Source: a virus
Strand: one strand, 5' to 3'
Virus record (IMG/VR): IMGVR_UViG_3300007509_000060
Location: 1 to 24,747 of that record
Length of the DNA: 24,747 nt
Below the pieces are notes generated by a model that did no database searches, was not told where the DNA came from, and was given only the letters and a program-made list of their open reading frames with translations. A program made the position numbers and the translations under genes. Below are positions 1-24,747 of the stretch, one piece after another. Within the stretch, counting starts at the first letter, position 1; every line of letters starts with the position of its first letter.

Positions 1-149
1 CTGTACTCCTCATCTTCGAACCATAAAGGTGTTGAGTCGCAGTCTACCCACTTGGCGTACTTCTTATCACAGCACAGTTTGTGTTTCTTCTGTACAGTGT
101 AACCTTCAGCCCAAGCGTGAATTACTTCTGCGTGTTTATGTTGCTTCAC
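1..149 (-). CDS. Small phage protein, partial (3' end off window)
   Basis: A GTG start at 149-147 is preceded by AGGAGG, and the reading frame stays open to the window edge (49 codons). The visible product begins MKQHKHAEVIHAWAEG and later has PLWFEDEEY. The layout of HKHAEVI.AW near the start followed by a W..xxEY segment is common in small phage proteins of unknown function. The start overlaps the stop of the upstream 40-codon gene by 4 nt (GTGA), which indicates translational coupling. The C-terminus lies outside the window. No function is known to me. Confidence 0.7.
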   Translation of the reverse strand, partial: MKQHKHAEVIHAWAEGYTVQKKHKLCCDKKYAKWVDCDSTPLWFEDEEY

Positions 150-268
150 TTACCACCTCCTAGCACTCTATCGCACTTACCTATGGTTATCATATGTACT
201 ACACCTACGCCGTAACCTATAACAAATATCATTGTTATGCCTAGCCAACTTACTACTGCTTCTAACAT
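146..268 (-). CDS. 40-aa single-span membrane peptide
   Basis: The ORF starts at ATG 268-266 with a very good Shine-Dalgarno (AGGAGG, 5 nt upstream). A longer frame runs further upstream but has no ribosome site, so I take the short start. The product is MLEAVVSWLGITMIF... with hydrophobic residues 5-29, which predicts one membrane helix, and a short basic, glycine-rich tail (RVLGGGK). It lies just downstream of the DNA polymerase gene and overlaps the next gene by 4 nt. Function unknown. Small membrane peptides are frequent in phage early operons. Confidence 0.65.
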   Translation of the reverse strand: MLEAVVSWLGITMIFVIGYGVGVVHMITIGKCDRVLGGGK

Positions 269-278
269 ATCACTCCTC

Positions 279-2141
279 CTATTTCGCTTCACTATAATTA
301 TCACCAAGGTCTGCTTCACAAGCCACTGGTAAATCTTTCGCCCAACTTGGGGGCTTAGACATTTCATCAATCATGAATGCCATTGCTTCATCTGCTTCTT
401 CCTCTTTAACCACAATGATAATCTCATCATGGACTTGGAAAGATACATGGTATCGCTGTCCTATACGTACCATCTGCTCTGCAACTACATTCCTAGCAAG
501 GGCTTGGACTATATTCTCCACTACCTTGCCACCGTATATACGTGTCCAGTTATTACCAGCAACGCCTTCACCACTCGTATGCTTTCTAAACACACGAGAG
601 TCAGCAAGATAAGAGAACCCACTCGAACTTGCTTTCAATGCAGGGTAATGAATACGTAATCCGTTCGGCATCAATATACCTTCGGAGTCGTAAGACAGAA
701 TGTCGTTAATCTGCCCACTACCACCTGCTAACATGCCTGTAAGAACCGTGCCACATCTATTCCAAAGTGCGACAATCCTATGGTTCTTTTGTCTGTATAA
801 ATTTACTATTCGCTGTGCTTCAAACTCATCAACATCAACGGATAGTCCACCCATACCTAGTGCTAAGGTATCTTTAAACTTAGCATGACCCATGCCATAA
901 CCTAGACCTAGTATACATGTTTTACCAACGAACCTTTTAACTTTATCAGTCTTTTTTACTTCCATTCCATATACATCTGAGGCGAACTCACTATACACAT
1001 CACGCCCCTCTCTAAAGGCATCAAGTAAATCATCTTGCCCTGCTACATACGCTGTCATTCGTGCTTCAATCTGTGATGAATCACAAGCAATCATCTTGTA
1101 ACCCAATGGTACAGTCAACGCTTCACGGATAGCACCGTTGCGAGGTAGGTTTTGTAGGTTTAACTTGTCGCCACCAGAGAACCTACCAGTATGCGCTCCA
1201 TAATACTTGAGCATAATAGGCAAGTATCCACGCTTAGAAGTTTCAATCAACCGTTGCGTTCTTGTTTCCTCTATGGTAGACTTGGTACCAAGTCTTGCCT
1301 TAACGAGGCTACGCACTTGAGGGTTATCATGTTCAAGTAAGTTTGTAAATGCTTTATCAGTCTTGGCGAATGCAAATGCAGTCTTGCCAGTACGCATACT
1401 CACCTTAGTTGGAACCTCAACACCTAATGACCCCAGCAACTTAGCAAACATATCATTACTCATCAACACTTTCTTTATCTGTGCCTCTGTGAATTGACCC
1501 ATTGATAGGTCATTAATTAGGTCTGTCTTGGCTTGCTTAACACTAACAATATGTTTCTCTAATACATCAGTGTCAAGTACCACTGTTGGTTCGGTGTACA
1601 TACGCAGGGTCTGGTCGATAATCATCAACTCATGTGGTGGAAACCCTTTGCGTAGTTCATTGAATAACTTATAAGTTAACTCAACATCTTGGATACAGTA
1701 ATCAGCGAAGTCTTGCATCTCGCTTTCACTAAAGTCTACACGCCTTTTACCTAGTGTGTTCTCCACCTCTGCACCCTTCTCACCTATACCATAGTAATCT
1801 GCTAGGGCTTTAAGCGAACTACCCTCAGTCATCTGGTGCTTAGGCTTCGACATACACATGGTATCGAACCAGAACTTAGGCTTGATGTCATACAACCATG
1901 ATAGTATAGCACCATCGAAGTAGGTGTTATGGCATAAGATAGCCTTATCAGTATAGTCAAGGCTGTTGAGAAATCCGCCAACATCTTCCCCACTATACCA
2001 GTCAGTTGGGTTATCATTTACCTTAACACCTACACCTATCACTTCGAACTTATCGCTACGAATATACTCTTCAGTAGTCATCTTAGATAGCGAGAACTTC
2101 TTATCCCAATAGGTTTCAAAGTCGATGGTTACTATATCCAT
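279..2141 (-). CDS. Family A DNA polymerase with 3'-5' exonuclease
   Basis: This 620-aa protein is the replicative polymerase. The N-terminal DEDD exonuclease domain shows Exo I (D7, E9 in TIDFET), Exo II (N72, D76 in HNTYFDG) and Exo III (Y148, D152). The polymerase domain shows HTGRFSGG near 317, motif A (D354 in CDSSQIEAR), motif B/O-helix (R403, K407, Y415, G416) and motif C (H571-D572-E573). There is no 5'-nuclease domain, as is usual for phage PolA. The residue equivalent to E. coli Phe762 is Leu411. The gene is tightly linked to an upstream HTH protein gene (2-nt gap) and sits near the end of the - strand operon. All catalytic residues are present, so it is probably active. Confidence 0.97.
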   Translation of the reverse strand: MDIVTIDFETYWDKKFSLSKMTTEEYIRSDKFEVIGVGVKVNDNPTDWYSGEDVGGFLNSLDYTDKAILCHNTYFDGAILSWLYDIKPKFWFDTMCMSKPKHQMTEGSSLKALADYYGIGEKGAEVENTLGKRRVDFSESEMQDFADYCIQDVELTYKLFNELRKGFPPHELMIIDQTLRMYTEPTVVLDTDVLEKHIVSVKQAKTDLINDLSMGQFTEAQIKKVLMSNDMFAKLLGSLGVEVPTKVSMRTGKTAFAFAKTDKAFTNLLEHDNPQVRSLVKARLGTKSTIEETRTQRLIETSKRGYLPIMLKYYGAHTGRFSGGDKLNLQNLPRNGAIREALTVPLGYKMIACDSSQIEARMTAYVAGQDDLLDAFREGRDVYSEFASDVYGMEVKKTDKVKRFVGKTCILGLGYGMGHAKFKDTLALGMGGLSVDVDEFEAQRIVNLYRQKNHRIVALWNRCGTVLTGMLAGGSGQINDILSYDSEGILMPNGLRIHYPALKASSSGFSYLADSRVFRKHTSGEGVAGNNWTRIYGGKVVENIVQALARNVVAEQMVRIGQRYHVSFQVHDEIIIVVKEEEADEAMAFMIDEMSKPPSWAKDLPVACEADLGDNYSEAK

Positions 2142-2143
2142 GG

Positions 2144-2512
2144 TTATTCAAACTCCTGCTTCAATGCGTTATATACTTTGCGTGCTTCATCCATAGTCAT
2201 CTCAATTGTGCCTTGTTGCAGTTGAATATAAACTTTTATCTCTAGTATCGTAGGTTTCCTGTCAATAACTTTAGACTTGGTTGTCCTCTTTGCTGCTGCA
2301 GGTTTCTTTTTCGCTAACGCATCAGTAATGGCATGCTTCATTGCCTTATTGATTGGTTTCTGTTTAGGCATAGTTAACCCTGCCGCCGACTTAGTTACAT
2401 ACACATACTTCTGTCTAACACCTAATGCACTAGCAACTTGTGCTGCTGTCTTGTTAGGGTTTGCTTTAACATATGCTATTATTTTTTCTCTCTTAGATGT
2501 TCCACGCATCAT
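2144..2512 (-). CDS. Putative HTH DNA-binding protein with basic linker
   Basis: This 122-aa protein starts at tandem ATG codons (2512/2509) with AGGAG upstream, overlapping the previous stop by 4 nt. Residues about 5-45 (KREKIIAYVKANPNKTAAQV followed by ASALGVRQKYVY) look like a winged or simple helix-turn-helix of the type that reads 'next helix = ALGV'. Residues about 58-82 form a Lys/Ala-rich linker (AKKKPAAAKRTTKSK), typical of nucleic-acid-binding tails. The C-terminus (TIEMTMDEARKVYNAL) may be a small dimerisation or partner-binding helix. Its position directly before the polymerase suggests a replication or DNA-condensing role, but that is inference. Confidence 0.75.
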   Translation of the reverse strand: MMRGTSKREKIIAYVKANPNKTAAQVASALGVRQKYVYVTKSAAGLTMPKQKPINKAMKHAITDALAKKKPAAAKRTTKSKVIDRKPTILEIKVYIQLQQGTIEMTMDEARKVYNALKQEFE

Positions 2513-2946
2513 TTTTCTCCTGTTAAAGTAAATACATCAACCCCTTGTCCACAACTTGGACTATATTGGTTGGCTATATTTACTGCTTGTTCTGCACTAG
2601 CACCCATTGCTAATGCTCCATAGGCAAGGTCTTGCCCACTACCAAAAGCACAAGCATTACGCCCATGCTCAATAGGTATCGGCGACTGTTCATATCGCTT
2701 CAACCCATGTTCGTCTACTACTATAAAGTGGCACCAGTAATCTCCCTTCTGTATGTTTGGAAATGCTTTATAGTAAGCACCTGATTTATACCACTCTCGC
2801 ATTTCAAGTATAGTCCCTAGAGTGCCTGTTCCTGTTAGCAGTTCATCTCCATGTATCCATACTTTATCTATGCGGTGTTGGATATTACCACTCGCTGATG
2901 CCTTATCAGTAGCAAGAGTCTTACCGTCCCAAACTACTACGCTCAT
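2509..2946 (-). CDS. Proteasome/HslV-like Ntn hydrolase
   Basis: This 145-aa protein has the layout of phage HslV-like proteins: MSVVVWDGKTLATDK, then RIDKVW, a GTGTLG loop, a central VVDEHG strand, and the C-terminal AFGSGQDLAYGALAMGAS helix start. In the proteasome fold the catalytic set is N-terminal Thr1, Asp17 and Lys33. Here the equivalents appear to be Ser2 (exposed if Met1 is removed), Asp14 and Lys28, so an N-terminal serine nucleophile is possible. It could be an active peptidase or an inactive structural relative. It overlaps both neighbours by 4 nt. The target in infection is unknown. Confidence 0.8.
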   Translation of the reverse strand: MSVVVWDGKTLATDKASASGNIQHRIDKVWIHGDELLTGTGTLGTILEMREWYKSGAYYKAFPNIQKGDYWCHFIVVDEHGLKRYEQSPIPIEHGRNACAFGSGQDLAYGALAMGASAEQAVNIANQYSPSCGQGVDVFTLTGEK

Positions 2947-3785
2947 GAGTGCAACTCCGACTTCTTAAATACTCCAAACTGTCTGCGTAGTTCTACACTA
3001 TATGTATTACATATCTTATCAGTTATTGTAATTATGTCTTTAGGTGAAGGGCGTGACCAATTCCAACTATATTCTGACCTATATGTTCTATTGATGCCAG
3101 TTAATAGTTCTTGTGGGAACTCACCATCTCTAATACTTGTGAATAACAACTCTTTATAATCACCATGTGACCAGTCGGGTGTGAACCTAAGGTTATCTCC
3201 TTGCTCAATGCTATCAGAGATACCTTCAAACACATTCATCTTGGCTCTAACTTTAATACCTTTCTTAAACTCTCGCAATGCTCTCAACCACACCTTTCGT
3301 TTCTCTGGTATTGCTATGAGTTTGTCATCGGGTCTACGGTTAAGGCACTTATGCGTTGCCAAGTCAAAGGTAATCCCTTGAAAGTATTCGGGTGCTTCTT
3401 TTTTCAACCAATCCCACCAGTTGTAGAACCCTTGATGGTCGGGGTACTCAGTTTTGTTCGCATCTATTTCTCTAACATGGGCAAGGCGATACCTACCCTT
3501 AGCAATTCGTAGGGTAGCAAATGGTATTGCTCTATGCATTGAGCCAGTTAATGTGCAGGAGTTATGCCACACTTCCTCGGGTGTCGCAGTAAACTCCACT
3601 GTGTTATTAGGTTTGAACCTACATAGTGTGGTGTTCCATGTCTTAACTACATAATCATCACCATCTTTATGTATCCTAGCCCAAGAGCGCAGTGGCTTTC
3701 CCTTGTCGGGAAATCTCGCTCGTTCAAAGAATGCTTTAACGCTTTTATAATCTGTAACTGTTGCTTCATTTAACCAATGTTCCAT
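2943..3785 (-). CDS. Conserved phage protein, function unknown
   Basis: This 280-aa soluble, basic and Trp-rich protein has no signal peptide or membrane segment. Recognisable stretches include WHNSCTLTGSMHRAIPFATL near the middle and the charged PDDKLIAIPEKRKVWLRALR. I do not recognise a catalytic motif. The stop overlaps the downstream HslV-like gene start by 4 nt, so the two are probably translated together. The start is preceded by AGGAG (TAAGGAGAGGTATATGG). Function unknown. Confidence 0.75.
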   Translation of the reverse strand: MEHWLNEATVTDYKSVKAFFERARFPDKGKPLRSWARIHKDGDDYVVKTWNTTLCRFKPNNTVEFTATPEEVWHNSCTLTGSMHRAIPFATLRIAKGRYRLAHVREIDANKTEYPDHQGFYNWWDWLKKEAPEYFQGITFDLATHKCLNRRPDDKLIAIPEKRKVWLRALREFKKGIKVRAKMNVFEGISDSIEQGDNLRFTPDWSHGDYKELLFTSIRDGEFPQELLTGINRTYRSEYSWNWSRPSPKDIITITDKICNTYSVELRRQFGVFKKSELHS

Positions 3786-3795
3786 ATACCTCTCC

Positions 3796-4458
3796 TTATT
3801 TAGTTAATTTATTAAGTGTTACTGTCGCTGTTAATGAGTTAACATCGAGGTCACCAAGTTCTTTAACACTACCTTGCTTGCGTTTGGTAACCGTCAGATG
3901 CCTCTCTTGGTATTCCTTAGGGACTAAATCCCACAGTGCTGGGAATACTCTAAGTGCTGGAGATAAGGTTGAATAGGTGTTCAGTATCTGCCTAACACCT
4001 GCAACAAATGTATCTTGCTTATCTCTTATTGCTTGTTGTTTAGTAACCCAATCTTTATACTCTGTTTGAATAGTAGCAAAGCGGGGAGTGCCATAAGTAA
4101 GGCGTATATTACGCCATGATCTATCCCAATCATCAAACTGTGAGCCGTGTGGCATACGGTGAGGGGTGTTAAATGTAAAGTCTAAGTCAGGCACATTCCA
4201 TGCTCTTTTATCTTCAAGACTATCATCTACATTTCTGAACCCACCAAATGATATCTTTGATACTTCTTCCATATACTTCTTAGGTAGGGCATTTATTTTA
4301 TCTCTAATATCTTTTGGGAACACAGTGTTGTATAAATACTCTGCGTTCCATGTAGTTGGGGTATCTTTATATGCATCACTTAGTTCTTTATGAAACATGT
4401 CTGATGCGTTCTTTAAAATTGCTTCTTTAAGAACTTCACTAAATCTTACTGTTGCCAT
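3796..4458 (-). CDS. Conserved phage protein, function unknown
   Basis: This 220-aa protein has a soluble N-terminal part (MATVRFSEVLKEAIL) and a C-terminal helical region with WDLVPKEYQERHLTVTKRKQ, a pattern seen in uncharacterised phage proteins. It starts 1 nt after the upstream gene's stop with GGAG upstream of the ATG. No enzyme motif is visible. It lies between the 185-aa and 280-aa unknowns in the same transcript. Confidence 0.75.
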   Translation of the reverse strand: MATVRFSEVLKEAILKNASDMFHKELSDAYKDTPTTWNAEYLYNTVFPKDIRDKINALPKKYMEEVSKISFGGFRNVDDSLEDKRAWNVPDLDFTFNTPHRMPHGSQFDDWDRSWRNIRLTYGTPRFATIQTEYKDWVTKQQAIRDKQDTFVAGVRQILNTYSTLSPALRVFPALWDLVPKEYQERHLTVTKRKQGSVKELGDLDVNSLTATVTLNKLTK

Positions 4459-4459
4459 A

Positions 4460-5017
4460 TTACTCTCCTATATCGTTTGCGATAAGTGCTTCCTTCACTT
4501 GTTCATCACTGGTTAAATGTTCATACTCTTGGTCTAACTTTCTATACAACTGCCTCATGTGTCCTCTAAGTACATCAGCAGCGTCGTTATACATCTCATC
4601 TATCTCTGGTTGTAGCACCCTATCAAGTGCAGTAACTACCTCTTGGTGGAACTCAGTAGGTGTATCCATAAACCGTAGGTCATAGTAGTTATCGTTGTAT
4701 AGGTCTATGTCTACACTGTTCTCGTGGTAGTAGTGTCCACCATGTGTTAGTTTAAACTCCACTTGTCCGCCCTCCTCAAGGAACTCTTCCACAATAGGGT
4801 ATTCATTCATATCCATCAACTTAGTTACATCTTCTACATACCCCTCGAAACAAGCACCATCACCTTGACTCCAGAACCCACTGAACATGATGTTATCAAC
4901 GACTACACCTTGCTTCTTCATATCGTTAATAAAGTCTTCATATATAAACTCATACCAATGGTCGTAGATATTTATCTCTCTATGTTTGTCGATTAGTTCA
5001 GGGGTTATCTTAGTCAT
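4460..5017 (-). CDS. Conserved acidic phage protein (FSGFWSQGDGACFEG type)
   Basis: This 185-aa acidic protein carries FSGFWSQGDGACFEG at about residues 45-59, a strongly conserved stretch in a family of uncharacterised proteins found across tailed phages. An HGGHYYHENSVDI segment follows near 92. It overlaps the upstream VWA-protein gene by 8 nt. No catalytic assignment is possible, although the clustered His, Asp and Glu could bind metal. Function unknown, family membership likely. Confidence 0.8.
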   Translation of the reverse strand: MTKITPELIDKHREINIYDHWYEFIYEDFINDMKKQGVVVDNIMFSGFWSQGDGACFEGYVEDVTKLMDMNEYPIVEEFLEEGGQVEFKLTHGGHYYHENSVDIDLYNDNYYDLRFMDTPTEFHQEVVTALDRVLQPEIDEMYNDAADVLRGHMRQLYRKLDQEYEHLTSDEQVKEALIANDIGE

Positions 5018-6140
5018 TCATCACCACCACTTCACCAAACGGTGCGTCAGTGCTGTTCTTATCAGTAGTTACCCACAGTGTAGGAAATGGTGGCTCATCA
5101 CCAAAGTCATTACACCATAGGTCTGTTAAGAATACACATGCTACTGGTTCAATAGCCTCATCAGCGATGTATTTAAACACAGGGCTGAACGCAGTTCCAC
5201 CGCCACCATGGGGTTCGATATGCAGTTCATCATCTCGTGTAAACTTATCATACTGAGATATTGAAGTATCAAAGTATAAGACATGAATAACACTAGGCTT
5301 ACTATCTTCTTTAATCATGGTTATCTCTGCTGCGAACTGATTTATCTCATCTTGTCCGATAGAACCTGAACAATCCACTGCTACAACGAGTTCGCCCATT
5401 GCTTCACCACTACTACTTGGTAGATACATATCTTGAGATAAGAAGCGTCTGTTAGGTCTAGCCCAAGAGCGAGTGTCATCTTTACACTTCTCAACAAAGC
5501 GTTGCAACACTTCACGCCAGTCAACTTTAGGTTTAAGTACAGTTCCAACAAAGCGTTCTACTCCTGCACTCATCTTACCCATCATCTTCGCAGCCTGTGC
5601 TGCTTGTGCTACCTTAACTTTCCACTCTGCTGACTTCTGTTCCTGTTCAGCAGGGCTACCTTCAGCATCAAGACACTCATCAAGTGGGTCACCTATACCA
5701 CCAACAGAGCCTATGCTATCTTTGTTTTCAGTTTCAGTAGGTAGTATCTTATATATACCATCTGTTGTGCCACCACCTTGTTGCCATATGTCATCATCAT
5801 ACAGCCCACCTTGTGGCATTGAACCTATCTTTTCATCAACAAGTAGTTGGTTAATAACATAGTCGCCTGCACTATTCCATTTACGGATATCCTTTTCGCC
5901 TCTTCTGAACGGGTGTTCAAGCATAGGATGCATGCATTCATGAGCGACAAGGAACTTAAGTTCTTCATCAGTTAAGTTCTCACAAAACTCAGGGTTAAAC
6001 TTAACCATACTACCATTAGTCGCAGCAGTTGGAACTTCCTCTGTCACCTCAAAGGGCATGTTCAGTGCTATGTTCCCAATGAATGGGTGTTCTAACACTA
6101 ATGATGTTTTTGCCTTACTCAGGCGTTTGCTTATCTCCAT
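5010..6140 (-). CDS. VWA-like protein with HExxH metallopeptidase motif (DUF2201 type)
   Basis: I place the start at ATG 6140 (MEISKRLSK), which has AGGAGG 6 nt upstream; an in-frame ATG 11 codons earlier would overlap the neighbouring gene and lacks such a site. The product is 376 aa. The N-terminal part has HECMH (67-71), a zincin HExxH helix, followed by H76 and a WNSAGDYVIN segment typical of this family. The C-terminal part is VWA-like with a full metal-ion adhesion site: D256-x-S258-x-S260, T316 in GGGGTAF and D340 in FLTD. Proteins of this build pair with MoxR-type AAA ATPases, and one is encoded upstream at 8191-9183. The substrate is unknown. Confidence 0.9.
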   Translation of the reverse strand: MEISKRLSKAKTSLVLEHPFIGNIALNMPFEVTEEVPTAATNGSMVKFNPEFCENLTDEELKFLVAHECMHPMLEHPFRRGEKDIRKWNSAGDYVINQLLVDEKIGSMPQGGLYDDDIWQQGGGTTDGIYKILPTETENKDSIGSVGGIGDPLDECLDAEGSPAEQEQKSAEWKVKVAQAAQAAKMMGKMSAGVERFVGTVLKPKVDWREVLQRFVEKCKDDTRSWARPNRRFLSQDMYLPSSSGEAMGELVVAVDCSGSIGQDEINQFAAEITMIKEDSKPSVIHVLYFDTSISQYDKFTRDDELHIEPHGGGGTAFSPVFKYIADEAIEPVACVFLTDLWCNDFGDEPPFPTLWVTTDKNSTDAPFGEVVVMND

Positions 6141-6336
6141 TGTAATCCTCCTCTTCACGGATTCGTTTAACACAATGCTCTATGTTCATAAGTGAAGCCA
6201 TTAAAACTGACCTCGGCATATGGACAAGTAGCGTTTCAATGAGCATACCTGTTGGCAACTCATGCATATTGTCATACCACACCATTAGTGCAGTAGGATA
6301 CTCAGCCTTTAGTTTTTTTAGTTCGTCGTCTGTCAT
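6115..6336 (-). CDS. Small phage protein (73 aa)
   Basis: The ORF starts MTDDELKKLKAEYPTALMVW and ends DKQTPE. A weak AGGA lies 9 nt before the ATG. It overlaps the upstream 48-codon gene by 35 nt and the downstream VWA gene by 26 nt, both in other frames, so translation is probably coupled. The LLVHMPRSVLMASLM stretch could be an amphipathic helix. Function unknown. Confidence 0.6.
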   Translation of the reverse strand: MTDDELKKLKAEYPTALMVWYDNMHELPTGMLIETLLVHMPRSVLMASLMNIEHCVKRIREEEDYNGDKQTPE

Positions 6337-6448
6337 TGATAATTATCCTATTGTAATCATTCCAATATATCAATATGTAAGCCATCCATAAGGCTGAACC
6401 TACCATCAATACATCAAATAAATCAATCGTTGCTAACATCTCTCCCAT
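6302..6448 (-). CDS. 48-aa single-span membrane protein
   Basis: The start is ATG 6448 (MGEMLATIDLF), with GGAGGG 5 nt upstream. A longer frame to 6520 has no ribosome site there. Residues about 10-29 (LFDVLMVGSALWMAYILIYW) form one predicted membrane helix, followed by a strongly basic tail (NDRRRTKKTKG), so the C-terminus is expected in the cytoplasm. It overlaps its neighbours on both sides. Function unknown. Confidence 0.65.
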   Translation of the reverse strand: MGEMLATIDLFDVLMVGSALWMAYILIYWNDYNRIIINDRRRTKKTKG

Positions 6449-6620
6449 TTTTACCCTCCACAAGTAACTCATTACACATCTGTATCGCACTATCTGATAC
6501 AGCCCACACCGTATTATCACTATCTTTAGTAGACCTACGAATCTGTTCTAGCAAAGTCTTAATCCCTGCCACTTTACACTTACATTCATCGAATGTATGG
6601 TATCCAACTTTATCAGCCAT
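6423..6620 (-). CDS. Small soluble phage protein (65 aa)
   Basis: ATG 6620 is preceded by GAGGAGG at 6 nt, which decides the start over a longer upstream frame. The product MADKVGYHTFDECKCKVAGI... has a CKC pair and a third Cys at about 49. No domain is recognised. It overlaps the upstream gene by 8 nt and the downstream membrane protein by 26 nt. Confidence 0.65.
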   Translation of the reverse strand: MADKVGYHTFDECKCKVAGIKTLLEQIRRSTKDSDNTVWAVSDSAIQMCNELLVEGKNGRDVSND

Positions 6621-6807
6621 AATATTCCTCCTCTTTAAATGGCAATGGCGTGCCATTATCATCAACAAATTCCTTACCTATATGGTAAGTCCCCTTCATT
6701 CTTACTGACGCTTCTAAAGCATCTTGTTTATCAAAGAAGTTGTGGATTGTTAGTCCTGATTCACAGTCAGTAACAAAGTATCTAACCCTAGGTGCATCAT
6801 TCATCAT
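6613..6807 (-). CDS. Small phage protein (64 aa)
   Basis: The start is one of two adjacent ATGs (6807 or 6804), with AAGGA about 5 nt upstream. A TTG just before them is also in frame but less likely. The product has RVRYFVTDCESGLTIHNFFD and later GTYHIGKEFVDDNGT, which looks like a small beta-sheet domain. It overlaps the upstream stop by 11 nt. Function unknown. Confidence 0.6.
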   Translation of the reverse strand: MMNDAPRVRYFVTDCESGLTIHNFFDKQDALEASVRMKGTYHIGKEFVDDNGTPLPFKEEEYYG

Positions 6808-7009
6808 CAATATCCTTATCTACTTCTTTAATTATTAAATACACAGCATCATCTAAATCATCTTTATAGTCTGTGTTCAGTAACGCAACAACCTCAAGCC
6901 ATCTCTTCTGGTTCTGTGGGTTATCTTTACGCCTTGTAGCCCCGAGATAATCCTCATACTCCCAAGGTCGTGGTGTATATGTTCTCATTCGTGGTGGTTT
7001 AGCCATCAT
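6797..7009 (-). CDS. Small phage protein (70 aa)
   Basis: The ORF starts at tandem ATGs (7009/7006) with GAGGA upstream. The product has a basic N-terminal half (MMAKPPRMRTYTPRPWEY, then RRKDNPQNQKRW) and an acidic C-terminal end (KDDLDDAVYLIIKEVDKDID). It is the first gene downstream of a 139-nt hairpin-containing gap, so its group of small genes may be separately controlled. Function unknown. Confidence 0.6.
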   Translation of the reverse strand: MMAKPPRMRTYTPRPWEYEDYLGATRRKDNPQNQKRWLEVVALLNTDYKDDLDDAVYLIIKEVDKDIDDE

Positions 7010-7033
7010 AAAATCCTCAATTAGTTAATAGGG

Positions 7034-7120
7034 GGTTGCTTGTGCATACGATGGCAACCACACCGTCTATATTTAATACTCTACCTCATACATATGAATT
7101 TCATGAGGTGGAAGGTAGAG
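7034..7120 (-). promoter_or_regulatory. Two hairpins in the intergenic leader
   Basis: In the 139-nt gap between the 281-aa gene and the small-gene cluster, 7079-7089 can pair with 7103-7109 and 7117-7120 (ACCTCAT/ATGAGGT plus CTCT/AGAG). A separate pair GGTTGC 7034-7039 / GCAACC 7054-7059 forms a second hairpin. Neither is followed by a U-run on the - strand, so they are more likely processing or readthrough-control structures than terminators. I found no convincing promoter here. Confidence 0.35.
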
Positions 7121-7148
7121 CACAGTAATGCACTTACTGAAAAGGGAG

Positions 7149-7994
7149 TCACCCCATGAAAGCTTTCATTCTATCCATAATCTCTTTCGCTTCCTTGCCC
7201 TTACTTTCCCTAACCACAGGGTTATGTCTTAACACCTCAGGGTGCAAGAGCAACGAACCCTCAACCTCTTGTCGTAATGATTCAAGGTTAGGGTCATCAG
7301 CAAAGTTAAGTCGTGGCAACAGCGAACACAACTCTCTCGTATTCTCCACCATGGTATCTCTAAAGATTGCCTTGGGGTCTGCCAACTTCTCACTCATATG
7401 CTTCACCCTATCATACAGTCTTTGCCAGATGTCTGCCATAGCAATTTCACTCGCTTCAGTAACTCTTCTCTCAACATCTTGTTGTATGTTACTCAACTCA
7501 TCACTGGTTATCTCAACCCTAAAATCATCACTAGGAACAGGGAATACTGCCATATCCATACGAAATTTATCGTGTATACTGTCGTCACATGGGTAGTCAC
7601 TTTCGTTATACAGTCCATTAGGTAGTAGTCGTTTGGCGTCCTCCTTTAGTCTGCTGTAATTACTAATAAACTCATTAACAAGTGACTCCCACTCCGCTTT
7701 CTCATTACGAAACTCTGTCATAAACTCCAAGTAGTTCGCACTAGGTAGCATCTGAGTCCCCTCAATACCCCACGGTAATGTGTTGTTGTAATACTTCTGC
7801 CTAATCGCAGTCGCTTTCTTATGCACCCTATCAAGGTAATCATTCATAGGCAGTAGGCTCTTATTAAACCTACCAGCACCCATAGATGCACCATGTTGAT
7901 GGAGTATATCTTTAGTAACCTTACGGTCATACTTCCTTGCTGTCCACTGACTAATGTTAAGTTGCACTAGCAGTGCTTTATCTGTTAACTTCAT
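7149..7994 (-). CDS. DUF3150-like helical protein associated with MoxR/VWA genes
   Basis: This 281-aa, mostly helical protein has LLVQLNISQWTARKYDRKV at the N-terminus, then LPWGIEGTQMLPSANYLEF and LLPNGLYNESDYP. I associate this pattern with the DUF3150-type proteins of phages that also carry MoxR ATPases and VWA proteins; the exact family name needs a profile search. Its start overlaps the upstream gene by 4 nt and has GAGGAGGG upstream. No catalytic motif is visible. A helical adaptor of the ATPase/VWA pair is a reasonable inference. Confidence 0.7.
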   Translation of the reverse strand: MKLTDKALLVQLNISQWTARKYDRKVTKDILHQHGASMGAGRFNKSLLPMNDYLDRVHKKATAIRQKYYNNTLPWGIEGTQMLPSANYLEFMTEFRNEKAEWESLVNEFISNYSRLKEDAKRLLPNGLYNESDYPCDDSIHDKFRMDMAVFPVPSDDFRVEITSDELSNIQQDVERRVTEASEIAMADIWQRLYDRVKHMSEKLADPKAIFRDTMVENTRELCSLLPRLNFADDPNLESLRQEVEGSLLLHPEVLRHNPVVRESKGKEAKEIMDRMKAFMG

Positions 7995-8191
7995 GTTATC
8001 TGTCCCTCCTCTCTTGGGTTAATAGTTGCTGATGTATACTCTACCTTGATGGCATCACCCTCATCTGGGTTAACCTCCAGTGCTTGGCACACCTCTCGCC
8101 ACACCTTATCGTTGGTAAAGTCCTCATGATACAAGTCCAATGTTCTCTGCTCCTCCTCTCCGTCCCAGCAGTGGTTAATTACCATGCTCAT
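7991..8191 (-). CDS. Small acidic phage protein (66 aa)
   Basis: The ORF begins MSMVINHCWDGEEEQRTLDL and shares one base with the stop of the upstream ATPase gene (TGATG), so it is probably made by translational reinitiation. It is acidic and has no recognised motif. The position between the ATPase and the DUF3150-like gene suggests a function with them, but this is inference. Confidence 0.65.
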   Translation of the reverse strand: MSMVINHCWDGEEEQRTLDLYHEDFTNDKVWREVCQALEVNPDEGDAIKVEYTSATINPREEGQIT

Positions 8192-9183
8192 CAGAATAAG
8201 ATTTCTTGATGCTTAACTGCCCAGTCTGTAAACGCCTTGGTACTCGCCAAGTCTGGGTTCTTCCTCGCTGCATATGACACTGACAACACACTAAACTCCG
8301 GTGGCATACGCTCTGCATAAGTACACACTCTACCAAAGTTATCCTCTGTTGCCCTCTCTGCTATCGCCCCACTCAACGCATACAGCGTCGCAGGGTCAGT
8401 CGGCACATCAGCAGTTGATGGGTTAAGTATGATGTTATCTGGGTTAGGTAGTTTGCGATATATCTTAACAAACCCTACAAACTCCGCTGCTGCACCCTCT
8501 CCAACAGCCCCTTTAAAGCACTCATACTCTGCCTCTGGTGGCACTGTCCCAAGCACATCACTCACACCATCAACCCAACTTCTAGGCGTAGCATTCTGCT
8601 CCCTCTGTGGGTCGAAGTCATGCAGTAAGTTCGGTCTAAACCTTATGAACGACACCACCTCTGGTGCAACTTCATGCTCTATCGCCCAGTTGCTCCAGTC
8701 ATCGAGGTGTGTATCAAGGTCAACTACTGTCTCTCTGTTACGCAGATGACTCAACACTCGGTTAGCCCCTGCTCTATCCTTCTGCCTGTTGCCAGTGCTT
8801 ATAACCTGCCAACCATCAGGGAGTTTATACCCATGTAATGTTCTCGCTTGACAGATGTTAGCCAATACTTTCTGCAAGTCTGCACCTGCTTGGTTCCTAT
8901 CATCGAACAACAGTATACCTTTATCAGGTGCTTTACCCTCCTGCGGAAACCACTCTGGTAAGCGGTATGTTAGGCTATCTTCATTGCTCTTATCAGGGTA
9001 AAGTATCCCAAAGTCCTCAACTAACATCGTCGGCATATGCAACTCTCTGCACTCTACTCCAAGTTCCTCCGCTGCTTCATGCACCAGTGTGGTCTTACCA
9101 CCTCCCGGACTACCCTCTATACACAATGTTCTCTGCTGTGGGAATAACGCCTTAACCGTTTCTTTCATCAATGTCGCTCTCAT
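8191..9183 (-). CDS. MoxR-type AAA+ ATPase
   Basis: This 330-aa protein has Walker A GSPGGGKT (24-31), a Walker B region GILLFDD (89-95), sensor-1 N132 in STGN, and arginines in the LRNR segment (148, 150) placed where arginine fingers are expected. The second Walker B acidic residue is Asp95 rather than the usual Glu. MoxR ATPases act with VWA-domain proteins in assembling or remodelling protein complexes, and the VWA partner candidate lies downstream at 5010-6140 in the same operon. AGGAG lies 7 nt before the ATG. Whether the pair helps virion assembly or acts on host proteins is unknown. Confidence 0.92.
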   Translation of the reverse strand: MRATLMKETVKALFPQQRTLCIEGSPGGGKTTLVHEAAEELGVECRELHMPTMLVEDFGILYPDKSNEDSLTYRLPEWFPQEGKAPDKGILLFDDRNQAGADLQKVLANICQARTLHGYKLPDGWQVISTGNRQKDRAGANRVLSHLRNRETVVDLDTHLDDWSNWAIEHEVAPEVVSFIRFRPNLLHDFDPQREQNATPRSWVDGVSDVLGTVPPEAEYECFKGAVGEGAAAEFVGFVKIYRKLPNPDNIILNPSTADVPTDPATLYALSGAIAERATEDNFGRVCTYAERMPPEFSVLSVSYAARKNPDLASTKAFTDWAVKHQEILF

Positions 9184-9365
9184 TTCATATCTCCTTTTAT
9201 CACTTTATATTTCTTATGGTCAATGCCATATGACACCACCATACCCTCTACCCTCTGCAACTTCGCCGACCTCTTGTCACTGAAGTAGACAGGATTACCC
9301 TCAATGTCACACACCATCTGTCCACTTTTGCCCCATCTAAGGCAGAATAACCGTAACCTCTTCAT
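9180..9365 (-). CDS. Small basic phage protein (61 aa)
   Basis: I take ATG 9365 (MKRLRLFCLRWG), with TAGGAGGG about 8 nt upstream. The stop overlaps the ATPase start by 4 nt and the start overlaps the upstream stop by 4 nt. It is strongly basic (MKRLRLFCLRWGKSG, KRSAKLQRVEG). No family recognised. Confidence 0.65.
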   Translation of the reverse strand: MKRLRLFCLRWGKSGQMVCDIEGNPVYFSDKRSAKLQRVEGMVVSYGIDHKKYKVIKGDMK

Positions 9366-9781
9366 CGCCACTGCCCTCCTACCCAAGCCTCAGCCCTAGT
9401 CAGTTTCTTACGCTGTGTAACCCTCTGCTTAGCTGCCCCAACAAACCCATAAGACACCACTCTCTTAACAAATTCCTCACTCTTGACCTCCGTAGGTTGG
9501 CTCGGTCTAAACTGTGCATAATGTTTCTTCGTGGTATTGGAGTTATACACCTCCCCATTCTCATACCATGTATCAGCCAGTGATGAGTATACAAACATCG
9601 GATGATGCGTCCCATAACTGAACACTGCATAGATGTCATCATCAGGTTGCCATAGCGGTCTATGTTGCCACCTAGCAAACACATTGCTACCATCAAATGA
9701 CTGCTTCTTATTAACAAACTGCCTCCCATCACGGTTAGCAGTCTGTTGTATAACATACCCTTTAATATCTTCTTTAGCCAT
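9362..9781 (-). CDS. Conserved phage protein, function unknown (139 aa)
   Basis: The start ATG 9781 has AAGGGGGA 8 nt upstream. The central stretch DDDIYAVFSYGTHHPMFVY followed by WYENGEVYNSNTTKKHYAQF resembles a family of uncharacterised phage proteins in which a 'SYG-HPMF' core is followed by 'WY.N...YS.TT.KH'. Proposed role unknown. The C-terminus is basic. Confidence 0.75.
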   Translation of the reverse strand: MAKEDIKGYVIQQTANRDGRQFVNKKQSFDGSNVFARWQHRPLWQPDDDIYAVFSYGTHHPMFVYSSLADTWYENGEVYNSNTTKKHYAQFRPSQPTEVKSEEFVKRVVSYGFVGAAKQRVTQRKKLTRAEAWVGGQWR

Positions 9782-10154
9782 GGTTGTTATCCCCCTTAAG
9801 CATCGCTTTTAAACGGTTGTTAGGTATGGATAACTTGGCTGTAATGTTCCTAGCCCCCACTTCCTTAAGATATGCAAGATACTTAGTAGAGTCCACCTCA
9901 ATAGGACAGATGTCGTTGAAGAATGCATAGAAGTGACTGATGAGTGCTTGCTGGTTGCTGTTAAGAAGTTCATCTGTAACCTCATAGTCTAACCAGTCAC
10001 GCTGTAGGGACTTCTTAGCCCCATATACCATCGCATCACCATGAGTGTAAGCCCTGTTAATGTGAGTATGATGTGGTCTAGTTGAAGTAGATACATCAAG
10101 GTAAAGTGTATTGAAAGTTGTTAATGCTTGTTGTTGAATGTCAGTTAAGTTCAT
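9774..10154 (-). CDS. Phage protein of unknown function (126 aa)
   Basis: The start is ATG 10154 (MNLTDIQQQAL) with AAGGGA 7 nt upstream; an in-frame upstream start at 10187 lacks a ribosome site and would lie over the terminator. Visible segments are HINRAYTHGDAMVYGAKKSL and the C-terminal AKLSIPNNRLKAML. It is the first gene of the long operon after the cassette-A terminator, so it needs readthrough or its own promoter. Function unknown. Confidence 0.7.
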   Translation of the reverse strand: MNLTDIQQQALTTFNTLYLDVSTSTRPHHTHINRAYTHGDAMVYGAKKSLQRDWLDYEVTDELLNSNQQALISHFYAFFNDICPIEVDSTKYLAYLKEVGARNITAKLSIPNNRLKAMLKGDNNHG

Positions 10155-10178
10155 ATTAATTTCCCTTAAAGTTGTTGT

Positions 10179-10211
10179 AAAACGCAAGAAAGCCCGCTTT
10201 ACAGCAGGCTT
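10179..10211 (-). terminator. Hairpin terminator/attenuator of cassette A
   Basis: On the - strand AAGCCTGC (10211-10204) pairs with GCGGGCTT (10197-10190) with one wobble and a TGTAAA loop. The tail TCTTGCGTTTT is only partly T-rich. It sits 18 nt after the stop of the 99-aa gene and before the long operon, so it may act as a leaky terminator that sets operon expression. Confidence 0.6.
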
Positions 10212-10228
10212 AATATGCTCAGTTAAAA

Positions 10229-10528
10229 TTAGCCAAGTACAGTCACAGTAGGACGAGATGATTTAGCACCATCTTCCTTAGTTGGTAACATTGCAACATA
10301 CGGTGAGTTACCACGTCCACTTAACAACACTGGTGATAAGTCCTTCGCTTTACTATCCGGAGTAAAGAAGTTCAGTTCAGCATTATGTTGTTTAGCATAT
10401 CCAACCATTGCTTCATGTAGTTCGTTTACATTCTCTTGATTAAACTTACCATCTGCATTTGCTCTTACAGTGATTTTATTCTTAGTGTTTAAGATTACTT
10501 CTACGTTGCCGCTATATATTCTAGCCAT
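10229..10528 (-). CDS. 99-aa protein, paralogue of the 11674-11967 product
   Basis: The ORF begins MARIYSGNVEVILNTKNKIT, with AAGGAGA upstream of the ATG. It aligns with the 97-aa product of 11674-11967 along the N-terminal half: M.RIY.G.V....NTK.......G....EN..EL...M. The C-terminus ends in a short TVTVLG strand. The pattern suggests a small alpha/beta fold, but I do not recognise the family. It has its own promoter (10664-10692) and a terminator right after the stop, so it is a monocistronic cassette that could be made in quantity. Function unknown. Confidence 0.8.
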   Translation of the reverse strand: MARIYSGNVEVILNTKNKITVRANADGKFNQENVNELHEAMVGYAKQHNAELNFFTPDSKAKDLSPVLLSGRGNSPYVAMLPTKEDGAKSSRPTVTVLG

Positions 10529-10614
10529 GATATATTCTCCTTAAATGATGGGTATCAACCCTTATATTGTTTATGAAACCACAGTGTAGTTTCGTTTAAT
10601 GAAGTCTGTTTAAT

Positions 10615-10651
10615 GAGATTTAAGAAATTTAAAATAAAAATCCGAAATCTC
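10615..10651. repeat. Inverted repeat GAGATTT/AAATCTC in cassette-A leader
   Basis: GAGATTT (10615-10621) and AAATCTC (10645-10651) are perfect inverted copies separated by 23 AT-rich bases. It lies in the predicted 5' leader of cassette A, just after the predicted start site. A second small hairpin, GAAAC 10575-10579 / GTTTC 10589-10593, lies closer to the gene. Confidence 0.45.
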
Positions 10652-10663
10652 GACCTCGCCAAA

Positions 10664-10692
10664 AGTCTGCCACGCCGTCGCCGATTTGTCAA
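10664..10692 (-). promoter_or_regulatory. Promoter A (TTGACA-N17-CAGACT, extended -10)
   Basis: On the - strand a perfect -35 TTGACA (10692-10687) is followed after 17 nt by CAGACT (10669-10664), preceded by TGG as an extended -10. The same -35, spacing and TGGCAGAYT block occurs at promoters B and C although the spacer here is quite different, which supports selection on the motif. It should drive the 99-aa cassette with a leader of about 130 nt. Confidence 0.7.
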
Positions 10693-10805
10693 GTTTCGAC
10701 CAGTACACAGAGAAAGCGGTCGGTGTAAAGTGTAAAGTTTAAAGGGAAATGTAAAGTTATGCAGTAACCATGGTAGTAATAATCTATGTAAAGTTTAGTA
10801 GTAAT

Positions 10806-10823
10806 CGCGCGCGCGTATATATA
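10806..10823. other. Alternating CG/TA tract
   Basis: CGCGCGCGCGTATATATA is an 18-nt alternating pyrimidine-purine run within the iteron region. Such runs favour left-handed DNA or easy melting under supercoiling. It is the only such run I saw in the window. Confidence 0.5.
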
Positions 10824-11044
10824 AAGCGGTGGAAAAAATCTACTTTTGGTGTAAAGTTTTAGAAATAATCTATGTAAAGTTATGGAAATGTATTAAAAAA
10901 TGTATCGCTGTAGGGTGCGTGGTTGGTGGGTTTTCCAAAAAAAATCTATAAAATCTATTTTTTTTGAAGTAATAAGGGACTAAAAAGTTTAGAGTCTTTA
11001 AGATAATATCAAATGCAAAATTCGGGGTTGCTCTCTAAGATAGT

Positions 11045-11071
11045 TATAGATTATATAGATTATATAGATTA
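11045..11071. repeat. Triple tandem TATAGATTA, AT-rich unwinding candidate
   Basis: Three head-to-tail copies of TATAGATTA (27 nt) run from 11045 to 11071. The related TATATAGATTATTT appears twice, just after the tandem and again near 11198. The segment lies between the two iteron clusters and is almost pure A+T, as expected for a duplex-unwinding element. Confidence 0.55.
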
Positions 11072-11107
11072 TTTATATAGAGTATTATTACCTTGGATAC
11101 TTGGATT

Positions 11108-11124
11108 CCCTTATGACATAAGGG
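11108..11124. repeat. Inverted repeat CCCTTAT/ATAAGGG
   Basis: CCCTTAT (11108-11114) and ATAAGGG (11118-11124) form a 7-bp stem with a 3-nt loop just left of the first iteron palindrome. It is too short to be a terminator and has no U-run on either side. Confidence 0.35.
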
Positions 11125-11133
11125 ATTGCGGCT

Positions 11134-11151
11134 AACTTTACATGTAAAGTT
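11134..11151. repeat. Perfect 18-bp palindrome, copy 1
   Basis: AACTTTACATGTAAAGTT is two iterons placed head to head. The same palindrome occurs again at 11279-11296, and both are preceded by GCT. The symmetry suggests a site for a dimeric protein. Confidence 0.65.
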
Positions 11152-11278
11152 TTGCTTGTAACTTTACACGAAATCGTCACTATATTAAGATTATCTTATA
11201 TAGATTATTTGCAAACTTTACACCCTCTAGCCCAGTGGTAGTAAGGGATACAGCAATAATCTACTTTTTGAAAGTGCT

Positions 11279-11296
11279 AACTTTACATGTAAAGTT
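11279..11296. repeat. Perfect 18-bp palindrome, copy 2
   Basis: Second copy of AACTTTACATGTAAAGTT. Here symmetry extends to 20 bp (11278-11297, TAAC...GTTA). It is 145 bp from the first copy, about fourteen turns of the helix, which would allow looping between bound dimers. Confidence 0.65.
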
Positions 11297-11430
11297 ACAG
11301 GGGGGGTGTGTAAAGTTAGGGATAATGTAAGGTTATACCACCTAAAACTTTACATTTTATAGTGATGTGGATACTAAGGTATAACCCCCCGAAGTATGGC
11401 CAGTATATTATTTTTAAAAAATAAGACGTG

Positions 11431-11446
11431 GTTAACATATGTTAAC
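11431..11446. repeat. Perfect 16-bp palindrome GTTAACATATGTTAAC
   Basis: This palindrome is unrelated to the iteron motif and lies 17 bp left of the cassette-B terminator. Nearby, TTATTTTT and its complement form an AT palindrome at 11408-11424. Possibly an operator. Confidence 0.45.
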
Positions 11447-11462
11447 TAGTCTTTTCGCAGAC

Positions 11463-11490
11463 GAAAAAAAGCCTCGCTTTCACGAGGCTC
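11463..11490 (-). terminator. Rho-independent terminator of cassette B
   Basis: On the - strand AGCCTCG (11489-11483) and CGAGGCT (11476-11470) form a perfect 7-bp stem with a 6-nt loop, followed at once by a run of T (complement of 11464-11470). It lies 7 nt after the stop of the 42-codon ORF. Confidence 0.85.
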
Positions 11491-11496
11491 TTAGTT

Positions 11497-11625
11497 TTAC
11501 TTCTTGGTTAGTTTCTTGGCTTGTCTGAATCTATATAACTCTGACTTGCTTTTGAACTCTTGTCTTATCCAACGTTTACCGTCAGTAGACTTTTCAAGTA
11601 GTATGTATTTACGTTCATTGTTCAT
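11497..11625 (-). CDS. 42-aa basic protein of cassette B
   Basis: The start ATG 11625 has ACAGGAG 6 nt upstream. The product MNNERKYILLEKSTDGKRWI..., ending QAKKLTKK, has about one third Lys/Arg. It sits between a hairpin after the 97-aa gene and the cassette terminator, so it is the second gene of that short transcript. The high charge suggests a nucleic-acid-binding peptide, but nothing recognisable is present. Confidence 0.65.
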   Translation of the reverse strand: MNNERKYILLEKSTDGKRWIRQEFKSKSELYRFRQAKKLTKK

Positions 11626-11644
11626 AGTGAACTCCTGTAAATGT

Positions 11645-11666
11645 GAGTGGGAGGTTAATCCCACTC
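11645..11666 (-). promoter_or_regulatory. Hairpin between the two cassette-B genes
   Basis: GAGTGGGA (11645-11652) and TCCCACTC (11659-11666) form a perfect 8-bp stem with a 6-nt loop, located between the stop of the 97-aa gene and the ribosome site of the 42-codon ORF. No U-run follows, so it is not a normal terminator. It may stabilise the upstream message or control translation of the small ORF. Confidence 0.55.
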
Positions 11667-11673
11667 GGTTATA

Positions 11674-11967
11674 TTAGGCTAGTTTTTCAATCTTACTCTT
11701 ACTAGCGCCCTTCTTTTGCTCAGGCATGATGGTTAGTCTTGGGTTTCCGTAACGGTCAACCTGTAACACTGCGTCCTTTCCACCTTCAACTACGAAGTAA
11801 CTCCACTTATGCACATTCGTATCCAGTTTGTCTGCTAGTTCTAGCATCTTAGCCTTCAACTCCTCGGCGTTTTCGTTACTCCAATTGCCCTCGTTATCTC
11901 TTTTAAGTGCAATTTCACCTTTGGTATTTTTATAGATGGATACCGTACCCTCGTATATTCTACTCAT
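11674..11967 (-). CDS. 97-aa protein, paralogue of the 10229-10528 product
   Basis: The ORF begins MSRIYEGTVSIYKNTKGEIA and has ATAGGAG upstream. It aligns with the 99-aa cassette-A protein over the first half; the C-terminal half (VVEGGKDAVLQVDRYGNPRL then a Lys-rich end, KKGASKSKIEKLA) differs. The small size, NTKGEI turn and basic tail suggest a compact alpha/beta domain with a nucleic-acid-binding tail, but this is inference. It is transcribed from promoter B and probably co-expressed with the 42-codon ORF. Confidence 0.8.
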   Translation of the reverse strand: MSRIYEGTVSIYKNTKGEIALKRDNEGNWSNENAEELKAKMLELADKLDTNVHKWSYFVVEGGKDAVLQVDRYGNPRLTIMPEQKKGASKSKIEKLA

Positions 11968-11991
11968 AATATCTCCTATTTGAGTGTTTAT

Positions 11992-12041
11992 GAGCCACGA
12001 ACCTATTCCGTGGCTCGTTATATCTAGGCAACGACCGTTGC
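11992..12041 (-). promoter_or_regulatory. Two hairpins in cassette-B 5' leader
   Basis: The predicted leader (about 12047-11968) starts with GCAAC 12028-12032 / GTTGC 12037-12041, then has GAGCCACG 11992-11999 / CGTGGCTC 12009-12016, an 8-bp perfect stem. A hairpin near the 5' end of a transcript commonly protects mRNA from decay. The cassette-C leader also starts with a small hairpin. Confidence 0.5.
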
Positions 12042-12044
12042 TTC

Positions 12045-12093
12045 GATGGTTCTAATCTGCCATAGATTTACTAAAATGTCAAGTTTTGGGTTA
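12045..12093. repeat. 49-bp direct repeat, copy 1 (carries promoter B)
   Basis: This segment is identical over 49 bases to 12627-12675. Similarity continues weakly on the right (TGAAGTCG near 12110 and 12689) and reaches a C6 run at 12161-12166 and 12741-12746. It carries a full copy of promoter B, so the repeat is a duplicated control region. Confidence 0.9.
12054..12082 (-). promoter_or_regulatory. Promoter B (TTGACA-N17-CAGATT, extended -10)
   Basis: On the - strand TTGACA (12082-12077), 17 nt spacer ending TGG, then CAGATT (12059-12054). Identical to promoter C because both lie in the 49-bp repeat. It should start transcription near 12047 for the 97-aa and 42-aa genes. Confidence 0.72.
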
Positions 12094-12121
12094 AATGGAC
12101 TGTATTATGAAGTCGATTGCA

Positions 12122-12140
12122 GGGTATACGCCATATACCC
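12122..12140. repeat. Inverted repeat GGGTATA/TATACCC
   Basis: A perfect 7-bp stem with a 5-nt loop (cgcca) upstream of promoter B. It is followed on the + strand by ATTTTAGG, too weak for a confident terminator. Possibly an operator half-site pair. Confidence 0.35.
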
Positions 12141-12204
12141 ATTTTAGGGGCATGCTTTGACCCCCCGAGTGTATAGATAAATATTTATTTAAAAATAAAA
12201 AGAC

Positions 12205-12229
12205 AAAAAGAAACCCTGCTTTCGCAGGG
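12205..12229 (-). terminator. Rho-independent terminator of cassette C
   Basis: On the - strand CCCTGC-GAAA-GCAGGG (12229-12214) forms a 6-bp stem with a stable GAAA tetraloop, followed by TTTCTTTTT. It lies just after the stop of the 28-codon ORF. Confidence 0.85.
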
Positions 12230-12236
12230 CTCTTGG

Positions 12237-12323
12237 TTATGTGTATAACGATATCACTGTGTATATGTATAGTATCATCACTGTGGCTGCAAATGCAATC
12301 GCTATGTTTACTATTGTATTCAT
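12237..12323 (-). CDS. 28-aa hydrophobic peptide of cassette C
   Basis: The start ATG 12323 has AAGGAG 6 nt upstream (AAGGAGTACATATG). The product MNTIVNIAIAFAATVMILYI..., ending ISLYT, is almost entirely hydrophobic and fits one membrane span with no charged tail. It precedes the terminator by a few bases, so it is the last gene of cassette C. Too short for database recognition; could be a membrane-targeted early peptide. Confidence 0.6.
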   Translation of the reverse strand: MNTIVNIAIAFAATVMILYIYTVISLYT

Positions 12324-12340
12324 ATGTACTCCTTGGTTGC

Positions 12341-12356
12341 GAGGGCTTGCGCCCTC
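12341..12356 (-). promoter_or_regulatory. GCAA-tetraloop hairpin between cassette-C genes
   Basis: GAGGGC-GCAA-GCCCTC on the - strand is a perfect 6-bp stem with a GNRA loop, between the RHH gene stop and the ribosome site of the 28-codon ORF. It occupies the same relative place as the hairpin in cassette B (11645-11666). No U-run follows. Confidence 0.55.
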
Positions 12357-12363
12357 TGGGTTA

Positions 12364-12588
12364 TTAGTGTTGGTCGTACCATTCTTCCCACTCATCAATT
12401 ATGCTCTCTAAGGCTTGTGCAACAACCTTGGTTTTTGATATCTGGAACCCATAGTCCTTAGCCTGTTGGTGTACTAGGTTAAACCTTGATAGCAATTCTG
12501 GGTCTACCCTTATAGATATCAGCTTTGTTTTAACCTTGTCTTTCCTATACACTCCAAACTTTTCGTTTAACCGTTTCATTTCACTCAT
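12364..12588 (-). CDS. Ribbon-helix-helix-like DNA-binding protein (74 aa)
   Basis: ATG 12588 has GGAG 6 nt upstream. After a short basic leader (MSEMKRLNEKFGVYRKDKVK) comes TKLISIRVDPELLSRF, the beta-strand plus helix of a ribbon-helix-helix fold, then ISKTKVVAQALESIIDEW as the second helix. RHH proteins bind DNA as dimers at short palindromic or repeated sites and often repress their own promoter. Such sites are abundant nearby (iterons, palindromes, promoter repeats), so this is the best candidate regulator in the window. The target site is not shown by sequence. Confidence 0.75.
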   Translation of the reverse strand: MSEMKRLNEKFGVYRKDKVKTKLISIRVDPELLSRFNLVHQQAKDYGFQISKTKVVAQALESIIDEWEEWYDQH

Positions 12589-12609
12589 ATGTATCTCCGT
12601 TTATTAACA

Positions 12610-12627
12610 CAAAGCAATACCGCTTTG
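12610..12627 (-). promoter_or_regulatory. Small hairpin at the start of the cassette-C leader
   Basis: CAAAGC (12610-12615) and GCTTTG (12622-12627) pair with a 6-nt loop, right after the predicted start site of promoter C. It corresponds in position to the GCAAC/GTTGC hairpin of cassette B although the sequence differs, which suggests that structure is kept rather than sequence. Confidence 0.4.
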
Positions 12628-12675
12628 ATGGTTCTAATCTGCCATAGATTTACTAAAATGTCAAGTTTTGGGTTA
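12627..12675. repeat. 49-bp direct repeat, copy 2 (carries promoter C)
   Basis: Identical over 49 bases to 12045-12093. The 582-bp spacing between copies covers the whole of cassette C, consistent with a past duplication of the promoter region, after which the genes diverged or were replaced. Confidence 0.9.
12636..12664 (-). promoter_or_regulatory. Promoter C (TTGACA-N17-CAGATT, extended -10)
   Basis: On the - strand TTGACA (12664-12659), 17-nt spacer ending TGG, CAGATT (12641-12636). It drives the RHH gene and the 28-codon ORF, with a leader of about 40 nt. Confidence 0.72.
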
Positions 12676-12794
12676 TATAGACCTATTTGAAGTCGTTTGG
12701 TGGCTTGGACGCACGGGGGGCACATGGACTGGAACTTCGACCCCCCACCCCTATAGAAGTAAACCTCTCAACCCAAGACCTCCAAATAGCATCG

Positions 12795-12815
12795 CTTTAC
12801 ACATCCGTAAAGTTA
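12795..12815. repeat. Isolated iteron-like inverted pair upstream of the structural promoter
   Basis: CTTTACA (12795-12801) and CGTAAAGTTA (12806-12815) are degenerate copies of the TGTAAAGTT motif in inverted orientation with a short spacer. They lie about 46 bp upstream of the -35 box at 12861. This places a putative binding site next to the rightward promoter. The rest of 12676-12860 is C-rich on the + strand with no gene that I can support. Confidence 0.4.
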
Positions 12816-12860
12816 CCCCCTTCGTCCAGCCCCTCCCCCAAAAAATTCCCAATAAAAAAT

Positions 12861-12889
12861 TTGCGCAGGCTATCAAATCCTGATATAGT
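12861..12889 (+). promoter_or_regulatory. Rightward promoter for the morphogenesis genes
   Basis: TTGCGC (12861-12866), a 17-nt spacer, and TATAGT (12884-12889) with TGA just before it as an extended -10. The predicted start site is about 12896, the A of the first ATG. This fits a sigma70-type promoter making a leaderless first message. Confidence 0.65.
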
Positions 12890-12895
12890 ACAACC

Positions 12896-13381
12896 ATGGA
12901 TAGATTACCGATTAACCACACCAAGTGGTCAGACAGGCTAGCGTTTGATATTGCATTGCTCTTAGAGAAGAGTGGTGAAACACTGGATGAAGTTATTGAA
13001 AGGCATGGTATTACCTCGAGTGAGATGCTGGTATTCAATGAAGACCCAGTGTTTCGTAAGAAGGTAGATGGTTATAGGGAAGAGGTTAAAGAGAAAGGTA
13101 TGACGTTTAGGCTTAAGGCGCGAGCCCAAGCTGAAGAATTATTAATGACGTCATGGCAACTTATACATAGCCCAGAAGTTTCCCCTAGTGTAAAGGCGGA
13201 TTTGATTAAGTCGACAGTTAAGTGGGGAGACTTGGAGCCTAAGACAAATTCAGCAGACGTGGAAGCTGGTGGTGGGGTGAAGATAACAATTAACCTCGGT
13301 GATTCTACGCACCAGATGAAAGTGGTGGACCATGAGCCTACAGGTACAGAAGAGCAAGCCGAGCTTATTGACGCTAGTTAA
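12896..13381 (+). CDS. Putative terminase small subunit
   Basis: This 161-aa protein is first in the morphogenesis group and lies two genes before the large terminase, the usual place of the small subunit. The N-terminal part (KSGETLDEVIERHGITSSEM) looks like a helix-turn-helix, and RLKARAQAEELLMTSWQLIH is a conserved helical stretch in such phage proteins. The C-terminus has VKITINLGD. An in-frame TGA stop lies 5 codons upstream (12881-12883) and there is no Shine-Dalgarno before the ATG, so the start is fixed and probably leaderless. The small-terminase function is inferred from position and fold hints. Confidence 0.7.
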   Translation: MDRLPINHTKWSDRLAFDIALLLEKSGETLDEVIERHGITSSEMLVFNEDPVFRKKVDGYREEVKEKGMTFRLKARAQAEELLMTSWQLIHSPEVSPSVKADLIKSTVKWGDLEPKTNSADVEAGGGVKITINLGDSTHQMKVVDHEPTGTEEQAELIDAS

Positions 13382-13763
13382 GACGTTTGACCAGGTGTAT
13401 GAGGAGTTGCCTGCGACGAGGTTTAATACGACGCGGGCGTATCATGACTTTGCGAATGATTTAATTGACCATGGTGTGAGCTTTAGGGTTAAGATACTGA
13501 AGAAGCGTAGGACTCGGCCGAGTCAGATTGTGGTGATGCTACTACAGACGGTGGACATGACCAGACCAGATGCGCCGCCGCTTGAACCGCATGACCATGA
13601 CGAGGGGAATCCCAACAGTGAGGACTGTACAGATACGGTTGATATAGTTGGGGCGTGTCCGACGTGTGGGGTGTTGATGACTAACAGTGAGTGGTGTGCA
13701 TACTGCGGGGAAGACGCAGCGAGTTTGTATAAACAGGAGAGTGAGAATGGGGCAAGGCACTGA
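13332..13763 (+). CDS. Phage protein with C-terminal zinc ribbon
   Basis: This frame overlaps the previous gene by 50 nt if ATG 13332 is used; the true start may be a little later (a TTG at 13368 or GTG at 13398). The product is up to 143 aa, with a basic centre (RVKILKKRRTRPSQIVVML) and C109-x2-C112 plus C122-x2-C125, a zinc-ribbon pattern. It overlaps the large terminase start by 17 nt, so the two are probably coupled. Function unknown. Confidence 0.65.
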   Translation: MSLQVQKSKPSLLTLVKTFDQVYEELPATRFNTTRAYHDFANDLIDHGVSFRVKILKKRRTRPSQIVVMLLQTVDMTRPDAPPLEPHDHDEGNPNSEDCTDTVDIVGACPTCGVLMTNSEWCAYCGEDAASLYKQESENGARH

Positions 13764-15138
13764 GATAAACTATACGCCGCCTAAGACAGGTAGGGAATTT
13801 ATGATGAGTGGTGCGCAGATGCGCACACTTATGGGGCCTGTTGGTAGTGGCAAATCGGTTACGTGTTCGTTTGAGATAGTCAGGAGGGCGACGTTGCAGG
13901 AGCCCAACGAGCAGGGGATACGCAAGACCAGGGCGGCTGTGGTCAGGGAGACGGCGAGGCAGCTGGCGGATACGACGATTAAGACGTTTTTGGATTGGTT
14001 CCCGCCGGGGCAGTGTGGGCGGTATATGCGCACGACGAAGACGTATTTCATGAAGATGGGGGATGTTGAGTGTGAGGTGATGTTCCGAGCGCTGGACGAC
14101 GCGGACGACGTGGCGAACCTTAACTCACTGGAGCTGACATTCGCTTGGTTTAATGAGTGTAGGGACATACACCCTGACATTATTGATGCGATGTCTAAAC
14201 GTGTGGGGCGATTCCCGAGTAATAAGGACGGGGGGCCGACGTGGCATGGGATGTGGGGGGATACCAACCCGCCGACGATGGACACGTGGTGGTATTATCA
14301 GATGGAGCACCTCGACCCTAAGGATGGGGTGAGTGAGAATGATAACGGGTGGGAGGTGTTTAAGCAGCCGTCTGGTCGTAGCCCTGAGGGGGAGAATGTT
14401 GAGAACTTGCCAGAGGGGTATTATGATACTCAGGGTAGGTCTGAAGAATATATAAGGGTTTATATTGATGGTGAGTATGGGCTATCAAGTGCTGGCATGC
14501 CGGTGTACAAATACTTTCGCCCTGATTACCACATGGCGCATGAGCCACTTAATCCGATTGTTAACGGTGTGAGGCCCATCGTTGTGGGGATGGACTTGGG
14601 GTTGACGCCTGCGGCAGTCATCGGACAGCAGGATGCAAAGGGGCGAGCGATAATCCTTGACGAGGCTGTCAGCTTCGACATGGGGATACAGAGATTTATG
14701 CGGACGGTTCTCAAGCCGTTGTTATATGAGAGATTTCCAGGGAGTCCAGTGATGATAATCGTGGACCCAGCTGGTGTGCAGAGAGCACAGACGGATGAGC
14801 GCACGGTGGTGGAGATTATTAAGGCGGAGGGGTTCAAGGTTAAGCCTGCGAAGACTAACAATGTGTCGGCGCGACTCAACGCGGTGGACGAATACTTGAT
14901 GAGACACGTGGACGGTGAGACGGCATTCCTCGTTGACCCTAGGTGTACGAAACTTAAGAGTGCGATGATGGGTGGGTATCGGTATCATAAGAAGAATGGT
15001 ACGATTGATAAGAACAAACACTCGCATGTCGCGGAGGCGCTGCAGTATCTGATGCTTCATATCGGTAGTATTGACGAGGGTGTAGAATTAAATCGCAGAA
15101 GGGATGTAAAACCGGTTGCGGCGATGGGATGGACATGA
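13747..15138 (+). CDS. terL: Terminase large subunit
   Basis: The start is ATG 13747 (MGQGTEINYTP), with AGGAGA 6 nt upstream, in preference to an upstream in-frame ATG at 13687. The product is 463 aa. The ATPase part has Walker A GPVGSGKS (30-37) and a Walker B region LTFAWFNE, where Asn136-Glu137 replaces Asp-Glu. The nuclease part (RNase H fold) has D283 in VVGMDLGLTPAA, D340 in IIVDPAG and a C-terminal DKNKHSHVAEALQYL (D421 or E430 as third acid). It packages DNA into the prohead through the portal. G+C is clearly higher than in neighbouring genes, for example 39 of 60 bases at 14221-14280. Confidence 0.95.
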   Translation: MGQGTEINYTPPKTGREFMMSGAQMRTLMGPVGSGKSVTCSFEIVRRATLQEPNEQGIRKTRAAVVRETARQLADTTIKTFLDWFPPGQCGRYMRTTKTYFMKMGDVECEVMFRALDDADDVANLNSLELTFAWFNECRDIHPDIIDAMSKRVGRFPSNKDGGPTWHGMWGDTNPPTMDTWWYYQMEHLDPKDGVSENDNGWEVFKQPSGRSPEGENVENLPEGYYDTQGRSEEYIRVYIDGEYGLSSAGMPVYKYFRPDYHMAHEPLNPIVNGVRPIVVGMDLGLTPAAVIGQQDAKGRAIILDEAVSFDMGIQRFMRTVLKPLLYERFPGSPVMIIVDPAGVQRAQTDERTVVEIIKAEGFKVKPAKTNNVSARLNAVDEYLMRHVDGETAFLVDPRCTKLKSAMMGGYRYHKKNGTIDKNKHSHVAEALQYLMLHIGSIDEGVELNRRRDVKPVAAMGWT

Positions 15139-15197
15139 TATGATGTGCCCGGGTGTGGTTTTACTCTCCTCTTCCACATTGTAGTTGCACACCCACT

Positions 15198-15232
15198 CCC
15201 CCGATGAGTCACCTCTCGGGGGAACTTTATTA
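15198..15232 (+). terminator. Hairpin terminator after the terminase
   Basis: CCCCCGA (15198-15204) pairs with TCGGGGG (15216-15222), with an extra GAG/CTC inside, followed by AACTTTATTAT. The U-run is imperfect. A longer inverted repeat, GGGTGTG with CACACCC, precedes it (about 15150-15195). The gap 15139-15311 has no gene. Confidence 0.55.
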
Positions 15233-15240
15233 TAAAATAG

Positions 15241-15269
15241 TTGCATATGACAAATAAAACGTGTAAAAC
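15241..15269 (+). promoter_or_regulatory. Possible promoter for portal and capsid genes
   Basis: TTGCAT (15241-15246), 17-nt spacer, TAAAAC (15264-15269), directly after the hairpin. Both boxes match only partly, so this is a modest call. Placement between a terminator and the portal gene makes it plausible. Confidence 0.35.
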
Positions 15270-15311
15270 TAGAGTCAAATACCCAAATATTGGGGTAATT
15301 GGGGGAAATAA

Positions 15312-17369
15312 ATGCCAGGATTGACAGTTCTTAGAGTGATGGATAATGCCACAATGGTCGCTGATGAGCAGGAAAATGCGGACCGTGAGCTACAAGAACG
15401 CCAGAATGAGCCCTTATTTCTAGGGTTAACAGCCCATTTACGTGAATGCTGGGATGCAGCTAAGCAAGCAAAGAAGCCTATTGAGACTCTTATGCTTAAA
15501 GCCATGCGTCAGCGCAATGGTGAGTATGAGCCTGATAAGCTGAGTGCGATTCAGAGCCAAGGTGGCTCGGCAATCTACATGGGGATTACAGAAGTGAAGT
15601 GTCGTGCAGGTGAGAGCTGGCTACGAGATATCTTATTAGACACAGGTACCCCACCTTGGGATTTAGGTCCGACTCCTTTACCTGATTTATCCCCAACTCA
15701 GTCACAAGAACTTGAGCAAATATTTGCGGCTAATATATTAAAGATAGTTGAGTCGACAGGGAAAGCACCAACACCTGGCGAGACTGAAGAGCTGAAGGAA
15801 ATGCTTACGCAGGACTATAGGTTTAAGATATTACAAGCAGCACAGAATCGTGCTGACAAGATGAAAGTTAGAATCAGTGACCAGTTCGCTCAAGGCGGAT
15901 GGGCTGATGCATTTAATGAGTTCGTTACAGACATCGTAACGTTCCCGTGTGCTTTCATCAAGGGTCCCGTTGTCCGACGTCAACGTCGACTTGAGTGGGC
16001 ACAGGATGAGACAGGTGCGACAGTCGCTAAAGCTGGTGAAGAGCTAGCCCCTGAGTACGAGAGGGTTGACCCATTTAAGATTTACCCTGAGCCAGGGATT
16101 ACAGATATTAATGAAGGCTACTTATTTGAGCACCACCCGTTAACACGTATGGAGTTGTCTGAGCTTATCGGCGTTCCTAACTATGACGAGGAGGCTATAC
16201 GTAAGCTTCTTAGCGAAGGCAACTCAGGAAGCTGGATTAATGAAGATGTACAGATTGAGAAGGAAGACGCTGAGCGTAAGCCGCGTAGCCTTAACAGACC
16301 AACAGAAATTTTTGATGCATTAGAGTTCCACGGTAAAGTTAGCGGTAAGATGCTAAGAGAGTGGGGATTAGATGAAGAGGAAGTTCCAGATGAGGCACGT
16401 GAGTATGAAGCTTGTGTGTGGATTATTGGTAACTATGTAATTAAAGCAGTATTAAACTACGACCCGTTAGGAGAGAAACCATATGCGAAGACTTCACTTA
16501 TTAAAACCCCTGGGGCTTTCTGGGGTAAAGGAATACCTGAAGTCATCGAAGATGTACAGAATATCTGTAACGCCTCTGCGCGAGCTCTCGTCAACAATAT
16601 GGGTATATCATCAGGTCCTCAAGTGGAAGTTAACTTGGAACGTATACCCCCGAATGAAGATATTACGCAATTACATCCTTGGAAGATTTGGCAGGTAACT
16701 AACGACCCTATGGGTTCGAGTGCTCCAGCTGTAAGATTCACACAGCCAGATGATAATGCACAGACACTGATGGCAGTATATGAGAAGTTCAGCGCGTTAG
16801 CTGATGACCACTCAGGCATACCGTCATACATCTCGGGTGACCTTAATGTACATGGAGCAGGACGTACAGCGTCAGGCTTATCCATGTTGATGGGCTCAGC
16901 TGGTAAAGGTATTAGACAAGTTGTCATGCATATTGATAATGATGTTATTAAAAAGATTGTTAATAGGCAGTTTGTATACAACATGCGCTATGATGAAGAT
17001 GAAAGTATTAAGGGTGATGTAGAGATTATCGCTCGTGGCGCTATTAACTTAGCAGTTAAAGAAACTGTTAACGTACGCCGAATTGAATTTCTTAATGCAA
17101 CCGCCAACGAAATCGATATGGAAATCGTTGGTAAGGATGGCCGTGCCGCGATACTTCGCGAAGTGGCTAAAGGGTTGCAAATGCCTGTGGATGATATCAT
17201 CCCATCTCGGGAAAAAGCCGGGTTCGTTGAACGTGAGAACGCTAAGATGGCACAACAAGCTGCACAGCAGCAGCCAGCTAGCGGAACTCCAACCCAACCA
17301 GACGGTACCCCCAAAGGTGGAGCTGAAGGAAACACAGTGAGTAACCGTGTGACGGGAGGTGCAGGTTGA
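15312..17369 (+). CDS. Portal protein
   Basis: This 685-aa protein starts at ATG 15312 with GGGGGAA 5 nt upstream. Its position right after terL, its size, and the conserved middle part (ALEFHGKVSGKML, a KTPGAFWGKGIPEVIEDVQN stretch and AGRTASGLSMLMGS) are typical of podovirus-like portal proteins. The C-terminus is Gln/Ala/Pro-rich and probably disordered (AQQAAQQQPASGTPTQPDG). It forms the dodecameric ring at the capsid vertex through which DNA is packed and to which the tail attaches. Confidence 0.92.
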   Translation: MPGLTVLRVMDNATMVADEQENADRELQERQNEPLFLGLTAHLRECWDAAKQAKKPIETLMLKAMRQRNGEYEPDKLSAIQSQGGSAIYMGITEVKCRAGESWLRDILLDTGTPPWDLGPTPLPDLSPTQSQELEQIFAANILKIVESTGKAPTPGETEELKEMLTQDYRFKILQAAQNRADKMKVRISDQFAQGGWADAFNEFVTDIVTFPCAFIKGPVVRRQRRLEWAQDETGATVAKAGEELAPEYERVDPFKIYPEPGITDINEGYLFEHHPLTRMELSELIGVPNYDEEAIRKLLSEGNSGSWINEDVQIEKEDAERKPRSLNRPTEIFDALEFHGKVSGKMLREWGLDEEEVPDEAREYEACVWIIGNYVIKAVLNYDPLGEKPYAKTSLIKTPGAFWGKGIPEVIEDVQNICNASARALVNNMGISSGPQVEVNLERIPPNEDITQLHPWKIWQVTNDPMGSSAPAVRFTQPDDNAQTLMAVYEKFSALADDHSGIPSYISGDLNVHGAGRTASGLSMLMGSAGKGIRQVVMHIDNDVIKKIVNRQFVYNMRYDEDESIKGDVEIIARGAINLAVKETVNVRRIEFLNATANEIDMEIVGKDGRAAILREVAKGLQMPVDDIIPSREKAGFVERENAKMAQQAAQQQPASGTPTQPDGTPKGGAEGNTVSNRVTGGAG

Positions 17370-17584
17370 TAAAGCCTTCGCCAGAGGTTGTTCAAGCGTT
17401 AGGTGCAACTGTTCGCCAGTTCCCAGTCTTATTAGATTGGATGAAAGGGTGGCAGGAACATGAACTATCGCAGCTACCAAACGTTACTACGAATGTGGCA
17501 TTAGCTCAGGGACGGTGCCAGGTTCTAAAAGAACTCTATGAGTTCGCAGAAAAGTCCCCCGAACACGCAGCACAGTCAAAATGA
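17366..17584 (+). CDS. Small conserved protein between portal and scaffold (TTG start)
   Basis: The start is TTG 17366, overlapping the portal stop by 4 nt (TTGA), with GGGAGGT upstream. The first ATG comes only about 25 codons later, so the TTG is needed to give the conserved protein. The 72-aa product has VTTNVALAQGRCQVLKEL followed by FAEKSPEHAA, a pattern typical of a small phage protein encoded at this place. Probably a minor head or assembly factor; function unknown. Confidence 0.75.
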   Translation: MIKPSPEVVQALGATVRQFPVLLDWMKGWQEHELSQLPNVTTNVALAQGRCQVLKELYEFAEKSPEHAAQSK

Positions 17585-17623
17585 TAGCTGTATTTTATTA
17601 CGCATACCAATAGGAGCGATAAC

Positions 17624-18622
17624 ATGGCAATACCAGAGCAAGTGAAGAAACAGTCAGAGGCTGTACAGAAACTATATGAAGACCTTAATCCAGAGGAGGG
17701 CGTAGTAGCCCAGCCTGCGGAGGAAGCAGATGTAGTTGAGGAAGTACAGGCCGACCGTGTTGATGAACAAGCACCTCAGTCTGAGCCAGAAGAGCAAACG
17801 GCAGCAGACACCCAAGATGAGAAAACATTAGAACAAAAGTATAAGACCCTACAGGGGATGTATAACGCAGAAGTTCCACGTTTACACGCAGATAGACGAG
17901 AGCTAGCGGATAGAGTTAGTCAGTTAGAACAATTACTTAGTTCAGCGAGTCAACCAACACCTACACCGGCAGCGCCGGAAGTACCTGAAACTCTGATTAC
18001 AGAGCAGGACAGAGAGGACTACGGTGACTCAATCGACGTTATGCGTCGTGTGAGCCAAGAAGAAACTAACGCAGCTAACAGGCGCATCGCCCAGTTAGAA
18101 CAGTCGATTCAGCAAATGCAGTCTAGTGTGATGCCTCGCGTAGAGCAGCTATCACAACATCAGGCGCAAAACACTGAGCAGGCATTTTGGTCAACGCTTG
18201 AAGCTAATGTCCCTAACTGGAGAGAAATTAATGAGAAGGCAGATTTCCAAAATTGGTTATTGGAGATTGACCCACTAACGGGGATTAGCCGCCAGACGTA
18301 TTTAGAAGATGCACAGAGCAACTTCGATGCACGTAGGGTAGCGAGTTTCTTCTCAACATGGGGAGGCATGAACGGTATGTCACAAGCTCAGCAAGAAAAG
18401 GCAAGTTCTAAATCACAGCTAGAGAAGCAGGTAGCACCAGGTAAGGGTAAATCCGCTAGTGCTCCTGCAGTAAATGGCGACCAGACGTATACGCCTACAG
18501 ACATCGCACAGTTTTACGACGATGTTAGGTCAGGTAATTACAAAGGTCAGGATAAAGAACGTGCTAGAATAGAGCGCGACATTTTCGCTGCACAGCGAGA
18601 CGGTCGTATTGTCACTGCATAA
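17624..18622 (+). CDS. Capsid scaffolding protein
   Basis: This 332-aa protein has an acidic, low-complexity N-terminus (residues 20-67), then a coiled coil LEQKYKTLQGMYNAEVPRLH (69-88) extending to about 106, a Pro/Thr linker and further Gln-rich coiled coil near 150-185. This order and the position just before the capsid gene are typical of scaffolding proteins, which shape the prohead and then leave. AGGAG lies 8 nt before ATG. The C-terminus is basic (KGQDKERARIERD). Confidence 0.88.
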   Translation: MAIPEQVKKQSEAVQKLYEDLNPEEGVVAQPAEEADVVEEVQADRVDEQAPQSEPEEQTAADTQDEKTLEQKYKTLQGMYNAEVPRLHADRRELADRVSQLEQLLSSASQPTPTPAAPEVPETLITEQDREDYGDSIDVMRRVSQEETNAANRRIAQLEQSIQQMQSSVMPRVEQLSQHQAQNTEQAFWSTLEANVPNWREINEKADFQNWLLEIDPLTGISRQTYLEDAQSNFDARRVASFFSTWGGMNGMSQAQQEKASSKSQLEKQVAPGKGKSASAPAVNGDQTYTPTDIAQFYDDVRSGNYKGQDKERARIERDIFAAQRDGRIVTA

Positions 18623-18642
18623 TATAATATAGGAGAAGCATA

Positions 18643-19548
18643 ATGGCTTTTGCAGTATCATCCGGTAAACCGGCATACACTGGAAACTTTATTCCAGAGA
18701 TTTGGTCAGGCAAACTTATTGAAAATTTCTACGACGCTACGGTGTTGTCAGCAATTTCTAATACTGACTATGAGGGCGAGATTAAAGCTTACGGCGACAC
18801 GGTTAATATCCGTACTACCCCTGAGTTAACAATCCGTGATTACGTTAAAGGACAAACACTAAGTGTTGAGAACCCTGACAAACCTAAGTTACAACTACTT
18901 ATTGATAAAGGTGAGTATTTTGCTGCGGTTGAAGACGACGTAGATAAAGTTCAATCAGATGTTAAGATGATGGATAACTGGTCTAAGGACGCTTCTGAGC
19001 GTATGAAGATTAAGATTGACCAACGTGTACTAACTGATATCCTTCCAGGTATCCACGCTAGTAACAAAGGTGCAACAGCCGGTGCTATCTCAGGTAATAT
19101 CAACTTAGGTACTTCGGGTGCTCCAGTTGCTATGACTAAAACTAATGTTATTGAGCACATCATCAACATGGGCCTAACACTTGACGAAGCTAACGCTCCA
19201 GAAAGTGGACGTTTCTTGGTTATCCCTGCTAAGATGGCAGCATACATCAAGCAATCAGACCTTAAAGATGCGTCAATCACAGGTGATGGTTCATCTCCAC
19301 TACGTAATGGTCGTTTAGGTATGATTGATAGATTTACTATTTATGTAAGTCATAACATCAAGAAGACTGGTTCTAACTTCGATATCGTTGCGGGCCATAA
19401 CATGGGCTTTACTTTTGCTTCGCAAATGACTGAGCTTGAAACTCTACGTTCTGAATCTACTTTCGGTAATATTATCCGTGGCTTACAAGTGTATGGCTAC
19501 AAGGTAGTAAAACCTGAAGCATTAGTTCAGTCAGTAGTAACCGTTTAA
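18643..19548 (+). CDS. Major capsid protein
   Basis: This 301-aa protein begins MAFAVSSGKPAYTGNFIPEI and has ATAGGAG upstream. Residues about 50-75 (YGDTVNIRTTPELTIRDYVK) and 90-105 (DKGEYFAAVEDDVDKVQS) fit the P22-coat-like or HK97-fold capsid proteins found in many podoviruses. It follows the scaffold directly, and codon choice looks favourable (many GGT, AAC, CGT, as in highly expressed genes). It should be the most abundant virion protein. Confidence 0.92.
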   Translation: MAFAVSSGKPAYTGNFIPEIWSGKLIENFYDATVLSAISNTDYEGEIKAYGDTVNIRTTPELTIRDYVKGQTLSVENPDKPKLQLLIDKGEYFAAVEDDVDKVQSDVKMMDNWSKDASERMKIKIDQRVLTDILPGIHASNKGATAGAISGNINLGTSGAPVAMTKTNVIEHIINMGLTLDEANAPESGRFLVIPAKMAAYIKQSDLKDASITGDGSSPLRNGRLGMIDRFTIYVSHNIKKTGSNFDIVAGHNMGFTFASQMTELETLRSESTFGNIIRGLQVYGYKVVKPEALVQSVVTV

Positions 19549-19563
19549 TATAGGAGGTTTATC

Positions 19564-20040
19564 ATGGCTACATATACAGATGGAACTGGCTATAACTTAG
19601 GCTCAGCAGCTCACGTTGCTTCGGGCATTAACAAAGTCGGTGTATTAGAAGTTGAATTAAACTTCGCAACAATCACTACTGACCGTGCAGCAGCAGGCTT
19701 AACAGCTCTAGGTGCAAACGATGTATTGACTGCGTTACACATCCCAGCTAAGACTATGGTTTTAGCAGTTGGTTTAGATGTAACAACAGCTGAAGGCGGC
19801 ACACTAACTATTGATGTTGGTGATGGCGGTGATGTTGACGGTTTCTTAGACGGTGTAAATGCTAACACAGTAGCATCTTACTCTACGTCTTTGACGTTAA
19901 CAGAAGCAACTCCGAATACCGTAACTGGTTATTCGAACGGTAAATACTACAGCGCGGCAGACACGATTGATATTAAAACTATCAACGCGGCTGACACAGC
20001 AGTGGTACGTTTATGGGCAGTTGTTGCAGACTGTTCGTAA
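19564..20040 (+). CDS. Probable head decoration protein
   Basis: This 158-aa protein has AGGAGG 7 nt before ATG. It is beta-rich, with Thr/Ala/Gly repeats such as VVTT/TLTIDVGDGGDVDGFLDG and few charged residues. It directly follows the capsid gene and precedes a strong terminator, so it is expressed with the capsid. The position and composition fit a capsid-surface or decoration protein, but a head-fibre or other virion protein is possible. Confidence 0.6.
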   Translation: MATYTDGTGYNLGSAAHVASGINKVGVLEVELNFATITTDRAAAGLTALGANDVLTALHIPAKTMVLAVGLDVTTAEGGTLTIDVGDGGDVDGFLDGVNANTVASYSTSLTLTEATPNTVTGYSNGKYYSAADTIDIKTINAADTAVVRLWAVVADCS

Positions 20041-20046
20041 GTAACT

Positions 20047-20080
20047 AGATGTGGGGCTTCGGCCCCCATCTTCTTTATCT
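20047..20080 (+). terminator. Strong terminator after the capsid genes
   Basis: AGATG-T-GGGGC (20047-20057), TTCG loop, GCCCC-CATCT (20062-20071), then TCTTTATCT. The C(UUCG)G tetraloop makes this very stable. It would limit transcription past the capsid genes, so later structural genes are made at lower amounts. Confidence 0.88.
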
Positions 20081-20095
20081 TCAGAGGGGTTTAAA

Positions 20096-20341
20096 ATGGA
20101 AGAACAACGATGGCTAAGACATATAGTTGATGGCACAATTTATGGGTGGGATAAATATCTAGCTCAAAACGAATTATGTGAAGAAGTTTCTGCAGAGGTA
20201 GCATTCCCTGAGAAACATGTTCCAAAGAAACAAGCAAAGCGAAAGGCAAAGATGGATTTATCTACTAAGAAAATACCTAAAAAACCTGCCGCAGTTAATG
20301 TAGAATTAGAGGCGGAAGCGTCAAAAGGACTACCTAAATGA
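20096..20341 (+). CDS. Small basic virion-associated protein (81 aa)
   Basis: The start is ATG 20096 (MEEQRWLRHIVDGTIYGWDK), with AGAGGGG upstream; a GTG in frame lies inside the terminator and is unlikely. The N-terminal half is a conserved 'RWLRHIVDGTIYGWD' type seen in phage structural operons, and the C-terminal half is Lys-rich and low-complexity (KKQAKRKAKM, KKIPKKPA). It overlaps the next gene by 4 nt. Function unknown. Confidence 0.7.
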   Translation: MEEQRWLRHIVDGTIYGWDKYLAQNELCEEVSAEVAFPEKHVPKKQAKRKAKMDLSTKKIPKKPAAVNVELEAEASKGLPK

Positions 20342-20982
20342 TACTAAATGATGTAATCACTGAGACTAGACGTATCTTACAAGATATTGATACACCTCAA
20401 CGTTATAGTGACGAAGTTCTCCTAGGCTTCGCTAATCAGGCGTTGAAGCGAATCGCAGTGTTACGTCCTGATTTATTCGCTTATGTAGGTGAAGTAACAT
20501 GCACAACAGGCGCAGTGCTACAAGACGCTCCATCAGATTCAATACGCATTATCGAGGTCTACTCGGTAGTGAGCGGTAACGGTGTTATCGAAGTAAACCG
20601 TGAGACACTAGACCAAGCATTACCAACATGGATGAATGACACGGCAGCAGCAGCTACAAACTGGATGCGCCATGTGCGTAACCCGAATAAATTTTTTATA
20701 TACCCTAAGGCTCCGTCGGGCCAGAAACTAGTTGTGGAGTATACACAGGCTCCACCGACTTATGATGCTACGACAACGGTTGCCTTATTGTCAGATGCTT
20801 ATTTCCCTGTAGTGTTAGATGCTACAGTGTTCTTAGCTGAGTCTATTGATAACGAGCATGTTAATTCTAATAGAGCTAAGCTATTCCAAGAGTCCTTTAC
20901 ACAGGCTCTAGGTGTAGGTGCGCAGAGTAGGCCTATAACTGATACTGAGAACTCAGGGATGAAAGATGAGGAGGTTATCTAA
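20338..20982 (+). CDS. Head-tail adaptor-like protein (DUF6682-like)
   Basis: This 214-aa protein has MILNDVITETRRILQDID at the start and an N-terminal helical bundle followed by a beta region (RIIEVYSVVSGNGVIEV, KFFIYPKAPSGQKLVVEYTQ). The arrangement suggests an adaptor or connector between portal and tail, family DUF6682 by my reading, which a profile search should confirm. It overlaps the previous gene by 4 nt and the next by 1 nt. Confidence 0.65.
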   Translation: MILNDVITETRRILQDIDTPQRYSDEVLLGFANQALKRIAVLRPDLFAYVGEVTCTTGAVLQDAPSDSIRIIEVYSVVSGNGVIEVNRETLDQALPTWMNDTAAAATNWMRHVRNPNKFFIYPKAPSGQKLVVEYTQAPPTYDATTTVALLSDAYFPVVLDATVFLAESIDNEHVNSNRAKLFQESFTQALGVGAQSRPITDTENSGMKDEEVI

Positions 20983-21635
20983 TGGCATCACGTGATTTCA
21001 GTACAATCGTTTCTCGTTTAGCCCCTAGCGTCCCAGGATGTCCGACGCCAATCATCGAGCAGTATGTTCGTGATGCAGCAATCGAGGCATGTGAGAGAAC
21101 TTTAGCATGGCGTTATGAGCAGCCTAAACTACGATTAACCCCCGGTGTGTACGACTATGCATACAGCGCACCTACAGATGCAGAGGTGCATGCATTCTTA
21201 ACTGTAACCTTAAACGGTCGCAGACTAGACCCTGTTACTCTTGAGCATCTACATGATATACAACCTAAATGGCCTGAAGCAACTACTGAAGAACGCTCAG
21301 AGCCTAGATACATTACTCAATTCGATGCGGATAACTTTGCATTAGCACCTGTACCTGACGATGCTGTGAAGTATGACGTCAAGATGATTGTGGCATTAAA
21401 ACCGCTACGTACAGCGACTAAGATGGACAAGTCAATACTAGACGAATTAGAGAATGTAATTATGCACGGTGCATTACAGCATCTTCTTGTACTCCCAGGT
21501 AAAGAGTGGAGTGATAGAGAGTTAGCTACATACCATGCGAAACAATATTCATTTCAAATTTCAGAGCGTAGAGCTAGAACAAACCTAGGTGCAGCAAGAG
21601 CATCTATGACTGTTGAGATGCGCCCACTAGCTTGA
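20982..21635 (+). CDS. Virion structural protein, second adaptor-like
   Basis: This 217-aa protein starts at ATG 20982 with GAGGAGG 7 nt upstream. It has an N-terminal helix set (FSTIVSRLAPSVPGCPTPII then VRDAAIEACERTLAW), a beta middle and a C-terminal helical ending with SDRELATYHAKQYSF. The shape resembles the 214-aa neighbour, so both may be connector or tail-adaptor proteins. No exact family is known to me. Confidence 0.7.
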   Translation: MASRDFSTIVSRLAPSVPGCPTPIIEQYVRDAAIEACERTLAWRYEQPKLRLTPGVYDYAYSAPTDAEVHAFLTVTLNGRRLDPVTLEHLHDIQPKWPEATTEERSEPRYITQFDADNFALAPVPDDAVKYDVKMIVALKPLRTATKMDKSILDELENVIMHGALQHLLVLPGKEWSDRELATYHAKQYSFQISERRARTNLGAARASMTVEMRPLA

Positions 21636-21642
21636 GGATACT

Positions 21643-21975
21643 ATGGCTGATGTAATTAAATTAGTAAAGGGTGATGAGAAACCAGTAATTGTTTTAACGC
21701 TTACAGATGATGTTGCAGGCGGGGCATTAGATTTATCAGCAGCCTCAACAGTAGTGACAGTTAAATTCAGAGCAATGGGCAGTACAACATTATTATCTAC
21801 AATATCCACGACAAAGTTAGATAGTGGTACGACAGGTAAAGTACAGTTTGATTTCAGCGGCGGCGTGTTAGATGTTGATGCAGGTGCCTATGAGGGTGAG
21901 ATAGTTGTAACGTATGGTAGTGATGTACATACAGTGTATGACACATTGAGGTTTAGGTTAAGAGATAATTTCTAG
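21643..21975 (+). CDS. BppU-N-like small structural protein
   Basis: This 110-aa all-beta protein has GAGG upstream of the ATG. The sequence (IKLVKGDEKPVIVLTLTD, LDLSAASTVVTVKFRAMG, GAYEGEIVVTYGS) resembles the N-terminal domain of baseplate upper proteins (BppU_N, DUF2479), which forms an immunoglobulin-like fold. It ends 1 nt into the start of the next gene. Likely a small virion or adaptor protein. Confidence 0.6.
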   Translation: MADVIKLVKGDEKPVIVLTLTDDVAGGALDLSAASTVVTVKFRAMGSTTLLSTISTTKLDSGTTGKVQFDFSGGVLDVDAGAYEGEIVVTYGSDVHTVYDTLRFRLRDNF

Positions 21976-23603
21976 TGAACATAAAATTTACAGCAGCATT
22001 ATCAACGATTGTATTAGCCTCGGCATCAGTGTCGAGTGCTTCTGCTGTAAAGGCTGAAAACTCTATAGGTGTGACAGCTGCACCACTAACTTCAATTAGC
22101 GCAACAGCGTATATAGTACCACTAACAATTTTATCAGAGCAGACAGTTACAGCATCTGATGTTGTTAATACTATTGCTGTTACTAAACCTAAATCAGAGA
22201 CGTTAACAACATCAGATGCCTATACGGTTAATGTAACTAAGTCATTTGCTAGTGCAGTAACTGCTGATTCATCGCTTAATAAGATATTCCACTCGTCTGT
22301 CGACTTCGATATGAGTGATGCGGATGTAGACCCTGACCCAGTTACAGTTGTAGATGCTACAGCATTTGACCTCGGTAGAGGAATCTCAGACTCGGTAACA
22401 TCTAGTGACAGTGTGAGTAACGCGCCGAGTAAATCTGTATCAGGCGACACAGTCACAGCAAGTGATACGCTTAATAGAAAAGACATAGGTACGAACCCGA
22501 CTGACTCAGTAACCGCTTCAGATTCAGATGCTAAGTCGGCGACGACGACGGCTAGTTCAACGACGACAGCGACAGATAGTATAGGTAAGACAGTTAGTAT
22601 TACTGAGGCATCGAGTGTAACTGCCACAGCCGTAGTAAGTAAAATATTCCATTCCTCAGTTGACTTCGATATGAGTGACGCTGATGTAGACCCTGACCCG
22701 GTGACTGCTTCAGATACTGCAGCCTTAGAGCCTATGAAGAGTACAACGAGCACACTCACAGCAACAGACTCTGACGCGAAGAGCGTTACATCTGGAGCTA
22801 CATCAACTGCAACAGCATCAGATAGTGCTACTACAAACCCTACAAGCAACCAGACTGAGACCTTAACAGCGAGCGACTCGGTAGCGACAAGCCCTACATC
22901 TGTCCAGTCTGACCCTATTACAATGGCGGACGTACTCAATACGTTTACCTACAATAAGAACAAAACTGATGCAGTCACTGCAGCAGACACTATTAACTCA
23001 GTTGAGATTACGAAGGCGATAACAAGTCTAGTATCTACGACGAGTACAATCGTTAAACAGTTCACATCCGCAGTCGACTACGACTTAGCTGACGTTGACG
23101 TAGACCCTGACCCGGTGACTGCAGCTGACGCGATTAACACATTCGGTGTAACTAAAGCCCTGACATCAACTGCTTCCGCAAGTGACTCAGACGCTAAGAA
23201 TGTCACATCTGTACTTACTTCAGCTGCAACAGCTGCTGAGAGTATTGTCCTTACCTTAACCTTAGGTGAGACAAACCAGTATTGGGACGAAGTATTTATG
23301 TCTGACGGTGAGTCAGGCTTCTTACATACACCAAGAGTTTTAGCTGTCATCGACTACGACTGCCTGCTAGGCGGCGAACACAGCTTACTAAATTCAGCTC
23401 GATTCCCTGACGGGTGTGCTGATAGTACGACATACGAAGCGCACACAGGAACTATCGGTGCGCCAGGCTTGGTTAACGAGCCTGTTATGAACCACGGTCT
23501 AATTACATATCCTGACACAAGCGGTGCAGGTTTTGTGGTAGACTTCCACTATCCAACATTAGCACTCGGGGCTTATATGGTTAATACAACCTCTATTACA
23601 TAG
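21975..23603 (+). CDS. Large Ser/Thr/Asp-rich repeat virion protein
   Basis: The start is GTG 21975, which shares one base with the upstream stop (TAGTG) and has no clear Shine-Dalgarno, so translation is probably coupled. The 542-aa product consists of imperfect repeats of the kind SVTASDS (about 20-25 aa each), with an acidic element VDFDMSDADVDPDPV at residues about 109, 229 and a variant (VDYDLADVDVDPDPV) at 367. A different C-terminal domain (from about 433, QYWDEVFMSDGESG) has an Asp/Gly-rich, cysteine-containing fold. The first 28 residues resemble a signal peptide but may just be the first repeat. Likely a fibrous tail or head appendage. Confidence 0.65.
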   Translation: MNIKFTAALSTIVLASASVSSASAVKAENSIGVTAAPLTSISATAYIVPLTILSEQTVTASDVVNTIAVTKPKSETLTTSDAYTVNVTKSFASAVTADSSLNKIFHSSVDFDMSDADVDPDPVTVVDATAFDLGRGISDSVTSSDSVSNAPSKSVSGDTVTASDTLNRKDIGTNPTDSVTASDSDAKSATTTASSTTTATDSIGKTVSITEASSVTATAVVSKIFHSSVDFDMSDADVDPDPVTASDTAALEPMKSTTSTLTATDSDAKSVTSGATSTATASDSATTNPTSNQTETLTASDSVATSPTSVQSDPITMADVLNTFTYNKNKTDAVTAADTINSVEITKAITSLVSTTSTIVKQFTSAVDYDLADVDVDPDPVTAADAINTFGVTKALTSTASASDSDAKNVTSVLTSAATAAESIVLTLTLGETNQYWDEVFMSDGESGFLHTPRVLAVIDYDCLLGGEHSLLNSARFPDGCADSTTYEAHTGTIGAPGLVNEPVMNHGLITYPDTSGAGFVVDFHYPTLALGAYMVNTTSIT

Positions 23604-23612
23604 GAGAAAACA

Positions 23613-24059
23613 ATGTTAAAAGACAACATTAAAATGACAGGTGAGTTAAAACTTACTCTGACAAACGAGAAAGGCGACGTTACTAAAGAAGTAATTGTCC
23701 CTAATACTGTAGTTACAGCAGGTAAAGGCTTCATTGCATCACGCATGAAAGACGCAACTGCGACAGCAATGTCACACATGGAACTAGGTACAGGCACAAC
23801 AGGTGCAGACGTTGCTGACACAGCACTAGAAACTAAGATTACTTCTAGTAGAACTGCATTAACTTCTACAACTGTTACAACTAATAGTGTAGCATACGTA
23901 GTAACTTTCGGTGCAGGTGTAGGTACTGGTGCAGTAACAGAAGCAGGTATCTTTAACCACGCTACGACAGGTACAATGTTATGTAGAACAACATTCTCTG
24001 TGATTAACAAAGCAGCAGCTGACACACTAGGTATTACTTGGACAGTTACTGTAAACTAG
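23613..24059 (+). CDS. Phage structural/tail-fibre-associated protein (148 aa)
   Basis: ATG 23613 has ATAGGAG upstream. The product pattern VVTAGKGFIASRM, MSHMELGTGTTGADVADTAL, VTFGAGVGTGAVTEAGIFN and TITWTVTV-like end is a typical phage virion protein fold seen in tail-fibre regions of many phages. It is beta-rich and probably forms part of a fibre or tail appendage. Exact role unknown. Confidence 0.7.
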   Translation: MLKDNIKMTGELKLTLTNEKGDVTKEVIVPNTVVTAGKGFIASRMKDATATAMSHMELGTGTTGADVADTALETKITSSRTALTSTTVTTNSVAYVVTFGAGVGTGAVTEAGIFNHATTGTMLCRTTFSVINKAAADTLGITWTVTVN

Positions 24060-24068
24060 GAGTAGACT

Positions 24069-24497
24069 ATGGCAGCGAAATTTGCTAATAACGCGTATTC
24101 CACTCTGGCAGCTAGTATAACTACTGGCGCTACGAGTATTACGCTTACATCAGGTGAGGGGGCGAGATTCCCTTCGCTTTCAGGTTCAGAGTATTTTTAT
24201 GCAACCCTTATTGATAGCTCGAATAATCTCGAGATTGTTAAAGTAACTGCCAGGTCTACAGATGTACTAACAGTAACACGAGCTTCTGAGAGCACGACAG
24301 CTAGGGCGTATGCATCTGGTGATAGGATTGAGCTCCGCATTACCGCAGCAGGGTTGGTATCATTAGACTATGATGTATCAGGCTCAACATCAGGGCAGTT
24401 ATTAACATCAACAGGTACAAGCTCAGACCCCACATGGCAAGATGCTCCACAAGGCGTATCAAATTCTAAATTATTTTACTTCGGGAGTTTCATCTAA
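24069..24497 (+). CDS. Phage tail-fibre/virion protein (142 aa)
   Basis: ATG 24069 has AGGAG upstream. The product MAAKFANNAYSTLAASITTG followed by LTSGEGARFPSLSGSEYFYA and LEIVKVTARSTDVLTVTRA is a well-known pattern in phage tail-fibre proteins, here with a short C-terminus (SGQLLTSTGTSSDPTWQ, a 'TST.DPTW' element typical of fibre repeats). The stop overlaps the next start by 1 nt (TAATG). Confidence 0.72.
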   Translation: MAAKFANNAYSTLAASITTGATSITLTSGEGARFPSLSGSEYFYATLIDSSNNLEIVKVTARSTDVLTVTRASESTTARAYASGDRIELRITAAGLVSLDYDVSGSTSGQLLTSTGTSSDPTWQDAPQGVSNSKLFYFGSFI

Positions 24498-24747
24498 TGG
24501 CAACAACATACGGAAGATTAGGGGCATCTGCTCCAGCAGCAACAACAGCAACAGAATTTTATACTGTTCCTGCTTCAAAACACGCAACAGTAACGGTATC
24601 TATTTGTAATAGAGGCTCATCATCTGGCACAGTAAGACTAGCAAATATGGATGCTACTGGTACTGCGGCTAATGAGGACTATATTGAATATGACACTACA
24701 GTTCCTGCTAACGGTACACTTGAGAGAAGTGGTATTGTTATGGCAGC
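24497..24747 (+). CDS. Small virion protein, partial (3' end off window)
   Basis: The ATG at 24497 overlaps the upstream TAA by one base. Visible product: MATTYGRLGASAPAATTATE, then FYTVPASKHATVTVSICNRG and later YIEYDTTVPANGTLERSGIV. This arrangement is shared with many small phage virion proteins with an Ig-like beta fold. The C-terminus lies beyond the window. Confidence 0.65.
   Translation, partial: MATTYGRLGASAPAATTATEFYTVPASKHATVTVSICNRGSSSGTVRLANMDATGTAANEDYIEYDTTVPANGTLERSGIVMA

Follow-up and report, generated by a model that had tools for sequence, protein, structure and literature searches.

A MoxR-type AAA+ ATPase, a mostly helical DUF3150-related protein and a zincin-VWA protein are encoded as one ordered set in viruses, and the set is not phage-specific, being common to phages and conjugative elements. 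The three proteins are likely to constitute one ATP-driven machine for remodelling or proteolysis; that this machine serves the DNA side, in the replication or recombination of mobile DNA, may be the case with roughly even chances. A remodelling or protease system had been suggested in a sequence-only reading of the same DNA, and this is the best-supported class because the Walker A, zincin and MIDAS residues are conserved and the synteny is strict. The host or virion target suggested along with it fares less well, the gene neighbourhood favouring the DNA side.

The stretch of DNA analysed (the window) is a complete virus record of 24,747 bp, with an early/replication block on the minus strand and a head/packaging block (terminase, portal and major capsid) on the plus strand. 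The phage carrying the trio is of a marine type. Near-identical phage genomes were not found by megablast, and a promoter scan returned no more sites than shuffled sequence. The three ORFs were confirmed on the minus strand with the boundaries first given to them (Table 1), and belong to an operon of 17 tightly packed genes (10187 to 279), in which just two gaps exceed 20 bases and the polymerase gene comes last. The small genes described as lying between the three are present in the window, but they are mostly confined to its sub-lineage, and the trio is nearly contiguous in most relatives; the 66-aa ORF has no homologue at 1e-4 among the relatives' loci that were compared. The HslV-like gene was considered as a peptidase partner of the ATPase within the trio and was rejected, as it is present in just 36-37 loci.

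Table 1. Features of the trio and of the downstream part of its operon in the window.
Feature	Position	Strand	Match or remark
MoxR/AAA_5-type AAA+ ATPase, 330 aa	8191-9183	minus	phrog_1297, AAA/AAA_5
66-aa ORF	7991-8191	minus	overlaps both neighbours, by 1 and 4 bases
Third trio member: mostly helical DUF3150-related protein, 281 aa	7149-7994	minus	profile comparison
Small ORF between DUF3150-related and VWA genes	6797-7009	minus	nearest relatives only
Small ORF between DUF3150-related and VWA genes	6613-6810	minus	slightly wider than nearest relatives
Small ORF between DUF3150-related and VWA genes	6423-6668	minus	nearest relatives only
Small ORF between DUF3150-related and VWA genes	6115-6336	minus	slightly wider than nearest relatives
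Zincin-VWA protein, 376 aa, N4 gp25 homologue	5010-6140	minus	DUF2201_N + DUF2201
phrog_5162 gene, downstream of trio	4460-5017	minus	PHROG match
Nmad5-like gene, downstream of trio	3796-4458	minus	
Gene without assigned family, downstream of trio	2943-3785	minus	
HslV-like gene, downstream of trio	2509-2946	minus	
Family-A DNA polymerase with 3'-5' exonuclease	279-2141	minus	DNA_pol_A 8e-32, exo 4e-6

Scanning viral contigs gave 219 relatives of the helical gene, and the order MoxR, DUF3150, VWA and the strand are identical in all 88 viral loci that hold the three genes, with both intergenic gaps under 120 bases in 53 of them. These 88 loci are mostly close relatives, include some contigs counted twice and do not represent 88 independent events; when the helical protein is clustered at 85% identity, 21 groups remain. 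Independent cases with the same order are found in cyanophage MinM2 and in Desulfobacterales, and the Tannerella trio is permuted (ATPase, VWA, DUF3150). The cyanophages MinM2 and Pag-Yong1 have the three genes in the order of the window, with a DUF3150 protein that is 28% identical, but they belong to another phage group and have a primase-helicase nearby instead of a polymerase. In a comparison of the window with seven relatives, dN/dS values for the trio are approximately 0.06-0.15. The set, its order and its conservation are far beyond chance, and the proposal that the three genes form a single set is borne out.

The ATPase matches phrog_1297 at 3e-71. It scores just above the Pfam cut-off for AAA (3.6e-4, 21.4 bits against 21.2), one bit below that for AAA_5 (3.6e-4, 21.0 bits against 22) and well below that for the curated MoxR model PF07726 (AAA_3; 0.048, 14.0 bits against 27). 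It is built like a MoxR protein paired with a VWA protein and is called "MoxR-type" here; a strict subfamily placement would be tentative. Its motifs include Walker A (GSPGGGKT), Walker B (ILLFDD), sensor-1 N132, R150 and a sensor-2-like R201; across 14 diverse phage homologues P26, G29, K30, D94, N132, R150 and R201 are invariant, and the choice of a particular arginine as the putative arginine finger is provisional. The catalytic glutamate of Walker B is replaced by aspartate (FDD) in the window and in all clade members that show the motif, which could mean slow hydrolysis, and the canonical DE is present in eight other phages examined. The nearest solved relatives by sequence are the AAA modules of midasin (1e-24).

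The zincin-VWA protein exceeds the Pfam cut-offs for both DUF2201_N (2e-45, 155.8 bits) and DUF2201 (1e-28, 100.2 bits). Both the HECMH motif and the complete VWA metal site that had been pointed out in it are confirmed: the zincin motif HECMHPMLEH occupies residues 67-76, with HExxHxxxxH intact, and all MIDAS residues (D256, S258, S260, T316 and D340) are in place. Conservation was assessed in 26 diverse homologues, N4 gp25 and proteins of phage G and Thermus phage phiFa among them; the invariant residues are H67, E68, H71, H76, N89, D93, N97 and the first four MIDAS residues, and D340 reaches at least 90% conservation. A GTG at 6173 would allow a longer reading frame, but a strong Shine-Dalgarno sequence (GAGGAGG) precedes the ATG at 6140. 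In the AlphaFold (AF2) model a VWA fold spans residues 247-376, with VWA/I-domain matches at Z ~12 over ~130 residues and 2.6 A; NorQD and MDN1-MIDAS are also among the VWA fold hits. The fold comparison barely probed the N-terminal part. In a profile search the protein weakly matched MJ1213 (E 0.01), which we take to be selecase, a small metallopeptidase. The name "HNH endonuclease", attached to this family in phrog_1314 and in the RefSeq entry for N4 gp25, was rejected, given the DUF2201 domains and the lack of a match to any HNH family up to E 1; a wrong name carried by many phage records is thereby corrected.

Assignment of the helical protein is less direct. Direct Pfam, PHROG and NCBIfam scans return no significant family, and its score against PF11348 (DUF3150) lies under the cut-off (0.07, 12.8 bits against a gathering threshold of 24.9). 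However, Tannerella and Desulfobacterales homologues that are 30-32% identical to it exceed the PF11348 cut-off, and hhalign comparison of a phage-only profile with an independent plasmid/element DUF3150 profile gives 98% probability (2e-14, 247 columns), as against 0.1-0.2% for control pairs of unrelated families. By these sequence comparisons the protein is confirmed as a distant DUF3150 homologue; the earlier label of DUF3150-like thus holds by profile comparison but not by direct Pfam score, and "DUF3150-related" is used here because homology is established through intermediates and profiles. The AF2 model is mostly helical (pLDDT 84, pTM 0.54), and its best viral structure match in BFVD is a phage DUF3150 protein (3e-18). 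A PDB fold search with the model returned nothing at E 0.001, and a second PDB comparison gave uninformative values at the level of helical bundles (Z up to 9.3). A good Shine-Dalgarno sequence precedes the start codon.

Canonical DUF3150 proteins are encoded on 1172 plasmid records, 984 of which are predicted to be conjugative. Five plasmids were examined (R997 of the SXT/R391 family, a Vibrio plasmid, pQBR55, pGSUB1 and an Azospirillum plasmid), and all have the order AAA ATPase, DUF3150, VWA; ssb, bet or recT and exo lie directly upstream in four of the five, with radC or primase genes commonly downstream. In Desulfobacterota elements, eight of the nine high-scoring DUF3150 loci hold the trio, the ninth being interrupted by an insertion. 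Homologues of exo, ERF, bet or ssb lie close to most of these trios, and radC or primase close to some. Seven weaker DUF3150 loci are without the trio, and most of these are near another AAA ATPase. The sets of SXT/R391 and MOBH plasmids thus share with the window three components in identical order on one strand and a homologous ATPase and DUF3150 protein, but they lie in an ssb-bet-exo module, and no homologue of ssb, bet or exo occurs among the window ORFs. The phage and plasmid ATPase profiles align with 97% probability in hhalign (2e-11), whereas the VWA proteins reach 71%, and over the VWA part only. The plasmid protein, which is CobT-like and longer than its phage counterpart, contains both HExxH and VWA motifs. 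As the two VWA proteins are weakly alike and belong to different Pfam families (DUF2201 and CobT), the VWA partner may have been swapped. Because the same ordered trio occurs in conjugative plasmids beside DNA-recombination genes, the phage and plasmid sets probably represent one shared mobile-DNA machine.

Some experimental background exists for SXT. Its operon beginning at s089 codes for RecA-independent recombination and has a promoter that SetCD binds and activates (PMC4344509). Transfer falls by no more than 10-fold upon deletions of bet, exo, s067, s068 and s070 (PMC2791158). Since exo is s066 (PMC3118119), the gene order after it suggests that s067 is the ATPase.

The weak CobT resemblance of the plasmid proteins raises the question of metal or cofactor insertion, as carried out by the cobalto- and magnesium chelatases (CobS/CobT and BchI/BchD), which also have AAA+ and VWA subunits. 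The plasmid homologues weakly match the CobS and CobT models and are sometimes annotated as such (PMC4036041), but they are far below the NCBI cut-offs (95.6 against 558 bits and 38.9 against 759 bits), and the window proteins show no CobS or CobT match at 0.01. With a conserved zincin motif and no CobN-like subunit annotated in the five plasmid loci examined, a chelatase function is very improbable.

The ATPase/VWA pair has a wider distribution in phages than the trio. By tblastn the ATPase was found in 705 phage records and the VWA protein in 667. The pair itself is already known, from N4 gp24/gp25 and from jumbo phages (PMC7824862, as far as its available text goes). N4 gp24/gp25 are a homologous ATPase/VWA pair and, in the available part of a study of N4-like phages, are described as N4-like core genes without known function that belong to the middle transcripts of N4 (PMC4193335). 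As in the window, the N4 (Schitoviridae) genes are in the same order and near replication and nucleotide genes; unlike the window, N4 has the DE form of Walker B instead of DD and no detected DUF3150 homologue, and a DUF3150 gene was likewise not detected in many other phages having the pair. Neighbours of the pair elsewhere include genes for DNA polymerase, helicase, primase, dCTP deaminase, thymidylate synthase and rIIA/B, and most of the annotated loci examined sit near replication, nucleotide-metabolism or rII genes.

The clear exception is provided by PBECO4-type jumbo phages, where the pair adjoins virion genes, and it is here that a role in virion assembly must be considered, in which a chaperone-cochaperone pair with a processing protease would mature head or tail proteins. 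Such a role was proposed, citing the archaeal virus ATV, for the MoxR and metallopeptidase-vWA pair described in 2021 in group 2.2 jumbo phages, a pair that has the same two-protein architecture as the window but for which the text available mentions no DUF3150 partner (PMC7824862). The virion proteome of phAPEC6 includes an ATPase, gp265c, of 49.5 kDa (PMC7247149), and the size of this protein and a nearby thymidylate synthase gene would fit the MoxR gene of PBECO4. Against this, the window trio is in a polymerase operon on the strand opposite to the head genes, the N4 genes are middle genes, and homologues of gp24/25 are not among the RPP1 and RLP1 virion proteins listed in the text available (PMC4193335). 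Conjugative plasmids, moreover, carry the trio though they have no virion. Virion assembly, though it has genuine backing in the jumbo phages, is judged an unlikely function for the set.

A host-directed protease, which would unfold and cut host defence, nucleoid or transcription proteins and so help incoming DNA to establish, is also a doubtful candidate. It would suit a trio common to phages and conjugative elements, both of which face host defences, and in N4-like phages the pair is close to rIIA/rIIB; the helical third subunit could serve as an adaptor for targets. Nevertheless, the set is strongly conserved over many different hosts, which speaks against a narrow host target, and the phage proteins have no match in PADLOC, a library of defence rather than counter-defence. 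The same result led to rejection of the reading of the trio as a defence system in its own right.

Taken as a whole, the best explanation may be one ATP-driven machine acting on the DNA side, an account held with about as much confidence as doubt. The DNA-side target is favoured because the genes are located in replication and recombination operons of unrelated mobile elements, although closeness to replication genes says little about function. Also weighing against this account are the lack of ssb, bet or exo homologues among the window ORFs, the weak likeness of the phage and plasmid VWA proteins, the pair without a detected DUF3150 gene in N4 and many other phages, the small transfer cost of the SXT deletions, the virion genes beside the PBECO4 pair and the aspartate in Walker B. 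The MoxR-type ATPase would form the usual AAA+ ring, and the VWA domain would couple this ring, via its MIDAS metal, to a partner or target. The DUF3150-related protein would be a third subunit, acting as an adaptor or platform, and the zincin domain of the VWA protein would cut proteins that the ring has unfolded or set free. The physical complex, the subunit roles and the proteolysis are suggested by analogy with RavA-ViaA, NorQ-NorD, CbbQ-CbbO and midasin, in which an AAA+ ring is steered by a MIDAS-bearing VWA subunit and for which targets are known. The window set resembles these characterised MoxR-VWA systems and midasin in having an AAA+ ring protein plus a MIDAS-bearing VWA subunit; to our knowledge, none of them has an N-terminal zincin domain.

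A more specific version of the DNA-side machine is a long shot: a "roadblock protease", in which proteins attached tightly or covalently to incoming or replicating DNA would be pulled by the ring and cut by the VWA-tethered zincin. The analogy would be with eukaryotic p97/Spartan. On this view phages and conjugative elements would have such a protease in common because each has to copy foreign DNA past proteins bound to it.

No description of the three-part set of phages and conjugative elements with its DUF3150 link was found, and the term "DUF3150" was absent, in the literature searched, which is not equivalent to everything in print. If the phage and conjugative-element sets are versions of one machine, with the DUF3150 protein as its third part, two open questions would be joined.

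The name 'HNH endonuclease' is given to phrog_1314, to the RefSeq entry for phage N4 gp25 (3165-4307 in the N4 locus), a homologue of the zincin-VWA protein of the window, and in many phage records. The name was rejected because this family contains zincin and VWA (DUF2201) domains only; judged by that domain content, it is a misannotation that has been propagated. In the MoxR-type ATPase, the Walker B catalytic glutamate is replaced by aspartate (FDD, residues 94-95) throughout the clade formed by this protein and its close relatives, whereas every other phage examined retains glutamate. No homologue of the adjoining 66-aa ORF was detectable in the relatives.

Features in the window
Feature	Position	Strand	Remarks
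HslV-like protein	2509-2946	-	phrog_1040 match, 4e-24
280-aa protein, no family assigned	2943-3785	-	kept at this place in 76 of the related loci
Nmad5-like protein (nucleotide-modification associated domain)	3796-4458	-	9e-5, below cut-off
66-aa ORF	7991-8191	-	overlaps both ATPase and DUF3150-related genes
MoxR-type ATPase	8191-9183	-	

The phage trio (ATPase, DUF3150-related and zincin-VWA proteins) occurs at 63% identity on a 7.4-kb contig from an actinobacterium MAG (L102); this contig is probably viral and was sorted into the bin of a bacterial genome. Seven Desulfobacterota loci (L141-L147) that lack the trio form a divergent DUF3150 group, most with an AAA ATPase of ~470 aa (Ycf46-like by eye) nearby, and L146 additionally has ssb, PD-(D/E)XK nuclease and UvrD helicase genes.

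The HslV-like gene, found in approximately 37 related loci, forms one operon with the AAA+ ATPase in the window, and its product begins M-[S/T]-V, a start consistent with an N-terminal nucleophile hydrolase. The 280-aa protein, encoded between the polymerase and Nmad5-like genes, gave no family match against Pfam, PHROGs or NCBIfam. In 80 loci the Nmad5-like gene itself keeps its place downstream of the trio, and its presence hints that the phage DNA may be modified.

Follow-up and report, generated by a model that had tools for sequence, protein, structure and literature searches.

A predicted iteron-type replication origin with a melting-prone core in a group of uncultured marine phages

Introduction

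The replication origins of most uncultured phages are unknown. A 24,747-base DNA fragment (the window; 24.7 kb) from an uncultured tailed phage carries, at 10.7–11.4 kb, a dense array of a 9-bp repeat, which a first-pass annotation had read as a candidate phage replication origin. The phage group to which it belongs has been recovered repeatedly in viral metagenomes. Here we asked whether this array is an origin or serves another function, and which phage protein might bind it. Our analysis indicates that the region is probably an iteron-type replication origin with a central melting region in this phage group.

Results

Organization of the iteron array

The iteron TGTAAAGTT is present in 13 exact copies in the window, all within 10731–11354, eight on the plus strand (10731, 10750, 10787, 10850, 10873, 11143, 11288, and 11309) and five on the minus strand (11134, 11160, 11214, 11279, and 11346). 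Near copies are located at 10724 (TGTAAAGTG) and 11326 (TGTAAGGTT). These counts and directions and the overall span agree with the first-pass annotation, and the enrichment that it had proposed to check was borne out: no exact copy occurs outside the array in the 24,747-base record, the window simulated 200 times with an order-2 model gave a maximum of three copies per 650 bp for any 9-mer, and the chance expectation of TGTAAAGTT in the gap, given the gap's own composition, is 0.04. The array therefore shows the clustered repeats of an iteron-type origin, with 13 exact copies within 624 bp of non-coding DNA.

The left cluster (10724–10881, plus strand) consists of five exact copies and the near copy at 10724 in a single direction, and it is likewise one-directional in contigs L002, L009, L010, and L012. 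The right cluster (11134–11354) contains eight exact copies in mixed directions and the near copy at 11326. It includes two perfect palindromic iteron pairs (11134–11151 and 11279–11296), which had escaped the earlier reading. An alternating CG/TA tract lies at approximately 10805–10825, as had been noted.

No ORF of at least 60 aa was kept in 10529–11673. The earlier description of this DNA as gene-free holds for 10529–11496 but not beyond, where a conserved 42-codon ORF is found (11497–11625, minus strand). An intrinsic-terminator-like hairpin (11467–11492, minus strand) would stop leftward transcription from the right before the array. An Rfam search for known structured RNA gave no match. 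Host DnaA boxes were considered and rejected, with a single one-mismatch match (11366) and no cluster in the array region. A conserved block, TATAACCCCCCGAAGTATGGC, is located to the right of the array (11375–11402) and also occurs in L009, L010, and L024. Two paralogous small proteins of 99 and 97 aa (ca. 29% identical; 10229–10528 and 11674–11967, both minus strand) flank the iteron region; they are conserved in the sisters, and neither PHROG nor Pfam matched them with confidence.

A second dispersed motif, AATAATCTA (motif B), absent from the first-pass annotation, occurs above chance in the gap. Its exact copies are dispersed within 10778–11263, on the plus strand at 10778, 10864, and 11255 and on the minus strand at 11065 and 11201. 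The triple TATAGATTA tandem at 11045–11071, present as originally noted, is a head-to-tail array of motif B (TAGATTAT/ATAATCTA). Motif B takes the form ATAATCTA in the sisters, and many of the distant members carry it as ACTATCTA. The copies at 10864 and 11201 were kept in 10/10 and 9/10 aligned contigs, respectively, some of these contigs being near-identical.

Conservation in related phages

Relatives were collected by a TerL search, which yielded 80 viral contigs. In three sisters with longer records (G001, G002, and G003), 11, 15, and 11 AACTT[T/G]ACA sites were found, respectively, all in a conserved gap flanked by the moxR-like gene and by the gene preceding terL; in G002 this is the longest ORF-free gap of the record. 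All 16 sites of G023, whose primase-helicase (see below) is 45% identical, are also in the gap. The other distant members have just 3–7 sites there, and in several of them the sites outside the gap equal or outnumber those within it, which counts against an origin. The exact retention of aligned sites was 0.47 for the iteron and 0.60 for motif B, compared with 0.21 for all 9-mers, in a comparison that includes near-identical contigs (L124/window, L126/L010, and L128/L009) and thus overstates independence.

No DNA-level relatives were found among cultured phages. Two scans of genome contigs for a host gave no match and a single match, respectively; since the latter was to a single short contig from a MAG with a Bacillota label, which is insufficient, we do not name a host.

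The melting-prone core

Nearest-neighbour stability was calculated along the window. The least stable 200 bp of the record (10929–11128), 100 bp (10990–11089), and 60 bp (11031–11090) were all found beside the iterons, so that the array adjoins an AT-rich region expected to unwind, and we regard 10929–11128 as a candidate DNA unwinding element. Among 16 relatives, the least stable 100 bp was inside the gap, which makes up ca. 5–15% of the record, in 14; two of these, scored "out" by the script, were assigned by hand (G016 ends within the gap, and the gap of G018 wraps the record ends). The exceptions were G014, in which the 200-bp minimum alone is inside the gap, and G017. The least stable DNA of two cultured phages, Rollin and RHph_TM3_14A, is also in the corresponding gap. 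This co-location supports an origin but falls short of proof, because AT-rich intergenic DNA is common; a regulatory region would also show AT-rich DNA and clustered sites, which counts against the origin.

A GC-skew inflection near 11 kb had also been proposed as support. In the window and the sisters alike, the cumulative GC skew does have its minimum close to the array. However, skew follows the coding strand here, staying negative over the leftward genes on the array's right side (11497–12588); the skew is therefore uninformative on the origin.

A primase-helicase and a small HTH protein encoded in sister records

It had been stated that no initiator gene is visible in the window. This is so; the longer sister records carry a gene of initiator type, ca. 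15 kb from the array and outside the window. In G002, the leftward arm is closed by a gene for a 948-aa protein (11273–14119) in which an archaeo-eukaryotic primase (AEP) is fused to a DUF927 helicase (DUF927 match, E 1e-27). Its N-terminus is AEP-like, with invariant D78, D80, H119, and D152, and a Walker A motif is also present. AEP-DUF927 fusions have been described in mobile elements (PMC5862659). The protein matched SCCmec Cch and SaPIbov1 Rep by PDB sequence (8tch, 5dgk), and its predicted fold (mean pLDDT 73) matched Cch and SaPI Rep with E values of 4e-18 and 1e-12. A SaPI Rep-related initiator helicase is thus encoded in the sister records, as judged from PDB sequence and fold matches.

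Two features of this protein count against the origin. Its gene is ca. 15 kb away from the array, unlike the adjacent arrangement in SaPIs: in G002 it ends at a convergent gene, the array is at 29058–29757, and the iterons are not directly downstream of the rep gene. In addition, SaPI Rep binds iterons through its C-terminal domain (PMC7581432), and the isolated C-terminal domain here, despite a confident model (pLDDT 89), has a weak PDB match to Cch (E 0.13).

A small XRE-like HTH protein (HTH98) is encoded beside the primase-helicase in G002, and HTH98 is found in 16/16 relatives with a conserved recognition helix. The primase-helicase itself and the neighbouring HTH98 are the candidate iteron binders.

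Elsewhere in the window, the replication arm encodes an HslV-like peptidase (2509–2946), a DUF2201 metallopeptidase/VWA protein (5010–6173), and a MoxR-like ATPase (8191–9183), all on the minus strand. In the structural arm, a Ser/Thr/Ala-rich ORF of 542 aa (21975–23603, plus strand) contains TASDS-like units in repeated form.

Overlap with predicted promoters and possible alternative functions of the array

Three leftward promoter-like sites (10687, 12077, and 12659), all of them consensus matches, have their -35 box within AACTTGACA, which differs from the iteron by one base. Each has a 17-nt spacer followed by TGGCAGAYT, and the sisters G001–G003 have counterparts. In G023, most iterons read AACTTGACA. 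The site next to the array is a predicted leftward early promoter (10667–10695, minus strand) that matches the consensus, with AACTTGACA, the 17-nt spacer, and a TG-extended CAGACT; it was absent from the results of a generic promoter scan. Its -35 box lies in a one-mismatch iteron site, TGTCAAGTT (10687–10695), which is likewise new relative to the earlier reading. The idea that the iterons proper are -35 boxes of many promoters was rejected, since no -10 was found at fixed spacing among 73 sites. Because AACTTGACA contains early leftward -35 boxes, early transcription may also be under the control of the protein that binds the iterons. Repression of its own promoter is frequent for a plasmid Rep protein, and the overlap suggests a similar autoregulation by the iteron binder.

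The main rival explanation is that the array is an operator cluster through which a phage transcription regulator, most likely HTH98, controls early promoters, while replication starts elsewhere. The -35 boxes within AACTTGACA, the position of the array directly upstream of the leftward promoter, and the presence of HTH98 with its conserved helix in each of the 16 relatives all agree with it. However, the sites are spread over ca. 630 bp in both directions, the iterons themselves have no -10 at fixed spacing, the melting minimum shares the gap in most relatives, and the primase-helicase is of a replication-initiator type. We consider this explanation rather unlikely.

Far less probable is that the array serves in packaging, as a pac/cos site to which terminase binds. 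Some phages do have repeats of this kind, and the array is ca. 1.5–2.2 kb from the gene preceding terL; however, the corresponding AT-rich gap of Rollin and RHph_TM3_14A opens the replication arm and is separated from the terminase by several kb, and contig starts are spread with no pile-up at the array. A plasmid-like partition or copy-control site is the least credible: plasmid ribbon-helix-helix (RHH) proteins bind such arrays and a small RHH-like protein, recognized by eye, is encoded 1 kb away (12364–12588), but it has no Pfam RHH match, no partition ATPase was recognized in the gene lists, and its gene is unmatched in all 16 relatives tested, so that the iterons persist where it is absent and we rejected it as the binder.

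Discussion

An iteron-type origin at 10.7–11.4 kb is the explanation best supported by the conservation of the iterons, the co-location of the least stable DNA, and the initiator-type primase-helicase of the sisters, and it remains a prediction from sequence. A phage protein would bind the AACTT[T/G]ACA iterons on either side of the very AT-rich core, which would then melt. The primase-helicase would load at the core, unwind the DNA, and prime it for the phage DNA polymerase, so that replication would start there. The iteron binder may also damp early transcription through the variant that holds the leftward -35 box, which would amount to autoregulation.

More speculatively, these phages may represent a class of origin built on a single 9-bp code that serves both a one-protein primase-helicase and its dedicated small HTH partner. 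AACTTTACA would mark the origin and AACTTGACA would hold the early -35 box, and one protein might couple early transcription to replication ca. 15 kb from its own gene. For a group of uncultured phages, the analysis provides a sequence-defined origin candidate together with two named candidate binders.

Among known systems, lambda-type and iteron-plasmid origins likewise have iterons adjoining an AT-rich segment, but their initiator family is unrelated, and no O-, Pi-, or RepA-type initiator was recognized in the gene lists here. The primase-polymerase of the deep-sea phage NrS-1 likewise belongs to the AEP family, and it prefers to recognize TTTGGTTA or GTG on the template (PMC8718748); its helicase type and sequence differ from those here.

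Pseudomonas phage Rollin (OR577172) encodes homologues of the primase-helicase (27%), the polymerase, SNF2, and the exonuclease, and it has repeat families and its least stable DNA in a gap where the replication arm begins. However, its repeat sequences differ, and no HTH98 homologue was detected. The Rollin gap (L105:1–680), where the record has no annotation, contains AAAAGGTAG in ca. nine copies and TATGCAA in ca. eight. The corresponding gap of RHph_TM3_14A is AT-rich, but no comparable strong repeat family was found in it.

A close parallel is with the replication starters of the Staphylococcus pathogenicity islands (SaPI) and SCCmec (Cch/Cch2). The helicase region is related to SaPIbov1 Rep and SCCmec Cch by sequence and predicted fold, and short repeated sites beside AT-rich DNA are common to the SaPI origin and the array, with binding here being predicted. 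In contrast to SaPI and SCCmec, the helicase here is fused to an AEP primase domain and carried by a phage. Whereas the SaPI array lies directly downstream of its gene, the array here is distant from it, has a different repeat and a second motif, and includes an iteron variant overlapping promoter -35 boxes. The array thus appears to resemble SaPI-type origins in its working, but we do not class it as one, since the rep gene has no iterons downstream and binding is putative. It points to a phage counterpart of the SaPI/SCCmec replication starters, which is amenable to testing with purified proteins or in Rollin, a relative in culture.
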